Positions 1 through 64,000 of a DNA stretch of 64,000 bases are shown here, in pieces (within the stretch, counting starts at the first letter, position 1; every line of letters begins with the position of its first letter). Under the pieces are notes generated by a model. It was not told the origin of the DNA. It worked only from the letters and a program-made list of their open reading frames with translations, and did not search any database. Source of the stretch: Haloarcula sp. DT43 (GTDB taxonomy: Archaea > Halobacteriota > Halobacteria > Halobacteriales > Haloarculaceae). A program made the translations under genes and the position numbers. The stretch is taken from positions 372,001-436,000 of the forward strand of contig NZ_JAYMGZ010000001.1 in NCBI RefSeq assembly GCF_037078405.1, in the 5' to 3' direction.

Positions 1-2
1 AC

Positions 3-758
3 ACCGCGGAGAAGGCGACACGGCGCGGCCGAGAGGGACGCGCGGACGCCGAACAGGCTATCGACGAACTCGACGAGATGGAGTCCCGCATCGACGACAT
101 TGCCGTCGCGGTCGAGAGCCTGGTCGACCAGATAAGCGAAATCGACGACATCGTCGAGGTCATCACGGACATCGCCGAGCAGACCAACATGCTCGCGCTG
201 AACGCCTCCATCGAGGCGGCCCGCGCGGACGTGAGCGGCGACGGGTTCGCCGTCGTCGCCGACGAGGTCAAGACCCTCGCCGAGGAGACCCGCGACGCCG
301 CGACGGACGTGTCCGACCGCATCGAGGCCGTCCAGCAGGAGGCCGGCGAGACCGTCAGCGACGTCGAGGCGACGAACCAGCAGGTGACCGACAGCGTCGA
401 GACCATCGAGTCGGCGCTGCGGGACTTCGAGGACATCGTCGACGTGCTCGGCGAGGTCAACGCCTCGATTCAGGAGATATCGGGAGCCACCGCCGAGCAG
501 GCCGAGACCACCCAGGAGGTCGTCGACATGGTCGACGAAGTCGCGGCGGTGAGCGAGCAGACCAACGAGGAGTCCGAGGCCGTCGCCGCCGCCGCCGAGG
601 AACAGACGGCGACGATTACCGAAGTGACAAACGAGGTTCGGGAGATGGCGGCCCAGACCGACGACCTGCGCGAGGTGCTCGCGGAGTTCGACGTCGCGGA
701 GGGCGCGGCCGGGCCGTCGAGGACAGCTACGACGGCCGTGCCGTCGGCCGACGACTGA
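3..758 (+). CDS. methyl-accepting chemotaxis (Htr-type) transducer, C-terminal part
   Basis: This is the cytoplasmic signalling end of a methyl-accepting transducer; the reading frame is open from the window edge, so the N-terminal sensor, membrane and HAMP parts lie outside. The conserved hairpin tip is present ([17 protein letters not shown]), followed by [15 protein letters not shown], which in this family docks CheA and CheW. The flanking sequence is a long coiled coil rich in Glu and Ala, with EQ/EE pairs of the kind methylated by CheR. The end is a flexible acidic and Thr-rich tail. Soluble or membrane-bound form and the signal sensed cannot be told from this fragment. Confidence 0.93.
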
Positions 759-764
759 CCCCCG

Positions 765-1241
765 CTACGCACGCGGGTCCCGGTCGGGTCCGGGGTACTC
801 GCCTTCCTTGACGACGGGGTACAGCGACTCCGGGTCGAACAGGCGGGCGAAGGCGTCCGGCGGTCTGACGCTCACGGCCATGTGACGGTTGAGCGCGGCA
901 CCGGTCCGGGCGCTCCGCAGTTCGGTATCGAACGAGAGCAACTGCTGTGCCCCGCCCCGGTAGGCCGCGGCCAGCGCGGGATGGTCGCCGGCCGGATGGT
1001 CGACGAGTTCGCAGTCGGGTTCGATACGCGCCCGCCAGTCGGCCGCCAGGTCGTCGTCGGCGAGGTCGGCGATGACGGCGGTCGCGTCGTCTAGCAGGTG
1101 GTCGCTGGCGACGAGCGTGACCCACGAGTGGCGGCGGACGTGGTCGAGTGCTGCGCGGGCGTCGCCGTCCGGCCCACACAGCAGGTCGGCGGCGAGGACG
1201 TCGGCGTCGGCGACGACGCGGGCCGGCGACGGCTCACGCAT
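765..1241 (-). CDS. PIN-like domain protein
   Basis: The 158-residue protein has the layout of a PIN-fold ribonuclease: VVADADVLAADLL near residues 9-21 offers the first acidic residues, a central acidic helical stretch follows, and a later LLSFDTEL segment could supply the last acidic residues of the site. It is read leftward and its start overlaps the end of a 34-codon gene by 8 bp, so the two are probably translated together. PIN proteins act as toxin ribonucleases or in rRNA and tRNA processing; which applies here is unknown. The assignment rests on motif pattern, not an alignment. Confidence 0.65.
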   Translation of the reverse strand: MREPSPARVVADADVLAADLLCGPDGDARAALDHVRRHSWVTLVASDHLLDDATAVIADLADDDLAADWRARIEPDCELVDHPAGDHPALAAAYRGGAQQLLSFDTELRSARTGAALNRHMAVSVRPPDAFARLFDPESLYPVVKEGEYPGPDRDPRA

Positions 1242-1338
1242 CGCCGTCCTCCGCCCGCCGCTCGTCGAGGGCCGTACGGACAGCGTCCACCGTGGTCTGG
1301 TAGTCCGTCGCGCGTTCGAACAGCGTCGCCCAGGTCAT
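1234..1338 (-). CDS. very small protein overlapping the PIN-like gene
   Basis: The predicted product has 34 residues, beginning MTWATLFERA and ending ERRAEDGDA, and reads as a single amphipathic helical unit. The ATG at 1338 is chosen over longer in-frame starts because the upstream codons look non-coding. Its end overlaps the PIN-like gene by 8 bp, the usual arrangement of translationally coupled pairs. It could be an antitoxin-like partner or an accessory helix; I recognise no family and infer a link only from the overlap. Confidence 0.5.
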   Translation of the reverse strand: MTWATLFERATDYQTTVDAVRTALDERRAEDGDA

Positions 1339-1606
1339 ACAGGGGACAGTGCCCCGACGGGCAAAAGCCGTACCGTCTGTCGCCCGTCGGCCGTCCGTCT
1401 GACGGGCATTTATGAGGACCGGTAGCATTCCCCTCGATACGGGCGCGCTGCACGGCTGCAGTGGCTGTCGGTGACACTGCGTGCCATCCTATCCTCCCCA
1501 GGCGCGCCCGGACACCGCGATCCTCCCTTTCATATTCCACTTCCCCCCGGCTTCCGACGGAGGCGAGTGCTATCGACTGGAAAAGCCGCCGTCGAGACCC
1601 GGGCGC

Positions 1607-2272
1607 TCAGGCCGGTGCGTCGCCCCGGAGCGTCGCCCGGATGTCGTCCAGCCCGCCGGGGTCGGCCATGATGGCGACGCTGTCGCCGGGTTCGATTTCC
1701 GTCTGTGGCAGCGGAATCGTCATCGGCTCGTGGTTCTTGCCGTGAGCGTAGATGTGGGCGTCGCCGGGCAGTTCCACCTCGACGACCCGTTTCCCGACGA
1801 ACGGCGAGTCCTCGGGGATGCTGATGCTGGCGACCGAGAGCTGTTCGGTCAGGTCGGCGAGGACGTTGAAGTCCCCGCCCAGCAGCGCCGTCTTCGCGCC
1901 GGCCGCGCCCAGCCGCTCGGGGTAGATAATCTCGTCCACGTCGGCGGCGTACTTCTCGTAAATCTCCTCGCGGTAGTCGGCGTCGATGCGCAGCACGGTC
2001 CGACAGCCGTGTTCCTTGCCAATCATGCAGGCGGTGAAGTTCGTGTTCAGGTCGCCCGTGAGGCCGCCGATAGCGTCCGCGGTCTCGATGCCGGCGTCGA
2101 GGAGGACGCTCTCCTCGTTGCCGTCGCCCTGGATGGTCTCGAAACCGGTCTCGGCGGCCCGTTCGACCTTCACCGGGTCGTTGTCGACGATGACGACTTC
2201 GTGGCCCTCGCTCTGCAGAATCCGTGCGGTCCGGATACCGACGCGGCCGTAGCCAACGATAACGAACTTCAT
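1607..2272 (-). CDS. TrkA-type K+ transport NAD-binding subunit
   Basis: This 221-residue protein regulates potassium uptake by binding NAD(H) or another nucleotide at the cytoplasmic face of a Trk/Ktr membrane subunit. The N-terminal Rossmann domain is clear: MKFVIVGYGRVG at residues 1-12, then VVIVDNDP for ribose binding and GDGNEE as the third loop. A TrkA_C domain occupies about residues 140-215. The start at MKF is preferred over an extra eight upstream codons because the Rossmann strand begins there. No Trk membrane subunit lies beside it, though a separate two-RCK channel is encoded at 9.85 kb. Confidence 0.9.
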   Translation of the reverse strand: MKFVIVGYGRVGIRTARILQSEGHEVVIVDNDPVKVERAAETGFETIQGDGNEESVLLDAGIETADAIGGLTGDLNTNFTACMIGKEHGCRTVLRIDADYREEIYEKYAADVDEIIYPERLGAAGAKTALLGGDFNVLADLTEQLSVASISIPEDSPFVGKRVVEVELPGDAHIYAHGKNHEPMTIPLPQTEIEPGDSVAIMADPGGLDDIRATLRGDAPA

Positions 2273-2328
2273 GCCCCACGGTACGACGGCCACCATTAAA
2301 AATGTGAACGGGTGACAGGGTGGCGCGG

Positions 2329-3432
2329 TTACCCTTCAGTCGTCCCGGCTTCGTCGGTGTTCGCGTCCTCGGTCTCTTCCGCTGGCGGCTCCTCAGTTTC
2401 GTCAGCGGGTGGTTCTTCGGTTTCGTCAGCGGGCGGTTCTTCAGTTTCGTCGACCGGCGGTTCTTCAGTTTCGTCGACCGGCGGTTCTTCAGTCTCTTCC
2501 GCTGGCGGTTCTTCGGTTTCGTCAGCGGGCGGCTCCTCAGTCTCTTCCGCTGGCGGTTCTTCGGTCTCTTCCGCTGGCGGCTCCTCGGTTTCGTCAGCGG
2601 GCGGTTCTTCAGTTTCGTCGACCGGCGGTTCTTCAGTTTCGTCAACCGGCGGTTCTTCGGTTTCGTCGACCGGCGGTTCTTCAGTTTCGTCAACCGGCGG
2701 TTCTTCAGTCTCTTCCGCTGGCGGTTCCTCGGACACCGCGGACTCGATAGTAATCTCGGCGAACGCGCCGTCGTCACGCGTGAAGACGCTGTGGACGTAC
2801 GTGCCCGGTTCGACGCCGGTCGTATCGACGGTGAACGTGACCTCGGTGGATTCGTTCGCGTCGAGGGTCACGGACTCGGCGGCGAGTGGCTCTCCGCCGA
2901 GTCGGAACTCGACGGTCTGTGTCGTGTTGAAGGCGTTCGGGTTGGCGACAGTCGCGTCGACGGTGACGTTGTCACCGGCGGCGGCGCTCGTCGGCGCGTC
3001 GAGGCTTTCCAGGGTGAACGAGTCGGAGACGGTGACCGCGGCGACCTGCCCGTCGTCGCTGGTGAAGACGCCGTGGCGGTAGTCACCGGGTTCGACGCCG
3101 GTCGTCCCGACGGCGAACTGGACGGTCGTGCTCTCGTCCGGGTCGAGCGTGACGAGCGTCCGGTCGACGACGGCACCGTCGAAGCGGAACGCCACGGACT
3201 CGGTCACCGTGGCGTTCTCGTTGTTCGTGACCGTCGCGGCCACGTCGGCAGTCGAGTTCGGCGCGACGCTCTCCGGCGCTGTCAGGGAGTCGACGGTGAC
3301 TCCTGTGTTCCCGGCCTGTTCGAGTGGCGATTCCTGTTGCGCTGTCACGCCCGGTACGGCCCCGGCCTGTGCGGCGAAGCCCCCGACGACGACCAGCGCG
3401 GCGAAGACGGCGAATGTGCGAGTTCGTATCAT
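2329..3432 (-). CDS. secreted CARDB-type protein with acidic proline-rich repeat tail
   Basis: The 367-residue product starts with a Sec-type signal peptide (MIRTRTFAVFAALVVVGGFAA, cleavage probably near AGA/VPG). Two CARDB-like beta domains follow, about residues 35-135 and 140-235, each with the pattern of 'valid/APTSAAAGDNVTV ... TVDTTGVEPGTY'. The last third is an 8-residue repeat, EEPPVDET or variants, in about 15 copies, ending without a membrane segment or a PGF-type anchor. CARDB domains mediate extracellular adhesion; the acidic Pro-rich tail resembles a stalk or spacer. A TATA-like TTTATGT lies about 40 nt upstream of the chosen start at 3432. Partner and function are unknown. Confidence 0.8.
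   Translation of the reverse strand: MIRTRTFAVFAALVVVGGFAAQAGAVPGVTAQQESPLEQAGNTGVTVDSLTAPESVAPNSTADVAATVTNNENATVTESVAFRFDGAVVDRTLVTLDPDESTTVQFAVGTTGVEPGDYRHGVFTSDDGQVAAVTVSDSFTLESLDAPTSAAAGDNVTVDATVANPNAFNTTQTVEFRLGGEPLAAESVTLDANESTEVTFTVDTTGVEPGTYVHSVFTRDDGAFAEITIESAVSEEPPAEETEEPPVDETEEPPVDETEEPPVDETEEPPVDETEEPPADETEEPPAEETEEPPAEETEEPPADETEEPPAEETEEPPVDETEEPPVDETEEPPADETEEPPADETEEPPAEETEDANTDEAGTTEG
2370..2733 (-). repeat. 24-bp coding tandem repeat (about 15 units)
   Basis: A 24-bp unit encoding EEPP(V/A)(D/E)ET is repeated about 15 times at the 3' end of the secreted CARDB gene. Units differ mainly at V/A and D/E and at silent sites, and VDET and AEET/ADET types are interspersed, which suggests unequal exchange rather than fresh slippage. 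Copy number is likely to vary between strains. Confidence 0.95.
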
Positions 3433-3775
3433 GAGTTGGTCGGCAATGCGAACGAGGCAACGGCTGAGAGACACATAAACCGGAGAGACAGTTCAACGGA
3501 GCATAATAACCTGCTAAGCGATGCGCCTCTCTCGCCGGGTGGACAATCTGAGATTGAGCGACGGGATGTCGGTCGGTGAATCGTTTTGCCGGTGATTAAG
3601 CACCCGAGCGGTGGCGAACGAACGCCCGACGACGGTGGCTGGTTCGCCGAGTAATAGACGGGCCGCACTGTTCAGTGGCGCGGTGAGGTGCGGCGACGCG
3701 TCGCACCCGGTGGTGTGACGGGCCGTCGACGACACCCTTTCGACACCGGTTTACCCGTCGACAGTGGAGGATGCG
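3433..3775. other. intergenic region between divergent genes
   Basis: These 343 bp hold the promoters of the leftward secreted protein (TATA-like sequence near 3472-3480) and of rnz (TTTACC near 3750, about 25 nt before the chosen ATG). I see no other gene or repeat. Confidence 0.6.
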
Positions 3776-4714
3776 ATGAATATGCGCGTGACGTTCCTGG
3801 GAACGAGTGGGGCCGTGCCGACGACCCAGCGCAACACGAGCAGCATCTTCCTGAACCGCGACGGCGACTACCTCCTGTTCGACTGCGGCGAGGGCACGCA
3901 GCGACAGATGATGCGCTACGGCACCGGCTTCGCCGTCGACCACCTGTTCGTCACGCATCTCCACGGCGACCACGTCCTCGGGATTCCGGGGCTGCTCCAG
4001 ACGTGGGACTTCAACGAGCGCGACCGCGCCATCGCCGTCCACACCCCGGCGGGCACGCGCGGGAACATCGAACAGCTCATCCAGGCCAACGGGACGACTC
4101 CCTCCTTTCCCGTCCGCATCAACGAGGTGTCGGCCGGCGACGTGGTTCTGGACCGGCCGGAGTACGAGGTCCGGGCCATCGAGACCGAACACCGGTGTGC
4201 CAGCGTCGGCTACGTCCTCGACGAGGACGACCGGAAGGGGAAGTTCGACCGCCAGAAGGCCGAGGAGGAGTTCGGCATCCCGCCGGGGCCGAAGTACTCG
4301 AAGCTCCACCGCGGCGAGGCCGTCGAACACGAGGGCGAGACCATCCAGCCGGAGGCCGTCGTCGGGCCGCCCCGTCCCGGCCGGCGGTTCGTCTACACCG
4401 GCGACACGCTCCCGACAGAGAGCGTCATCGAGGCGAGCGAGGGCGCGGACCTGCTCGTCCACGACGCTACCTTCGCCGAAGACCGGAAAGAGCGGGCGAA
4501 GGCGACGGCCCACTCCACCGCCCGGGAGGCCGCCGACGTGGCGCGACAGGCCGGCGCGTCGACGCTGGCGTTGACACACATCTCGACGCGCTACGCCGCC
4601 AGCGCCGACCAGTTGGTCGAGGAGGCCCGCGACGCCTTCGACGGCGAGGTCGTCCTCGCCGACGACGGGATGGAACGCCGCGTGGAGTTCCCGGACGCCG
4701 ACGAGTTCCGATGA
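3776..4714 (+). CDS. rnz: ribonuclease Z (tRNA 3' processing endonuclease)
   Basis: RNase Z cuts tRNA precursors after the discriminator base, making the 3' end ready for CCA addition in the cytoplasm. The 312-residue protein is a metallo-beta-lactamase fold with the zinc motif HLHGDH at residues 61-66, an upstream FDCGEGTQRQ segment, VYTGDT for a later metal ligand and LTHIS near the C-terminus. A middle insertion (about residues 135-180, DRKGKFDRQKA onward) matches the flexible arm region of the family. The ATG at 3776 is preferred to a GTG at 3764 because it lies about 25 nt from TTTACC, fitting a leaderless transcript. Confidence 0.95.
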   Translation: MNMRVTFLGTSGAVPTTQRNTSSIFLNRDGDYLLFDCGEGTQRQMMRYGTGFAVDHLFVTHLHGDHVLGIPGLLQTWDFNERDRAIAVHTPAGTRGNIEQLIQANGTTPSFPVRINEVSAGDVVLDRPEYEVRAIETEHRCASVGYVLDEDDRKGKFDRQKAEEEFGIPPGPKYSKLHRGEAVEHEGETIQPEAVVGPPRPGRRFVYTGDTLPTESVIEASEGADLLVHDATFAEDRKERAKATAHSTAREAADVARQAGASTLALTHISTRYAASADQLVEEARDAFDGEVVLADDGMERRVEFPDADEFR

Positions 4715-4753
4715 AATAGTGCAGCATTTATCCTTCGAAGCGATAGCGCAGCC

Positions 4754-5827
4754 ATGACTCACCGATTAGTCCACGTCGGTCTGGGCGGCCAGGGCTCGAC
4801 CTGGGCGACAGACGCGATTCCGCCGAACGTCGACGCCGACCGCATCGAGGTCGTCGCAGCGGTCGACACCGACCCCGAACGGCACGAACTGGCCGAACGA
4901 GAGCTCGGCCTCTCGCCCGAGGAGTGTTACACCGACCTCGAAACCGCGCTCTCGGAGCGTCCGGCTGACGTCTGTTCCATCGTGACGCCGCCGGCGACCC
5001 ACGAGGCCGTGGTGGAGACGGCACTGGCCCACGACCTGCACATCATCTCGGAGAAACCGATTGCCGACACCCTGGAAGGGTCGGTCCGGATCGCCGAGAA
5101 GGTCAGCGAGGCCGGCAAGAAGATGGGGGTCACGATGAGCCACCGGTTCGACCAGGACAAGACGACCTTCCGGCGGGCCGTTCAGGAGGCCGGCGACGTC
5201 GACTACTTGACGGGCCGGTACACGGGCAACGTCCGCGAGCGTGGCTTCTACGCCGACTACGTCTACGAGATGTCGAACATGCTCCTGCTCGACGGCGCTA
5301 TCCACCACCTCGACATCCTCGCGTCGCTGGTCGACGCCCCGTGTGAACGGGTGTACGCCGAGACGTGGACGCCCGACGAGGCGGACTACGACGGCGACTG
5401 CACCGGCTTCGTGACGCTGCACTTCGCCGACGGGACGCGCGCCCAGTACGAGGGCAGTTACGCCAACGCGACGACGCTGAACGGCTGGGGCCACGAGCAG
5501 TTCCGCGCCGAGTGCGCCGACCAGACCGTCGTCCTCGACCGCCGCGACGTCGAGCGGTTCCACGGCGACGACTACCGCACCGGGAACTTCGAGAGCATCG
5601 GCAGGGGCGACGGCGAGTCGGTGTCGCCCGCCGAGCGCCCCCACTGGAAGAACGCCTGGCTCATCGAGCAGTTCTGTGACTGGGTCGACGGCGGCGAGCC
5701 GATGCCGACGAGCGTCGACAGCGTCCTCGAATCGATGGCTATCGTCTTCGCCGCCATCGAGAGCAGCGAGACCGGCGAGGCCGTCGACGTGCAGGCGCTG
5801 CTCGACGACGCCCGCGCGAACGCCTAA
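4754..5827 (+). CDS. Gfo/Idh/MocA family oxidoreductase
   Basis: The 357-residue protein has the two-domain layout of NAD(P)-dependent sugar or inositol dehydrogenases. VHVGLGGQGS near residues 7-16 is the Rossmann loop, AAVDTD ends the second strand and SEKPIADT at residues 99-106 is the family's EKP active-site motif. The C-terminal half (HRFDQDKTTFRRAV onward) is the beta-sheet substrate domain. A TATA-like TTTATCC lies about 25 nt upstream of the ATG, suggesting a leaderless message. It ends 4 bp inside the convergent DJ-1 gene. The sugar substrate cannot be inferred from context. Confidence 0.9.
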   Translation: MTHRLVHVGLGGQGSTWATDAIPPNVDADRIEVVAAVDTDPERHELAERELGLSPEECYTDLETALSERPADVCSIVTPPATHEAVVETALAHDLHIISEKPIADTLEGSVRIAEKVSEAGKKMGVTMSHRFDQDKTTFRRAVQEAGDVDYLTGRYTGNVRERGFYADYVYEMSNMLLLDGAIHHLDILASLVDAPCERVYAETWTPDEADYDGDCTGFVTLHFADGTRAQYEGSYANATTLNGWGHEQFRAECADQTVVLDRRDVERFHGDDYRTGNFESIGRGDGESVSPAERPHWKNAWLIEQFCDWVDGGEPMPTSVDSVLESMAIVFAAIESSETGEAVDVQALLDDARANA

Positions 5828-6432
5828 CGGTCGCCGCGGAACACGTCGCCCCGTGGTTCGTACTCCATCTCCTCGCAGACAGCGGCGGCCACGTCCGCGC
5901 CCCATTCGCGCTCGACGAGATGGACGGCGAGGTCCAGCCCGGACGTGACGCCGCCACAGGTTAGCACGTCGCCGTCGTCGACGACCCGGGCATCGACGAC
6001 GGTGGCGTCGGTCGCCCGCAGGTCCTCGAGTGCGCCGCCGTGTGTCACCGCCTGGCGGCCGTCGAGCAGGCCGGCGCGGGCGAGCACCATCCCGCCGGTA
6101 CAGACGCCGGCGACGGTCGCACCGCGGCCGTGTGCCGCTGCGACGGCGTCGGGCAGGTCGCCGCGTTCGGTCTCCGTCCACACGCCGGCCTCGCTCCGGT
6201 CGTTCCACCCGCCGCCGGCGACGACGAGCAGGTCCGGGGCGACGTCGGTCAGCAGGCCGTCGGGTTCGACCCGGAGCCCGTGGCTCGCGGTGACTCGCTC
6301 GGACTCGCGCACCGAACGAAGCGTCACGTCCCAGGACGCGCCGAACCGGGCCGCGTTCTCGAACACCTCGTAGGGGCCGATGGCGTCCAGTTCGTCGAAC
6401 CCGTCGAAGCAGGCGATTGCGACAGTCTCCAT
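5824..6432 (-). CDS. DJ-1/PfpI family protein
   Basis: The protein (202 residues from METVAIACFDGF) has the class I glutamine-amidotransferase-like fold of DJ-1/PfpI. The nucleophile elbow AGVCTGGMVLA carries the reactive Cys, preceded by DLLVVAGGGWN and followed by VTHGG and TCGGVTSGLDLA. Family members are glyoxalase-III-like, isonitrile hydratase-like or stress-related; the C-terminal CGGVTSGLD pattern is closest to the isonitrile hydratase or AraC-N-terminal type. The start at 6432 is chosen because upstream codons would extend before the first strand. It converges with the Gfo/Idh gene. Confidence 0.85.
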   Translation of the reverse strand: METVAIACFDGFDELDAIGPYEVFENAARFGASWDVTLRSVRESERVTASHGLRVEPDGLLTDVAPDLLVVAGGGWNDRSEAGVWTETERGDLPDAVAAAHGRGATVAGVCTGGMVLARAGLLDGRQAVTHGGALEDLRATDATVVDARVVDDGDVLTCGGVTSGLDLAVHLVEREWGADVAAAVCEEMEYEPRGDVFRGDR

Positions 6433-6474
6433 GCTCACACCTGGGCCGACGGCGGCAAATAGTCCAGTGATACC

Positions 6475-6803
6475 GTGTGTCACGCGACCGGCGACCGCGA
6501 GGCCAAGAACGTGCTGGCCGTCTGCCGGGACCCGCGGAGCGACGACAACGACCTCGCTGTCCGCGTGTTCGCACCGTTCACGTGCCCGAGGACCCCGCGA
6601 CCGGCTCCTCCAACGGCTGTCTGGCCGCGTATCTCGCCCGCCACGAGGGACTCGGGAGCCCCGCCGTGGAGGCGCGCGTCGAACAGGGGTACGAGATGGG
6701 GCGGCCGTCGCTGTTGCACCTCTCGACGACCGGCAGCGGCGAGGACATCAGCGTCCGGGTCGGCGGCAGCGTCGTCCCCGTCGCCCGCGGCGACCTGCTG
6801 TGA
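6475..6803 (+). pseudogene. phzF-like isomerase remnant (truncated and frameshifted)
   Basis: The PhzF C-terminal signature VPEDPATGSSNGCLAAYL is present in one frame from about 6582 to 6803, ending in VRVGGSVVPVARGDLL. The preceding family segment, AKNVLAVCRDPRSDDNDLAVRVFAPF, is in a different frame from 6475 to about 6578. A net frameshift near 6575-6583 therefore splits the domain. The N-terminal half of a normal PhzF (about 280 residues), with its catalytic Glu, is missing because the DJ-1 gene begins at once upstream. A sequencing error could explain the frameshift but not the missing half. Confidence 0.85.
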
Positions 6804-6862
6804 GCGACCGCGACAGCCCCGCTATCGGCACACTCATTTCGTCCCGTACACAACCGCGGGCC

Positions 6863-7234
6863 ATGGAACTCGCACACACCGCAATCTGCGTCTCGGACCT
6901 CGACCGCGCGATGGCGTTCTACGGCGCGCTGGGCTTCGAGGAGACCAACCGCTTCACGCTGGACGGCGTCGAGAACGTCTATCTCGGCCGGGATGGCGAC
7001 GGCGACCTGCAACTCCGCTACGACCCCGACCGGACCACCCCGGTCGCGCCGAACCGCGCCGACGTGGACCACATCGCGTTCACCGTCGACGACGTCGAGG
7101 GGACCTACGAGGCGGCCATCGACGCCGGCGCTGCACCCGTGGTCGAACCGACGGAAATCGACGCCGCCGACGCTTTCGTCGCCTTCGTCGAGGACCCCGA
7201 GGGGTACACGCTGGAGTTCTACCGCTGGCTCTGA
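6863..7234 (+). CDS. VOC (glyoxalase/bleomycin resistance) family protein
   Basis: The 123-residue product is a single vicinal-oxygen-chelate unit pair: MELAHTAICVSDLDRAMAFYGALGFEE opens the first beta-alpha-beta-beta-beta module and VDHIAFTVDDVEGTYEA the second, ending DPEGYTLEFYRWL. The metal ligands expected for glyoxalase I are visible (His5, Glu near the end of each module: LQLRY and TLEFY), so a lactoylglutathione lyase-like or related metal enzyme is plausible. The true substrate is unknown. The ATG at 6863 is the one aligned with family starts. Confidence 0.88.
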   Translation: MELAHTAICVSDLDRAMAFYGALGFEETNRFTLDGVENVYLGRDGDGDLQLRYDPDRTTPVAPNRADVDHIAFTVDDVEGTYEAAIDAGAAPVVEPTEIDAADAFVAFVEDPEGYTLEFYRWL

Positions 7235-7342
7235 GCGGGACCGCCGAGAGTGGGAGCGGCAGTCAGTCACAGAAAAACTCGCTCACGGCTCACGTCGTTC
7301 GCCGTTCGCGCTCGAGGTTCTCACGCCGCTCGAACCTCACGA

Positions 7343-7364
7343 CGCCAGGACTGGGATTTGAACC
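7343..7364 (-). repeat. partial copy of the tRNA-Ser 3' end
   Basis: These 22 bp are identical to positions 7497-7518, the discriminator, acceptor and T-arm end of tRNA-Ser(GGA), in the same orientation. They lie 154 bp from the tRNA. Such 3'-end copies arise when integrases recombine at tRNA genes, so this may be an attachment-site scar. Confidence 0.75.
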
Positions 7365-7496
7365 GACGGCGAGACGGTCGCCTCGCTCCGCTCGGCGCTG
7401 CGACTCGCGTGCTCAAACCCCAGCAGTGTCGCATACCCGCTTCACGGATGCCGAGAACACGCTACGCGGTTCTCGACGGTATGTTCGCGGTAAAAG

Positions 7497-7578
7497 CGCC
7501 AGGACTGGGATTTGAACCCAGAATCCCGAAAGGGAACACGCTTTCCAGGCGTGCGCCTTACCGTTCGGCCATCCTGGC
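7497..7578 (-). tRNA. tRNA-Ser(GGA)
   Basis: Read leftward, the gene starts GCCAGGATGGCCGAACGG, has anticodon loop CTGGAAA (anticodon GGA), a long class II variable arm and T-arm GGTTCAAATCC, closing with the acceptor complement TCCTGGC. The 82-nt length fits archaeal tRNA-Ser. No CCA is encoded. Confidence 0.96.
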
Positions 7579-7607
7579 ACGCGTTTCGAGAGTGCGAGGG
7601 CGGGCGA

Positions 7608-7811
7608 TTAAGGGCTTTCGTTTCCGAACAGCCGCGGCTGCATGCGGTAGGACGCCAGCGTCGCCCCAATGCTGACGGCCACGGCGACGCCGGCTTTGGC
7701 CGAGAGCGACACCGGCGTCCCGGCCAGCAGTTCGTACCCCTGGACGAGGACCAGGAAGGCGAGGCCGCCGACGACGCCCCACAGGAGGCTGGCCTTCGTT
7801 CGCGGCTCCAT
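7608..7811 (-). CDS. small two-helix membrane protein
   Basis: The 67-residue product has two predicted transmembrane helices, about residues 8-27 (LLWGVVGGLAFLVLVQGYEL) and 38-56, with a short charged N-terminus and a polar tail. It resembles small conserved membrane proteins found only in haloarchaea. No enzymatic motif is present. It sits just downstream of tRNA-Ser in the leftward direction and upstream of the gap to the DUF1328-like gene. Confidence 0.65.
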   Translation of the reverse strand: MEPRTKASLLWGVVGGLAFLVLVQGYELLAGTPVSLSAKAGVAVAVSIGATLASYRMQPRLFGNESP

Positions 7812-7907
7812 CAGCGCCCTCCCCTCCGTATCGGCTCGGCTGGTGCGGTGCGTACAGGCCGTCGCATACCCGAAGCGGCGGTCGCCGCGGCTAAAACCCC
7901 GCCGGAA

Positions 7908-8117
7908 TCAGAGCAAGAACGTGACGAGTGCTAGCACGAGGAAGACGACGACGAGGAACTTCGCGGCGCGGAAGCTCAGCCCGGCGACGCCACGGAATCC
8001 GGCAATCCCGGCGACCACGGCCAGCACCACGAGGACAACGGCGTAGTACAACAGCCCGCCACCGGACTGCAGCGGCACGGTCGCAGTCGATAGTACTGCG
8101 AGCGGGGGCGCTACCAT
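7908..8117 (-). CDS. DUF1328-type small membrane protein
   Basis: The 69-residue protein has two hydrophobic helices, LLYYAVVLVVLAVVAGIAGF and a C-terminal one (FLVVVFLVLALVTFLL), separated by the short GVAGLSFRAAK segment. This pattern matches the small DUF1328/YtjA family. The start at MVAPPLAVL is preferred because the roughly 60 codons before it in the open frame do not look haloarchaeal. Role unknown; homologues are often linked to stress responses. Confidence 0.75.
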   Translation of the reverse strand: MVAPPLAVLSTATVPLQSGGGLLYYAVVLVVLAVVAGIAGFRGVAGLSFRAAKFLVVVFLVLALVTFLL

Positions 8118-8355
8118 CGGCCCCACCTGTTTCCGGGACGCCGGAGAACCTGAAGTGCAGTACTGTCGTGCAGTGTTGCCAGCGATGACATGGGCAAGCG
8201 TTCGACCCGCCACAGGGCCAGTGTTGTGCTTGCGAGGTGTGGTGGAAGCAGCCGGGAGTCGTCCCGTCGGGGCGCAACGGCGCAGTCGTTGATATGGCAA
8301 GCTCGGGCGGCTCGACGGGGCTTTCGCATGCAGGGTCCCGGCGTAGGCCGGTCGG

Positions 8356-9567
8356 TCAGACCAGCACGTCGACCTCGTAGCCCTCGTCGGCGAGCGCGTC
8401 GAGGAGCGCGTCGACGTGGTCGGGGCCGCGGGTCTCCAGGTCCAGTTCGACCTCGGCGGAACTCATCGCCACGTCGCGGTTGGTCCGGTCGTGCTCGATG
8501 CCGTAGATGTTGACCCGCTCGCGCGTGAGCACCTCGACGAGTTCCTCCAGCGCGCCCGGCCGGTCCTGGAGGACGGTCCGTATCCTGAGGTAGCGGCCGG
8601 TCTCGACGAGGCCGCGAATGATGACGTTGGTCAGCGTGTTCAGGTCGATGTTGCCGCCACACAGCGCGGGGACGATTGTCTCGCCGTCCGCGAAGTCGAA
8701 CTTCTCCTCGGTGACGGCGGCCAGCGCGACGGCCCCCGCGCCCTCGGCGAGGGTCTTCGAGCGTTCGAGCAGCGTCGTCAGCGCGACGGCGATTTCCGAG
8801 TCCGACACCGTCACCACCTCGTCGACGCGCTCGCGGATGACCTCGAAGGTCTTCTCGCCGACGGTGCGGGTGGCGATGCCGTCGGCGATGGTCTCGACGC
8901 TGTCGCGTTCCACGCGGTGGCCCTTCCGTAGGGATTCAGCCACGCTGGACGCCCCCTCGGCCTGGACGCCGACGACCCGGATGCGCTCGTCTTTCCCCTC
9001 GAGCGCCGTCGCGATGCCGCTGATGAGGCCGCCCCCGCCGATGGGGACGACGACCGTGTCGACGCCGGGGAGGTCCTCGTATATCTCCAGGCCGATGGTC
9101 CCCTGGCCCGCCATCACCCGCTCGTCGTCGAAGGCGTGGACGTAGGTCCGGCCCTCCTCGCGTTCGAGTTCGTGTGCGCGTTCGGCGGCCGCGTCGTAGT
9201 CCCGGCCGTGGAGGACCACGTCGCCGCCGTAGCTCCGGGTCGCTTTCACCTTCGACACCGGGGCCCGTTCCGGCATCACGATTTTCGAGTCGACGCCGAT
9301 TCGCGTGGCGGCCAGCGCGACCCCCTGGGCGTGGTTGCCGGCGCTCGCCGTGACGACCCCGGCGTCCCGCTCGGCGTCCGAGAGCGACGCGATGCGGTTG
9401 GTCGCGCCGCGTATCTTGAACGAGCCCGTGCGCTGGAACAGTTCGAGCTTGAGATGCACGTCTGCGCCCGTCATCGCCGAGAAGGTGTGCGAGTAGTCGA
9501 GCGGCGTGTGTCTGGCCGTTTCCGAGACGGTGTCCTGTGCCGCGAGCACGTCCTCAAACGAGAGCAT
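8356..9567 (-). CDS. ilvA: threonine ammonia-lyase with ACT domain
   Basis: The 403-residue PLP enzyme deaminates threonine (and probably serine) to 2-oxobutyrate, feeding isoleucine synthesis or catabolism. RTGSFKIRGATN holds the Schiff-base lysine (residue 51), ASAGNHAQGVA binds the substrate carboxylate and VVPIGGGGLISGIA the phosphate. An ACT regulatory domain covers about residues 325-403 (LRIRTVLQDRPGALEELVEVL). The start at 9567 gives the family-typical MLSFEDVLAA; the much longer open frame upstream is not coding-like. One short ACT domain is the arrangement of the catabolic or archaeal type rather than the long biosynthetic one. Confidence 0.93.
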   Translation of the reverse strand: MLSFEDVLAAQDTVSETARHTPLDYSHTFSAMTGADVHLKLELFQRTGSFKIRGATNRIASLSDAERDAGVVTASAGNHAQGVALAATRIGVDSKIVMPERAPVSKVKATRSYGGDVVLHGRDYDAAAERAHELEREEGRTYVHAFDDERVMAGQGTIGLEIYEDLPGVDTVVVPIGGGGLISGIATALEGKDERIRVVGVQAEGASSVAESLRKGHRVERDSVETIADGIATRTVGEKTFEVIRERVDEVVTVSDSEIAVALTTLLERSKTLAEGAGAVALAAVTEEKFDFADGETIVPALCGGNIDLNTLTNVIIRGLVETGRYLRIRTVLQDRPGALEELVEVLTRERVNIYGIEHDRTNRDVAMSSAEVELDLETRGPDHVDALLDALADEGYEVDVLV

Positions 9568-9849
9568 GGCAGTTGCTATTCGCCGGATGCCGTTATACTG
9601 TCGGCTGACCGCGCGGTGTCGCCGGGACACACAGTGGTAACTACTCGGTGAGCGACCGGAACGAAAAGGGGGAGCGTGTGACTGCACGCGGGACGACGAA
9701 CGCGAGTGACTTAAATCCCTTCGTAGCGCGGTGAAAGTGAAAGTGCAAAAAGGCGTACGGGTCAGGCATCTGTCCCGGCACCACGCCGACGGGTGGGCCC
9801 GGCGGGTCGGACAGAACTGTTTTACACTCGGTATCCCAGGAAGTAGTAG

Positions 9850-11484
9850 ATGGACACCTGGCTGCGGCGGACGCTGGTGTATCTCGTCGCGCTCGCCGGC
9901 ATCATTCTCGGCTACGCCGTCGCCTACGACTACGGGATGGCGACGTTCGAGAACAACCCACAGCCGTTCCTCCGGTCGCTCCGGGTCGTGGTCGAGACGT
10001 TCACCACGACCGGCTACGGCTCCGACGCGCCCTGGAGCACCACGGAGATGCGGCTGCTCGTCATCGTGATGGACATCACCGGCGTCGTCCTCATCTTCCT
10101 CGCGCTGCCGGTGTTGCTGTTTCCGCTGTTCGAGGAGGCGATGGAGACGACGGCCCCGAACACGGTCGAGAACGGGCTGGACGACCACGTCGTCATCTGC
10201 CAGTTCTCGCCCCGGGGCGAGACGCTCACGGCCGAACTCGACACCTGGGGCGTCGACTACATCGTCGTCGAACCGGACCGGGACCGGGCCAACGACCTCT
10301 ACGAGGAGGGGTACGACGTCATCCACGCCGACCCACAGTCCGTCGACGGACTGGAGCGGGCGCGCCTGTCCTCGGCCCGCGCGCTCGTGGCCGACGCCTC
10401 CGACCAGGTCAACACCAGCATCATCCTCACCGCCCGCGAAGTCGACGAGTCCGTCCAGACCGTCAGCGTCGTCAAGGAGCCCGACCGCGCGAAGTACCAC
10501 GACCTCGCCGGTGCCGACGCCGTCCTCTCGCCGCGGGGGCTGCTCGGCGAGAGCCTCGCGAGCAAGGTGACGACCGGCGTCTCGACGACGCTCGGGGACT
10601 CAATCGAAATCGGTGAGGACTTCGACATCGCCGAACTCCCGATTCACCGCGGGAGCGACCTCGTCGGGACGACCCTCGCGGACAGCGGCATCCGCGAGGA
10701 GACCGGCGTCAACGTCATCGGCGCGTGGTTCCGCGGCCAGTTCGTGAGCCCGCCCGACCCAGACGCCGAACTCGACGGCAGCACGGTCCTGCTGGTCTCG
10801 GGCACCGAAGGGCAACTGGAACAGCTCAAGGAGTTGACCCTCTCCAGCGTGCGCGGCTTTCGCCGCGGGGAGACGGTCATCATCGGTGCCGGCGAGGTCG
10901 GCCAGACCATCACGTCGGCGCTCACGGACGCCGACGTGCCGCACACGGTGCTCGACCGGAACGACGTGCCCGGCGCCGACGTCGTCGGCGACGCCACGGA
11001 GCCCGACGACCTGCGACACGCCGGCGTCGGTGCGGCCAGGACGGTCATCCTCGCGCTCTCGGAGGACACCGACACCGAGTTCGCGACGCTGGTCATCCGC
11101 GACCTCAATCCCGACGTCGAGGTCATCGCCCGCGCCGAGGAAAGCGAGAACGTCCGGAAGATGTACCGCGCGGGCGCTGACTACGTCCTCGCGCTGTCGA
11201 CGGTCAGCGGCCGGATGCTCGCCTCGACGATTCTCGAAGACGAGGACGTCATCTCGATGGACCAGCAGGTCGAGGTCGTCCGCGTCGCCGCCGACGGGCT
11301 CGGGAACACGACGCTCGGCGACGCCGACGTCCGCTCGCGGACGGGCTGTACAGTCGTCGCCATCGAACGCGACGGCGCGGTGCTCACCGACCTCGGCCCC
11401 GACGCGACCATCGAGCCGACCGACAGGCTCGTCATCGCCGGCACCGACGACGGCGTGACGCGGTTCCAGTCGCTGTTCGGCTAG
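9850..11484 (+). CDS. K+ channel with two RCK (TrkA) modules
   Basis: The 544-residue protein combines a minimal K+ pore and two regulatory modules in one chain. Helix 1 spans about residues 8-27, the selectivity filter is TTTGYG at residues 52-57 and helix 2 spans about 68-93. The first RCK/TrkA-N module begins near residue 112 and is followed by a TrkA_C unit; the second begins near residue 338 with VIIGAGEVGQTI, followed by another TrkA_C. The first module reads VVICQFSPRGETL where a GxGxxG loop is expected, so it may not bind nucleotide. It probably mediates gated K+ flux, important for salt-in osmoadaptation. Confidence 0.92.
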   Translation: MDTWLRRTLVYLVALAGIILGYAVAYDYGMATFENNPQPFLRSLRVVVETFTTTGYGSDAPWSTTEMRLLVIVMDITGVVLIFLALPVLLFPLFEEAMETTAPNTVENGLDDHVVICQFSPRGETLTAELDTWGVDYIVVEPDRDRANDLYEEGYDVIHADPQSVDGLERARLSSARALVADASDQVNTSIILTAREVDESVQTVSVVKEPDRAKYHDLAGADAVLSPRGLLGESLASKVTTGVSTTLGDSIEIGEDFDIAELPIHRGSDLVGTTLADSGIREETGVNVIGAWFRGQFVSPPDPDAELDGSTVLLVSGTEGQLEQLKELTLSSVRGFRRGETVIIGAGEVGQTITSALTDADVPHTVLDRNDVPGADVVGDATEPDDLRHAGVGAARTVILALSEDTDTEFATLVIRDLNPDVEVIARAEESENVRKMYRAGADYVLALSTVSGRMLASTILEDEDVISMDQQVEVVRVAADGLGNTTLGDADVRSRTGCTVVAIERDGAVLTDLGPDATIEPTDRLVIAGTDDGVTRFQSLFG

Positions 11485-11522
11485 CGAGTCCGGGAACCGG
11501 CGGCGTCGCCCGTCGGACGCCC

Positions 11523-13169
11523 CTACTGGTACCGGCCCCGGCCCTCGATGTCGTCGAGGCTTGCGAACACCGCGTCGGCGTGGTCGCTCTCGGTCCGGTA
11601 GGCGTCTTCGGCGGCCGACAGCAGCGCCTCGGGGTCGTCCGCTGTCCCCGCGAGCGACTGGGCCAGCACGTGGAGGTCCATCGCGTGGTCCTCGGCCTCC
11701 TGCGTGTAGTAGCCCAGACCGAAGTCGATGAGGACGGTGCGGTCGGGGTGACCGCCGCGGGTCCCGACCCGGACGTTCCGCGTCGTCGGGTCGCCGTGGA
11801 CGAAGCCGGCGTCGTGGATGCGGGCGAGCCAGCGGCCCACGTCCGCGACCCGCGGTTCGGACAGCAGCTCGCGGAGGTCCGCCTCGCCCACCCGCTGGAA
11901 GACGATGCGGGCGTCCTGTGGGTCCACGTCCCGAACCAGCGGCGTCGGGACGCCGTGACGGCGCGCCTCGCTGGTGAGGCGGGCCTCCTGTCTGGTGCGC
12001 TCGGTCCGGAGGCGCTCGTCGAGTCGCGGGTGGCGGTAGCTCCGAGACACGCGCTCTTTGACCACGCGGTCGCCCTCGAAGCGGACCGTCGCCTCCGCAC
12101 CCTGGACCTCGGTCTCGGCCGCCCGATGGCGGTCGACGGACTCCTCGGTCCCGCGCCAGCTGACGGCCACCTCGTCGGGCCGGAAGTTCGAGTCGATACG
12201 CGAGTCCTCGATGGCGACGGTGTCGCCGGCCGCGTACATCTTCGCGCCCAGCATCGCTATCATCCCGGCGTTGTCACGCAGGAAGCGGTGTTCGGGCGCG
12301 TAGAACGCCGCGCCGCGTTGCTCGCACATCTCGCCGAGCATCCGCTGGAGGCGGTCGTTCTGACCGACGCCGCCGCCAAGCACCAACTCGTCGGCCCCGG
12401 TCAGCGACAGCGCCCGCTCGGCGACCTCGGTCAGCATGGCGAAGATTGTCTCCTCCATGCCGCGACAGACATCCTCGACCGGGACCCCGTCGTCGACGGC
12501 CTGCTTGGCGGCGCTCATGATGCCCGAGAAGGAGAAGTCCATCCCCTTGACGACGTAGGGCAGTTCGTGGTACTCGCCGTCACGGGCGTGCCGTTCGACC
12601 TTCGGACCGCCGGGGTGGGACCACCCGACGTGGCGGGTGAACTTGTCGATGGCGTTGCCGACGCCGGTGTCCATCGTCTCGCCTAGTACGCGGTACCGGC
12701 CGTTCCGGTAGCCCAGGATGTGAGCGTTCGCGCCGGAGGCGTTCAGACAGACCGGCGAGTCGAAGCCCGAGCGGTGGCGGCCCACTTCCAGGTGGGCGAC
12801 CATGTGGTTCACGCCGACAAGCGGCACGTCGAACCGCTGGGCGACCGCCCGGGCGGCCGTGGCGACGATGCGCAGACAGGGCCCCAGCCCGGGCCCGCGG
12901 GCGAAGGCCACCGCGTCGATTGGCGCGCTGTCGTCCCCGTTGCCGGCCGCTCGCTCGTGGGCGTGCTCGATGGCCGTCTCGACGACGGTCGGGATGGCCT
13001 CGCCCATGTGTTCGGCGGCCTCGCGGGGGTGGATGCCGCCGCTGTCGGGCGCGTAGGCGTCAGTCTCGATGAAAACGTGGTCGTCGTCGGTCGCCCGGGC
13101 CGGGTCCGGCGTCTCGAACACCGCAGCACTGGCTGCCCAGGCGGTTCCCTCGATACCCAGAACGCGCAT
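11523..13169 (-). CDS. kae1-bud32: Kae1-Bud32 fusion, KEOPS complex (tRNA t6A synthesis)
   Basis: The 548-residue protein fuses the threonylcarbamoyl transferase Kae1 to the kinase/ATPase Bud32. Kae1 motifs include the metal site HMVAH at residues 122-126 and the ATP loop LVLGGGVGQNDRL. Bud32 begins near residue 340, with FEGDRVVKERVSRSYR, the catalytic HGDPTTRN near 458 and DFG at about 482-484. KEOPS installs N6-threonylcarbamoyl on A37 of ANN-decoding tRNAs in the cytoplasm. Fusion of the two is known in several euryarchaea. It lies 9 bp downstream of S27ae, so co-expression with ribosomal genes is likely. Confidence 0.97.
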   Translation of the reverse strand: MRVLGIEGTAWAASAAVFETPDPARATDDDHVFIETDAYAPDSGGIHPREAAEHMGEAIPTVVETAIEHAHERAAGNGDDSAPIDAVAFARGPGLGPCLRIVATAARAVAQRFDVPLVGVNHMVAHLEVGRHRSGFDSPVCLNASGANAHILGYRNGRYRVLGETMDTGVGNAIDKFTRHVGWSHPGGPKVERHARDGEYHELPYVVKGMDFSFSGIMSAAKQAVDDGVPVEDVCRGMEETIFAMLTEVAERALSLTGADELVLGGGVGQNDRLQRMLGEMCEQRGAAFYAPEHRFLRDNAGMIAMLGAKMYAAGDTVAIEDSRIDSNFRPDEVAVSWRGTEESVDRHRAAETEVQGAEATVRFEGDRVVKERVSRSYRHPRLDERLRTERTRQEARLTSEARRHGVPTPLVRDVDPQDARIVFQRVGEADLRELLSEPRVADVGRWLARIHDAGFVHGDPTTRNVRVGTRGGHPDRTVLIDFGLGYYTQEAEDHAMDLHVLAQSLAGTADDPEALLSAAEDAYRTESDHADAVFASLDDIEGRGRYQ

Positions 13170-13178
13170 CGGGCGGCC

Positions 13179-13310
13179 TTACTTCCACTCGGTGTAGCCG
13201 CACTTCCCGCAGTGCTGGCGGTCCTCGTGCTCGGCGAGGACGGTGTCGCCACACCGGGGGCAGGTCTCGCGGTCGAGTTCGCCGTCGTTGTAGTACTCGT
13301 TGTGCGGCAT
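13179..13310 (-). CDS. rps27ae: 30S ribosomal protein S27ae
   Basis: The 43-residue zinc-ribbon protein reads MPHNEYYND then CPRCG and CGKCG, ending YTEWK; the four cysteines form the zinc site. It is an archaeal small-subunit protein. The gene starts directly after the stop codon of S24e, the standard archaeal order S24e-S27ae-kae1. Confidence 0.96.
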
Positions 13311-13619
13311 CTATGCTTCCTCCGCCTCTTCCTCGCCGTCGGCGACTATCTTGTTGCGCTCGAGCATGTGGTCCTGCTCGACGTCGCGGGCGTACTCGGG
13401 GCTGTCGTAGACCTTCGCGTAGCCGACCGTCTTCCGCATGCCGAACTTGGTGTCGAGCTTGTGGATGACGACTTCCTCGGCGTCCTTGTTCAGCGTGGCC
13501 GCAAGAGAGTCGCGGACAGAGAGACGGGAAGGGGTGGCTTCGTCGTGGACGACCTCGAACCGGACGTCCGTGCGGTGCAACATGGGATTCTCGTCTTCTT
13601 CGATGATGTCGATATCCAT
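13311..13619 (-). CDS. rps24e: 30S ribosomal protein S24e
   Basis: The 102-residue protein carries the S24e core: NPMLHRTDVRFEVVHDEATPS, then KDAEEVVIHKLDTKFG and the KTVGYAKVYDS strand, with an acidic haloarchaeal tail (EEEAEEA). It is a small-subunit protein found in archaea and eukaryotes. It is the first gene of the S24e-S27ae-kae1-bud32 unit. Confidence 0.97.
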   Translation of the reverse strand: MDIDIIEEDENPMLHRTDVRFEVVHDEATPSRLSVRDSLAATLNKDAEEVVIHKLDTKFGMRKTVGYAKVYDSPEYARDVEQDHMLERNKIVADGEEEAEEA

Positions 13620-13774
13620 GGTTCGTTGTCCGTATCTACCCGCCGAAGCGCGTAAAAGGATTTCGAAGCGGTTGACGCCGTCTCAGTCCGCGATTCCGTG
13701 TCGCCGCGTCCTGCCGCCGTCGGGCGGCCCCGCCGAGGTGTGGCCCGTTGCGTTCGCGTCCGAGCGAGAGCGGC

Positions 13775-14782
13775 CTACTGCTGGCCCAGCTGTGCCAGCA
13801 GGCGCGAGAGGTGGATTCGCTCGTTGGCGGCGTCGACGAGCGCCATGTCCGTCTCGCCGGCCAGCCGATGGACCTCGGCCAGCCGGGCCCCGGAGTAGCG
13901 CGACCGCGCCACGTCAAGCACGTCGTCGAGGACGTCAGACGCGCCGTACCCCTCGTCGACGAGCAGGTCGTCCAGCGTCGAGCGCGCGTCGGTAAAGCGT
14001 CCCTCCTCGGCCGCTTCGACCATCTGCTCGACCTGGTCGTCGGCCTCGACGGCGTTCAGCGTCTCGAAGGCGGCGTCCATCGTCACCTCGCCCTCCGCCT
14101 CGGCGGTCGTCTGGGCGGCCAGCACGGCCGTCCGGAGGTCCCCCTCCGCGTAGCCGGCGACGTACTCGATGCCGTCGTCGTCGTGGTCGACGCCCTCCGC
14201 GGTGACGATGTCCTCCAGCACCGACGCCGTCTCCTCGTGGGTCGGTTCGCGCATCACGACCGGGAAACACCGCGACCGTATCGGCGGGATGACAGCGGAG
14301 GGCTGGCGCGTCGCGATGACGAACTGCGTCGCCTCGTAGTACTGCTCCATCACCCGGCGCAGCGCCTGCTGGAAGTCCTCGCGCATCCCCTCGGCGTTGT
14401 CCAGCAGGATGGTCTTGTAGCTGCCAGACACCGGCGAGTAGCTGGCGGACTCCTTGAGGACGTGGTTGATGAGGTCGGCCTTCGAGGACTCGCGCCGGCG
14501 CTTGCTGTCGATGAACGACGCGAAGCGCGGGTCGTTGGCGACCTCTTTTTTCGTCATGTCGAACACGTCGGCGACATTGAGTTCGGTGAAGTCCGCGTCG
14601 GGGTTGTCGTGGACCTCCCGGGCGAACGCGCGGACGGCGGCCGTCTTCCCGCTCCCCTTCGGCCCGTGGACCAGGAGGTTCATCGGCTCCTCGATGGCCC
14701 CCTGGAGGTGGTCGCGGGCCTTCGGCTGACGAATCTCCGACAACTCCGGGGCGTGTGTCTCCGTCCACAGCGGCGCGTCCAT
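13775..14782 (-). CDS. replication factor C small subunit-type AAA+ ATPase
   Basis: The 335-residue protein is a clamp-loader ATPase: Walker A GPKGSGKT at residues 40-47, a Walker B region reading ILLDNAEGM, sensor 1 FVIATRQPS and the arginine-finger SRC box in IRSRCFPVV. A C-terminal helical collar domain follows (residues 220-335). RFC loads PCNA at primer-template junctions. The Walker B DNAE, instead of DEAD/DECD, suggests a specialised second small subunit, like haloarchaeal RfcC. The start at MDAPLWTETHAPE is the family-typical one. Confidence 0.9.
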   Translation of the reverse strand: MDAPLWTETHAPELSEIRQPKARDHLQGAIEEPMNLLVHGPKGSGKTAAVRAFAREVHDNPDADFTELNVADVFDMTKKEVANDPRFASFIDSKRRRESSKADLINHVLKESASYSPVSGSYKTILLDNAEGMREDFQQALRRVMEQYYEATQFVIATRQPSAVIPPIRSRCFPVVMREPTHEETASVLEDIVTAEGVDHDDDGIEYVAGYAEGDLRTAVLAAQTTAEAEGEVTMDAAFETLNAVEADDQVEQMVEAAEEGRFTDARSTLDDLLVDEGYGASDVLDDVLDVARSRYSGARLAEVHRLAGETDMALVDAANERIHLSRLLAQLGQQ

Positions 14783-14919
14783 CTGTTGACACCGGGTAGG
14801 CTCGGCCCCGACAAGTATCCCGCGGTCCGCGGGTTCACGGCGACTGTCGGCACAGTAGAACGGCATGGGGCGGTGACCGCCCCCGCTGTCGGCTCGCACG
14901 CAACGACCGAGACGGTCTG

Positions 14920-15060
14920 TTACGTGTCCATGCGCCGCGCTTCGGGCTGCCACCCGCACTCCACGCACTCGAACTCCCCGTCGGCTGTCTTGATTACCGG
15001 CTCGTTGCACTCCTTACACTCCAGCAGGGGATTGTGTGGCCGAGTAGACGGTCGAGGCAT
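14920..15060 (-). CDS. 46-residue zinc-ribbon protein
   Basis: The product begins MPRPSTRPHNPLLECKECNEP and contains two CxxC knuckles (CKEC and CVEC) spaced 21 residues apart, ending GWQPEARRMDT. This is the layout of the small CPxCG-type zinc-finger proteins common in haloarchaea, which probably bind nucleic acid or other proteins. It is read leftward toward the RFC gene with a 137-bp gap. Function unknown. Confidence 0.75.
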   Translation of the reverse strand: MPRPSTRPHNPLLECKECNEPVIKTADGEFECVECGWQPEARRMDT

Positions 15061-15251
15061 ATGTTAACGTGATACACATTCTTCGGACATAACTGTTGAC
15101 CCTACGTACCTAGAGCTCCCGGCAGGCCTGTCTGTGTGCCCCGTCTCGGCTGGGCCTGTCGGTTTCGGGTGATTCGAAGTAGGATTCGTCGGGCGAGAGC
15201 GAACACGCACAGAGCAACTGCGAACATCGGGCGGCAAACGACAGACGGGAG

Positions 15252-15322
15252 TGCGCCGGCCGGGAATTGAACCCGGGCTATTGCCTTGGGAAGGCAATGT
15301 CCTACCACTGGACCACCGGCGC
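15252..15322 (-). tRNA. tRNA-Gly(CCC)
   Basis: Read leftward the gene starts GCGCCGGTGGTCCAGTGG, with anticodon stem-loop TTGCC-TTCCCAA-GGCAA (anticodon CCC) and T-arm CCGGGTTCAATTCCCGG, closing CCGGCGC. Length 71 nt. No CCA encoded. Confidence 0.96.
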
Positions 15323-15439
15323 GCGTCGTACCGGACTGTCAACAGCGGCCGCACTTGAACGTAGCGTTTTGACTGGACGCGCGTCCGAAAATATCACGCC
15401 GATAGATGGGTATTAGTTCCGCCCGTCCAACCAGTAGAC

Positions 15440-16273
15440 ATGGCAACGGCCGAATCCATTGTCCGTGCCGATGAGCCGCTGGACCTGACGTTTTCCGACG
15501 CCGAGCTGGAGGCGCACCGCGACCACATCACCTCGTTCATCGCGGACCAGGTCGACGCCGCCGGTGTCGACACCGTCGTGATGGGGCTGTCGGGAGGCAT
15601 CGACAGCACGCTCGTCTCCCATCTGGCCGTTGAGGCGCTCGGCGAGGACGCCGTCCACGGGCTCGTCATGCCGAGCGAGGTCAACCGCGCGGACAACATG
15701 AGCGACGCCGAGCGGGTCGCCAACGACCTGCTCGGCATCGAGTACGACGTCATCGAAATCAATCCGCTGATCGACGCGTTCCTCGACGCCTACCCCGACG
15801 TCGAGGGCGACCAGCTCGCCGTCGGGAACCTCCGGGTACGCTGCCGGGCGGTGCTGAACTACCTGGTCGGCAACCACGAGGGGGCGCTGGTCCTGGGGAC
15901 CGGCAACCGCAGCGAGGCGCTGGTGGGGTACTACACGAAGTACGGCGACGGCGCGGTCGACTGTCACCCCATCGCGGCGCTGTACAAGCAACAGGTCCGA
16001 CAGCTGGCGAAACACGTCGGCGTCCCGGACGACCTCGCGGAGAAGACGGCAAGCGCCGAGATGTGGGCCGGCCAGACCGACGCCGACGAGATGGGGATGG
16101 ACTACGACACGCTGGACTCTATCCTCGCTCTGCACGTCGACGGCGGCGTCCCGGCGGCCGCGACAGCCGAGCACGTCGGCGTCCCGATAGCCGCCGTCGA
16201 GACCGTCCGTGAAATGTACGAATCGAGCGCGCACAAGCGGGCGATGCCGCCGGGGCCGGACCCGCTGTACTGA
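15440..16273 (+). CDS. nadE: NAD+ synthetase
   Basis: NadE converts deamido-NAD+ to NAD+ with ATP and ammonia in the cytoplasm. The 277-residue protein has the ATP-pyrophosphatase P-loop GLSGGIDST at residues 49-57, LGTGNRSEALVGYYTKYGDGAVD in the middle and the metal-binding acidic segments. There is no glutaminase domain, so it is the ammonia-dependent form. The ATG lies about 25 nt downstream of a TATTAG box. A C-terminal SSAHKR(A)MPPGPD is typical. Confidence 0.96.
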   Translation: MATAESIVRADEPLDLTFSDAELEAHRDHITSFIADQVDAAGVDTVVMGLSGGIDSTLVSHLAVEALGEDAVHGLVMPSEVNRADNMSDAERVANDLLGIEYDVIEINPLIDAFLDAYPDVEGDQLAVGNLRVRCRAVLNYLVGNHEGALVLGTGNRSEALVGYYTKYGDGAVDCHPIAALYKQQVRQLAKHVGVPDDLAEKTASAEMWAGQTDADEMGMDYDTLDSILALHVDGGVPAAATAEHVGVPIAAVETVREMYESSAHKRAMPPGPDPLY

Positions 16274-16279
16274 GTCAGG

Positions 16280-17047
16280 TCATCGAACCGGGTTCTCCGG
16301 ACCGCGACCCAGATACTCCGAGAGGAACGCGTGGACGGTCTCGGCGTCGTAGCCGTCCATCGTCAGCTCGTGTCGCCACGCCGTCACGACGTAGGGCGCG
16401 CTGGGGTCGTCGTTGGGGTTCGGAACGACGACGACGCTCCGCCAGGTGCCGGTGTGGACGCTGGAGAACTCCCTGAGGCTCGTTCTGGCTTCGGGCGATA
16501 GCTCGTCGGGGTCGTAGTAGACGACGACCGCGCCGTGTTCGAGCGTGTGGACGAGCGAACCGAGCAGCGGCGTCGCCTCGTAGAAGCCCGCACCCACCGT
16601 CGACCCGTAGTGTGTCCCGGAGAGCGGCGGGACCCGCTGGTAGTCGATGGCGCTGCCCTCCCCGACGTGGTTGGCCCCCCGGTCCGGGAACTGCTTGACG
16701 CCGGCCAGGCGGTCGCTGTCGCCGGTGTCGTCGAGCGACGACGCCTCGACACCGCTGGCCTCGACCGCCGAGAGCGGCTGTGCGCCCGCCGTCCCGACGA
16801 GGTCGGCGTCGCCCGAACCGCCGCCGCCAAGCTGGGTCACGTACGCCGTGAGCCCGATGGCGAACAGGACGACGACGCCGATGACGATGGGGCCGACCGG
16901 GAGGGCGGCCCCGTCCCCGTCGCCGGTGTGGGCCTCGACGCGCCGGCGGTCGATTGCGCCGAGTTCACCGCCGTGGGCGTCGGCGAGGTGGTCGAGGTAG
17001 GCGTCCTCGCCGTCGAACGATTCCGTACAGTACTCACAGTCGACCAT
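16280..17047 (-). CDS. membrane-anchored DUF3105 protein with N-terminal zinc finger
   Basis: The 255-residue product has an N-terminal C2H2-like unit (CEYCTESFDGEDAYLDHLADAH), a membrane helix about residues 49-69 (GPIVIGVVVLFAIGLTAYV) and an external DUF3105 domain, recognisable by PPLSGTHYGS, LEHGAVVVYYDP and the conserved His/Trp strand near the end. A cytoplasmic finger attached to an external domain is unusual but seen in haloarchaea. Function unknown. The start at 17047 puts the finger at the N-terminus. It converges with nadE across 6 bp. Confidence 0.85.
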   Translation of the reverse strand: MVDCEYCTESFDGEDAYLDHLADAHGGELGAIDRRRVEAHTGDGDGAALPVGPIVIGVVVLFAIGLTAYVTQLGGGGSGDADLVGTAGAQPLSAVEASGVEASSLDDTGDSDRLAGVKQFPDRGANHVGEGSAIDYQRVPPLSGTHYGSTVGAGFYEATPLLGSLVHTLEHGAVVVYYDPDELSPEARTSLREFSSVHTGTWRSVVVVPNPNDDPSAPYVVTAWRHELTMDGYDAETVHAFLSEYLGRGPENPVR

Positions 17048-17085
17048 TGCTGATTCGTATGCGAGGCGGCGTCTTGTACCCTTGC

Positions 17086-17760
17086 CTACTCGCGCTTCGC
17101 GGTGAGGTCGGCGAAGGCCTGCTGTTCGCGTTGCTCCTGTGTCTCCCTGTCGGCGTCGTCCCGTATCCGCGCTTTCAGTACCCGGAGCGCGTCGGCGTCG
17201 ACGGCCGCGACCGCTTCGGCCACGGTCCGTGGTTCCGCGGTGACCCGCGAGACCAGCCCCATCCGCAGCGCCGTCTCGGCGTCGAGCGTGCGGCCCGACA
17301 GCGCGATGTCCAGCGCCTCGCCGGTCCCGACGATCTCGGGGAGCCGCGCCGTCCCGCCCCACGCGCCGAACAGCCCGAGTTTGACCCCGGTTTCGGCCAG
17401 GGTCGCCTCGGGCGTGGCCACCCGGATGTCACAGGCCAGCGCCAGTTCGACGCCGCCGCCCCGCGCCGCGCCGTCGATGCCGGCGACGACGGCCCCGTCG
17501 TAGGATTCGAGCGCCCGGGCGACCCGCTGGCCCAGCGCCGCGAACGACTCGGCGCTCGCCGCGTCGAGTGCCTGTACCTCGTCGAGGTCCGCGCCGGCAC
17601 AGAACGCCTCGCCAGCGCCGTGGAGGTACAGCACCGGCTCGGTCGCTGCCTCGACCGCCGCTTCGAGGTCACGTAGCGCCGCGCTGGTGAGGGCGTTGCG
17701 CCGGTCGGGTCGGTCGAGCGTCAGGGTGCGGATACCGTCGCCGCTCGTGGTCTGTACCAT
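17086..17760 (-). CDS. enoyl-CoA hydratase/isomerase family protein
   Basis: The 224-residue protein has the crotonase fold: LTLDRPDRRNALT near residues 13-25, GEAFCAGADL for the CoA pocket and oxyanion hole, and AARGGGVELALACDIRVATPEA for the second oxyanion and active-site helix. The family's catalytic Glu positions (GGGVELAL and ETGVKLGL) can be seen. At 224 residues it is shorter than the usual 255-260, missing part of the C-terminal helical end. It may act in fatty or amino acid acyl-CoA breakdown; the substrate is unknown. Confidence 0.88.
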   Translation of the reverse strand: MVQTTSGDGIRTLTLDRPDRRNALTSAALRDLEAAVEAATEPVLYLHGAGEAFCAGADLDEVQALDAASAESFAALGQRVARALESYDGAVVAGIDGAARGGGVELALACDIRVATPEATLAETGVKLGLFGAWGGTARLPEIVGTGEALDIALSGRTLDAETALRMGLVSRVTAEPRTVAEAVAAVDADALRVLKARIRDDADRETQEQREQQAFADLTAKRE

Positions 17761-17820
17761 GCCTGCTGTGACTCTGTGGTTTCCAAAGGTCTTTGCCCTT
17801 CCCGTCGCTAGACCCTCATA

Positions 17821-18477
17821 ATGGAGGAAGTGGCGGCAGTTCGCCGAGCGGCGTTGGCGGCAGTCGACGATGTCGAGCCCGACCGGCTTCACGGTCGCCT
17901 CGACGCTCGCCTCGAGGACGCGTCGCTGGCACCCGGCGTCCTGACGCTCGTCAGCGCAGGCGCGACCAGCGACCCGCCGGTCGACCTGGGCGACGGCGTC
18001 GCCGACCGCGCCGCCGGCGTCCAACTCATCTACGAGGGGCTCTCGCTGACCCGGCAACTGGCTCGCGACGACCCCTGGGTCACCGGCGACCGCGACACGG
18101 CCGACCTGGACATCCTCATCGCCGACATCCTCGTCTCCCGTGGCTTCTACCTGCTGGCCAGGACCGAGGCCGCCGACGCCGCCGTCTCCGTCGTCCGCTC
18201 GTTCGGCCACGACCAGACGGTCCGCCGGACGACCGACGACGAGAGCCTCGACGCCGCCCTCGAAACCGACATCCTCGAACTCGCGGTCGTCGCCGGGGCC
18301 ACCGCCGCCGGGGTCCGGCCCACCCCGACGCTGCGCGAGTACGCGACCGAACTGGCCGCCGACGGCCTCCCGTCCAACGCCGAGTTGCTCGCCGAGGACG
18401 TCGCCGACGCCCTCCGGGCCCGTGCGGGGGCCGAACAGCCCTCCGGCGACGGGACCGAGGCCGCCGCCGACCACTGA
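17821..18477 (+). CDS. conserved haloarchaeal helical protein
   Basis: The 218-residue protein is largely alpha-helical and acidic. GVQLIYEGLSLTRQLA, DLDILIADILVSRGFYLLA and AVSVVRSFGHDQ resemble the helices that surround the active site in polyprenyl synthetases, but the DDxxD motifs are not present, so it is not a functional prenyltransferase by sequence. It is unlike any enzyme I can name. It is rightward, starts close to a promoter after the divergent crotonase gene and is followed by tRNA-Thr. Confidence 0.75.
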   Translation: MEEVAAVRRAALAAVDDVEPDRLHGRLDARLEDASLAPGVLTLVSAGATSDPPVDLGDGVADRAAGVQLIYEGLSLTRQLARDDPWVTGDRDTADLDILIADILVSRGFYLLARTEAADAAVSVVRSFGHDQTVRRTTDDESLDAALETDILELAVVAGATAAGVRPTPTLREYATELAADGLPSNAELLAEDVADALRARAGAEQPSGDGTEAAADH

Positions 18478-18544
18478 GACGAATCGACATACCGGCCCCG
18501 AATCGAAACGACTTTAGACAATTGCCGGATACACACTGATGCGT

Positions 18545-18616
18545 GCCTGGGTAGCTTAGCGGTAAAGCGCGTCCTTGGTAAGGACGAGACCCCGGATTCA
18601 AATTCCGGCCTAGGCT
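18545..18616 (+). tRNA. tRNA-Thr(GGT), integration site of the element
   Basis: The gene starts GCCTGGGTAGCTTAGCGG, has anticodon stem-loop CGTCC-TTGGTAA-GGACG (anticodon GGT) and T-arm CCGGATTCAAATTCCGG, closing CCTAGGC, which pairs with the 5' strand with one G-U. Its 3' part from position 18567 is duplicated at 28429, marking it as an integration target that stays intact. Confidence 0.96.
18567..18608 (+). repeat. attL copy of the 42-bp repeat
   Basis: This segment runs from the D-arm end through anticodon and T-arm of tRNA-Thr. It is identical to 28429-28470. Beyond it the copies differ (CCTAGGCTT here, TCGAGGCTT at the other end). Confidence 0.93.
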
Positions 18617-18800
18617 TAGCGGGGTTACACGGTTTCTCTCCCCATTTTACGCTGCTCTTATGAAAGAAACCAATGGTACTCAAGAACGCGCCCTTTTACT
18701 ACACGGGCACCCCGACGCCGTCTTGCGATTCGTATAGTTGTCAGGACACTATAAAATCCGCCACCTCGCCGTACAGCGATTCGAGTTTGGAGGATGGTCT

Positions 18801-19994
18801 ATGAACCCGACTGACCCCCTCGACAACCTCGGCGGTGGGGACACGATGAGCGGGGAGATTCCACCCGCACCCGAGGACTACGAGTTCACCTACCCACTCG
18901 TGAGCCGACGCTCCGAGGAAGACCTCGGGGAGTTCGGGATGAATATGGTGGACGACTACCGCGACTTCAAGCACGAACTCCTGTCGTGGCTCGCTCACTA
19001 CGGAAAGCACCCCGAGAAGCGCGAGGGGCTGGCAGACTCGACGCTCGAATCCACCCACTACAAACTCGAAACTGCGTTCCGTTGGCTGTGGCAACACGAG
19101 AACCAGTACACCACCTCGTTCACGCCCAACCACGCAGACAAGTTCATTCGCGTGCTGAACCAGTCGAAGGGGATGATTGACTCGACGGTTCTTCACCACG
19201 CGAAGGACATTAAGCGACTGTTCAAGTTCTACAACCACGCGCGTGGGAAGGACTACGAGTGGGACGTGGAGGTGGAACTCTCACAGTCGAACGGTGGGGA
19301 CGAACGCGACTACCTCCGACGTGCGGCGTTCGAGCCGCTGTATCAAGCCGCGCTCGAATACTCCTCGGTCAAGAACTACCATTCGGTGACACCCGAGGAG
19401 CGTGACCGGCTCAAGATATTCGTCTCACAACGACTCGGTATCCCGAAAGAGAAGGTTGGCCCTGAGGAGTTCAAAGAGGCGAACTCGTGGAAGTACCCCT
19501 CGATAATAGCGACCACGCTGGACACCGGACTCCGACCCATCGAAGTCGGACGCGCGAAAGTCTCGTGGGTGAACTTGGAGGATGAGGAGTTGAACATCCC
19601 AAAAGACGAATCCACCAAGAACGACGCAATCTGGAACTGTTCCCTCAAGAGCCGGACGGCGAAGACATTGGAGCGGTGGCTCGATGAGCGCGCGTCTCTC
19701 ACCAAGTACGACGACCGAGATGAGTTATGGCTCACGCAGAAAGCAACACAGTACGGGTCGAAGTCGTGTAACGCTCTGCTCCAGCGACTCATCGAGAACG
19801 GGGACGTTCCGATTCCCGAACACCAAGACGTGACCTTCTATTCCATTAGGCACGGAACGGCCACATATTGGGCCAACCACGTCGGGCCACACCACGCCCG
19901 CGAACAACTCAGGCACTCATCGCTCCAGACAACGATGAAATACCTACACTCGGACGCGGAAACGCGCAACAGCGCGGTGGAACAAATCTGGTAG
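18801..19994 (+). CDS. tyrosine recombinase / integrase
   Basis: The 397-residue integrase catalyses excision and insertion at the tRNA-Thr site. The SAM-like core-binding domain spans about residues 50-150 and the catalytic domain about 175-397. Catalytic residues seen are Arg245 (TGLRPIEV), Arg350 in SIRHGTAT, His372 in RHSSL and the nucleophile Tyr381 (MKYLH); the usual His of the HxxR box is Tyr347. The ATG at 18801 is chosen because GGAGG lies 7 nt upstream; a longer frame to 18738 lacks such support. It is the first gene after the tRNA, pointing into the element. Confidence 0.92.
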   Translation: MNPTDPLDNLGGGDTMSGEIPPAPEDYEFTYPLVSRRSEEDLGEFGMNMVDDYRDFKHELLSWLAHYGKHPEKREGLADSTLESTHYKLETAFRWLWQHENQYTTSFTPNHADKFIRVLNQSKGMIDSTVLHHAKDIKRLFKFYNHARGKDYEWDVEVELSQSNGGDERDYLRRAAFEPLYQAALEYSSVKNYHSVTPEERDRLKIFVSQRLGIPKEKVGPEEFKEANSWKYPSIIATTLDTGLRPIEVGRAKVSWVNLEDEELNIPKDESTKNDAIWNCSLKSRTAKTLERWLDERASLTKYDDRDELWLTQKATQYGSKSCNALLQRLIENGDVPIPEHQDVTFYSIRHGTATYWANHVGPHHAREQLRHSSLQTTMKYLHSDAETRNSAVEQIW

Positions 19995-19999
19995 GTCGG

Positions 20000-20227
20000 T
20001 CACTCAATCGGCGGTCGTAGGTCACGCCAGCGAAAATCAGCCGTCTCCTCATTTTCGAGTTCGACGCGAAAAATCACGTCGTCCCGTTCGTCGCCGGTCA
20101 CTTCCCCGGCTTCGTCTTCCAGCACGTCCACGACCGTCCCGTGTAGCCCGTGGTATCGTTCGTGGTCGGGGTCGGTCGCATCAGGTATGTCCACCCGCAC
20201 GCGGTCGCCCGTGGTGAATCTGCTCAT
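20000..20227 (-). CDS. small basic/acidic beta protein of the element
   Basis: The 75-residue product begins MSRFTTGDRVRVDIPD and reads as a small SH3- or KOW-like beta barrel: GDRVRVDIP, HGLHGTVVDVLED and DVIFRVELENEE are successive strands, ending WRDLRPP. Such folds bind nucleic acid or proteins. It is the last of four leftward genes and ends 5 bp past the integrase stop. No close named family is recognised. Confidence 0.7.
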   Translation of the reverse strand: MSRFTTGDRVRVDIPDATDPDHERYHGLHGTVVDVLEDEAGEVTGDERDDVIFRVELENEETADFRWRDLRPPIE

Positions 20228-20239
20228 TCGCGTTGTAAC

Positions 20240-20253
20240 GCGATGAGGCGGGG
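20240..20253 (+). repeat. GATGAGGC motif, copy A
   Basis: GCGATGAGGCGGGG lies in the 32-bp gap between two leftward small genes and is preceded by the tight palindrome CGCGTTGTAACGCG (20229-20242). It is one of five similar motifs confined to the gaps of the element. Confidence 0.6.
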
Positions 20254-20259
20254 GCGAAG

Positions 20260-20412
20260 TTAGTCCTTCCTGACCTCCGTCCACTCGCACCCACACGCCT
20301 CACAGGTGTAGTGTTCCTTTGTAACGGTCGGCTCGTCCTTCTCGAACATCCACACGTCGCTGTCATCGCCACAGCGCGGGCACGGTTCCTCTGTCTTCCA
20401 AGCGACGGGCAT
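20260..20412 (-). CDS. 50-residue zinc-ribbon protein of the element
   Basis: MPVAWKTEEPCPRCGDDSD opens the product, which has CPRC and CEAC(GC) knuckles 23 residues apart, followed by EWTEVRKD. This is a zinc ribbon of the type in small haloarchaeal proteins on plasmids and proviruses. It is the third gene of the leftward small-gene cluster and ends 32 bp before the next start. Function unknown. Confidence 0.75.
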   Translation of the reverse strand: MPVAWKTEEPCPRCGDDSDVWMFEKDEPTVTKEHYTCEACGCEWTEVRKD

Positions 20413-20416
20413 CGGA

Positions 20417-20539
20417 TTACTCGTCGCGCTCCTTTCGCTGTTCTATCTCTTGCTCATAGACCCGGTCGGGGTCAGGTTCCGTCTCGGGGTCGCTGTCCCC
20501 AATATCCCCGAGGTGTGCGGGGTCGCGTTCAAGAGCCAT
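20417..20539 (-). CDS. 40-residue acidic peptide of the element
   Basis: The product starts MALERDPAHLGDIGDSDPE and ends in a charged helix (YEQEIEQRKERDE). Its ATG overlaps the stop of the upstream SWIM gene by one base (TAATG), and its own stop is 4 bp before the zinc-ribbon start, so it is very probably translated by coupling. No family is recognised; coding support is the packing and halophilic composition. Confidence 0.6.
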   Translation of the reverse strand: MALERDPAHLGDIGDSDPETEPDPDRVYEQEIEQRKERDE

Positions 20540-21072
20540 TATCGTTCCTCCGGTAACTCGTAGCACGCAAAGCAGGGAAGTGAATCAGCGTCCGGCCCCG
20601 GACACCACTCCTCGCCGTTCGGACACTCGCGTTCGGCTTCGATGAGGGCGGGCGTGTCATCGCGTGTGTCCTCGGGAGATTCAAACGACTCCCCGGCTTC
20701 CTCACCGACGACACCCCCATCTGTTACGGCGCGAACGGGGCTTCGAGCGGTTTGTAGCCCGAGGTGGGAATCTATCGCGTCGGTGTCGGCCCACAACGGG
20801 ATGGCCGTCTCCCCGGTCGCGTAGTGAACACGTCGCTCGTGTTTACATCGTTCATCGGATTCGAGATTGTAGTGCGCGTCGGGACAATCGCATCGGCCCT
20901 CGCGTGTGTCAACGAGGTATTCCGAGCCGCTTTCCGAAACAACGAGGTACAGGTCATCAGCACCTTTCACTCTCCCCGTCTCGGGAAGGACGGTCATCTT
21001 CTCGGTCAGCGCACGAACGGCTCGCTTCGGCAGGTCGGTGGGGTTTTCACCCGTTGGATTGCTACGTTGCAT
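20539..21072 (-). CDS. SWIM zinc-finger protein of the element
   Basis: The 177-residue protein has a SWIM motif, CDC at residues 61-63 and CKH at residues 76-78 (CxC-x12-CxH), within YLVDTREGRCDCPDAHYNL. SWIM fingers bind DNA or protein. A C-terminal cysteine-rich segment (CPNGEEWCPG and CFACYEL) may form a second zinc site. Similar SWIM proteins are frequent on haloarchaeal proviruses and plasmids. The start at 21072 avoids a longer N-terminal tail without halophilic bias. It heads the four-gene leftward cluster, divergent from the winged helix gene. Confidence 0.8.
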   Translation of the reverse strand: MQRSNPTGENPTDLPKRAVRALTEKMTVLPETGRVKGADDLYLVVSESGSEYLVDTREGRCDCPDAHYNLESDERCKHERRVHYATGETAIPLWADTDAIDSHLGLQTARSPVRAVTDGGVVGEEAGESFESPEDTRDDTPALIEAERECPNGEEWCPGPDADSLPCFACYELPEER

Positions 21073-21163
21073 TGGCTTTCTGGCACCACAGAAGGCCACC
21101 GTCCGGCGCTCCAACGCCGGGCGTTTTCCGAACTCCACGCCCCGAGGGAGGCGACCTTCTCAC

Positions 21164-21252
21164 CTATTCCTACGACGGTACTTGTGATAAGTCTTCCCGT
21201 TGTATCTCGAAGGAATAGGAGAAAACCTATCCCTCGCCCGCGTGTACGTACA
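21164..21252. promoter_or_regulatory. divergent control region of the element, with inverted repeats
   Basis: CTATTCCT at 21164-21171 is matched by its inverse AGGAATAG at 21211-21218, and a perfect 10-bp palindrome TGTACGTACA lies at 21243-21252, 3 bp before the winged helix ATG. The region separates the leftward SWIM cluster from the rightward regulator, so these may be operators for that regulator. Binding is inferred, not shown. Confidence 0.5.
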
Positions 21253-21255
21253 ATT

Positions 21256-21495
21256 ATGACCAACGACACATCCCGTCCGCGAGGAGAGGGGGGAGAGTAC
21301 GTAGAGGAGATAACTCCCGAGGATGCCCTCGCGGTTTTCACAGACAACGAACCACTCACGGCGAAAGAAGTCGCGGAAGAACTCGGCGTAGTTCGACGGA
21401 CAGCCTACAACAAATTGGACAAACTCAAAGAACGGGGCGACCTCCGAAAGAAGAAGGTCGGCTCACGAGCAGTAGTCTGGTGGCGACCGGAGTGA
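21256..21495 (+). CDS. winged helix-turn-helix regulator of the element
   Basis: The 79-residue protein has an acidic N-terminal arm and a DNA-binding wHTH: PLTAKEVAEELGVVRRTAYNKL as the helix-turn-helix and LRKKKVGSRAVVWWRPE as the wing. It resembles small archaeal MarR- or TrmB-like DNA-binding units. The ATG is 3 bp after a 10-bp palindrome, suggesting it controls itself and the divergent cluster. Its role in controlling the restriction gene 1.5 kb away is possible but not shown. Confidence 0.8.
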   Translation: MTNDTSRPRGEGGEYVEEITPEDALAVFTDNEPLTAKEVAEELGVVRRTAYNKLDKLKERGDLRKKKVGSRAVVWWRPE

Positions 21496-21512
21496 GCAAA
21501 CGAATCAAGAGC

Positions 21513-21526
21513 GCGATGAGGCCGGG
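21513..21526 (+). repeat. GATGAGGC motif, copy B
   Basis: GCGATGAGGCCGGG lies 17 bp after the winged helix gene. With its downstream AAGTT it resembles copy A. Confidence 0.6.
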
Positions 21527-21607
21527 CGTAAGTTCTGCGGTGGGTTAGAATCCATCAGAACCTTAGGGATATTGAAGTACACAGCAGAACCCCACACTTA
21601 GCCTCTA

Positions 21608-21623
21608 TCCCCGCCTCATCGCA
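21608..21623 (-). repeat. GATGAGGC motif, copy C (inverted)
   Basis: On the minus strand this reads TGCGATGAGGCGGGGA. Together with copy B it forms an inverted pair about 80 bp apart. Confidence 0.6.
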
Positions 21624-22255
21624 CCCCAACTTGTGAACTACACTACGGTCGGCGCGCGCCGGTTAGCACACGCGGGGCCGAAGCGCGCACACAGTATAGT
21701 TGCCCCGTGAGAGAAATTTCTCTATCAGAGATGCAATTTGGGGGTTCACACGCCTCGACACCGCTTCGACAGGAGAGGAAATGCGAGAGAGATAACTCTC
21801 GACAAACTCCCGATTTTTCGACATAGCGAGTCTGGAAGACCTGAGTCTATGGGGCCTACAAGAACGCGCAAATTCACCTTCTTGTGCCTACGTAAGTTTG
21901 CTCCTGAGCGGCCCGGGGACGTGGTGCAGGAGTTAGAGTGAATAATATAATAAATATTGGATATTAAGAAATCTGTTATTTTTGTTTATCGCTCTCCTCG
22001 ATGCGTTTACCACCTCTCGGGGAAGCGCGACGAGGGGCGCGGAGGTCGGGCCGAACGTTCACGGCTATACTCAACGTGTTGCAAGACAGTTCGCCAATCT
22101 ACGGGGGATTACACAAGAAACCACCAACTCGTGTAGACACTCTCCATAGGTTACACTCACATAGTCCAGATTAGAGTTAGCATCACAGGTCTATACTGTG
22201 GGCAATTCACATTTCAGTTCAAGTAGTTCAACTCACAGCAAAGATTTGGTACGAA

Positions 22256-22271
22256 TCCCTGCCTCATCGTA
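22256..22271 (-). repeat. GATGAGGC motif, copy D
   Basis: On the minus strand this reads TACGATGAGGCAGGGA. It shares its TAC start and following CGT.CC with copy E. Confidence 0.55.
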
Positions 22272-23045
22272 GATAAACTTACGAATGAAACATAGGTAGC
22301 CTCACTCTATAGTGGCCCATTAGATGCACCACATCGCAGGGCGCACGCGTGGGGCGTGCCGCAACACGACCAGAGAGGGCGTGCCACAATCGCGTCTAAG
22401 CCCACTCAGCCATACGACAAGTTGCTGTGGATGTTTGAGGCACCGAGGAAGGGGAAGTATCCTCTCGGTCGAAAGATTGTCTCAGGAACGACACAGTACC
22501 ATCTGGAGAGATTCTCACCGATGCGCTTGGAGCGAGGACGATGCGTAGTTCGACACCCCTGACTCCCCACCCATCTTCTCGTCAATCCTAAGCACTCTGA
22601 TAAGCCGGTGGGCAACTTTCGTGGGTGGCTGAATACCTTTCATCAAAGAAAAATGAAACCGCGTAGGGAGCCGCACAGAGCGTCCTGTGACAGAGTGATT
22701 TCAAGCCGATTTCGGGGTAAATCAGGAACACCACCGAGAGCCACCGATTGAGTGGGGTGAGAGAAGCCACCTGTGGCCTCATACGAACCGAGAGGGCGTT
22801 TCTGATAACTCCGAGAGGGATACATCATATCAAGAAAATAAACCGCTCTACGAGCCTGCTCTGCGTTTCGGGTGCTGTCAGTAGGAACCCAAGGCCCGGA
22901 TTCGTGAAATCCAGAGGTGATAATTTACTAAATTTATCTGGTATTTTTGGCACTATTCACTATTTGCTTATGTATTTTCAAGTCATTTGCCCCTCATCTC
23001 GCAACTCACTCACCTTTTTGACGAGTGAACGAATGGAACTGATTA

Positions 23046-26000
23046 ATGCCGGACTCCTCCGCTCTCCACGACTCCATTCGTTCGATTGCCGAACAAACGG
23101 ACGAAGATATGAGCGAGCGCGACGTAGAGAATCTGTTTCTGGAACGCGGCTTCTACGATGCGCTCGACTACGAGGGAACAGGAACCGACCTCCGAAGCGA
23201 GTTTACACTTCCCGACGACCGACGCCCGGACTACATCACTCTCGACTCGAACGAAGCCGTGACTGCGGTGTACGAGTTCAAAACCACCGGGCGCGACCTC
23301 CCACCTCACGAATCGCAACTATTCGGGTATATGGAGTTCTTGCGGGCTGAGTACGGGGTTCTAACCAACGGCGAGGAATTACGCCTCTATCGACGCGGCG
23401 AAGACCGCCCCCTCATCGCGGCGTCGATGGCGTCGATTACTGAGAGTGATGCCCGCGACCTCGTGAGTGCGCTCCAGAAACGCGAGTTCGACCTCACGAG
23501 TGCCGACGACGTGAATCAGTTCCTCGAAGACCTCGACCCCATTCCGCTGGACGAACAAGCGGAACTCGGACAGGAACACTTCTTCGACACCTTCCGGCTC
23601 GAAGAAGGCAGTCCGTTCGCCGACCTCGTGACGGGGCTAATGGACTTGCTCGAAGAACTCCGCGATGAGCAAGAGGCGAAGTTCGTCAAGGGGGCCTACG
23701 ACTTTTGGGAAGCGACCTACGCGAGCGAGCCGGACGAGGTACCAGATTCGTGGGAGCCGTTTATAGACGGGAATCAGTCGCTACGGGACTTTATGTTCTG
23801 TCTCGAAAGCGGCCACGCCCTCCTCGCGCGGCTCCTCTTGGCGAAGGCCACGGAAGACCACGACTTCTTCGCCGGTACCGGCTACGAAGGGATGGACGAC
23901 TACTTCCGAGGCTTACAGGGCTTCGGTCAGAGTATCAACCTTGACGCGTTCCCCGTCGCCGCCGACAACCTCATCGACGATATGCAGGAGCAGTTAGTTG
24001 AAGGGCTGTTCCAAGACGACATTTTCGTGTGGTGGACTGACGGCTACGCGGAAGAAATATCGCGGGGACACGAGACTGGTGCGAGTCAGTTCGAGGCCGT
24101 GGCGACTGGTCGCGGTGATGAGGGCGGCGTGACCCGTATCAGTGAAGCCACCCGCAATCGCTTCAGCCGAGCCGTCGCAGAGGTCTTCTTCAACGTACTA
24201 CGGTTCGACTTCGCCGACGTAGAAGGCGACCTCCTCGGCGACCTCTATCAGCGGTACTTCGACCGGGAAACCCGAAAAGCACTTGGAGAGTTCTATACTC
24301 CACAGCCGGTGGTTGACTACATTATGGATGGAGTTGGGTACGAGCGTGGTGTCTCGAACGAGCGCCTTATCGACCCGTCCTGCGGGTCTGGAACCTTCCT
24401 TGTCGAAGCCGTCGAGCGTTATATACAAGAGATTGAACGCTATGAAGACGACCCAAACTGGAAAGAACACCTCCAAGACCTCTGTACCCGCCCCCGCGTC
24501 GTCGGACTCGACATTCACCCCTTCGCCGTCCTGATGGCACAGATTCGGTTCGTCGTCGCAATCCTTCCCGCCTACCGCGAAGCGAAGCAGTCCCATCCCG
24601 ACTACACCATTCGACGGCTCCCCATCTACCGGACGGACACCCTACGCAACGAGCGTGAACTGACCGGGGCCGACCTCGGCGACGACGGCTCCCGACAGAT
24701 GACTTTCGACGCGATGACCGAGGACGAGCAGGACGTGAGGATTCCCGTTCCACTTCCCGTGGAAGTTGATGAAGATGAAGCCGCCGAGACGGAAGATGGG
24801 TTCCTCGTCCGTCGCGTTCGGATGCCGCTGTTCGATACGATTCAATTGGAGACGGGTGTGAACAACTTCGGGGAGTATTTCGCGGCTCTACAAGGGGTAC
24901 TTGACACCGTCAAAGACCATATGGCCCTCGCGGAGGAGTTCGGTGGCGACTTCGATTGGACGTACCAGAGCGGCCTTGAGGAACGAATCAACCAACACAC
25001 CGAACGGGAATATTCGGGCGTGGAGGAGTTCTTCGCCCCTTACGTTGATGATATGCTTGAGAACGTTCGGTATCTCAAGGAAGAACACAACGACGGGCGG
25101 CTGTTCAAGATGTTCGAGGACACCGTGCTGGCGCTCGTCGTGAAGAACTATATGGAGTACGACTACGTCGTAGGCAATCCCCCCTATGTTCGTGTCCAAC
25201 ACCTTCCCGACCGGCAGAAGGAGATGCTTGACCGACTCTATGATTCCCCCTCTGGAAACTACGACATTTACTGTGTTTTCTACGAGCGTGGGCTGGAGTT
25301 TCTGAAAGAGGAAACGGGGAAACTAGGATACATTACCTCAAATCAATTCCTGCTAACAGACTACGGTGAAGGAATCAGACGCGTACTGCTTGAAGAAGCG
25401 GCGATTGAAGAAGTATATGATTTCAGAGATTCGGGTGTCTTTGAGGACGCCGCTAATCTCCCGGTGATTCTCTTTGCTCGTGATGAGCCGGATGACGAAG
25501 TACGACAAGAAAACCAGATTCGATGTTCCCGAGTCAAATCCAACATCACCGAACATAGTCAGAATAGACTTGACGAGGAGGTTGTCGAATCCATACGTGA
25601 ACATCGAGACGAATCGAGATATAGTGACCAGTACATCGATATTTTTGATTTCCCTCAAACGAAGTTAGATTCCCAATTCTGGTCATTAATGCCACCCGAG
25701 GAGTTGGAGGTCTTCGAGAAGTTAGAGAGACAGCAAAATTCCACATTAGGCGAAGTGACAACATCTATCTCCTCGGGGACTCAGACAAGTGCAAATAAGG
25801 TTTACATCGTTATTCCACAGGATGCAGACCGAATTGACCCGTCGGATTCTGGTGAAACTGTTACTGTAGTTCCCCTTGGTGAGGAGCAGGAGTATGAGAT
25901 TGAAACAGACTTACTCAGACCGTGGTTACAGGGTATTGATGTTCAGCGGTGGCGTGGGGATTGGGCAGGTCAGCACGTAATATTCCCATATCATATAGAA

Positions 26001-26963
26001 GAAAATGAAGACGGTGAACCAGACCCACAACTCTATCAGAAAGAAGAACTGAGTGAACAGTTCCCAAAAACGTGGGACTTCTTTAAGGAATTTGAAAATA
26101 AACTCCGAGGGCGAGAAGGAGGAAGATGGGAGAACAGCGATGTGTGGTGGGAGTTCGGCAGACCTCAGAACTTAGAGAAGTTCCGGCTACCAAAAATAAT
26201 CAATGCAGATATGGCTGGAAATGCTCGATTTATGATTGATGAGAAAGGTGTGTGGCATTTCAAAACACCCTATGGAATATATCTTGAATCTGACTTACAA
26301 TCGAAGACAGAACGTGTCGCCTGTCTCGTCAATTCCAAAACTTTGGACTTCTACCTCAAACATATCGCCCCGATGCTATTAGGCGGAAAGTATCGGTATC
26401 AGTCCCGCTATCTTGAAGAACTCCCATACGCGGATATACGAAGTGGAGACATACCGGAACGCCTCGATGAGGCTGTTAAGCCGATTTTGAACGCTCTGGA
26501 TACACAGAACAAGACTGGCAGATTCCCTGAGGCCTACCTCGGTGACTTCGACGGCGAACTCGACTACATCACCTACGAGTGGCAGACGCGTCGGTATCCA
26601 GTCAACGCCGAAGTGCAGGGAGACGTGGAGGGCGACTTCACGGTACAGGCAGGACGGTCGGACGTAATCAACGACCCTGCGATGTACTCCGACGACCGTG
26701 AGGCCCGGAAACGCCGCGCCGAGTACGTCCACGCCGCCGTGGATGGTCGCAACGTCAAGAGTGGTGAGGAAACGACCATTCCCATTCCCCGGAGTGACGA
26801 TGGCGTTGAGGAACTGCTGAGCCGTCTCGATGACGACCGCGATGAGGTGGCGGCAACGAACATCGAGGAACTGGAAAGAGAGATTGACGACGCCGTATAT
26901 GACCTGTTTGACCTGACCGAGGACGAGCGCGAGGTCGTGGAGGACTACCTCGAAGTGTTCTGA
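23046..26963 (+). CDS. single-chain restriction-modification enzyme (type IIG-like)
   Basis: The 1305-residue protein combines nuclease, N6-adenine methyltransferase and target recognition. A PD-(D/E)xK-type nuclease site is near the N-terminus: PD at 61-62 and EFK at 77-79, followed by YGVLTNG at 103-109. A helical linker leads to the methyltransferase: motif I DPSCGSGTFL from about residue 443 and motif IV NPPY at 711-714. The target-recognition part is about 880-1160, then a C-terminal acidic coiled coil. It should cut foreign DNA lacking its own methylation mark; the recognised sequence is unknown. DNA encoding about residues 735-1150 is AT-richer than the rest of the gene. Confidence 0.9.
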   Translation: MPDSSALHDSIRSIAEQTDEDMSERDVENLFLERGFYDALDYEGTGTDLRSEFTLPDDRRPDYITLDSNEAVTAVYEFKTTGRDLPPHESQLFGYMEFLRAEYGVLTNGEELRLYRRGEDRPLIAASMASITESDARDLVSALQKREFDLTSADDVNQFLEDLDPIPLDEQAELGQEHFFDTFRLEEGSPFADLVTGLMDLLEELRDEQEAKFVKGAYDFWEATYASEPDEVPDSWEPFIDGNQSLRDFMFCLESGHALLARLLLAKATEDHDFFAGTGYEGMDDYFRGLQGFGQSINLDAFPVAADNLIDDMQEQLVEGLFQDDIFVWWTDGYAEEISRGHETGASQFEAVATGRGDEGGVTRISEATRNRFSRAVAEVFFNVLRFDFADVEGDLLGDLYQRYFDRETRKALGEFYTPQPVVDYIMDGVGYERGVSNERLIDPSCGSGTFLVEAVERYIQEIERYEDDPNWKEHLQDLCTRPRVVGLDIHPFAVLMAQIRFVVAILPAYREAKQSHPDYTIRRLPIYRTDTLRNERELTGADLGDDGSRQMTFDAMTEDEQDVRIPVPLPVEVDEDEAAETEDGFLVRRVRMPLFDTIQLETGVNNFGEYFAALQGVLDTVKDHMALAEEFGGDFDWTYQSGLEERINQHTEREYSGVEEFFAPYVDDMLENVRYLKEEHNDGRLFKMFEDTVLALVVKNYMEYDYVVGNPPYVRVQHLPDRQKEMLDRLYDSPSGNYDIYCVFYERGLEFLKEETGKLGYITSNQFLLTDYGEGIRRVLLEEAAIEEVYDFRDSGVFEDAANLPVILFARDEPDDEVRQENQIRCSRVKSNITEHSQNRLDEEVVESIREHRDESRYSDQYIDIFDFPQTKLDSQFWSLMPPEELEVFEKLERQQNSTLGEVTTSISSGTQTSANKVYIVIPQDADRIDPSDSGETVTVVPLGEEQEYEIETDLLRPWLQGIDVQRWRGDWAGQHVIFPYHIEENEDGEPDPQLYQKEELSEQFPKTWDFFKEFENKLRGREGGRWENSDVWWEFGRPQNLEKFRLPKIINADMAGNARFMIDEKGVWHFKTPYGIYLESDLQSKTERVACLVNSKTLDFYLKHIAPMLLGGKYRYQSRYLEELPYADIRSGDIPERLDEAVKPILNALDTQNKTGRFPEAYLGDFDGELDYITYEWQTRRYPVNAEVQGDVEGDFTVQAGRSDVINDPAMYSDDREARKRRAEYVHAAVDGRNVKSGEETTIPIPRSDDGVEELLSRLDDDRDEVAATNIEELEREIDDAVYDLFDLTEDEREVVEDYLEVF

Positions 26964-28103
26964 TTACTCTGCCCCGTCATCGGATTGCCACTCGCACAAA
27001 AACTCTATAGTTAGCCCAACTTCCTCTGTAAGGTCACGAAGACGAGTCTCCTTACCTGTTGTATTGAGCGAGGTGTGAAGGAAATAGCCGTTCGTCAGTT
27101 CGTATGGGCGTCTCATCTCCTCGCCGTTAGGGTGTACTGGTTCGTTGTTGATAGAGCAGTTCTTCCGGGCGCGAGGTGGAAAGTGCGGAATTTCGAGTTC
27201 ATCAATCAGGTTGTACTCCTCTATCAGAAAGTCCACCGCCGCGCCCATATTCTCCTTCTGCTGTGTCTGAATCTCTGTACTATCTCTTGGTATAATCGTG
27301 CCATCAGAGAATCGCACGACGTAGCCCTGTCTATCCTTAATTTCCCCTCCGTCGTCATTGGGTGATGTACTGACTGCTTGTTGTGGATTCGCGCCGTCAT
27401 CTACATTTTCGGAGGGTTTCTCACTTACAAAGTGTCGCTGTTCACGGAGTATAGAGACAAGATTCTGCACGAACTCCCGAGATTGTCCCTCAAGGTCTAT
27501 GGTGAGTTCTCCAACATCACTCTCCACCGCTTCAGTAACGGACTTGGTAATGTTGTCTTCGTTTTCTTGCAGATAACGAATTGCCCGATTCGTCTGCGCA
27601 ACCTGCTCGGCTATTTCGTCGGATTTTCCCGACCGTATCGATTCCTTGGTCAGAAGTTCCAACACGTTCGGGTTCTCGGCGAGGTCATCGAGGTCAAATT
27701 GAACGACAGATACCTCCTCACCGCCGTTCTGGTGGCGGTTTTTTGTTAATACCTCAAAGGACTTCCCGTTAGTCAGAATCCCCCAATCCACATCCAGTTC
27801 CTGTCTCATATAACTCCGCAACTGTTGCACTTCGCTATCTGTGAGTGTGGCGCGAACTGGTTTGGCTTCAACGAAGGCTACTGGTGAATCGCCCACAAGG
27901 AGAGCGTAATCAACGTGTGTACTGCCCGATGCCATTGGGACTGTGTACTCCAGCGCAACTTCGGTAGAGTAGAGATTCCAGCCAAGAAGTTCGAGGAACG
28001 GCTGAACGAGTTTAACCTTCGTGTTTTCCTCGTCCATTTGCGGTGATGACTCAATGAGTTGCTGACACCGCTGGACATATTCGCTAATTTCGTCCCTTTC
28101 CAT
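26964..28103 (-). CDS. HsdR-N-like nuclease-domain protein
   Basis: The 379-residue protein has an N-terminal PD-(D/E)xK-like domain: HVDYALLV gives Asp65, VEAKP gives Glu79 and Lys81, followed by WGILTNGKSFEVL at 107-119. This resembles the N-terminal domain of type I R subunits, without any helicase part. A linker (residues 180-280) leads to a C-terminal domain ending in a strand-helix unit (GYFLHTSLNTTGKE and TIEFLCEW) that I do not recognise. The ATG at 28103 is preferred; GTG or ATG at about 28202-28205 would extend it. It ends 1 bp from the end of the convergent restriction enzyme. A defence role is inferred. Confidence 0.8.
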   Translation of the reverse strand: MERDEISEYVQRCQQLIESSPQMDEENTKVKLVQPFLELLGWNLYSTEVALEYTVPMASGSTHVDYALLVGDSPVAFVEAKPVRATLTDSEVQQLRSYMRQELDVDWGILTNGKSFEVLTKNRHQNGGEEVSVVQFDLDDLAENPNVLELLTKESIRSGKSDEIAEQVAQTNRAIRYLQENEDNITKSVTEAVESDVGELTIDLEGQSREFVQNLVSILREQRHFVSEKPSENVDDGANPQQAVSTSPNDDGGEIKDRQGYVVRFSDGTIIPRDSTEIQTQQKENMGAAVDFLIEEYNLIDELEIPHFPPRARKNCSINNEPVHPNGEEMRRPYELTNGYFLHTSLNTTGKETRLRDLTEEVGLTIEFLCEWQSDDGAE

Positions 28104-28428
28104 TACAAGTCTGTGCGTAACGAGTGGTTTTAAAAGATGGTGTAAACGGAACAGATTCGTGAGGAAAGGTTCTGATTCACTATCCACACCGACGCTAAAC
28201 ATCACGAGATGTTACTCCGATACACTCGGAACGTCTCGCCGCCTCATCGTACCGGATTGTTTGTTACGCCACTCTAATTAGCGAAACAGACTGGTCTTGG
28301 TTCGGCATATGCGGGTCTAACCGGGTGTTCTTTAAGTGTGGCATTAGTATGACCTCGTAAGAGCAGTCGAAGTGGGAAGATAACCGGCAAATTCCCCCTC
28401 AAAACGCCTGATTCAGGGTAGCGGCCCT
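28104..28428. other. right-end gap of the element
   Basis: These 325 bp hold the likely promoter of the leftward nuclease-like gene, copy E of the GATGAGGC motif (28237-28250) and sequence leading to attR. No gene is supported apart from a possible longer N-terminus of the nuclease gene. Confidence 0.5.
28237..28250 (-). repeat. GATGAGGC motif, copy E
   Basis: On the minus strand this reads TACGATGAGGCGGC, about 190 bp from the right end of the element. It closely resembles copy D. Confidence 0.55.
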
Positions 28429-28470
28429 GCGCGTCCTTGGTAAGGACGAGACCCCGGATTCAAATTCCGG
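28429..28470 (+). repeat. attR copy of the 42-bp repeat
   Basis: The segment is identical to 18567-18608 but is not a functional tRNA: the 5' half is missing and the acceptor strand reads TCGAGGC instead of CCTAGGC. It marks the right border of the element. Confidence 0.93.
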
Positions 28471-28544
28471 TCGAGGCTTCTCACGCGAACTATCTGCGCG
28501 GAGTCCCATCTCCGCACGACTCTTGTGTGCATGTGAAAGGACCG

Positions 28545-28985
28545 TTACCGCTCGGGCTCCTCGGCCAGCGCTCTGTCCCGCAGTTCCCGGCACTTCTCGC
28601 CTTTGACGGTCAGTTCGGGGACGGCGGTCGGTTTGCCGTCCTCGATGGCGACGAAGGTGGCGTAGGCGCTGGTGGTCTGTTCGGTCTCGCCGGTTCTGGG
28701 GTTCTCGCGCGAGACTTCGATGCGGACGCGGACGCTCGTCCGGCCGGTGGCGTAGGCGTAGGACTCGACGAGTGCGGTGTCGCCGATAGGGATGGGGCGC
28801 TCGAAGTCGACGCGGGACATCTGGGCGGTCACGCAGGTCTCCCGGGCGGCCCGCATGGCCGACATCGCCCCGATTTCGTCCATCCACTTCATGACGATGC
28901 CCCCGTGGGCGCTCTCGTAGTTGTTCGCGTGGGTCGGCTGGACGCGTTCGCGGTTGACGATGTGCGTGTCGGCGACGGCTGGCAT
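28545..28985 (-). CDS. hotdog-fold acyl-CoA thioesterase
   Basis: The 146-residue protein resembles the YciA/BACH group: an early THANNYESAHGGIVMKWMDEIG holds the conserved N-x-H-GG-x-hhxxhD pattern, and DFERPIPIGDTALVESYAYATGRTSVRVRIEV makes the hotdog sheet. It should hydrolyse acyl-CoA to free acid and CoA in the cytoplasm; chain length is unknown. It is the first chromosomal gene right of the element. Confidence 0.9.
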   Translation of the reverse strand: MPAVADTHIVNRERVQPTHANNYESAHGGIVMKWMDEIGAMSAMRAARETCVTAQMSRVDFERPIPIGDTALVESYAYATGRTSVRVRIEVSRENPRTGETEQTTSAYATFVAIEDGKPTAVPELTVKGEKCRELRDRALAEEPER

Positions 28986-29074
28986 ACCTCTCCGTAGCGC
29001 GTGTCGCGGGAAAACGGTGTGGGGCGGCGTGCCGGGGACGCGCTCGTTCTGTCCCCGCCGGCGTCTCGACCGGC

Positions 29075-29623
29075 TTACCCGGTGAACTGGTGGTATTCGA
29101 GGCCCTTGTGCTTCATCTCGTTGTGCTTGCGTTCGAGGAACGAGTACACGGAGCCGTGTGGCGCGCCGTCGAGAATCATCTCGGCGGCCTCCCGGACGGC
29201 GTCGACCTGCTCGGGGCCGCCGATGATGCCGAGCGTCGACCCGTAGATGACGACGGCCGCGCCGGAGAGTTCCTGCATCAGCTCCCGCGTCCGGCCGTTC
29301 TCGCCGATGAGCCGGCCCTTCTGTCGGCGGAAGTCGTTCTTGTTGCGGGAGGCGGCCTCGATGTCGATGAGTTCGAACATCATCATGTCGTCGTCGAGCA
29401 GCGCCAGCGCGTCGTCGGGCGCGAACCCGCGGCCGATGGCCTTCACGATGTCGGGGCCTTTCAGCGCCGTCACGGGGTCGCCCACGGTCTCGACTTTCAC
29501 CGTGCCGTCCTCGGAGTCGATGTCCAGTCGGACCTCTGCGCGCTCCTCTATCTCGCGCATGGTCTCACCGCCCTCGCCGATCAGCACACCGATACGGTCC
29601 TGCGGAATCTTCACGTGTTGCAT
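29075..29623 (-). CDS. KH-domain PNO1/Krr1-like protein
   Basis: The 182-residue protein has two KH-type RNA-binding units: VKIPQDRIGVLIGEGGETMREIEERA with the classic IGxGG loop, and RLIGENGRTRELMQEL with a GxxG-like GENG. It matches archaeal PNO1/Dim2-like proteins, which help process the 16S rRNA 3' end. The start at MQHVKIPQ is chosen from family starts. It is 59 bp after the RIO1 stop, in the same direction, and RIO1 and PNO1 act together in small-subunit maturation. Confidence 0.92.
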   Translation of the reverse strand: MQHVKIPQDRIGVLIGEGGETMREIEERAEVRLDIDSEDGTVKVETVGDPVTALKGPDIVKAIGRGFAPDDALALLDDDMMMFELIDIEAASRNKNDFRRQKGRLIGENGRTRELMQELSGAAVVIYGSTLGIIGGPEQVDAVREAAEMILDGAPHGSVYSFLERKHNEMKHKGLEYHQFTG

Positions 29624-29682
29624 AAGTATACCTCCTTTTAGGAGGGTCTGCCTGTTTAAAACTTCGGCGTCGGTCACGTCGT

Positions 29683-30618
29683 CTACTCCTCGTCGCGGCG
29701 GTCCGCGGGGGTCCCCTGCGGGACGGCGTCGTCGTCGCTGCCCGGCGCGGTGTCCTCGTCGTCCTTCGGGGTTGCATGCTCGCGGACGTACGCGAGCAGG
29801 TCCTCGGGCGTGGTGTCGACGCCCTGTCTGGCGAAGAAATTGGCGACGTTGCGACAGTCCCGTTCCAGGAACTCGTCGGCGTTAGGGTGGTGGATGGTCA
29901 CCGCCTGCCCGAGGTCGATGATGTACAACTGCCCTTCGTGGAAGACGATGTTGTACTCCGAGAGGTCGCCGTGGACGAGGCCGGCGTCGTACAGCCGGCG
30001 GGTGTACTCCTTGACGACTTCGTAGGCGGTCTCGGGGTTCTCGATGTGGACCTCGCTCAGGCGCTTGCTGCGGCCGTCCTCGGTCCCGAGGTACTCCATC
30101 ACGAGGACGTTGCGCTCGACGGCGATGGGCTCGGGCGTCCGGACGCCGGCCCGGCGGGCGCGTTTGAGGTTCGAGGACTCCTTGCGGACCCACGCGGTGA
30201 CGACCTTCTTCTTGTCCGAGCCGATGCCCTCGAAGCGGGGGTCGCCGTCGAGGTAGCCCCGCATGTCCTTGAAGTCGGAGGCGTTGATGCGGTACACCTT
30301 GACGGCGACCTCCGTGTCGCCGGACAGCGCGGTGTAGACGTTGGCCTCCTTCCCCGTGGAGATGGGGCCGCCGAAGGCGTCGATGTGGCCGTCCTGGACG
30401 AGCTTGTACAGCGCGCCGTAGGTGGCGTCGTCGAAGACGCTGGCCTCGACCTTGAACTGGTCGGCGTCCTTGATTCGCTTGCGGAACTCGCTGAACTCGC
30501 GGTCGCGCTTGCGCGCGATGCGGTCGGCCTCCGTGTCCGAGACGTCGAGCTCCTCCCACTCGTCGCCCGGTGCGTCGGCCTCGTCAGTGTCGAGGAGGCC
30601 GAACTGCCCCTCGGTCAC
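29683..30618 (-). CDS. rio1: RIO1 family serine protein kinase/ATPase
   Basis: The 311-residue protein is an atypical kinase of pre-40S/30S maturation. Motifs are the P-loop STGKEANVY, Lys in VAVKVYRI, the catalytic loop VHGDLSEYN and the metal loop YIIDLGQAV. An N-terminal helix precedes the kinase and an acidic disordered tail follows it. The start is a GTG at 30618. Neighbouring PNO1-like and eIF1A genes in the same direction make a translation/ribosome group. Confidence 0.95.
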   Translation of the reverse strand: MTEGQFGLLDTDEADAPGDEWEELDVSDTEADRIARKRDREFSEFRKRIKDADQFKVEASVFDDATYGALYKLVQDGHIDAFGGPISTGKEANVYTALSGDTEVAVKVYRINASDFKDMRGYLDGDPRFEGIGSDKKKVVTAWVRKESSNLKRARRAGVRTPEPIAVERNVLVMEYLGTEDGRSKRLSEVHIENPETAYEVVKEYTRRLYDAGLVHGDLSEYNIVFHEGQLYIIDLGQAVTIHHPNADEFLERDCRNVANFFARQGVDTTPEDLLAYVREHATPKDDEDTAPGSDDDAVPQGTPADRRDEE

Positions 30619-30660
30619 GCTTGCGCCCCCGTCTGCGCCGCGGCAACGAGCATACGGTCG

Positions 30661-30948
30661 TTACTCCTGGATGTGTCCCTCCTCGCGGAGCTGGTCGGCG
30701 TCCTGCTTCTCGTAGCGCCAGGTGATGTCGGCCTTCTCGTCCTGCCAGTCCCACGGCTCCACGAGGACCACGTCGTCCTCGCGTATCCAGATGCGCTTTT
30801 GCATCTTGCCCGGAATCCGGGCTGTCCGCTCGACGCCGTCCATACAGCGTACCTTGACGCGGTTCGCGCCGAGCATGTCCGTGACGACGGCGAACACCTC
30901 GTCCTCTTCGGGCATCCGCAGGTTCTTTCTGCTGTCGTTGTCGCTCAT
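30661..30948 (-). CDS. eif1a: translation initiation factor eIF1A
   Basis: The 95-residue OB-fold factor stabilises initiator tRNA binding at the 30S A site. Motifs include [28 protein letters not shown] and [19 protein letters not shown], ending with an acidic tail. The ATG at 30948 is the family start. It is upstream of rio1 in the same direction, with 42 bp between. Confidence 0.97.
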
Positions 30949-31064
30949 AGTCGGTACTTCGACGGGGAGAGGTTTAAGGTTTGGAAAAGTCGAACCGCGA
31001 ACGGGGTCCGAAGTCCCCGACACGGGGTGGGACAGACGCCGGGGACGGGAACGACGGCGATGGC

Positions 31065-31190
31065 TCAGTCGGCGCCGAGACGGCCGACCCACGCGCAGTC
31101 GGTGCAGGTCTCGATGCCCGTCGCGGTGGTCGTCTCGCCGCGACAGCGCGGGCAGACGGTACCGGCGGGCGCGGCTCCGGCTTTACTCAT
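31065..31190 (-). CDS. 41-residue zinc-finger protein
   Basis: The product reads [16 protein letters not shown], then CTDC 13 residues on, ending [12 protein letters not shown]...CTDC is the knuckle pair of small CPxCG zinc proteins. Its ATG overlaps the 3' end of the aldehyde dehydrogenase gene by 8 bp, implying translational coupling. It also resembles a minimal version of the zinc-ribbon element seen elsewhere in haloarchaea. Function unknown. Confidence 0.7.
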
Positions 31191-32706
31191 CGGTGATGAT
31201 GTCCGCCGACAGACCCTGTGCCATCTCGATGTCCTTGGAGTTGTTCAGCGTCCAGGCGGTGCGCTCGGTGACGGCCTCGATGACCTCGCGGCCGCTCGGG
31301 AGGCCGTTGCCGGACTTCTTGACGCCGCCAAACGGCAGGTGGACCTCCGCGCCGATGCACGGGAGGTTCCCGTAGGCGAGGCCGATTTCGGCCTCGTCGC
31401 GGAACTGGTTTATCTGGCGGTAGTCCTCGGAGATGATGGCCCCGGCCAGCCCGTAGTCGACGCTGTTGTGCATCTCCAGAGCGCGGTCGAAGTCGCCCGA
31501 GTACTCCAGCAGCGCGACGTGGGGGCCGAACACCTCCTCGTTGATGCAGCGCAGGTCCTCGTCGTAGTCGATCTCGTAGACGAACGGGCCGACCCAGTGG
31601 CCCTCCTCGTGGCCGTCGGGAATCTCGTCGGCACCCAGGTCGGCGCGGTCGACGAGGACGTCCGCGCCCTCGTCGCGGGCCAGGTCGTTGTACTTCCGGA
31701 ACTTCTCTACCTGTCCGGCCTCGATGAGCGGCCCCATGAAGGTGTCTTCCTCGAGCGGGTCGCCGACGGCGATGTCCTCGGCGATGTCGACGAAGCGCTC
31801 CTTGAACTCGTCGTACACCTCCTCGTGGACGATGAGGCGCTCGGAGGAGACACAGCGCTGGCCGGTCGTCTTGAAACTGGACATCACGGCCGAGTGGACG
31901 GCGACGTCGAGGTCGGCCTCTTCGGTGATGACGACGGCGTTCTTCCCGCCCATCTCGCAGGCGGCGATCTTGCCGGGCTGGCCGCCGACCTTCGAGGCGA
32001 TCTTGTGGCCGACCTCGGCGCTGCCCGTAAAGAGGACCGTCTCGACGCGGTCGTCCTCGACGATGGCGTTGCCGGCGTCGCCGTAGCCCTGGACGAGGTT
32101 GAACACGCCGTCGGGGATACCCGCGTCCTCGAACATCTCGGCGACGATATGGGCGCACCACGGCGTCTGCTCGGCGGGCTTCCAGACGACGGTGTTGCCC
32201 TCGACCAGCGTGACGGCGAGGTGCCAGAACGGGATGGCGACCGGGAAGTTCCAGGGGGTGATACAGCCGACGACGCCCTTGGGCTTGCGGCGCATGTAGG
32301 CGTCCTTGCTGGCGATTTCGGAGGGGACCACGTCGCCGTGGGGATGGCGGGCGTTGCCGGCGGCCCACTCGACCATGTGCCAGGACTCGGTCACGTCGGC
32401 CAGGCCCTCGCTTATCTCCTTGCCACACTCCATGGTGACGATTTCGCCCAGTTCCTCGTGGCGGTCCCGCAGTTCGTGGTAGATGTCCCAGAGGTACTCC
32501 GCGCGGTCGATGTGCGAGAGCGAGCGCCACTCGTCGTAGGCGTCCTCCGCGGCGGACAGCGCCCGGTCGACGTCGTCTTCGGTCCCGCGATGGAACGAGG
32601 CCAGTGCCTCGCCGGTCGCGGGGTTCTGACTCGTGAACGTCTCCTCGCCGGTACCGGTCGTCCACTCGCCGTCGATGTAGTGTCGTCGTGAGTCGTCCGT
32701 ACTCAT
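31183..32706 (-). CDS. aldehyde dehydrogenase, probably P5C dehydrogenase
   Basis: The 507-residue NAD(P)-dependent enzyme has VGCITPWNFP, the cofactor loop FTGSAEVG, ACEMGGKNAVVI with the general base region, and the catalytic Cys in TTGQRCVSSERL. Downstream ANNEEVFGPH is the EEIFGP-type motif. Proline dehydrogenase lies 0.9 kb away in the same cluster, so glutamate semialdehyde (P5C) to glutamate oxidation is the likely job; a general aldehyde substrate cannot be excluded. The ATG at 32706 is preferred over a long upstream extension. It is divergent from the HTH regulator. Confidence 0.88.
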   Translation of the reverse strand: MSTDDSRRHYIDGEWTTGTGEETFTSQNPATGEALASFHRGTEDDVDRALSAAEDAYDEWRSLSHIDRAEYLWDIYHELRDRHEELGEIVTMECGKEISEGLADVTESWHMVEWAAGNARHPHGDVVPSEIASKDAYMRRKPKGVVGCITPWNFPVAIPFWHLAVTLVEGNTVVWKPAEQTPWCAHIVAEMFEDAGIPDGVFNLVQGYGDAGNAIVEDDRVETVLFTGSAEVGHKIASKVGGQPGKIAACEMGGKNAVVITEEADLDVAVHSAVMSSFKTTGQRCVSSERLIVHEEVYDEFKERFVDIAEDIAVGDPLEEDTFMGPLIEAGQVEKFRKYNDLARDEGADVLVDRADLGADEIPDGHEEGHWVGPFVYEIDYDEDLRCINEEVFGPHVALLEYSGDFDRALEMHNSVDYGLAGAIISEDYRQINQFRDEAEIGLAYGNLPCIGAEVHLPFGGVKKSGNGLPSGREVIEAVTERTAWTLNNSKDIEMAQGLSADIITDE

Positions 32707-32867
32707 GGTAGGTACTGTACGCGTCCCCCACCAATATGTTCCACCGCCCATGGTCAGGGGTTGCCGGCCCGGCGGGCCGCCGGAAACACGGTCGAATCTA
32801 CCATGGTCGGTGTTCCCCTTATGAACCGCACCTTTATTGGCGTCCATAGCGTGACCATTCCTACCAA
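32704..32867. promoter_or_regulatory. divergent control region of the proline-type cluster
   Basis: The region holds promoters for the leftward dehydrogenase and the rightward regulator. It contains CCYACCAA-like motifs at 32727-32734 and 32860-32867, and CTACCATG-like motifs at 32704-32713 (inverted, at the start codon) and 32796-32806. Matching CCTACCAA lies at 34490-34497 before proline dehydrogenase, and ACCTACCATGG at 35553-35563 before the transporter. A shared regulator site is suggested, not shown. Confidence 0.45.
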
Positions 32868-32891
32868 CCCCTCATGTGGAGGGTTCACACT

Positions 32892-33608
32892 ATGAGCGAA
32901 GCGCAACTCGAAGACGGCGGACTCCAGTTGACCCTGAGCATCTGGCACCCGGACTGCTGGACGCTCGAAGTCACCGACAAGACGGCGGCCGGGCTGTTGG
33001 CCCACGGCGTGTACAACACCCAGAACGGCAGCGTGAAGGGCCTGTTCACGGCCTACGCGGACAGCATCAGCGACGTCGAGGACCTCGTCGACGCGACCCG
33101 CGAGTCGTCGCTGACGGACTCGGTGCTGGAACTGCGCGAGCGCCACGGCGCGACCGGGACGGGCTCCACGCCGGGGAACACCACCCGCGAACTGTTCGTC
33201 GAGTACGACCCGGACAACACCATCAGCGACAGCCTGCTCTCGCGGGGGTTCATCCACAACGACCCGGTCCGGGTCAGGCACGGCCGCGAGCACTGGCCGG
33301 TGTTCTTCCCGGACTCCCGCGACGAGGCCGAGTCGCTCCTCGAAGAAATCCGCGAGGAGCAGTCGGCCGACATCGAGGTGACCCGCATCACCTCCGCCGG
33401 CGGCAGCAACCCCAAGCAGCTCCGGCGGATGGACCGGCTCTCGGACAGCCAGCGCGAGGCGTTCGAACTCGCCCGGCAGGAGGACTACTACGCCTGGCCC
33501 CGGGGCATCTCGACGCGGGAACTCGCGTCGAAGCTCGGCGTCTCGAAGACAACGCTGCTGGAACACCTCCGGAAGGCCGAGGCGAAACTGCTCGACCCGG
33601 ACGCCTAG
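32892..33608 (+). CDS. bacterio-opsin activator (HTH-10) type regulator
   Basis: The 238-residue protein has an N-terminal sensor-like domain (LTLSIWHPDCWTLEVTDKTAAG) and a C-terminal HTH: LSDSQREAFELARQEDYYAWPRGIS then STRELASKLGVSKTTLLEHLRKAEAKL. This is the haloarchaeal Bat/HTH-10 layout. GGAGG lies 9 nt before the ATG at 32892. It sits between the P5C dehydrogenase-type and proline dehydrogenase genes, overlaps the latter by 4 bp at its end and probably controls them. Confidence 0.85.
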   Translation: MSEAQLEDGGLQLTLSIWHPDCWTLEVTDKTAAGLLAHGVYNTQNGSVKGLFTAYADSISDVEDLVDATRESSLTDSVLELRERHGATGTGSTPGNTTRELFVEYDPDNTISDSLLSRGFIHNDPVRVRHGREHWPVFFPDSRDEAESLLEEIREEQSADIEVTRITSAGGSNPKQLRRMDRLSDSQREAFELARQEDYYAWPRGISTRELASKLGVSKTTLLEHLRKAEAKLLDPDA

Positions 33609-34441
33609 CTCAGGACCGCACGGACCGCGAACAGGGCGTTCTCCTTGCGCTCGCGGACGCGCCGGTAGAAGTACGAGAACCACTTGTCGCCGTAGGGGAT
33701 GTACTGGTAGGTCGGGACGCCCGCGGCGGCGAGGTCGCGCTGGGCGTCGTCGCGGACGCCCATCAGCATCTGCACCTCGTAGTCCGTGCCGTACTCGTCG
33801 TGGAGCGCCTTCGCGTGGTCTATCATCGCCGGGTCGTGGCTGCCGACGGCGATGCCGCCCTCGAACGTCTCGAACATCAACTCCAGACAGTCCCGGTAGG
33901 CCTCGTTGACGCGCTCTTTCTTCCTGTAGGCGACCTCCCTGGGCTCGGAGTAGGCCCCCTTGACCAGCCGGACCTTCCCGGGGAGGGACGCGAGCCGTTC
34001 GAGGTCCTCGGGGGTGCGCTTTAAATTCGCCTGCGTGCAGACGCCGACGCCGCCGTCGTGGGCCGTCACAAGCCGCTCGTAGGCGTCCAGCGTCACGTCC
34101 GTCGTCGTGTAGTCCTCCATGTCGACCCAGACGAAGACGCCGCGGTCGTCGCCCGCCGCGACGATGCGTTCGAGGTTCTCGACGAACACGTCGTCGCCGA
34201 CATCCAGCCCTATCTGCGAGGGCTTGACCGAGATACAGCAGTCGAGACCGCTCCGGTCGATTTCCGCTATCAGGTCGACGTACTGGTCGGCGTCCTCGTC
34301 GGCCGGCCGGCGCTCGTCGTAGTGCTCGCCCAGCAGGTTCAGGATGCCCGTGATGTCGTCGTCGTTGAGCGACGCGACGTGGTCGAGCGCTCCCGGCGCC
34401 GTCTCACCGGCGACGAAGTTGTTGGCTATCGGCGGAATCAT
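33605..34441 (-). CDS. proline dehydrogenase
   Basis: The 278-residue FAD enzyme oxidises proline to 1-pyrroline-5-carboxylate, probably passing electrons to the membrane quinone pool. It is the single-domain TIM-barrel type: FVWVDMEDYTTTD, RLVKGAYSEPREVAY with a substrate-binding lysine/arginine, and YFYRRVRER, where the RRxxER pattern binds the proline carboxylate. The start at MIPPIANNFVAGE matches the family. It overlaps the regulator gene by 4 bp, tail to tail. P5C dehydrogenase-like and proline racemase-like genes flank it. Confidence 0.93.
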   Translation of the reverse strand: MIPPIANNFVAGETAPGALDHVASLNDDDITGILNLLGEHYDERRPADEDADQYVDLIAEIDRSGLDCCISVKPSQIGLDVGDDVFVENLERIVAAGDDRGVFVWVDMEDYTTTDVTLDAYERLVTAHDGGVGVCTQANLKRTPEDLERLASLPGKVRLVKGAYSEPREVAYRKKERVNEAYRDCLELMFETFEGGIAVGSHDPAMIDHAKALHDEYGTDYEVQMLMGVRDDAQRDLAAAGVPTYQYIPYGDKWFSYFYRRVRERKENALFAVRAVLS

Positions 34442-34512
34442 TACCGAATCTACGCCACTATATGGGCCTAAACGCACCCCCTACCAAAAAAATCACTCCT
34501 TGTAGGATGAAA

Positions 34513-35472
34513 TCAACCGATGGTGAAGCTCCCGAGCGTGTCGTTTCCGTCCCGGTAGAACGTGTGCTCGCCCGTGACGTGGGCCGTCCCCGAGACGACG
34601 GGGCTGGTGACGGTGACGCCGTCCTCGACGCGGGTGTCGGCGATGTACCCCTCGAACGTCGACCCGACCGGCCCGGTCACTTCGATGCGCTCGCCGACAG
34701 CGAGGTCGCCGTCGGCGTGGTGGAGCGTCAGCCGCGCACACGTGCCCGTCCCGCAGGGGGAGCGGTCGACGGAGCCGTCGGCGAACACCACACAGCTCCG
34801 GCCGTCGCCGGCGGTGAGTTCGACCGCCGCGACGGGGGCCGGCTCGCCGGTCGTCGGGTCCGTGGGCGCGGCGTCGTTGACCGCCCGGCGGAGGGCAAGC
34901 GCGGGTTCGATGCACTCCGCGGCGTCGTCCAGCGTGACGCCGAGGCTGTCGGCGTCGACGACGGCGAAGTAGTTGCCCGCGTAGACGACTCGTGCCTCGG
35001 CCGGGCCGCCGTCGCGGTCGACGGTGACCGTCTCACAGACGTAGCTGTCGACGTTCTCGAAGGCGACCCGGCGGACGCGCCCGTCGGCTGTCTCGACTGT
35101 CACGTCGACCAGCCCGGCCGGGGTCTCGACGGTCAGTTCGGGCGACGCCGGGAGGTCGCCCCGTTCGACGAGCGCGGTCACGACCCCGATGAGGCCGTGG
35201 CCGCACATGTCCAGGTACCCCTCCGTGTCCATGAAGAAGACGCCGAGGTCGGCCCGGTCGGTCGGGACCGGGACCGCCCCGAACATATCCGCGTGGCCGC
35301 GCGGTTCCCGCATCAGCAGCGCCCGGACCCCGTCGGCCGTGGCCGCGAACCGGTCGCGTTTGTCCCGGACGGTCTCGCCGGTGAGTGCGCCGTCCTCGAT
35401 GCCGTCGAGCACGATGCGGGTCGGCTCCCCGCCAGTGTGCGTGTCAGTCGTGATGAACTCCGTTCGTTCCAT
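34513..35472 (-). CDS. proline racemase family enzyme (racemase or 4-hydroxyproline epimerase)
   Basis: The 319-residue protein has both catalytic cysteines of this family: Cys90 in MCGHG and Cys240 in SPCGTGT. Having both favours racemisation or epimerisation over the dehydratase members that replace one with Thr. Likely substrates are proline or trans-4-hydroxy-L-proline, giving the D- or cis- forms. It lies upstream of proline dehydrogenase in the same direction (71-bp gap) and divergent from the ABC transporter operon. Substrate choice cannot be decided from sequence alone. Confidence 0.88.
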   Translation of the reverse strand: MERTEFITTDTHTGGEPTRIVLDGIEDGALTGETVRDKRDRFAATADGVRALLMREPRGHADMFGAVPVPTDRADLGVFFMDTEGYLDMCGHGLIGVVTALVERGDLPASPELTVETPAGLVDVTVETADGRVRRVAFENVDSYVCETVTVDRDGGPAEARVVYAGNYFAVVDADSLGVTLDDAAECIEPALALRRAVNDAAPTDPTTGEPAPVAAVELTAGDGRSCVVFADGSVDRSPCGTGTCARLTLHHADGDLAVGERIEVTGPVGSTFEGYIADTRVEDGVTVTSPVVSGTAHVTGEHTFYRDGNDTLGSFTIG

Positions 35473-35612
35473 AGCCGTACCGGTACTCTGTACGGGAAAC
35501 GCGTTCCAGAAGTATTAATTCACGGCTTCCCCTGTGCCGGCCAGAACGTGGAACCTACCATGGACGGGGACACGGTTATACAGGGAGTTCGAAAAAAGGA
35601 TATCAGTATACC

Positions 35613-36863
35613 ATGAACGACGATGACACGCGTTCGATTGACAGGCGAAGCGTAATCAAAGCCGCCGCAAGCGCCGGCCTCGTCGGCCTCGCCGGCTGTT
35701 CCGGCGGCGAACCGACGGACTCCTCGACCGAGTCGGGCGGGGAAACCTACACCATCGGGATGGTGGACAGCCTCTCCGGGTCGCTGTCCGCGTTCGGGCA
35801 GCGGAACCAGCGCGGCAAGGAAATCGCGCTCGACGACGTCAATTCGGTCGGCGTCGGCGGCGGCGAACTGGCCATCTCACAGCAGGACGACCAGAGCACG
35901 AGCCAGGGCGGGGTCAGCGCGGCCCAGACCCTGGTCAACCAGGAGGGGGTCCCGCTGCTCATCGGGACGGTCGGCAGCGGCGTCAGCACGGCCATCTACG
36001 AGAGCGTCGTCCAGAACACGGACGTCGTCCAGATAAGCCAGAACAGCACCAGCCCGAACCTGACGAACTACCCCGGCCTGCTCCGGATGCCGCCGGCCGG
36101 CAACGCACAGGCGGCGGCGATTGCGTCGCTCCTCGAGGAGGACGGCAACGAGTCCGCCGCCCTGGCCTGGATTAACAACGACTACGGCCAGTCCGTCGGA
36201 GAGGCCTTCGTCGACTCCTACGACGGCGACATCGTCTACAACGAGCCCCACGACCAGGGCCAGTCCTCCTACAGCAGCACCATCTCCTCGATGTCCGACA
36301 CCGACGCCGACGCGTGGGTGTTCATCACCTATCAGCCGGAGTTCGCCACGATGTCACAGGAAGCGTTCGACCTGGGCGTCACCGACCAGGCCGCCTGGTA
36401 CGGCGGCGACAGCGTCAAAGGGCCGAAAGTCCTCGAATCCGCTCCCCAGGGCAGCCTCGACGGGATGAAGGCCGTGGTCCCGAGTGTCCCCCAGGACGCG
36501 GAGAACTACCAGGCGTTCGTCTCGGAGTTCGAGGACCGCTTCGGCGAGGAACCAACGTCGTGGTCGGCCTACGCCTACGACGCCGTGGTCGTCAGCGCGC
36601 TCGCCATCGAGGCCGCCGACGAGTTCACCGGCGCGGCGCTCAGCGAGGTCGTGCGTGACGTGACCCGCCCCGAGGGCGAGGAGGCGACCTCCTACGAGGA
36701 GGCCCACGAAATCCTCGCAAACGGCGGCTCGCCGTCGGACGTGGACTACACCGGCGTGAGCGGCCCCATCGACCTCGACGAGAACGGCGACCCCGTCGGG
36801 CTGTTGCAGGTGTTCGAAGTCGTCGACCACGCGTACGAATCCGGCGGCTTCATCGAGGGCTAA
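35613..36863 (+). CDS. LIV-type ABC transporter substrate-binding lipoprotein
   Basis: The 416-residue protein is exported by Tat and anchored as a lipoprotein: DRRSVIKAA at residues 10-18 and the lipobox GLAGC before the mature Cys. The mature part is a two-lobed LivK/periplasmic type I fold (TYTIGMVDSLSGSLS, then SAAQTLVNQEGVPLLIG and NNDYGQSVGEAF). It binds substrate outside the membrane for the LivHMGF proteins encoded downstream. Location beside proline and hydroxyproline genes suggests those or other amino acids as cargo. A TATA-like TTATAC lies about 30-35 nt upstream. Confidence 0.93.
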   Translation: MNDDDTRSIDRRSVIKAAASAGLVGLAGCSGGEPTDSSTESGGETYTIGMVDSLSGSLSAFGQRNQRGKEIALDDVNSVGVGGGELAISQQDDQSTSQGGVSAAQTLVNQEGVPLLIGTVGSGVSTAIYESVVQNTDVVQISQNSTSPNLTNYPGLLRMPPAGNAQAAAIASLLEEDGNESAALAWINNDYGQSVGEAFVDSYDGDIVYNEPHDQGQSSYSSTISSMSDTDADAWVFITYQPEFATMSQEAFDLGVTDQAAWYGGDSVKGPKVLESAPQGSLDGMKAVVPSVPQDAENYQAFVSEFEDRFGEEPTSWSAYAYDAVVVSALAIEAADEFTGAALSEVVRDVTRPEGEEATSYEEAHEILANGGSPSDVDYTGVSGPIDLDENGDPVGLLQVFEVVDHAYESGGFIEG

Positions 36864-36893
36864 GGCGGCCGCGACCCTTTCCCATTCTCACCA

Positions 36894-37811
36894 ATGGCGC
36901 AGATATTACAGTACCTGGCAAACGGGCTCGTCTTCAGTAGTATCATCATCCTCGGGAGCATCGGGCTCTCGCTGGTCTACAGCATCGCCGACTTCGCGAA
37001 CTTCGCCCACGGCGATACGATGACCCTGGGCGCGTACGGGGCGTTCGTCGCCTTCGGCGTGTTCGGCGGTCTCGGCGGCACCGCCCTCGGCCTCCCTATC
37101 GGGTTCTTCCTGGCTCTGGCGGTCGGGATGGCGCTTGCGGCCGTCGTCGCCGTCCTCACTCACCTCCTCGTGTACAAGCCCCTCGACACCGATTCTATCG
37201 GGCTCCTCATCACGAGCATCGGCGTGGCGTTCGTCTACCGCGCGGTGTTACAGGCCATCTTCGGGACGGACTTCCTCCAGTACGACATCTCCCGTAGCGG
37301 ACCGATTCCGGTGCTGCTCGAGACGCTCGACGTGGCGGTGACACAGCGGGACCTCGCTATCATCGTCAGCGCGGCGGTGCTCGTCGTCGCCCTGCACCTC
37401 CTGCTCCAGCGGACGACGCTGGGCCGGAAGATGCGCGCGACGGCCGACAACCCCGACCTCGCACGGGTAAGCGGCATCCGAACCGACCGCGTCATCCTCG
37501 TGATGTGGGTCGTCGGCAGCGCCCTGGCCGCCGCCGGCGGCGTCTTCCTCGCGCTGTACAGCCAACTGGACCCCCGCATCGGCTTCAACATCCTGCTGGT
37601 CGTGTTCGCCGCGGTCATCCTCGGCGGCATCGGCTCGGTGTACGGGGCGATGCTCGGGGGTCTCCTCATCGGGATGCTCCACGAGCTGACGCCGCTGCTC
37701 AGCGACGTCGGCCTCCCTGTCAGCAACGCCTACGCGCCGGCCGTCGCGTTCGTCATCATGGTCGCGGTACTGCTCGTCAGGCCCCGCGGCATCGCGGGTG
37801 ATGCGTCATGA
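36894..37811 (+). CDS. livH: LIV-type ABC permease LivH
   Basis: The 305-residue integral membrane protein of the BPD-transport 2 family has about eight helices and the family motif around GGIGSVYGAMLGGLLIGM near the C-terminus, the EAA-like loop contacting the ATPases. It lies 30 bp after the binding protein gene and overlaps livM by 4 bp (ATGA). Confidence 0.92.
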   Translation: MAQILQYLANGLVFSSIIILGSIGLSLVYSIADFANFAHGDTMTLGAYGAFVAFGVFGGLGGTALGLPIGFFLALAVGMALAAVVAVLTHLLVYKPLDTDSIGLLITSIGVAFVYRAVLQAIFGTDFLQYDISRSGPIPVLLETLDVAVTQRDLAIIVSAAVLVVALHLLLQRTTLGRKMRATADNPDLARVSGIRTDRVILVMWVVGSALAAAGGVFLALYSQLDPRIGFNILLVVFAAVILGGIGSVYGAMLGGLLIGMLHELTPLLSDVGLPVSNAYAPAVAFVIMVAVLLVRPRGIAGDAS

Positions 37812-38917
37812 GCACGCTCGACGTCGGTGGGTACTCCTCGCGGGAGAAAGGCGTCGCGGGGCTGCTGGGCGCGCTCGCCGCGCTCCTCCTGCTGGCGGTC
37901 CTCACCGGCTTCCTCGCCCCGGCGTACCTGCTGTACCTCGTCGGGCTGTCGGCGATGTACATGCTCCTCTCGATGGGGCTGAACGTCCAGTGGGGGTACG
38001 GCGGCATGATAAACTTCAGCGTCGCGGCCTTCTTCGGCCTCGGCGCGTACGGGACGGCGCTGCTGACGGCGTCCGGCTCGCCCATCGCCGGCGGCGTCAG
38101 CCCCGTCGTCGCGCTGTTTGGCGGCCTCGGCCTCGCCGCGGTGCTTGCGGTCATCATCGGCTACCCGACGCTGAAGCTCCGCGACGACTACCTGGCCATC
38201 GCGTCGCTGGGGCTCGCGGAGGTCGTCCGCATCTTCATCCTCAACGAGTCGCAGTGGACGGCGGGCAGCGCCGGCCTGACCGGCATCCCGCTGTTTTTCT
38301 CCGACTGGCCCGTCCTCGGCGACCTGACCTATCCGTACGTCTTCTACGTGGGCGGGACCCCGCTGTTTTACACGACGCAGTCGGTCGTCACCAGCCTGCT
38401 GAACGTCGTCCTCGTCACGGTCATCGTCGCGGCGGTCTACCTGTTCCTGCGCCGCATCCACCGGTCGCCGTGGGGCCGCGTCCTGCGGACGATTCGGACC
38501 GACGAGGACCTCGCGGAGACGCTGGGCAAGAACACGTTCGCGTTCAAGATGCAGGCGTTCGTCATCGGGAGCCTCATCATGGCGCTCGCGGGCGTGTTCT
38601 ACTCCCACCTCGTGTTGTTCGTCAGCCCGCAGGACCTCCAGCCCATCACGACGTTCTACGTCTGGGTCGCCGTCATCCTCGGGGGCACGGGCAGCGACCG
38701 CGGCGCGATGCTGGGCGGGTTCACCATCGTCGCCATCCAGCAGGGGACCCGCTTCCTGACCGACACGGGCGCGCTGCCAATCGGCGCGGCACCGCTCCGG
38801 CTCATGCTGGTCGGCCTGCTCATCATCTTCATCGTCAGGCTCCGCCCGGAGGGAATTCTCCCGCCGGAGCGGGAACTCATCTGGCCCGACTCGCTGGGCG
38901 GTGGTCGGGATGAGTGA
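37808..38917 (+). CDS. livM: LIV-type ABC permease LivM
   Basis: The 369-residue protein is the second membrane subunit, with MYMLLSMGLNVQWGYGGMINFSVAAFFG in the first half and the loop GGTGSDRGAMLGGFTIVAIQ toward the end. It overlaps livH by 4 bp and livG by 8 bp, so the operon is translationally coupled. Confidence 0.92.
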   Translation: MSTLDVGGYSSREKGVAGLLGALAALLLLAVLTGFLAPAYLLYLVGLSAMYMLLSMGLNVQWGYGGMINFSVAAFFGLGAYGTALLTASGSPIAGGVSPVVALFGGLGLAAVLAVIIGYPTLKLRDDYLAIASLGLAEVVRIFILNESQWTAGSAGLTGIPLFFSDWPVLGDLTYPYVFYVGGTPLFYTTQSVVTSLLNVVLVTVIVAAVYLFLRRIHRSPWGRVLRTIRTDEDLAETLGKNTFAFKMQAFVIGSLIMALAGVFYSHLVLFVSPQDLQPITTFYVWVAVILGGTGSDRGAMLGGFTIVAIQQGTRFLTDTGALPIGAAPLRLMLVGLLIIFIVRLRPEGILPPERELIWPDSLGGGRDE

Positions 38918-39722
38918 GCAGTCGCTCGTCTCCGACGGCCCCGTCCTCGGGAAGGACGACCCGGTGTTGCGCGCGGAGGGACTGGAGAAGCGCTTCGGCG
39001 GTCTCGTGGCGACTGACGACGCGTCCATCGAGGTCGAACGCGGCACGATAACGGGCCTCATCGGTCCCAACGGGGCCGGGAAGTCGACGCTGTTCAACCT
39101 CGTCTCGGGCTTCTACGAGCCGGACGCCGGTTCCGTCGCGGTCAACGGCGTCGACGTGACCGGCAAGAAGCCCCACGAAATCGCCGACCAGGGAATGATT
39201 CGGACGTTCCAGACGCCGCGCAAACCGGAGGGGATGACCGTCCGGGAGGCGCTGCTGGTCGGGCCACACGACCAGACCGGGGAGTCGATTATCCCGCTGT
39301 TTACCGACTCCGCGACCGTCGAACGGGAGGAACGGCGCTCGTTGGAGCAGGCCCAGGCGATGCTCGAACGGTTCGAAATCGGCGACCTGGCGACCCAGCC
39401 CGCGACGGACCTCTCCGGCGGGCAGATGAAACTGGTCGAACTGGCCCGCGGGATGATGGCCGAGCCCGACCTGCTCCTGCTCGACGAGCCCGTCGCCGGC
39501 GTCAACCCCGTGCTGGCCGACAAACTGGCGGGGTTCATCGAGGAACTCAACGAGGAGGGCATCACCTTCCTCATCATCGAACACGACATGAACTTCATCA
39601 TGCGGCTGGCCGACCCGATTGTCGTCCTCAATCAGGGCAGTGTCCTCGTCGAGGGGCCGCCAGAGGCGGTCCGGAGCGACGAGCGCGTCATCGACGCCTA
39701 CCTGGGGGGGCCCTCGGAATGA
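38910..39722 (+). CDS. livG: LIV-type ABC ATPase LivG
   Basis: The 270-residue ATPase has Walker A GPNGAGKST near residues 56-64, signature LSGGQMKLVELAR and Walker B LLLLDEPVAGV. The preceding LivG features (EEGITFLIIEHDMNFIMRLAD) are clear. The start at 38910 is chosen over a GTG at 38901. It overlaps livM by 8 bp and livF by 4 bp. Confidence 0.92.
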   Translation: MSEQSLVSDGPVLGKDDPVLRAEGLEKRFGGLVATDDASIEVERGTITGLIGPNGAGKSTLFNLVSGFYEPDAGSVAVNGVDVTGKKPHEIADQGMIRTFQTPRKPEGMTVREALLVGPHDQTGESIIPLFTDSATVEREERRSLEQAQAMLERFEIGDLATQPATDLSGGQMKLVELARGMMAEPDLLLLDEPVAGVNPVLADKLAGFIEELNEEGITFLIIEHDMNFIMRLADPIVVLNQGSVLVEGPPEAVRSDERVIDAYLGGPSE

Positions 39723-40441
39723 CCGACCCCATCCTCACCGTCGACGGCGTCGACAGCGGCTACGGCGAGGTGCAGGTGCTCGACGACCTCTCGCTGACGC
39801 TCGGCGAGGGGGAAATCGCCTGCCTCGTCGGCCCGAACGGGGCCGGCAAGTCCACCGTGCTCAAGACGGTGTTCGGTATGCTGGAGCCCTGGACCGGCTC
39901 GATACGGCTCGGCGAACGCGAAATCGGCGGGATGGCTCCCGAGGACATCGTCCGTATCGGCGTCGGCTACGTCCCTCAGACCGAGAACGTGTTCGGCTCG
40001 CTGACCATCGACGAGAACCTCCGGATGGGCGGGGTCGCCCGCGACGGCGGCCTCGACGAGGTCGTGACCGAACTGTACGACCGGTTCCCCATCCTCGACG
40101 ACAAGCGCACCGCGAACGCGAAGACGCTCTCGGGCGGCCAGCGGCAGGTGCTGGCCTTCGCCCGCGCGCTCGTGATGGAGCCCGACGTGTTGCTCATCGA
40201 CGAACCGAGCGCCGGGCTGGCCCCCAACACCGCGAAAGAGGTGTTCGAGGACGTGGTGACGGTCAACGAACTCGGCACCTCCATCCTGATGGTCGAGCAG
40301 AACGCCCGCGAGGGGCTGGGCATCTCCGACCGCGGGTTCGTCCTCGACCAGGGGACAGTCAAGTTCGAGGGCGAGGCCGACTCGCTGCTCGACGACCCCG
40401 AGGTGTCCCGGCTGTATCTCGGCGGCGAATCGCGCCGCTGA
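39719..40441 (+). CDS. livF: LIV-type ABC ATPase LivF
   Basis: The 240-residue ATPase has Walker A GPNGAGKST near 37-45, signature LSGGQRQVLAFAR and Walker B VLLIDEPSAGLAPN. It is the final gene of the operon; together with LivG it drives import through LivHM. Confidence 0.93.
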   Translation: MTDPILTVDGVDSGYGEVQVLDDLSLTLGEGEIACLVGPNGAGKSTVLKTVFGMLEPWTGSIRLGEREIGGMAPEDIVRIGVGYVPQTENVFGSLTIDENLRMGGVARDGGLDEVVTELYDRFPILDDKRTANAKTLSGGQRQVLAFARALVMEPDVLLIDEPSAGLAPNTAKEVFEDVVTVNELGTSILMVEQNAREGLGISDRGFVLDQGTVKFEGEADSLLDDPEVSRLYLGGESRR

Positions 40442-40525
40442 TACCGCTGCCGTTCCAAGGTCCGAACCGAGTATGAGTACGATGCTATCTCTCTCCCCTA
40501 CCGTAGTTGCGACCGACCGCACACG

Positions 40526-41416
40526 ATGAGCCGGCTGGACCGAGCGCTCGGCGTGTGCGCCCCGCTCCTGGCTGCGGTCCTCTGGGGCGGGATGTACGTC
40601 GTCAGCAAGTGGGGGTTCGGAGAGATTCCGCCCGTCACGCTGGGGTTTCTCCGCGTCGCCCTCGGGGCGGTGCTGCTGGTCGCCATCGTCAAGTCGACCG
40701 TCGCCACCCGCTCGCCGACCAGGACGGACTGGCGTGGGTTCGTCGCGCTCGGCGCGCTGGTGACCGCGACCATCGTCACGCAGTTCGTCGGGACGGACCT
40801 GACGACCGCCAGCCAGGGGTCGCTGCTCACCGTTGCCACCCCGGTCGCCGCACTCTTGCTGGCCGCCGTCGTCGTCGACGAGCGACTCACCCGCGCGAAG
40901 GGTGTCGGCGTCACGCTCGCCATCGCCGGGACGGCGCTGGTCGTCGCCGACAGCGGGCTCAGCGGCCACCTTGACCCGGTCGGCGTGCTCGCCCTGCTGG
41001 GCGCGAGCGTGACGTGGGCCGCCTACACCGTCTGGGGCAAGCCCCTCGTGGCGCGCTTCTCGGCGCTCGAAACCGCCACCTACGCCACCGTCGCGGCGAC
41101 GCCGATGCTCGCGGTCCTGTCGGCCGGCGAACTGTGGCTGCTTGGCCGCTCCGTCGGCTCGCTCCCGACCGACCCCGCGGTCCTCGGCGCGGTCGCGTAT
41201 CTGGGCGTGTTCGCCACCGCGGCGGCGTGGTACCTCTGGTACAAGGGCCTGGAGTACGTCGACGCCGGCACCGTGTCGGTGGTGTTCGCCGCCCAGCCGG
41301 TGGTCGGGACCGCGCTCGGCGCGGCCCTGCTCGGCGAGCGGGTCGGCCCCTGGTTCCTGGTCGGCGGTGCCCTGCTGCTGGCCGCCGTCGTGGTCGTCGG
41401 CCGGGCGCGGGCGTAG
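40526..41416 (+). CDS. EamA/DMT family transporter
   Basis: The 296-residue protein has ten predicted helices arranged as two EamA repeats, with the family pattern SKWGFGEIPPVTLGFLRVA in the first and VAYLGVFATAAAWYLWYKGLEYVDAG in the second. Such proteins export amino acids or other metabolites. It is 84 bp after livF and could be expressed with it or alone. Substrate unknown. Confidence 0.88.
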   Translation: MSRLDRALGVCAPLLAAVLWGGMYVVSKWGFGEIPPVTLGFLRVALGAVLLVAIVKSTVATRSPTRTDWRGFVALGALVTATIVTQFVGTDLTTASQGSLLTVATPVAALLLAAVVVDERLTRAKGVGVTLAIAGTALVVADSGLSGHLDPVGVLALLGASVTWAAYTVWGKPLVARFSALETATYATVAATPMLAVLSAGELWLLGRSVGSLPTDPAVLGAVAYLGVFATAAAWYLWYKGLEYVDAGTVSVVFAAQPVVGTALGAALLGERVGPWFLVGGALLLAAVVVVGRARA

Positions 41417-41462
41417 TGCCGGAGGACAACACAGAAAAGCCCCCCTCGCATATCGCCTGCCA

Positions 41463-41873
41463 ATGACGGTGACGCTCCCGACCGAGGCCGACGACTGGGC
41501 CGCCGCGTGGCGCGACCGAATCAACGAGCGCTCCGCGTTCGCCGACAGCGCCGACGGCTTCACCGCCACGTTCTGTTTCGAGATTCGGGCCGACGACGCC
41601 TACGCCGGCGAACCGATACAGGTCGCCGTCGCCATCGAGGACGGCGTCTGTACCGCCGCGAACACGGCCGCCGACCCCGAGTACGACTTCGCGTTCCGCG
41701 GCCGCTACAGCGACTGGGTCACCATGCTGCAGGGCGACCTGGACATCTCGGCCGCGGCGATGGACGGGACGTTCGACGTCGAAGGCGACACGATGCGGCT
41801 GCTGCGCCGCCAGGAGACCATCGCCGAGATGGTCGCGGCGGCACAGAGCGTCGACACCGAGTTCGAGCACTGA
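41463..41873 (+). CDS. SCP-2 sterol-transfer family protein
   Basis: The 136-residue protein resembles the single-domain SCP-2 lipid-binding fold: TATFCFEIRADDAYAGEPIQVAVAIEDG, DFAFRGRYSDWVTMLQGDLD and GTFDVEGDTMRLLRRQETI. Lipid or hydrophobic-ligand binding is inferred from the family. The ATG at 41463 follows the DMT gene by 46 bp. Confidence 0.85.
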   Translation: MTVTLPTEADDWAAAWRDRINERSAFADSADGFTATFCFEIRADDAYAGEPIQVAVAIEDGVCTAANTAADPEYDFAFRGRYSDWVTMLQGDLDISAAAMDGTFDVEGDTMRLLRRQETIAEMVAAAQSVDTEFEH

Positions 41874-41911
41874 CCGACGGGCTTTTGTCCGCCCGCCGGA
41901 CCATCACGGGT

Positions 41912-42130
41912 ATGCTCGACAAACTCGGTGCGGTCGGCATCGCCGGCATCGTCGTCCTGCTCGCCGGCATCGGTCTCGTCGCCTGGAAAGCCCCCGTCGT
42001 CGCCGCCGGCATCGCCCTCGTCGTCGGCGGCCTCGGGCTGGTCGTCTACGGGCTCGTCACCACGCTGCTCGGCGCGTTCGGGCTCGGCGGCGGGATGGGT
42101 GGCGGCATGGGCGGCGGCGGCATGCCCTGA
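41912..42130 (+). CDS. small two-helix membrane protein with Gly-Met tail
   Basis: The 72-residue product has two hydrophobic helices (LGAVGIAGIVVLLAGIGLV and VAAGIALVVGGLGLVVYGLV) and a tail of GGGMGG repeats. This is typical of small conserved haloarchaeal membrane proteins. It ends 4 bp before the convergent histidine kinase gene. Confidence 0.65.
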   Translation: MLDKLGAVGIAGIVVLLAGIGLVAWKAPVVAAGIALVVGGLGLVVYGLVTTLLGAFGLGGGMGGGMGGGGMP

Positions 42131-42134
42131 CCCC

Positions 42135-43148
42135 CTAACAGGTCGTGTCCGCGTCGACGTCGAACTCGAACCGCGCCCCGCCCTCGTCGCCTTCCGTAAC
42201 GTGTACCGCCCAGCCGTGGGCCTCGGCGATTGTCCTGACGATGTAGAGCCCGAAGCCGGTCCCGTCGGCCGCCAGCGACGCGCCCGGCTCGAACACCCAC
42301 TCGCGGTCGTCGGGGTCGATACCCCGGCCGTCGTCCTCGACTGCGAACCCCTCCGCCGTCGGCACGACGCGGACCGTCAGCCGCCGCCCGTCGTCTTCCG
42401 GGCCGTGTGTCGCGGCGTTGGCGAAGACGTTCTCGAACAGGCGGAGCAGCCGCTCCCGGTCGCCCGCGACCAGTATCGGCGGCGGCCGTTCCAGAACCGC
42501 CCTCTCAGTCTCGACGTGGCTCCAGGCCGCCGCCGCCACGTCCGCGACGTCGAGGGTCGTCTCGTCGGTCGCCAGCGTCCCCTCCCTGGTCGCGGTTCGC
42601 ATGTCGTCGATTATCGCCTCTAACCGTTCGAGCCCCGCTCTGGCGGCGTCGATGTGTTCCGAAGGCTCTGCCCGGGCGGCCAGTTCGAGGTGGCCGCTCG
42701 TGACGGTCAGTGGCGTCCGGAGGTCGTGTGCCAGGAGGTCGGCGAACTCCGAGAGCCGCTCGTTCTGTCGCCGGAGGTGCCATTCGCGCTCGCGCCGGGC
42801 CGTGATGTCGCGGCCGACGCCGCTGAACCCCTGTACCGTCCCGTCCTCGGCCGTGAGCAGCCGGCCGGTGAGTTCGAACCGCACCACGCCCTCCGTCGTC
42901 TCGGCCCGCGCTTCGACGGTCGTCTGGCCGACGTCGAACACCTCGCCGATGGCCGCCTCGACGGCCGCGCGGTCGTCCTCGACGAAGAACTCCGTCGGGG
43001 CCATCCCCGACAGTTCCTCGTCGGTCAGGTCGAACAGGTCGTTCAACCGAGCGTTCCAGTGGGTGAGCTGGCCGTCCGCGTCGTAGACGTAGAAGACATC
43101 GTCGAGCGTCTCGAGTGCGGCCGACAGGACACGACACCGGTCTTCCAT
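42135..43148 (-). CDS. PAS-domain sensor histidine kinase
   Basis: The 337-residue protein has a PAS domain (VFYVYDADGQLTHWNARLNDLF, residues 17-110), then PAC-like GFSGVGRDITARRE, a dimerisation helix with the phosphorylated His in LLAHDLRTPLT and an HATPase_c domain (N box LFENVFANAATHG, G boxes DDGRGIDPDDRE and GTGFGLYIVRTI). No membrane helix is visible, so the signal is cytoplasmic or from an unseen partner. No response regulator lies next to it, as is common in haloarchaea. Confidence 0.92.
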   Translation of the reverse strand: MEDRCRVLSAALETLDDVFYVYDADGQLTHWNARLNDLFDLTDEELSGMAPTEFFVEDDRAAVEAAIGEVFDVGQTTVEARAETTEGVVRFELTGRLLTAEDGTVQGFSGVGRDITARREREWHLRRQNERLSEFADLLAHDLRTPLTVTSGHLELAARAEPSEHIDAARAGLERLEAIIDDMRTATREGTLATDETTLDVADVAAAAWSHVETERAVLERPPPILVAGDRERLLRLFENVFANAATHGPEDDGRRLTVRVVPTAEGFAVEDDGRGIDPDDREWVFEPGASLAADGTGFGLYIVRTIAEAHGWAVHVTEGDEGGARFEFDVDADTTC

Positions 43149-43225
43149 GCCACAGAGAGGCCGTCGAGCAATATAACTTCTCAGTCCGGACCGTGTCACG
43201 CGCTGGAACCGCTGCCGGGGCCGGT

Positions 43226-45199
43226 TCAGTTCTCGCTCGTCGGCCGGTCGGCCCGGTGCTCGCTGATTATCTGGTCGACCATCTCCGCGTTCTGCTCCTT
43301 CCGGCGGTCGGCGGCGCGGTCCTCCCAGTCCTCGATGGCCGCCTCGATTTCGCTCTCGCGGGCGACGGCCAGTTCGTCCACCTCCTGGACGGTGACCAGC
43401 TCCGCCGGCGCGACGGGGACCTCGTTGTCGAACAGCACCTGGTCGGCCACGTCCGAGAGGTTGCCGTTCCGGAGGACGACTTTCGGGTCGATGTCGGCCA
43501 GCTGCTGGGCGGTCGAGCGTCCCGCGCCCGAGGCGTCCCGGAACATGACGATGTCGTCCTCGACGAGCCCGAACCGCTCGTCGGCGTCGGCGATGGCGTC
43601 CTTGGTGAACTGCTCGACGACCTTCACCGGCGTCAGCCCCTCCTGTTTCTCCGAGACGTCGGCGAAGTTCGAGTGGTCGAGCTTCCACAGCGCCTTCAGC
43701 CGGTCGAGCTTGTCGGCCAGCGCCTCGCGTTTCTCCTGTTCCGCCTCGACTTTCCGCTCCAGGGCGTCGTTGCGCCGCTGGAGCCGCGTCACCTCGCGGT
43801 CCTTCCTGACCTCGCGCCGACCCTCGCTGCGGGCCTTCTCCAGCTGTCTGTCCTTCTCCGAGAGCTGGTCGTTTTTCTGCTGTATCGTCTCCTTGAGGTC
43901 GTCGACGTGTGATTCGAGGCGCTCGATGCGGGCGTTCAGCCGCTTTATCTCCTTCTCGTCGTCGGTGAGCTCGCGGGGCTCGTGGGCCGTCGTGTCCTCG
44001 TCCTCGCCGTCGTCGTCGAGGTCACGCAGGACCGTCTCGACGCTCTCCCCGCCGGCGACGACGCGGTCGACGACCGGTCCCACGTCGTGCTGTGGCGGCA
44101 CCTTGCTCGCGACGCGCTCGAACTGGTCGGCGTGGTGGTCGAAGGCATAGAGGGCGGCGGCCATCGCGTCCCGCTCGTGGTCGTTGTCGTAGCCCTCCTC
44201 GCGGGTCCGGTGTTTCTTCTCGTCGACCGGGAGGTCGGTGTCGGGCTCCCAGCCGGCGGCGCTAAAGGAGCGCCGGAGCTTCTCGACGGTCTCCGGCATC
44301 GGCGTCACGTCGGCGGCGACGACGACGGGCCGGCCGCGCTCGATTATCCACTCCGTCGTCGCGGCGGTGTCGTCGGTCCGCGAGGAGTACACGTCGAGCA
44401 CGGTGCCGTCGAGGGAGACGATGGCGACGGCCGTCGTCGTCCCGGGGTCGACGCCGACGATGACGTGGTCGCGCCGCTTCGCCAGCGGCTTGAACTCGAT
44501 GCCGTCGCGGCGCTGGCGCTCGATTTCGACGCGCGTGTCGCCCGACCGCGCCCTCGACACCGGGATGTCCTGCGGTCGCGCCGACACCCGGAACACGGCG
44601 TTGGAGAAGCCGCCGTACTTCTCGGTCACGTCCCGCTCGTACTCCAGGCCGGCGGCGTCCAGATCCGACTCGACCTCGCGGGCGCGCTTCTTGACCGCGC
44701 CGTGGATGCGCCGCGTGTAGCGGTCCTCGGACCAGCCGCCCTTGCCCGTTGAGCGGCCCCGGGAGACCTTCACTTCCGTCGTGTCGGTGAAGGCCGACAC
44801 CTCCTGGCCGACGTTGGCGGCGGCCAGCCGGGCGGCGGCCTCGGCCTCCTCCATCGGGTCCTTGCCGTAGGGGACGCCGTGGCGCTTGGCGACCCGCGAG
44901 AGCGGTTCGGGCCGTTCGTCGCCGGTCACCTGCACCAGTTTCGTCTCGTCGGGGAGCGAGCCCAGGACGTGAATCAGGGCGTCCTTGTCCTCGGCGAGTT
45001 CGTACATGTTGTCCGTCGCGACGATGGCCGGCGCCTCGGCCTCGATGCGCCGGCGGAGCTTCCGCCGCGAGACCACGTCTCGCTCGACTGATTCCCCGTC
45101 GAAGACCACCAGCGCGTACGACGGCGCGTCGCCGCGCACGTCGCCGCTCTGGATGTCGACACCGAAGACGACCGCGTCGAGCGCTGCCGTGCGGTTCAC
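43226..45199 (-). CDS. DUF460 RNase H-fold protein
   Basis: The 657-residue archaeal protein has a repeated RNase H/RuvC-like layout: an N-terminal VVFGVDIQSGDVRG and a central VIVGVDPGTTTAVAIVSLDG with the D-x-G-T-T pattern of that fold. A long coiled coil covers about residues 445-545 and a C-terminal domain follows. Homologues are conserved in archaea; a nuclease or RNA-related role is inferred only. The GTG start at 45199 is supported by TATA-like ATTTATAAT 23-31 nt upstream, implying a leaderless message. Confidence 0.88.
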   Translation of the reverse strand: MNRTAALDAVVFGVDIQSGDVRGDAPSYALVVFDGESVERDVVSRRKLRRRIEAEAPAIVATDNMYELAEDKDALIHVLGSLPDETKLVQVTGDERPEPLSRVAKRHGVPYGKDPMEEAEAAARLAAANVGQEVSAFTDTTEVKVSRGRSTGKGGWSEDRYTRRIHGAVKKRAREVESDLDAAGLEYERDVTEKYGGFSNAVFRVSARPQDIPVSRARSGDTRVEIERQRRDGIEFKPLAKRRDHVIVGVDPGTTTAVAIVSLDGTVLDVYSSRTDDTAATTEWIIERGRPVVVAADVTPMPETVEKLRRSFSAAGWEPDTDLPVDEKKHRTREEGYDNDHERDAMAAALYAFDHHADQFERVASKVPPQHDVGPVVDRVVAGGESVETVLRDLDDDGEDEDTTAHEPRELTDDEKEIKRLNARIERLESHVDDLKETIQQKNDQLSEKDRQLEKARSEGRREVRKDREVTRLQRRNDALERKVEAEQEKREALADKLDRLKALWKLDHSNFADVSEKQEGLTPVKVVEQFTKDAIADADERFGLVEDDIVMFRDASGAGRSTAQQLADIDPKVVLRNGNLSDVADQVLFDNEVPVAPAELVTVQEVDELAVARESEIEAAIEDWEDRAADRRKEQNAEMVDQIISEHRADRPTSEN

Positions 45200-45221
45200 G
45201 GGCCACAGTAGGCGACGGTCG

Positions 45222-45230
45222 ATTATAAAT
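45222..45230 (-). promoter_or_regulatory. TATA-like box of the DUF460 gene
   Basis: On the minus strand this reads ATTTATAAT, centred about 27 nt from the GTG start at 45199. The spacing leaves almost no 5' leader, which decides the start choice. Confidence 0.6.
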
Positions 45231-45583
45231 CCGTTCCGAGCACGCACGGTCGTATTTTCCTTTCGCACGAATCGGTAGACTACGCGTGGACAACCGCCAG
45301 AAAGCCCCGACTGTCTCGACTCGGGGGGCTCGCTGCGCGCTTCCCTCGCTTCGCTCGGTCCAGTGCTTGCGTCGCCCGCCGTCGCCGAGACAGTCGCCCC
45401 TTTCAGTCCCACCCGAAACTGGTTGTTCAGCCGGCATGGACGGGACTTTTCGGCTGTTCGCACCACAATCGTCTCGAAACCACCGCCAATCGGTGACCCC
45501 AACGCCTCTTACCCCGGCGGTCGGACGGTCCGGTATGTCTGCACCGCGGTCCACAGTAGCTCACTCCCGGGAGGGGACGCTGC
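45231..45583. other. intergenic region before the acetyltransferase
   Basis: Beyond the DUF460 promoter, this 350-bp stretch shows no gene. It contains the purine-rich GGGAGGGG near 45569 that could serve the GTG start at 45584. Open frames crossing it lack halophilic composition. Confidence 0.5.
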
Positions 45584-46144
45584 GTGCCCACTGAACGCGA
45601 GAAGATGCTCGCGGGCGAGCGCTACGACCCGAGCGACCCCGCCCTCGTCGCCGCTCGCGAGCGCGCCAACGAACTCACCCGCGAGTACAACGAGACCGAT
45701 CCGGCCGACGCCGCCGCGAGACGCGACCTCCTCGCGGATCTGTTCGGCACCGTCGGCGCGGACCCGCACGTCGAGCCACCCTTTCGGTGTGACTACGGCG
45801 AGAACATCCACGTCGGGGACGGCTTCTACGCGAACTTCGACTGCGTCGTGCTGGACGTGTGCCGGGTCGAGGTCGGCGACGACTGCCTGCTCGGGCCGGG
45901 TGTCCACATCTACACCGCGACCCACCCGCTCGCCCCGGATGAGCGGCGCAGCGGGGCCGAGTACGGGAAGCCGGTGACTATCGGCGACAACGTCTGGGTC
46001 GGCGGGCAGGCCGTCATCAATCCGGGCGTCACAATCGGCGACGACGCCGTCGTCGCCTCCGGCGCGGTCGTCACCGACGACGTGCCGGCCGGCGTCGTCG
46101 TCCAGGGGAACCCCGCCTCTGTCGTTCGGGAACTCGACGAGTGA
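45584..46144 (+). CDS. maltose/galactoside O-acetyltransferase type protein
   Basis: The 186-residue trimeric hexapeptide-repeat protein begins with the family header [16 protein letters not shown] and has [22 protein letters not shown], then the left-handed helix hexapeptides and the catalytic-His region YTATHPL. It transfers acetyl from acetyl-CoA to a sugar. The GTG start is preferred because it gives the full header and follows GGGAGGGG. Confidence 0.92.
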
Positions 46145-46211
46145 GGCCGCTGTCGCCGCGGTCGCGCCTCCCCGGCGCGGGGTTCTTCGCGCTGTGGCAC
46201 GTACCGCCTGT

Positions 46212-46547
46212 ATGGACGCGACAACCGACCGCGGCGTTCAGACGGTCGAGACGCGCGACGAACTCGACGACGTGGTGGCGACGGCCGACCGCGCGCTGGT
46301 GATGGTCCGGACGACCGGCTGTACCATCTGCAAGTCGATGGAGCCGATACTCGACATCGCCGCGAAGGCGACCGACGCCGCGGTGGTCGTGTTCAACCCG
46401 GAGACCGACCTCGACGCCGTCGCGGCCTTCGGCGTCCGGAGCGTTCCCACGTTCCTGCTGTTTGCCGACGGGGACCTCGTCGACCGCCGCGCCGACGGGT
46501 TCGTGCCGGCCGAGGACCTGATACAGTTCGTCGAGACGGGGCCGTAG
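46212..46547 (+). CDS. thioredoxin-fold protein with CxxC motif
   Basis: The 111-residue product has the redox motif CTICK (CxxC) after VMVRTTG, and the cis-Pro stretch VRSVPTFLLF. It should be a thiol-disulfide protein of the cytoplasm. The thioredoxin WCGPC is replaced by GCTICK, as in some archaeal small thioredoxins. The ATG at 46212 is favoured over an upstream GTG. Confidence 0.88.
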   Translation: MDATTDRGVQTVETRDELDDVVATADRALVMVRTTGCTICKSMEPILDIAAKATDAAVVVFNPETDLDAVAAFGVRSVPTFLLFADGDLVDRRADGFVPAEDLIQFVETGP

Positions 46548-46605
46548 GGATGCCCTGTCACACCCCGACAACACTTTTGCCCCCGCTCGTCGAAGCGGTC
46601 CGTCG

Positions 46606-47370
46606 ATGGCCCTCCAAATCGGCTCCGCCCTCGAAGAGGCGGGGTACCGGCTGTTCAGTCGTACCGGCGCGATACTGCTCGGGGCGTTTCTCGCCCTGTT
46701 GCTAGGCTTTCAGGCACTGTTTAACACGATTTTAGCGACGGTCTACGCGAGGCTTGGGTACGGCGAACTCGGCGCGGCCCTGCCGCTCACGCTCGACATC
46801 CCGCTGTCGCTCGCCGGTGCCGGCGTCGTCGTCGGCTCCGTCGTCTCGCTGTATCTCACTATCGTCTCCTTCCGGACGTTCGTCGCCGAAGCCCGCGACG
46901 GGTTCCCCGACGGGGCGTTCACGCGGAACGTCCCGCTGGCGATGGTGAACGTCCTGGTCGGCGGCCTCGTCTACGGCCTGCTCGTGTTCGTCGGGTCGCT
47001 CCTGCTCCTGATTCCGGGCATCTTCGCGTACGTCGTGTTCATCTTCATGATGCCGTACGTCATCGTCGAGGACCGGAACTTCGTCTCGGCGCTCAAGCAG
47101 AGCTACCGGCTGAGCGAGGGCAACCGCCTGGCGCTTTTCGGCCTGCTGTTCATCGTCGTCGCCGTCGCGGCGCTGGTCGGTGGAGTCGTCGGCCTGGTCG
47201 GCGCGCTGGCACTGCCGGGCCCGGCCTCGCAGCTGCCGACCGTCGTCATCCAGCCGCTGGTGTCGCTGTACAGCACCGCGGTCATCGCGGTCGCGTTCGA
47301 GCAACTCCGCGGGACCGACGGGGCCGCCCCGTCAGCCCCGAGCGGGGACGGCACGCCGACGACGGTCTGA
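46606..47370 (+). CDS. polytopic membrane protein (DUF7847-like)
   Basis: The 254-residue protein has about six predicted helices, with a duplicated arrangement of long hydrophobic segments and a central SFRTFVAEARDGFPDG loop. A second loop, MPYVIVEDRNFVSALKQSYRL, resembles the glycerophosphoryl diester phosphodiesterase-like membrane domain family. It ends with a disordered SAPSGDGTPTT tail. Function unknown; similar proteins are widespread in haloarchaea. Confidence 0.72.
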   Translation: MALQIGSALEEAGYRLFSRTGAILLGAFLALLLGFQALFNTILATVYARLGYGELGAALPLTLDIPLSLAGAGVVVGSVVSLYLTIVSFRTFVAEARDGFPDGAFTRNVPLAMVNVLVGGLVYGLLVFVGSLLLLIPGIFAYVVFIFMMPYVIVEDRNFVSALKQSYRLSEGNRLALFGLLFIVVAVAALVGGVVGLVGALALPGPASQLPTVVIQPLVSLYSTAVIAVAFEQLRGTDGAAPSAPSGDGTPTTV

Positions 47371-47442
47371 CGGCGTCGCCTGCCGGCCCGCGACGGTGGC
47401 GGACCGTGACTGTCTTGCCTATCCGGTTTCCTACCGGGAGCA

Positions 47443-47961
47443 ATGCGACGGCATCGGGTCGGGACGAGTCTGTACGCCGGCGTGTTGTTCGTCGTCCTCG
47501 GCGTGCTGGCGTGGGCGAGCGGCCAGCCGTTCGTCTTCCCCAGCCTCGGCCCCTCGGCGTTCGTCCTCGCGTTCCACCGGGACGGCGACCGGACGGGGCT
47601 GCCGAGCGTCGTCGCCAGCCACTTCATCGGCGGCCTCGCGGGGCTGGTCGCGTACGCCCTGCTGGCCGGCGGCGTCTCGCTGGTCGCGGACCCGACCGCG
47701 TTCTCGACGGCCGGCCTCCGTCTGGTCGCGAGCGCGACGCTATCGCTCGTCGTGACCAGTTGGGGGATGATTGCGACCGACACCGTCCACGCGCCGGCCT
47801 GTGCGACGACGCTCATCGTCTCCCTGGGACTGCTCTCGACGCCGCTGCAGGTCGCGGTCATCGTCGTCAGCGTCGGCGTCCTCGTCGCGTTCCACACGCT
47901 CGCGCTGTCCGCCTACCACCGAGCGACCGCGTCGTCACGACCGGCCCCGGTCGACGGCTGA
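47443..47961 (+). CDS. HPP family membrane protein
   Basis: The 172-residue protein has four to five helices and the HPP signatures FPSLGPSAFV and a later HAPACATTLIV, where the namesake HPP is HAP here. Some HPP proteins act in nitrite transport in plants and cyanobacteria, but the function is not established here. It ends 4 bp before the convergent UspA gene. Confidence 0.85.
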   Translation: MRRHRVGTSLYAGVLFVVLGVLAWASGQPFVFPSLGPSAFVLAFHRDGDRTGLPSVVASHFIGGLAGLVAYALLAGGVSLVADPTAFSTAGLRLVASATLSLVVTSWGMIATDTVHAPACATTLIVSLGLLSTPLQVAVIVVSVGVLVAFHTLALSAYHRATASSRPAPVDG

Positions 47962-47965
47962 TCGG

Positions 47966-48403
47966 TCACTCCTCGGACAACTGGACGGTCAACACCGGCA
48001 CCGGCGACTCCCGGACGACCGTCTCCGCGACGCTCCCGATGAGATAGTGGTCCAGTCCGGTCCGTCCGTGGGTCCCCATGACGACGAGGTCCGCCGGAAT
48101 CTCCGTGACTGCGTCGACGATTTCGCTCTTCGGGACCCCCTCTCGCTGCGTGGTTTCGACCGACACGCCGTCGGGGAGCTCTGCGACGGTCGCCTCGATG
48201 GCCTCCGCGGCGCGCTCGCGCTCCGCGTCCAGCCAGGCATCGGCCGAGAGGCCGCTCGACGGACTCTCGAACCGGTTGCGGGTGTCGACGACCGAGAGCA
48301 CGTGGACCGTCGCGTCGAACCGGCCCGCAATCGTTCCGGCGTGGCGCGCCGCCGCGCCGATACCGTCGCTGCCGTCGGTCGGGAGGAGCACCGTCTCGTA
48401 CAT
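47966..48403 (-). CDS. universal stress protein (UspA)
   Basis: The 145-residue protein has a UspA fold with the ATP-binding type motif: VLLPTDGSDG at the N-terminus and VMGTHGRTGLDHYLIGSVAE with GxxG..GS near the C-terminus. It is 4 bp from the TauE gene and in the same direction, so they are likely co-transcribed. Stress-linked ATP binding is inferred. Confidence 0.92.
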   Translation of the reverse strand: MYETVLLPTDGSDGIGAAARHAGTIAGRFDATVHVLSVVDTRNRFESPSSGLSADAWLDAERERAAEAIEATVAELPDGVSVETTQREGVPKSEIVDAVTEIPADLVVMGTHGRTGLDHYLIGSVAETVVRESPVPVLTVQLSEE

Positions 48404-48407
48404 CGGC

Positions 48408-49502
48408 TCAGACGCCTCCCGTCGCCATCAGGAACAGCGCGGCGGCGATGACTGCGAACAGCCCGCCGACGAACTTCTTGATGGTCCCGGTGTCCAGTGC
48501 GGTCGAGACGTACGGCGCTATTTGGCCGCCGGTGACGGTCGCGGGCACGGTCCAGACGACCATGTTCCACGGCGTCGACGCGAGGTCGATGGAGTGAGCG
48601 CCCGGGACGAGGCCGCCGCCGAAGACGTGGACCAGCGAGGCCAGGACCGCCGTCAGCGCCACGACGATGTGGTTCGTGCCGATGGCGACCCGGACGGGGA
48701 CATCCGTTCGGAGCATCGAGATGATGCCCAGTTCGCCGACGCCGAAGCCGGCCAGTCCCTGGAAGACGCCGCCGATGCTGTAGTTGGCGAAGCGTTCGAG
48801 GTAGCCGCCGCGCGTGTAGCCGTAGTCGTTGCCGTCGCGGTCGACACGGGTGACCGCTCCGTCGTCGGCCGTCTCAACGCCGGCCGGCCCGAGCTTGTTC
48901 GCATCGTCGGGCAGGGTCCTGTCGCCGCCGTCGGCCGACACGTCGGGGTCGCTGTCGCCCGCCTCGCCCGGCTCCTCGTGGCCGAGGTCGGCCTTGAAAA
49001 GCAGGTACGACGCCGCAAGCAGTGCGATGCCCAGCAGCGCGTGAAACAGCGGCTCGGGGATGACAAACGACAGCAGCGCGCCCGCGACCACGAAGGGCAC
49101 GCTCCCGACGACGAGGCTCAGCGCGAGCCGCCGGTCGACGAGCCCGTACTGGATGAACGCCAGCGCCGAACTGGAGAGGCCGAACGACTCGCTGATGAGG
49201 CCGACTTTCACCAGCGTCTCCGGGGTCAGCGTCTCCCCGGCGAGCACCGGGAAGACGAAGATGAGAAACGGGACGAACAGCGCCGACCCGCTGATACCGA
49301 CCGTGTTGACGATGGTGGCACCGGTGACGAAGGCGATGCAGAGCCACCAGTACTCGAACCAGTAGTCGCTTCCCGCGTCCGCGGGCGTCGGCGCGGCGGT
49401 GTACACGCCGACGACGAACAGCAGCGGTGCCAGGAAGACGAAGACGTGCTGGTACTTGAGAAACCCCTTCTGGAGTCGACTAGACGGTGACGACGTTGTC
49501 AT
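48408..49502 (-). CDS. TauE/SafE family sulfite/organoacid exporter
   Basis: The 364-residue membrane protein has the duplicated TauE layout of about eight helices: the first repeat includes SGSALFVPFLIFVFPVLAG and the second GVGELGIISMLRTDVPVRVAIGTNHIVVALTAV. A long acidic loop (about residues 165-230) joins the repeats. Exporters of this family move sulfite, sulfoacetate or related anions; the substrate here is not known. It shares an operon with UspA. Confidence 0.9.
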   Translation of the reverse strand: MTTSSPSSRLQKGFLKYQHVFVFLAPLLFVVGVYTAAPTPADAGSDYWFEYWWLCIAFVTGATIVNTVGISGSALFVPFLIFVFPVLAGETLTPETLVKVGLISESFGLSSSALAFIQYGLVDRRLALSLVVGSVPFVVAGALLSFVIPEPLFHALLGIALLAASYLLFKADLGHEEPGEAGDSDPDVSADGGDRTLPDDANKLGPAGVETADDGAVTRVDRDGNDYGYTRGGYLERFANYSIGGVFQGLAGFGVGELGIISMLRTDVPVRVAIGTNHIVVALTAVLASLVHVFGGGLVPGAHSIDLASTPWNMVVWTVPATVTGGQIAPYVSTALDTGTIKKFVGGLFAVIAAALFLMATGGV

Positions 49503-49667
49503 TGACGCGTGCGCACAGGATTGTGAACTATCGCTTAAAGCCCTTGTTGTCTGTATTTATACCAAAAATGATGGGGTTTAGCGCCGAAACGTCCGAAAGC
49601 GCACGACCCGTCCGCTGCCCTAATATCCCTAATATTTATTTCACAGGCCGTGGTAACACCTAGCGTC

Positions 49668-49838
49668 ATGAGTTTTCCACAGGGACCGATGGAGTCGGGC
49701 GGCCGGTCGAGTTACGACGAAGACGCCAGCGACGCCGCTGACGGCGGGCTCTTCGGACCCCTGCGCCGCTTCTCGAAGCGGTGGTCCCGCCGCTACGTCG
49801 AGATGCGCGTCGACGCGCTCGCCAGCCGCCGGGACTGA
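49668..49838 (+). CDS. 56-residue hypothetical protein
   Basis: The product begins MSFPQGPMESGGRSSYDEDA and ends in a basic helix (RRFSKRWSRRYVEMRVDALASRRD). The basic C-terminus could bind nucleic acid or membrane. I recognise no family. AT-rich promoter sequence (TAATATTTATTT near 49627-49642) precedes it. Confidence 0.5.
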   Translation: MSFPQGPMESGGRSSYDEDASDAADGGLFGPLRRFSKRWSRRYVEMRVDALASRRD

Positions 49839-50816
<978 letters not shown>

Positions 50817-50831
50817 GCTCCTAACGGCCGG

Positions 50832-51467
50832 TCAGGTGCCTTCGACCAGCCGCTCTAGCTGCTCGGGCGGGACCGCGCCGCGGGCGGCGTGGCCGTCGTA
50901 GGCGAACGTCGGGACGCCGGTGACGCCCTGGCGCTTGGCCGCCGTGAACTGCTCGCGGACCTCGGACCGGAGGGCGTCGTCGTCGAGCGCCGACCGGATT
51001 TCCCCGCCCTCGACGCCCGCGTCCTCGGCCAGGTCGACCAGCAGGTCCGCGTCCCCGATGTCCCGGCCGTCCTGCCACAGCGCGTCGAAGACGGCCACGT
51101 CGAAGGCCAGCCACGTCTCGTAGTCGTAGTGCTCCTTGACGTAGTAGGAGGCGACCTGAGCTGGCAGGGAGTCGATGTCGGTGGCGATGTCCAGGTCCAT
51201 CTCCACGCCGTACTTCTCCTGGAGCCGTCGCACGCCCTGTTTGGCCTGCTCGTAGTAGTCCTCGTCCTTGCCGTCGTCGACGGAGTGGTCGATGGTGCCG
51301 TCGGGGTTTCGCTTCCCGCTCCGGAGGTCGAAGGGATGCCAGTCAATCTCCAGTTCGTCTTCGCGCGTCGACTGGTACTGCCTGAGCGACTCGCGTCCGA
51401 GGTAACAGAACGGGCAGACGTAGTCCGAGAAGACCGTAATCCGCTCGCTCGACTGTGTCTCACTCAT
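50832..51467 (-). CDS. DsbA-family (FrnE-like) oxidoreductase
   Basis: The 211-residue thioredoxin-fold protein has FSDYVCPFCYLG with the CPFC active site near residues 18-21 and the cis-Pro region QGVTGVPTFAYDG. The helical insert between them (DYYEQAKQGVRRLQEKYG) is typical of FrnE. It probably catalyses thiol-disulfide exchange or isomerisation in the cytoplasm; no signal peptide is present. Confidence 0.9.
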   Translation of the reverse strand: MSETQSSERITVFSDYVCPFCYLGRESLRQYQSTREDELEIDWHPFDLRSGKRNPDGTIDHSVDDGKDEDYYEQAKQGVRRLQEKYGVEMDLDIATDIDSLPAQVASYYVKEHYDYETWLAFDVAVFDALWQDGRDIGDADLLVDLAEDAGVEGGEIRSALDDDALRSEVREQFTAAKRQGVTGVPTFAYDGHAARGAVPPEQLERLVEGT

Positions 51468-51540
51468 ACGCTCGGATATGCGTCGCTCGGGGTTAAACGC
51501 AGCCACCGTCTGTGTCGGACCGGCGCACGACCGACCTTCG

Positions 51541-52899
51541 CTACGCCTCGGCGTCGACGGCCGCGTGGACCGTCTCGACGCGCGAGACGAGGTCGTCGTC
51601 GGTCGCCCCGAACAGCAGCGCGCGCCCGTCGATACCCACGCCCTCGCGGCCGACGACGGCCACGAGCGGGTCGTTGCTGGCCCCGAACGCACGGTCGACT
51701 CCCCAACGGGCCGCGGCGTCGGCGACCCCGTCCGGTCGCTCGTCCGGGTCGTACGCGGCGACCGGGCCGTCGAGCGAGTCCAGCGCGGCCTCGACGGCGC
51801 CGGTCAGCCGGCAGTCGGCCACGAACCGGAGCGCGGGGTCGTGCTCCCGGGCGGCAAGCAGGGCACGGGCTCCCGTCGTCGACGCGCCGAAACGGACGCC
51901 GCGGTTCGGCCGGACGCCGTCCACCGTGCGGGCGATGCGGCCCTCGACGGCGGCGACCGCGTCCGGCGTCTCCGCGTACGGCGTCGCGCCGGCGACGGTC
52001 AGCCCGCGGTCGGGGACCAGCGGCGACACGTCCGCCTCGACCAGCGCCGACACGGCTCGTTCGACGGCCTCGCTCGTCGGCCCCCGCGCGGCGTCGTCGC
52101 GCGTCTCGACGAGGTGGTGGACCGCCCCCGGGCCGTCGCCCACGTCGACGTTGTACCGGACCGCGCTCGCGAGCAGGTCGATGCCGTTCCCGACCGCCGC
52201 CGACAGGGCCTCGCCCTGTGCCAACCGCGTCGCAATCGCCGAGGAGAGCGTACAGCCGGAGCCGTGGGTGGCCTCAGTGTCGACGCGGTCGTGGCGGAAC
52301 GTCGTCACCCCGTCCCCGGTCACGAGGGTGTCGACGACGGCCGCGCCCGGGACGTGGCCCCCCTTCACGAGCGCGCTGTCGGCCCCCATCTCGACGAGGT
52401 CCCGCCCCGCCCGCCGCGCGGCCTCGGGGTCGTCGACCTCGTGGCCGGTCAGGACCGCGGCCTCGTCGGCGTTCGGCGTGACGACCGCCGCTTCGGCGAT
52501 GAGGGCCTCGTAGGCGTCCTCCGCCTCGGGTGCCAGGAGCCGGTCGCCCGAGGTCGCCACCATCACCGGGTCGACGACGAGGTTCGGCAGGTCGGTGGCG
52601 TGGTCGACGACCAGGTCGACGACCTCGCTGGCCGCGAGCATTCCCGTCTTGACCGCCGCTACGTCGAAGTCGTCCACGACGGCCGCTATCTGGGCCTCGA
52701 TTTCCCCGACCGGAAGCAGGTGCTGGCTCTGTACCCCCGTCGTGTTCTGCGCCGTGACGCTCGTTATCGCGCTGGTCCCGAAGCCCCCACAGGCCTCGAT
52801 GGTCTTGAGGTCGGCCTGGATACCGGCCCCGCCGCCGGAGTCGCTGCCGGCGACGGTCAACACGACTGGCGGCGTCACTGGTGAGTCCGCTCGCGTCAT
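51541..52899 (-). CDS. thiDN: ThiD-ThiN fusion (thiamine synthesis)
   Basis: The 452-residue protein joins two activities. ThiD, about residues 10-265, phosphorylates hydroxymethylpyrimidine (phosphate); motifs are [18 protein letters not shown] and [11 protein letters not shown]. ThiN, from about residue 275 to the end, is the archaeal-type thiamine phosphate synthase, with [20 protein letters not shown]. The ATG at 52899 gives the standard N-terminus. An ATATC-GATAT inverted repeat at 52925-52940 lies about 26 nt upstream, in the TATA region. Confidence 0.93.
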
Positions 52900-53046
52900 G
52901 TTCGCTGGCTCCACCGGCGACTACATATCGGTGCTGATATCACAACTGGATTCTACCACAATCGAATCCTAGTATGCTAATAATACTCCATATCACATTC
53001 GAGAAAGGCTTATGTAGCGCTGTGTCGGATGTGCCCTCGTACCACA

Positions 53047-53211
53047 ATGGAACCAGCGTCGCGCGATACTACCGACTCCGACGAGCAGTACGGCAGCTTC
53101 ACCACCGGCGGCGGCGACGTCGTCGTCTACGACACGGAGAACCCGACCGCGTGGCTCCAGTCGAGCTACGCGGTACAGGTCGGCTGCTCTCCGGAGCGAA
53201 ACTCGGCCTGA
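53047..53211 (+). CDS. 54-residue conserved haloarchaeal protein
   Basis: The product begins MEPASRDTTDSDEQYGSFTT and contains DVVVYDTENPTAWLQSSYAVQVG, a segment conserved in small DUF7331-type haloarchaeal proteins. No catalytic motif is seen. A CTTATGTA box lies about 30-38 nt before the ATG. Confidence 0.7.
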   Translation: MEPASRDTTDSDEQYGSFTTGGGDVVVYDTENPTAWLQSSYAVQVGCSPERNSA

Positions 53212-53216
53212 GACTT

Positions 53217-54089
53217 CTACCCGACCGATATCATCGCGATACCGACGATAGCCAGCCCCGCGGCGGCCAGCCGCGCCCGGAAGTGCGACTCGTCGAGGAG
53301 GACGGCCCCTAGAACGACGGCGACGATGGCCTGGCCGTTGACGATGGGCGAGACGATACTCGCCGGGAGCTGCTGGAAGGACAGCAACACGATGTGGTTC
53401 GCGTAGGCGACGAACAGCGACGCGACGACGAACTTCGGGAGGTCCGCGCGCCACCCCGACGGGACTTGGTACCGGAACGAAAGCGGCGTCATCAGCGCGG
53501 CGATGCCGACGGCCATCACCGGGATGTAGGTCGTCGGCGCGATGGCCAGTTCCTGCATCAACACCCGCTTGCCGACGTCCACGAACGCGAACGACGCGGC
53601 CGACAGCAGCGCCAGCTGGGCGGGCCGTGACTGCCAGGCCCGTTCCAGCGGTGCCAGCAGCGCCGTCCCCTGCCAGTTGGCGACGTAGACCGCGGTGGTC
53701 GCCACGGCGACGCCGCCGACCTGCAGGGGCGTGAGGTGCTGGCCGAGCAGGCCGACCTCCAGGGGCAACACGAACACGGGGACGAGCTTGCTGATGGGGG
53801 AGACGTAGGAGACTTCGCCGACGCGAATCGCCCGAAAGAGGGTGAGCAACCCCACTGCCGTCACGCCCGTCACGGCGAGCACCGACGCGAGGACGTTGGC
53901 GCGGTTGCCCGCGGGGAGGAACGGCTCGCCGCTGACGAAGACGAACGGGAGGTACACGACGGGGACCAGGCTGTAGGTAATCAACAGGAACACCGGCGAC
54001 GGGTACTCGGTGAACCACCGCTTCATGACGAACAGGTACACACCGAACACCAGCGCCGACAGGACGGCGTAGGCGATTCCGACGTTCAC
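53217..54089 (-). CDS. EamA/DMT family transporter
   Basis: The 290-residue protein has ten helices in two EamA repeats; VGEVSYVSPISKLVPVFVLP and LPASIVSPIVNGQAIVAVVLGAVLLDE are the paired ends. It exports or imports unknown small metabolites. The start is uncertain: GTG at 54089 is chosen because AGTTAT lies about 26 nt upstream, whereas a TTG at 54098 would extend it by three residues. Confidence 0.86.
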   Translation of the reverse strand: MNVGIAYAVLSALVFGVYLFVMKRWFTEYPSPVFLLITYSLVPVVYLPFVFVSGEPFLPAGNRANVLASVLAVTGVTAVGLLTLFRAIRVGEVSYVSPISKLVPVFVLPLEVGLLGQHLTPLQVGGVAVATTAVYVANWQGTALLAPLERAWQSRPAQLALLSAASFAFVDVGKRVLMQELAIAPTTYIPVMAVGIAALMTPLSFRYQVPSGWRADLPKFVVASLFVAYANHIVLLSFQQLPASIVSPIVNGQAIVAVVLGAVLLDESHFRARLAAAGLAIVGIAMISVG

Positions 54090-54127
54090 GGTTGACAACG
54101 ACCGGCCGACGCTGATAACTGTTCCTG

Positions 54128-56416
54128 TCAGGGCTCGCGCCGTCGGGCGAGCAGGGCCGCGAGCAGGGCCGCGAGCAGGGCCGCGAGGGCCGAGAAGCCG
54201 TCGCCCGTTCCGCCGGTGGTCCGCGCCTCCGTGGTCGTCGGCGTCCGTGTCGGTTCGGCCGTCCCCGTCGAGACGGTCACGTCGACCGCCATCGTGGTCT
54301 GGCCGTCACCCGCCGACAGCGAGACGGTTCCGGGGTCGTCGAGGGTGACCGTTCGAACGACCGTCCTCGTCGTCTGTGGCGGGAGGTACAGCCGCTGTTC
54401 GGCGAACACGACGCCGTCCCGGCGGAACACGACCGCCGCCGTTCCGGGGATGTCGTGTTGGTTTGCGACGGTCGCGGCCACGTCGACCCTGCCGCCCTGC
54501 CCGAGTTCGCGCGGACTAGCGCTGACGCCGGTCACGCTGGCCGCCGCCGGGTCCGAGACGACGACCGTGACGGTGTCGCCGTCGACGCTGACCACGTACC
54601 GGCCGGGGGCGGCGAACGTGTGTGTCAGCTCGACCTCGGTCCGCTCGCCCGCGTCGAGCCGGCCCTGTCGCGCCGCGACGACGGTGCCGTTGACCGCGAG
54701 CGTCGCGTTGTACGCCCCCGCCTCGCCGCCGGCGTTCTCGACGACCGCGTTGACGGCGAGCGTCTCGTTTCTCACCAGCCGAATCGGCTCGCTCCCGCCG
54801 ACCGGCGCGTTCGACCGGTAGAGGCTATCCACGCGGTAGGCGGCATCGCGGTCCGGCGGCGGCAGACTGTACCCTATCCGGGCGGGAATCGAACCGAACA
54901 GCCGCCGGTGTGTCGTCTCGTTCCACATCGTCACCGCCGTCGCCGTCTCCGTCTCCGTCGCGGTCGCGTCCCGGACGCCCGGGCCGCCGGCGGCCTCGAC
55001 CTCGGCGAGGAACTGCGACTGCGTGACCGGGTCGCGGTAGCCGTTCAGCGACTGGAACACGGTCTGGAGCGTCCGGTTGCGGCCGGTCGCCGAGCGGACG
55101 TGGACGTCGGCCCGCCCGGCGACCAGCGCGCCCTTCCTGTAGTTCGCGTCGTCCGTCCAGGTCGCCCGGTCCGTCAGCGCCACGTCGCTGTAGACCGGGC
55201 GGCCGCCCACCGCGAGCTGGGCCCGGAACTCGTCGAACCCGATTCGGTCCTGTTCCAGCGTCAGCGCGGCGGCGTAGTACGTCGCCCAGCCCTCGACCGT
55301 CCACCGGGTCCCCGGGGTCGTCTCGTAGGCCTGCCGGCTGTGGACGTACTCGTGGAGCCAGACGTTGTTGGCGGTGGCAAGCGACTGCCGGGACTGGACC
55401 CACATGTCCGCGTCGCCTATCTGGTACCCCTCGACACCCCAGTCGACGGCCTCGGACGGCGCAGCGACGACGAACACGTGCCTGTCACGGTCCCCGACCC
55501 GGAGCGCGTTCGACGCGTTCGTCATCGAGTCGAGGACGGAAATCGGCGAGGCCGCCATCGTCGCCCGCTCGGGCACGGCCAGCGTGAACGTCTGGTTGTG
55601 CGCCGTCTCCTCGAAAGTCGCTACCTCGCCGAGGTAGACGATTTCCTCGCCGGCCGCCCCCGGACCCGCCGTCCTGACCGTCCGGTTGTACCCGACCGGC
55701 TCCCGGCCGGTGTAGCGCCAGCGCGTCGGCGTCAGCGACCGGGTCAACAGCGCCCACTCGCCCGTGTCGACGCTGAGATACCGCCCCTCCGCGCCCTCCG
55801 GGCCGCTCTTCTCGATTGTCCGGTTCGGGTTGACGCGGTAGCTAATCGTCGCCGTCCCCGGCGTCTCGTCCCACTCGTAGGCGGACTCGTTGACGCGGTC
55901 GAACCCGTCGGTGCCGGTCACCGTCGCCGCCGCCGGGACGTGCGTCTCCAGGCCGACGACGCGGTCCGGGATGGCGTAGCTCAGCGTCACCGCGACTTCG
56001 CCCGGCTGGGACTGGACACGCGCGTAGGTCTGTGTCTGCCGGATTACGTCACCGCCGTCGGTTTGGGTCACGTTCGACGCGACAGTCCCCACGCTGGCGG
56101 CTGTCGCGGCCCCCGCACCGGTTGTGTCCCCCCGCCCCCGCGCCCGTCGCCGGTGCGTGTCGGCGCTTCCCGTCCGGACCGCTGGGTCGGTCGCCGCCGG
56201 TCGACCCGCTTCGACCGCCGCGCTGGCCGCCCCTCCCGTCGCTGTTCCGGCTCGTGGCGCACACTTCTCGCCGTCTAACCCGGCCGCCGTACCGGCGCTG
56301 GTCCCAGCCGCCGCGGCGCGGTCTGTGGCCGCTGCCGCCGGGAGCGGCGTGATTCCCCCACCGAGGAGAAGGACCACGAGTCCGACGGCCACCACCCGCC
56401 GGGGTAGAACGAACAT
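54128..56416 (-). CDS. secreted HExxH-type protein with C-terminal membrane anchor
   Basis: The 762-residue protein has a signal peptide, then an Ala/Thr-rich disordered stretch (residues 35-115). The central domain holds HEYVH (HExxH) followed by EGWATYYAAAL, which would supply the third ligand of a gluzincin; this is like M1 or glycyl-type peptidases. Two beta-domains follow (residues 530-690), of which GYVVSVDGDTVTVVV resembles a CARDB. The end TTGGTGDGFSALAALLAALLAALLARRREP is a CTERM-type membrane anchor, probably removed by archaeosortase. The ATG at 56416 is chosen over a TTG two codons earlier. Confidence 0.82.
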   Translation of the reverse strand: MFVLPRRVVAVGLVVLLLGGGITPLPAAAATDRAAAAGTSAGTAAGLDGEKCAPRAGTATGGAASAAVEAGRPAATDPAVRTGSADTHRRRARGRGDTTGAGAATAASVGTVASNVTQTDGGDVIRQTQTYARVQSQPGEVAVTLSYAIPDRVVGLETHVPAAATVTGTDGFDRVNESAYEWDETPGTATISYRVNPNRTIEKSGPEGAEGRYLSVDTGEWALLTRSLTPTRWRYTGREPVGYNRTVRTAGPGAAGEEIVYLGEVATFEETAHNQTFTLAVPERATMAASPISVLDSMTNASNALRVGDRDRHVFVVAAPSEAVDWGVEGYQIGDADMWVQSRQSLATANNVWLHEYVHSRQAYETTPGTRWTVEGWATYYAAALTLEQDRIGFDEFRAQLAVGGRPVYSDVALTDRATWTDDANYRKGALVAGRADVHVRSATGRNRTLQTVFQSLNGYRDPVTQSQFLAEVEAAGGPGVRDATATETETATAVTMWNETTHRRLFGSIPARIGYSLPPPDRDAAYRVDSLYRSNAPVGGSEPIRLVRNETLAVNAVVENAGGEAGAYNATLAVNGTVVAARQGRLDAGERTEVELTHTFAAPGRYVVSVDGDTVTVVVSDPAAASVTGVSASPRELGQGGRVDVAATVANQHDIPGTAAVVFRRDGVVFAEQRLYLPPQTTRTVVRTVTLDDPGTVSLSAGDGQTTMAVDVTVSTGTAEPTRTPTTTEARTTGGTGDGFSALAALLAALLAALLARRREP
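54147..54182 (-). repeat. 12-bp tandem repeat in the anchor segment
   Basis: Three exact copies of GCGAGCAGGGCC encode repeated LAAL within the C-terminal membrane helix. Slippage here would lengthen or shorten the helix by four residues. Confidence 0.9.
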
Positions 56417-56623
56417 TGCCAACAGTTATCGCCGCATGGTTGAAATAGTTGACCGCCAATCATGGGTTGTGGTATCACGAAACAACTGCTGTCTCGGGCG
56501 GTCGCACCCGAAACTTCACACGACGGCAGCAATTCGGTCGGCCGTATGCGACGCCTACTGCCGGTCGGAACACAGCAGTCGCTCGCCACGGCGCTTCCAC
56601 GAGAACCGTTGCCAGTCAGGAGT

Positions 56624-56941
<318 letters not shown>

Positions 56942-56961
56942 CTATTAAACACTGTCGGGGC

Positions 56962-59181
56962 CTACCGGTCGGAGACGACCCCATCGGCGATTTCGACGGC
57001 CTCGTCGGCCATCGCCTCGCTTGCCTCGCCGCCGTACCGGACCCGCTCCCGTAGCGTCGCCAGCTGGCGGACCCGGTCGTCGGCCCCGATCGCGTCGAGA
57101 TACGCCCGCACAGTCTCGCCGTTCCTGCGGCGGCGGTGCTCGTCGGCGAGGACGTACATCGCCCGCTGGAACGCCCGCTCGATGTCGGTCTCGGGGTCCA
57201 CGCGGCGCTGGTAGCGGAGCCACACCGCCCGGTAGGCCCGCTCGCTGAGGCCCGACCGGCGTGCGCCCGCCGCGATGCCCAGCAAGGCGACGACGCCGAG
57301 GGTCACCTCCTCACGGGAGGGCAGTGGCGGCAAGCTCAGCCCGTCACTGTCCTCCGAGTCCGTGGCGGTCTCCGTCGCCGTGTCGGTCCCCGTGGCCGTC
57401 GGCGTCGCGGTCGGCTCCGTCTCGGTCCCGTTGGTCTCGGTCAGCGGCGCGGGCGTCGACGTGGCCGGCGGCGTGTACTCCTCCACCGGGACGCCGTCCC
57501 CGACGGTGGGTGCCGACCCGTCCGAACTCGCCTCCTCGATGCGCTGCTGTCTGACCTGCTCGCGCGGCCCGGACGGCGTCGGGTCGAACTGCACCCACCC
57601 CTGGCCGGGGAAGTACACCTCGACCCAGGCGTGGGAGTTGAGCCCGCGGACGACCCACCGGTCCTCGTCGATGCGCTGGCCGGACGTGTAGCCGACGGTC
57701 ATGCGCGCCGGAATTCCCTGGGTCCGGAGCATCGTCACCATCGTCGTGGCGAAGTAGACGCAGTACCCCTCGTCCATCTCGAAGAGGAAGGCGTCGGCGA
57801 CGTTGAACCCCGGACGGTCGACGTCCAGCGAGTAGCCCTTGTTTTCCTGTAACCACCGCTCGACGACCAGCGCCGTCTCGTAGGGGTTCTCGGCGTTCGC
57901 GGTGAGGATGGCCGTCCGCTCGGCGACCCGGTCCGGCGTGCTGTCGGGGAGCTGGGTGTACAGCTCCGCGGTCGCGTCGTCGTAGTCGGTCCCGGCCCCG
58001 CGCAGCCCGGCGGGCGTCGCTACCAGCAGTTCGCTCCGGACCTGATAGCCGTCGCCCGCCGCCAGCGTGTCGTCCGGCTGGAACCCGCCTTCGCTGGAGA
58101 CCGACACGGACGGGTCCCCGGCGTACTCGACCGGTTTCCAGGCGGCCGGGACGGTCCCGATGGTCGACTCCGCCCGGAACTCCTGGCGGAGCGTCCGGGT
58201 CTCGCCGGGCGGGCCGTCGAGGCGCTGGCCGTCGTACGGACCGGGGCTCCCCGTCCGCACCCACCCGTCGCCGGTGTAGCGGTCGTAGGCGGTGACCCGC
58301 CAGTAGCGCGGCTCCTCGCTCTCGACCGTGTACCGTATCTCCGGCGTCAGCGAGATGCTCCCCTGTACCGAGAGCGACTCCCCGGCGTCGAAGAGGCTCC
58401 CCTCGACGGTCCGCCCCTCCGACCCGTCGTCGTACGACAGCGAACTGCCGCGGGTGAACGGCACCCGTGACAGCGCTGCCGGGACGACGATTATCGCCGC
58501 CAGCTGCTCGAGGACGGCGCGCCGCCCGGCGTCGATGCCCTCGCTGTCGCCGTCGGCCTGCTCCGTCCCGTCGGTGCCGGGCATCGCGTCGGGGCGTTTC
58601 GCCGGGTCCGCCGGCTCGTCCGCCGACAGCGTATCGAGGTTCCCGAAACCGATTGTCGCCGCGATGCCGACCACGCCCAGCAGCGTCGTCACCACGCCGG
58701 CGTCGGTCGTCAGGGCGAAGAACGCGAGCGCCGTGCCGGCCGCCACCGTCGCCGTCACGTACCAGCGCCGCAAGGCGAAGTACCACGTCAGGAACACCGG
58801 TGCCGGCGCGAACGACAGCACCCACAGCCTGACCTCGGCTATCTGGAGCAGCGACCGCCCGGTCAGCAGGGCGGCGGTGTCGGCGAGCAGTTCCGTCACC
58901 GCCGGGTCCGTCGAGAGGTTCAGTATGTACGCGCCGAGGCCGCCGGCGAACAGCGCCGCGCCGACGCCGACCGCGAGCGTCGGCCTGAGCACGCGGGCCA
59001 GTAGCGTCGCGCCGACGAGCGAGAGCGCGGCCAGCGCCAAGAACAGGGTTGGGTCGCCGACCACGTCGCTGAGATAGAACATCGTCCGCAGCGGCGCGCC
59101 GATGGCCAGCGCCGCCGCGAACAGCGCCAGTAGCCGCGACCCGTTCCAGGCCCGGACCCGTTCCGCGACGGCGGCACTCAT
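56962..59181 (-). CDS. membrane-bound transglutaminase-like protein (TgpA-like)
   Basis: The 739-residue protein has an N-terminal block of about six helices (residues 15-190), an external transglutaminase-like domain with Cys474 in GYCVYFATTMV, His in LNSHAWVEVYFPGQGW and Asp in FDPTPSG, then a disordered Thr-rich linker, one more helix and a C-terminal DUF4129-like helical part. Family members act at the cell surface; the substrate in archaea is unknown. It overlaps the DUF58 gene by 4 bp and is the last gene of a three-gene operon. Confidence 0.92.
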   Translation of the reverse strand: MSAAVAERVRAWNGSRLLALFAAALAIGAPLRTMFYLSDVVGDPTLFLALAALSLVGATLLARVLRPTLAVGVGAALFAGGLGAYILNLSTDPAVTELLADTAALLTGRSLLQIAEVRLWVLSFAPAPVFLTWYFALRRWYVTATVAAGTALAFFALTTDAGVVTTLLGVVGIAATIGFGNLDTLSADEPADPAKRPDAMPGTDGTEQADGDSEGIDAGRRAVLEQLAAIIVVPAALSRVPFTRGSSLSYDDGSEGRTVEGSLFDAGESLSVQGSISLTPEIRYTVESEEPRYWRVTAYDRYTGDGWVRTGSPGPYDGQRLDGPPGETRTLRQEFRAESTIGTVPAAWKPVEYAGDPSVSVSSEGGFQPDDTLAAGDGYQVRSELLVATPAGLRGAGTDYDDATAELYTQLPDSTPDRVAERTAILTANAENPYETALVVERWLQENKGYSLDVDRPGFNVADAFLFEMDEGYCVYFATTMVTMLRTQGIPARMTVGYTSGQRIDEDRWVVRGLNSHAWVEVYFPGQGWVQFDPTPSGPREQVRQQRIEEASSDGSAPTVGDGVPVEEYTPPATSTPAPLTETNGTETEPTATPTATGTDTATETATDSEDSDGLSLPPLPSREEVTLGVVALLGIAAGARRSGLSERAYRAVWLRYQRRVDPETDIERAFQRAMYVLADEHRRRRNGETVRAYLDAIGADDRVRQLATLRERVRYGGEASEAMADEAVEIADGVVSDR

Positions 59182-60152
59182 CCGCCTACCTCGCCCGCGA
59201 GGGGGTTGTCCCGGCTGGCGGTCACGTCGGCGAAGGGCCGGCGGCGGCCGTCGACCGACACCGTGACGCCCTCGTCGCCGGCCGTGACCACCACGTCGGC
59301 GGCGTCGGCTCGGTCGGTCCGGCCCGCGTCGGCCCGGGCCAGCAGCTCCAGCAGCCGCGTCCGGTGGGTGTCGCCGTACCCCTGCTCGACCGCGCCGTTC
59401 GGGACGGCGAGTTCGACCGCGAGCCCGCTCTCCAGCGCGGCCGTGGTGAGAGTCGCCGCCGCGGCGGCCATCTCGTCGGCGTGGCCGCGCTCGGCTTCCG
59501 CGACGACGAGGACGCTCCTGTCGCTCCGGCTGTCGGCGAACTCCTTGACGAGCAGGTCCTCACGCTTGGCGCTCGACTTCCAGTGGACGTCCCGCAGCGA
59601 GTCGCCGCTGACGTACTCCCGCAGCCGGTCGAAGGCCTGCCGGTCCTCGCTCTCCGGCGTGAACGTCCGCGCGAACGCGTCGGTCCCGCCAAGCCGGTAG
59701 ACCGAGGGGTACACGAGCACGTCGGTCGTGCTGATGATGGTGTACCGCTCCGCGACCAGCCCCAGCGCGTCCGTCAGCGTCACGTCGACGGGGCCGGCCC
59801 GCTGCTCGCCACGGCTCGTGTAGGTGGCCCGGTAGGTCACCGTCGCCGGCAGGGACTTCCTGACCGTCGTCTCACCGTCTATGCCATCGGAGAGCCGGTC
59901 GGTGACCGTCGCGATGCCGCTACCGTCGACGCGGAACTCCACGGCCCTGCTCTCGCCGGGGAAGCCACGGCGGAGCCGGCCCCGCTCGACGGTCGGCGCG
60001 CCGCCCCAGCGGACCTGGACGGCGGCGGCGACCACGCCGACGAGCAGCGGGCCCGCGACGGCGGCGAGCCCGGGCTGGCCGAACCTCGCACTGACAAGGA
60101 GGGCGGCGATGGCGACGGCGAGGGCGGCGAACCCGCGTCGTGTCGGTCTCAT
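59178..60152 (-). CDS. DUF58 (von Willebrand-type) protein
   Basis: The 324-residue protein has two N-terminal helices and a cytoplasmic DUF58 region with the motif REYVSGDSLRDVHWKSSAKREDLLVKEF. DUF58 partners of MoxR ATPases have a vWA-like fold that may bind metal and client protein. It overlaps the MoxR gene by 4 bp and the transglutaminase gene by 4 bp. Confidence 0.9.
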   Translation of the reverse strand: MRPTRRGFAALAVAIAALLVSARFGQPGLAAVAGPLLVGVVAAAVQVRWGGAPTVERGRLRRGFPGESRAVEFRVDGSGIATVTDRLSDGIDGETTVRKSLPATVTYRATYTSRGEQRAGPVDVTLTDALGLVAERYTIISTTDVLVYPSVYRLGGTDAFARTFTPESEDRQAFDRLREYVSGDSLRDVHWKSSAKREDLLVKEFADSRSDRSVLVVAEAERGHADEMAAAAATLTTAALESGLAVELAVPNGAVEQGYGDTHRTRLLELLARADAGRTDRADAADVVVTAGDEGVTVSVDGRRRPFADVTASRDNPLAGEVGG

Positions 60153-61108
60153 TCGACGGAAACGGCGTCGAGTGCCTCCGCGACGAGCGCCCCGGCGTCC
60201 TGGTCGCTGCTCTCGGTGCGGATGCGGTGCGGGAGCACGACCGGCGCTTCCGTCTGGACGTCGTCGGGGACGACGTAACTGCGCCCTTCGAGCACGGCCC
60301 GGGCCTGTGCCGCCCGCAGCAGCGAGATGCTGCCCCGCGGGCTGACGCCCAGTTGCGCGTTCTCCCGCGTGTACCGCGCCAGCCGGGTCGCGTACGACCG
60401 GATGGGCTCCTTGACGGTCACGTCGGCGACCGTCTCCCGGGCGGCCGAGAGCGCTTCGAGGGTGGCGACCGAGGTGAGGTCCTCGATGGGGTGTTGCCCC
60501 ACCACGTCGCCGAGCATCGCCGTCTCGGCCGCCTCGTCCGGGTAGCCCAGGTGCAGTTTCGTCATGAACCGGTCGAGTTCGGCCATCGGCAGGTCGTAGG
60601 CCCGGTTCTGCTCGACCGTGTTCTGCGTGGCGATGACGGTAAACGGCCGCGGGACGGGGTGGGTGGTCCCGTCGACCGACACCTGTTTCTCCTCCATCGC
60701 CTCAAGCAGCGCCGACTGGGTCTTCGGCGGCGCGCGGTTTATCTCGTCGCCGAGGACGACGTTGGCGAAGATGGGGCCGGGCCGGAACTCGAACTCCTGG
60801 GTCTTCTGGTTGAAGACGTTGACGCCGGTCACGTCGGTCGGGAGGAGGTCCGGCGTGAACTGGACGCGCTTGAACTCGCCGTCGAAGGAGGCTGCGACGG
60901 AGCGGGCGAGCATCGTCTTGCCGACGCCGGGCACGTCTTCCAGCAGGACGTGGCCGCGACCCAGCAAGGCGATGACGATGTGCTCGATGGCGTCGTGTTG
61001 CCCGACGATGACCTGTTCGACGTTCTCTATCACCTGGTTGGCGACGCGTGTGGCGTCGCGGCGGGGACTGTCCGACTGTTGACCGCGTGATGTGTCAGTG
61101 TCTGTCAT
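60149..61108 (-). CDS. MoxR-type AAA+ ATPase
   Basis: The 319-residue ATPase has Walker A EDVPGVGKT near residues 57-65, Walker B VVLGDEINRAPPKTQSALLEAMEE and the sensor-arginine region of MoxR. MoxR proteins act as chaperones to mature partner proteins, here probably the DUF58 and transglutaminase products with which it forms an overlapping operon. The ATG at 61108 is chosen; a longer open frame reaches 61198. Confidence 0.94.
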   Translation of the reverse strand: MTDTDTSRGQQSDSPRRDATRVANQVIENVEQVIVGQHDAIEHIVIALLGRGHVLLEDVPGVGKTMLARSVAASFDGEFKRVQFTPDLLPTDVTGVNVFNQKTQEFEFRPGPIFANVVLGDEINRAPPKTQSALLEAMEEKQVSVDGTTHPVPRPFTVIATQNTVEQNRAYDLPMAELDRFMTKLHLGYPDEAAETAMLGDVVGQHPIEDLTSVATLEALSAARETVADVTVKEPIRSYATRLARYTRENAQLGVSPRGSISLLRAAQARAVLEGRSYVVPDDVQTEAPVVLPHRIRTESSDQDAGALVAEALDAVSVE

Positions 61109-61301
61109 AATCGCGCTCTCGTGGGACGACGCCTTGGCACGGGGACCGGCGAAGGTAGTGTCCCCTGTCGACCAGTAAGCGTCTCGTGTGGGTGCCACAT
61201 GCTACGGGTCGTTCAGTGTGCCCGCGTCTACGGCGTGAGTGCATGTAACTCTGTGGATGCGTGAGAACGCCACACACCCGCTTAGCGGTCGATAGCGGGG
61301 T

Positions 61302-61637
61302 TCACCAGGACTTACAGGCGCCACAGACGAGGACGCCGCCCTGCGTCCACCGCCGCTCGACGACCTCGCCACAGTCGGCACAGGCCGCCCCTTCGGGCGA
61401 CCACGCGTACGTCGTCACGGCCGGGTCGACCGCATCGGACGAGCCCTCCGCGTCGGCGTCCTCGCGGTCGGCCGTTCCGGCGCTTCCTTCGGCCGTCCCG
61501 CCGTCCTCCTCGCTCGCCGTCTCGCCGGTGGCCGCGGCTCCGTCGTCCTCGCTGTCCGGCGTCGAATCGCCGTGACCCTCGTCGCCGCTATCGGTGTCCG
61601 CGTCGAGGAAGTCCTCCAGCGAGGCGTCTTCGGCCAT
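61302..61637 (-). CDS. acidic protein with C-terminal zinc ribbon (DUF7573-like)
   Basis: The 111-residue product is a very acidic disordered chain (D/E/S/A-rich) from MAEDASLEDFLDADT to about residue 75, then a zinc ribbon with CADCG and CGACK. The disordered-plus-ribbon layout is common among small haloarchaeal regulators. Function unknown. ATG at 61637 is chosen from SLEDFL family starts. Confidence 0.8.
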   Translation of the reverse strand: MAEDASLEDFLDADTDSGDEGHGDSTPDSEDDGAAATGETASEEDGGTAEGSAGTADREDADAEGSSDAVDPAVTTYAWSPEGAACADCGEVVERRWTQGGVLVCGACKSW

Positions 61638-61694
61638 ACGCCCTCCTCTTGGCTGCGACGACACAAATACCCTGTCGGTCGCCCCATCCGGCCG

Positions 61695-62378
61695 CTACTC
61701 GGTGGCGACGCCGACGGTCACCAGCGTGCCCAGCTCGCGGTACCGTTCGACCATCGCCTCGCGGGTCTCGAAGTCGTCGGTCGGGAACGCCGCCGCCGGC
61801 GGAATCTCCACCTCGCGGTCCGGGATGGTGTCCTGGCTGGCCACGGCCAGGCCCGCATCGCGGAACGCCCGACGGTACTCGTCGGCGCTCCAGCGCGTCA
61901 TCTCGATGTCGATGAACTCCTGCCACTCGTGGGAGTGGACGTTCTCCTCGTAGTAGTTCACGGCGACGTGCGCGGTCCCGCCGGGCCGGAGGACGCGGGC
62001 GATTTCCGCCAGGGTGTGTGGCGGGTCGCTGGCGTAGTAGAACGCCTCCATCGAGAACACGTGGTCGATGCTGTCGGTCGCGAACGGCAGGGCGTCGAAG
62101 TCGCCCCGGAGGAACCCGATGCCGTCGTCGTCGGTGTACTCGCGGGCGTTCCGGAGCATCTCCGGCGACCCGTCCAGCCCGTAGCAGGGGCCGGCGTCGT
62201 TGGTGTCCCGCAGGGCCCGGAGCGCGTAGCCCGACCCCGTTCCCAGGTCCAGCACCGTCTCGCCCGGCTCGACCGGCATCCGGGCGAGGACGTGCTTGGC
62301 GGTGTGCCAGTGGCGGTCCTCCATCCCTCTGTCCTTGCCGTCGGCCGCCCACTCGTCGAACTCCTCGCGAACGCTCAT
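61695..62378 (-). CDS. class I SAM-dependent methyltransferase
   Basis: The 227-residue protein has a Rossmann methyltransferase core: VLDLGTGSGYALRAL as motif I, YGLDGSPEML as motif II and FSMEAFYYASDPPHTLAEIARVLRPGG as the later motifs. It resembles the UbiE/COQ5-like or other small-molecule methyltransferases; the substrate is unknown. The start at 62378 gives a usual MSVREEFDEWA N-terminus. Confidence 0.92.
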   Translation of the reverse strand: MSVREEFDEWAADGKDRGMEDRHWHTAKHVLARMPVEPGETVLDLGTGSGYALRALRDTNDAGPCYGLDGSPEMLRNAREYTDDDGIGFLRGDFDALPFATDSIDHVFSMEAFYYASDPPHTLAEIARVLRPGGTAHVAVNYYEENVHSHEWQEFIDIEMTRWSADEYRRAFRDAGLAVASQDTIPDREVEIPPAAAFPTDDFETREAMVERYRELGTLVTVGVATE

Positions 62379-62473
62379 ATCTCGTGTCAGTGCCGGGAGG
62401 CTCAAAACCCTCGCTGTTCGGCGTCGCCGCCGGGAACGCAAACGCAAAGTAGGGTCGCGCTAACGTTCAGGTA

Positions 62474-62692
62474 ATGCAAGGACTCCTGACGGAACTGCTT
62501 CAAAGCGTCATCGAGATGCCCGGCTGGTTCCTCGACGTCGCACTGAACGACCCGCTGGCGGCGCTCATGCTCGCCGTCGGTGCCGTCATCACGACCGTCT
62601 CGGTCGCCTTCTTCGGTTACCTCTCGCTGGGGGCCGTCCTGTCGCTTTTCAGCGGCTCCGGCGGTCGCGGACCGCCCCAAGCAAATCGATAG
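62474..62692 (+). CDS. small membrane protein
   Basis: The 72-residue product has an N-terminal amphipathic part and two hydrophobic segments (LAALMLAVGAVITTVSVAFFGYLSL). It ends in a polar tail (GSGGRGPPQANR). It overlaps the 3' end of the convergent F420-type oxidoreductase gene by 44 bp, so the last residues are encoded on both strands. Function unknown. Confidence 0.68.
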   Translation: MQGLLTELLQSVIEMPGWFLDVALNDPLAALMLAVGAVITTVSVAFFGYLSLGAVLSLFSGSGGRGPPQANR

Positions 62693-63626
62693 CCGTCTCG
62701 ACGTCCGGGCCCAGCGGGGACGCGAACACCACGCTGTCGGCGTGTTCTTCTAACGCCGCCGTCCGCTCGGCCACCGTCTCCGGCGTTCCGGCGATACAGA
62801 ACGCGTCCAGCATCGCCTCGGTCACGCCCTCGAAGGCGGCCGAGAACTCGCCGGCCGCGATTGCCTGCCCGATGTCGTCGGCGGCGTCGTGGTCGATGCC
62901 GTGGCGGTCAAGCACCGGCGGGGGTGACCCGGCGGCGACGAACGCGACCGGCGGCCGGGCGGCCTCACGCGCCTCGGCCGCGTCCTCGGCGACCGAGACG
63001 CTGGCGTAGGCCGCGAGGTCGAACGCGCCGTACTCGTCGGGCCGCTCGTCGGCCATCTCTTCGACTTGTTCGCGTGCCCACGCGAGGTCTTTCGGGTGCG
63101 CGCCGTTGTACAGCGCGCCGTCGGCGTGTTTCGCCGCCATCCGAGTCATGTGTGGCCCCTGCGCGCCGACGTACACCGGCACCTCGCCGACCTCGTAGTT
63201 CAGCCCGGCGTCGACCGCCTCGAAGGTGCCGTCGTGGTCGACGCGCTCGCCGTCCCAGAGCTTCCGGGCGGTCGTGAACGTCTCCAGCACGCGCCGGAGG
63301 GCATCCTCGTGATCGAAGCCGAGGTTGCTGAGCGTCGACCTGTCGCCCGGGCCGACGCCGAAGACGGCGCGCCCGTCGCTCAGTTCGTCCAGCGTCGCCG
63401 CCCGCGAGGCAAGCGTCACCGGATGGGTCTCGTAGGGGTTGGCGATGCCGGGGCCGAGCAGGACGTCGTCGGTCCGCTCGGCCATCGCGGTCAGCGCCAT
63501 GAACTGGTCGCGGTTGTTGTAGTGGTGGCTGACGAAGACGGCGTCGAGCGCGTTCGATTCGGCCCCGTCGGCGAACGAGGCGAGCTGGTCGACCGGGTGT
63601 TCCGGGGTGAGTTCAATCGCGTACAT
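62649..63626 (-). CDS. LLM-class F420-dependent-type oxidoreductase
   Basis: The 325-residue protein is a luciferase-like TIM barrel: MYAIELTPEHPVDQLASFADGAE, DAVFVSHHYNNRDQFMALTAMAERT, LGPGIANPYETHPVTLASRAATLDEL and VPVYVGAQGPHMTRMAAKHAD. These match the haloarchaeal group related to methylene-tetrahydromethanopterin reductase. F420 as cofactor is supported by CofE starting just upstream. It overlaps that gene by 14 bp. The substrate is unknown. Confidence 0.9.
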   Translation of the reverse strand: MYAIELTPEHPVDQLASFADGAESNALDAVFVSHHYNNRDQFMALTAMAERTDDVLLGPGIANPYETHPVTLASRAATLDELSDGRAVFGVGPGDRSTLSNLGFDHEDALRRVLETFTTARKLWDGERVDHDGTFEAVDAGLNYEVGEVPVYVGAQGPHMTRMAAKHADGALYNGAHPKDLAWAREQVEEMADERPDEYGAFDLAAYASVSVAEDAAEAREAARPPVAFVAAGSPPPVLDRHGIDHDAADDIGQAIAAGEFSAAFEGVTEAMLDAFCIAGTPETVAERTAALEEHADSVVFASPLGPDVETAIDLLGAVRDRRSR

Positions 63627-64000
63627 GTGACCACTCTCTGAGTGCTTGTCTGACCACGTCGCTCTCCGGGTCGCGGAACAGCTGTTCGCTGCCCGCGTGG
63701 TCCCCGAACTCGAAGCCGCGGACGACTGCGGCGGGCGTCCCGCCGTCGCCCTCGCCGGTGACGAGGTTGGCCGCGGCGGCGAGTTCGTCGACGACGGCCT
63801 GGACCGTGGCTTCGAGTTCGCGGCCGTCGCGGTCGTGTTCGCCGCGCCAGTCCCGCGAGGCCGGGAGGCCGGCCCACCCCAGCGCGACGCCGCGCTGTCC
63901 GAGGCGGAACGGTCGGCCGGAGGTGTCGGTGACGATGACGGCCGGCGCGACGCCCGTCCGCTCGCGGATGCCGGCGCGGATGGTCTCTGCCTCGGCGGTC
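63613..64000 (-). CDS. cofE: F420-0:gamma-glutamyl ligase CofE, C-terminal part
   Basis: The last 128 codons of this gene lie in the window; its start is beyond the edge. Visible motifs are VIVTDTSGRPFRLGQRGVALGWAG and TVQAVVDELAAAANLVTGEGDGGTPA, which match CofE, the enzyme adding L-glutamates to F420-0. The gene overlaps the LLM oxidoreductase start by 14 bp, so synthesis of the cofactor and a likely user are co-expressed. Confidence 0.9.
   Translation of the reverse strand, partial: TAEAETIRAGIRERTGVAPAVIVTDTSGRPFRLGQRGVALGWAGLPASRDWRGEHDRDGRELEATVQAVVDELAAAANLVTGEGDGGTPAAVVRGFEFGDHAGSEQLFRDPESDVVRQALREWSHVRD

Follow-up and report, generated by a model that had tools for sequence, protein, structure and literature searches.

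What is the stretch of about 9.9 kb that lies between an intact tRNA-Thr(GGT) gene and a partial copy of that gene in the haloarchaeon Haloarcula sp. DT43, how does it move, and where does its integration machinery come from? The locus was analysed in a window of 64,000 nucleotides of genomic DNA, to which all positions refer unless another locus is named. The explanation preferred here, and very probably the correct one, is a small cargo-swapping integrative defence element that moves by a hafunavirus-type tyrosine recombinase and that shares, and competes for, the attachment site of the hafunaviruses.

Insertion site and attachment repeats

The element (18567-28470) sits in a tRNA-Thr(GGT) gene, which it recreates at its left end, and is bounded by an exact repeat of the tRNA sequence. 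Exact identity extends over 42 bp at most (18567-18608 and 28429-28470), with no third copy in the 64 kb; when mismatches are allowed, the att repeat reaches 61 nt at 90%. The site is made up as follows.

18545-18616, plus strand: intact tRNA-Thr(GGT) at the left end (attL), identified with ARAGORN and Rfam
18570-18586, plus strand: inverted-repeat anticodon stem CGTCC-TTGGTAA-GGACG, the probable crossover region, from the extent of the repeat and the anticodon arm
18617-18800, plus strand: left arm of the attachment site and integrase leader, from an alignment, with the blocks CGCCGTCTTGCGATT and TGTCAGGACAC.ATAA common to elements and viruses
28268-28428, no strand given: right attachment-site arm, shared at about 70% with the G258 element and in part with viruses
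28429-28470, plus strand: attR core, the second copy of the 42-bp repeat, from the repeat search

The corresponding site was found empty in two genomes of the same genus (G007 and G011), where the tRNA runs straight into the sequence that follows attR in the window. A query made of the joined flanks spans the join in both G007 (90.5%) and G011 (89.4%). Because of these empty sites the 42-bp repeat is taken as an attachment pair, and a chance repeat is ruled out. In this region of 9.86 kb, GC content per kb is 0.48-0.61 in most of the element, 0.58-0.65 in the edge windows and roughly 0.64-0.74 outside. The locus thus combines a tRNA-derived att repeat, an integrase gene and an empty site in relatives, the marks of a tRNA-integrated integrative element. 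An earlier note on this DNA had described the exact 42-bp tRNA-Thr copy at both ends, a recombinase gene starting 184 bp from the intact tRNA and a GC content below that of the flanks; these are borne out by the repeat search, the ATG at 18801 and the per-kb GC values respectively. Comparison with related genomes, which the same note had suggested as a check, yielded the uninterrupted tRNA-Thr of G007 and G011. Its reading of the locus as a likely defence-bearing integrative element is supported by the att pair, the integrase, the restriction-modification cargo and the empty sites.

Elements and viruses have an invariant core in common, with the anticodon stem-loop at its centre, and the inverted-repeat geometry of this core suggests that crossover takes place in the anticodon loop. 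An alignment of six elements with five viruses or proviruses revealed att blocks common to both on either side of the core, for example TGTCAGGACAC.ATAA upstream of int; the conserved blocks of the left arm would be Int arm sites or promoter sites. Just past the core of attR, the 3' acceptor has drifted to TCGAGGC from the CCTAGGC of the tRNA. Two such changes fit a copy that selection no longer maintains, and they indicate that integration here was not very recent. The element may be fixed in its host.

Genes carried by the element

The element carries the following genes and intergenic region.

18801-19994, plus strand: tyrosine recombinase (integrase), 397 aa (PF00589, E 3.7e-15; R, R-H, H and Y motifs seen by eye)
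20000-20227, minus strand: small L21e/SH3-like protein, 75 aa (domain and homology searches)
20260-20412, minus strand: zinc-ribbon protein, 50 aa (73% identical to the HSTV-3 Zn-finger protein gp42)
20417-20539, minus strand: small acidic ORF, 40 aa, no assigned family
20539-21072, minus strand: SWIM-like zinc-finger protein, 177 aa, frame open to 21138 (phrog_17897, E 6e-33; SWIM CxC...CxH seen by eye)
21256-21495, plus strand: winged-HTH regulator, 79 aa (domain search)
21496-23045, no strand given: low-GC stretch of 1.5 kb in which no convincing gene was recognised; parts of it are conserved upstream of the IIG gene in other elements
23046-26963, plus strand: Type IIG restriction-modification enzyme, 1305 aa (Eco57I, N6_Mtase, TaqI_C and HSDR_N domains)
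26964-28103, minus strand: HsdR_N-type PD-(D/E)XK nuclease, 379 aa, frame open to 28205 (PF13588 (HSDR_N_2)/PF04313)

The domain searches confirm the restriction enzyme, second nuclease-like protein and small zinc proteins that the earlier note had listed, and no replication or virion gene was detected in the element, as it had likewise stated. A longer frame of the integrase, with a TTG start at 18738, is also present, and the integrase is otherwise absent from this genome (3.75-Mb assembly). The L21e/SH3-like protein is shared with HSTV-3 (65%), Hdep-prov1 and several sibling elements. Relatives of the SWIM-like protein occur in most sibling elements and in the BJ1 and Humcor1 viruses, and those of the winged-HTH protein in 7 of 40 IIG loci. 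A Lar-like anti-restriction identity for the 50-aa zinc protein was rejected on a score below the cut-off.

Patches of the 1.5-kb region are 68-93% conserved upstream of the IIG genes in three other loci (L125, L126 and L128). An Rfam search detected no RNA besides the tRNA, this region included; it may hold RNA or regulatory sites. The motif CBGCCTCATCGYR occurs in five intergenic copies, at 20239-20251 (minus), 21512-21524 (minus), 21611-21623 (plus), 22259-22271 (plus) and 28239-28251 (plus). It is found nowhere else in the 64 kb and once in 565 kb of control loci. Each of five IIG loci that lie beside other tRNAs in other haloarchaea (L125-L129) has two to four copies, and the copies often stand at cassette borders.

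The IIG enzyme unites an N-terminal HSDR_N-like nuclease, an N6-adenine methyltransferase and a TaqI-like specificity domain in one protein with intact motifs, the architecture that defines Type IIG; the motifs PD..EFK of the nuclease and DPSCGSG and NPPY of the methyltransferase were seen by eye. Its identity is 64% to the IIG of HF2 and up to 83% in other haloarchaea, and 18 of the 19 viral records that it matches do so at 60-80%. Assignment as a BREX PglX was rejected, since the BREX-2 PglX model gave 141.6 bits against a cut-off of 400 and the element is without brx genes. The earlier note had held that the same genes at unrelated sites without the repeat would speak against an integrative element. 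This objection does not apply: IIG relatives are present at other sites, but a tRNA lies within the fetched region in 28 of 40 chromosomal IIG loci, and in 16 of the 40 the IIG gene is flanked by a tRNA (Val, Ala, Glu, Thr, Leu, Gly or His) on one side and its partial copy on the other, the weakest copy being 16 nt long. Beside the tRNA-Ala of L125, at 10291-10353 of that locus, a 21-aa C-terminal integrase remnant is 95% identical to the window integrase. This remnant sits in an IIG element and adjoins L21e-like and zinc genes; judged by that identity, it is a sign of past recombination.

The HsdR_N gene is convergent with the IIG gene. In a class-wide search its relatives were found in 195 of 391 halobacterial genomes, at a distance of at most 4 kb from IIG in 6 of 40 loci and at most 1.5 kb from a tRNA in 11 of 20 loci. 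The nuclease part of the protein, which spans roughly residues 35-262 of the long frame, is conserved at 70-87% among the window and L164-L183, and at least three unrelated kinds of C-terminal domain replace one another in different haloarchaea. These C-terminal types had no match in Pfam or PDB, nor had the whole protein a match in PDB, and a structure from a single-sequence AlphaFold model was set aside as unusable (mean pLDDT 39). From this pattern of conservation, the protein appears to pair a nuclease with exchangeable domains for sensing or targeting.

Sibling elements, hafunaviruses and alternative explanations

Relatives of the integrase, counted at E <= 1e-120, were found in 17 of 391 sampled halobacterial genomes. 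Where the far end is resolved (G019, G024, G180 and G277 are left out), the spans from tRNA to partial copy measure 9.9 (the window), 11.5, 12.4, 13.0, 13.4, 16.1, 18.1, 20.7, 26.6, 27.3, 30.6 and 32.8 kb, with one large span of 77.7 kb, in G308, that is a full provirus. Members of the family, which spans many haloarchaeal genera, have in common the left end with the integrase and, in part, the right end with small backbone genes. The cargos, from sibling genes called by a simple ORF script rather than a gene finder, are these.

Halopiger element: Type I restriction-modification and HsdR_N nuclease
Natrinema element: another IIG and a DUF4268 protein, with relatives of both in G036
G258 element: ApeA and HsdR_N
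G104 element: IIG and an oligonucleotide cyclase (CBASS)
G142 element: DISARM-like methyltransferase and SNF2/PLD helicase; G116 likened to it by gene size alone
G322 element: Type I restriction-modification; G196 likened to it by similar frames alone
G277 element: IIG/DrmMI-like protein
G024 and G347 elements: what look like epimerase or membrane (surface or metabolic) genes, judged from first residues only

Defence does not look like the sole cargo of the family, at least two siblings (G024 and G347) appearing to carry other genes. The G277 sibling also has a DUF5906 protein that may serve replication. In G019 (L194), a second full tRNA-Thr(GGT) (7278-7349) is followed 1.5 kb on by a partial copy (8803-8860) and then by a thioesterase gene, which likely reflects elements that stand in tandem or were split at this one site. 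Two tRNA-Thr copies stand 93 kb apart in G010:C1 (1324828-1418143), with a 42%-identical integrase, and a large element or provirus is possible there.

Over 1,446 bp at the left end and 451 bp at the right, the Natrinema and Halopiger elements are 97.9% and 96% identical respectively; their middles differ, and their host flanks are just ~70-76% alike. Near-identical ends in different genera and with different cargo indicate that transfer and cassette swapping were recent. Such movement of close relatives between genera, together with the intact integrase, IIG and HsdR_N frames, makes a locus that has lost its mobility, either a plasmid derivative or a static genomic island, an unlikely explanation, to which the want of a replication gene, the drifted attR acceptor and the lack of the integrase elsewhere in the genome would otherwise point.

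The integrase is ~70% identical over its full length to those of tailed viruses of the Hafunaviridae (HF1, HF2 and HRTV-10), and it matches 49 Hafunaviridae-type records full length, most of them at 60-80%. A tRNA-Thr(GGT) remnant lies between integrase and IIG in HF2, HRTV-10, HRTV-9 and HSTV-3; the viral remnants have blocks of 32-38 nt in common with the host tRNA, and the HF2 record annotates its remnant as 'probable attP'. HF1-group viruses use a tRNA-Thr attP and form proviruses there, and the variable methylase region beside attP, MDR-C, was suggested to have been captured from host chromosomes (PMC7230728). In HSTV-3, zinc (73%) and L21e-like (65%) genes lie beside IIG. The small defence elements and the viruses appear, from these sequence comparisons, to share one docking platform and some cargo. 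Two points go beyond the earlier note: by homology, hafunaviruses share the integrase, the attachment site, the IIG and two of the small genes, and the same integrase family is found to bear many different cargos.

An attachment site, arms and integrase family that are the same as in the viruses could also belong to a true hafunavirus satellite, which would leave the chromosome upon infection and travel in virus particles, and the small size, the interference-type cargo and the element ends near-identical across genera would suit one. This explanation is distinctly improbable, as no counterpart of the virus's packaging, capsid-remodelling or regulatory genes was found, the sizes are spread evenly from 10 to 33 kb, and no small element bearing this integrase turned up in viral contigs. 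Small genes of unassigned family aside, none of the element's genes is homologous to HF2 genes for structure or packaging. Viral contigs scanned for IIG and for HsdR_N gave no relative of either.

In the integrase tree, the viral integrases form one clade (100/100) within the element radiation, the window integrase lies outside it, and the clade joining the viruses to the window group has support of 100/98. Holding the elements as one group apart from the viruses was rejected (AU p = 0.008, with the test groups chosen after the tree was seen). Given the long outgroup branches and this late choice of groups, it is likely rather than shown that the viruses took the module from the elements. In the IIG tree, the virus IIGs fall outside the chromosomal clade of the window, with two separate entries into viruses. 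Since the window IIG is not closest to a virus IIG and at least two viral entries occurred, the virus was not the direct donor of this IIG module.

The full provirus in G308 matches Hdep-prov1 (PMC7230728) by size and content, and has the HF2 TerL, portal, protease, MCP, sheath, tube, tape measure, baseplate, PolB, RNR and ThyX at 66-94%; the small elements had no match to any of these. The element of the window has the integrase and attP of the Hafunaviridae, and its search for virion genes (TerL, portal, MCP and sheath) gave no match, with G308 matching as positive control. A decayed hafunavirus provirus, stripped of its virion and replication genes but retaining int, attP and the defence region, is highly improbable even though the integrase, att arms, IIG, zinc and L21e genes are in common with viruses and a full provirus occupies the same site in G308, because no small element holds a virion or replication remnant, the viral integrases nest among those of the elements with the elements-apart grouping rejected, and the siblings have backbone genes of their own with intact, differing cargos.

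Proposed mechanism and comparison with known systems

For the preferred explanation, a small defence element moving by a hafunavirus-type recombinase, the integrase would recombine at the anticodon stem-loop with the aid of flanking arm sites, integrating and excising a circle. The IIG enzyme, to judge from its class, would methylate a single motif in the DNA of both host and element and cut unmodified incoming DNA. The HsdR_N nuclease would contribute a second cleavage or sensing activity, and the winged-HTH and zinc proteins would regulate. Because HF1-group viruses share attB and have an integrase 70% identical to that of the element, the two would compete for attB and may recombine there and exchange cargo, and the virus integrase may mobilise the element. 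Candidate routes between cells are mating or cell fusion, transduction and packaging by virus. Virus-mediated mobilisation, with the virus as helper in a satellite-like manner, is a plausible rather than a proven possibility. A more far-reaching and tentative proposal, which is rather improbable, is an archaeal counterpart of phage satellites, in which a hafunavirus integrase would excise the element via the shared att, the virus would aid its spread, the cargo would block competitors for tRNA-Thr, and MDR-C would be stocked by exchange.

If the preferred explanation is true, one integrase family, one tRNA site and exchangeable cassettes provide a concrete route along which defence genes pass from archaeal chromosomes to tailed viruses and back. 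The variable methylase region that adjoins attP in HF1-group viruses would then have a possible explanation, whether archaeal viruses have satellites could be tested on viruses and hosts already to hand, and the att-bounded family would supply a means of finding archaeal defence systems.

The class of tRNA-borne defence islands is known already; new, as far as the surveyed literature shows, are the definition of a cargo-swapping family of small non-viral elements and the platform that it has in common with a family of viruses. Hafunaviridae (HF1, HF2, HRTV-10 and HSTV-3) and Hdep-prov1 are like the element in integrase, attP with its arms, and IIG, Zn and L21e-like genes, which adjoin attP. 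They differ in size (~75-78 kb against 9.9 kb) and gene order, the element is without virion, PolB, RNR and ThyX genes, and the window IIG belongs to a chromosomal clade. The restriction-modification islands of Halorubrum ezzemoulense are similarly low in GC, contain integrases and lie in many cases near tRNAs, but in the available part of that report they are not linked to a virus integrase family or to att-bounded cargo-swapping elements (PMC11078007). P4-like satellites and defence hotspots are likewise small integrative elements with variable antiviral cargo (PMC9122126); in contrast, the window element is archaeal and has no identified helper-hijacking gene. Tycheposons and tDNA genomic islands also combine a tyrosine recombinase, a tRNA site and exchangeable cargo (PMC10872708, PMC4383910), whereas the integrase and cargo of the element come from the haloarchaeal virus sphere and are defence-heavy. 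The haloarchaeal type IIG restriction-modification enzymes, including HVO_A0006, have the same N-terminal PD-(D/E)XK nuclease, adenine methyltransferase and specificity domain (PMC4389544; see also PMC6471742); unlike them, the window IIG lies in an att-bounded element, beside a second, HsdR_N-type nuclease with a swappable C-terminus.
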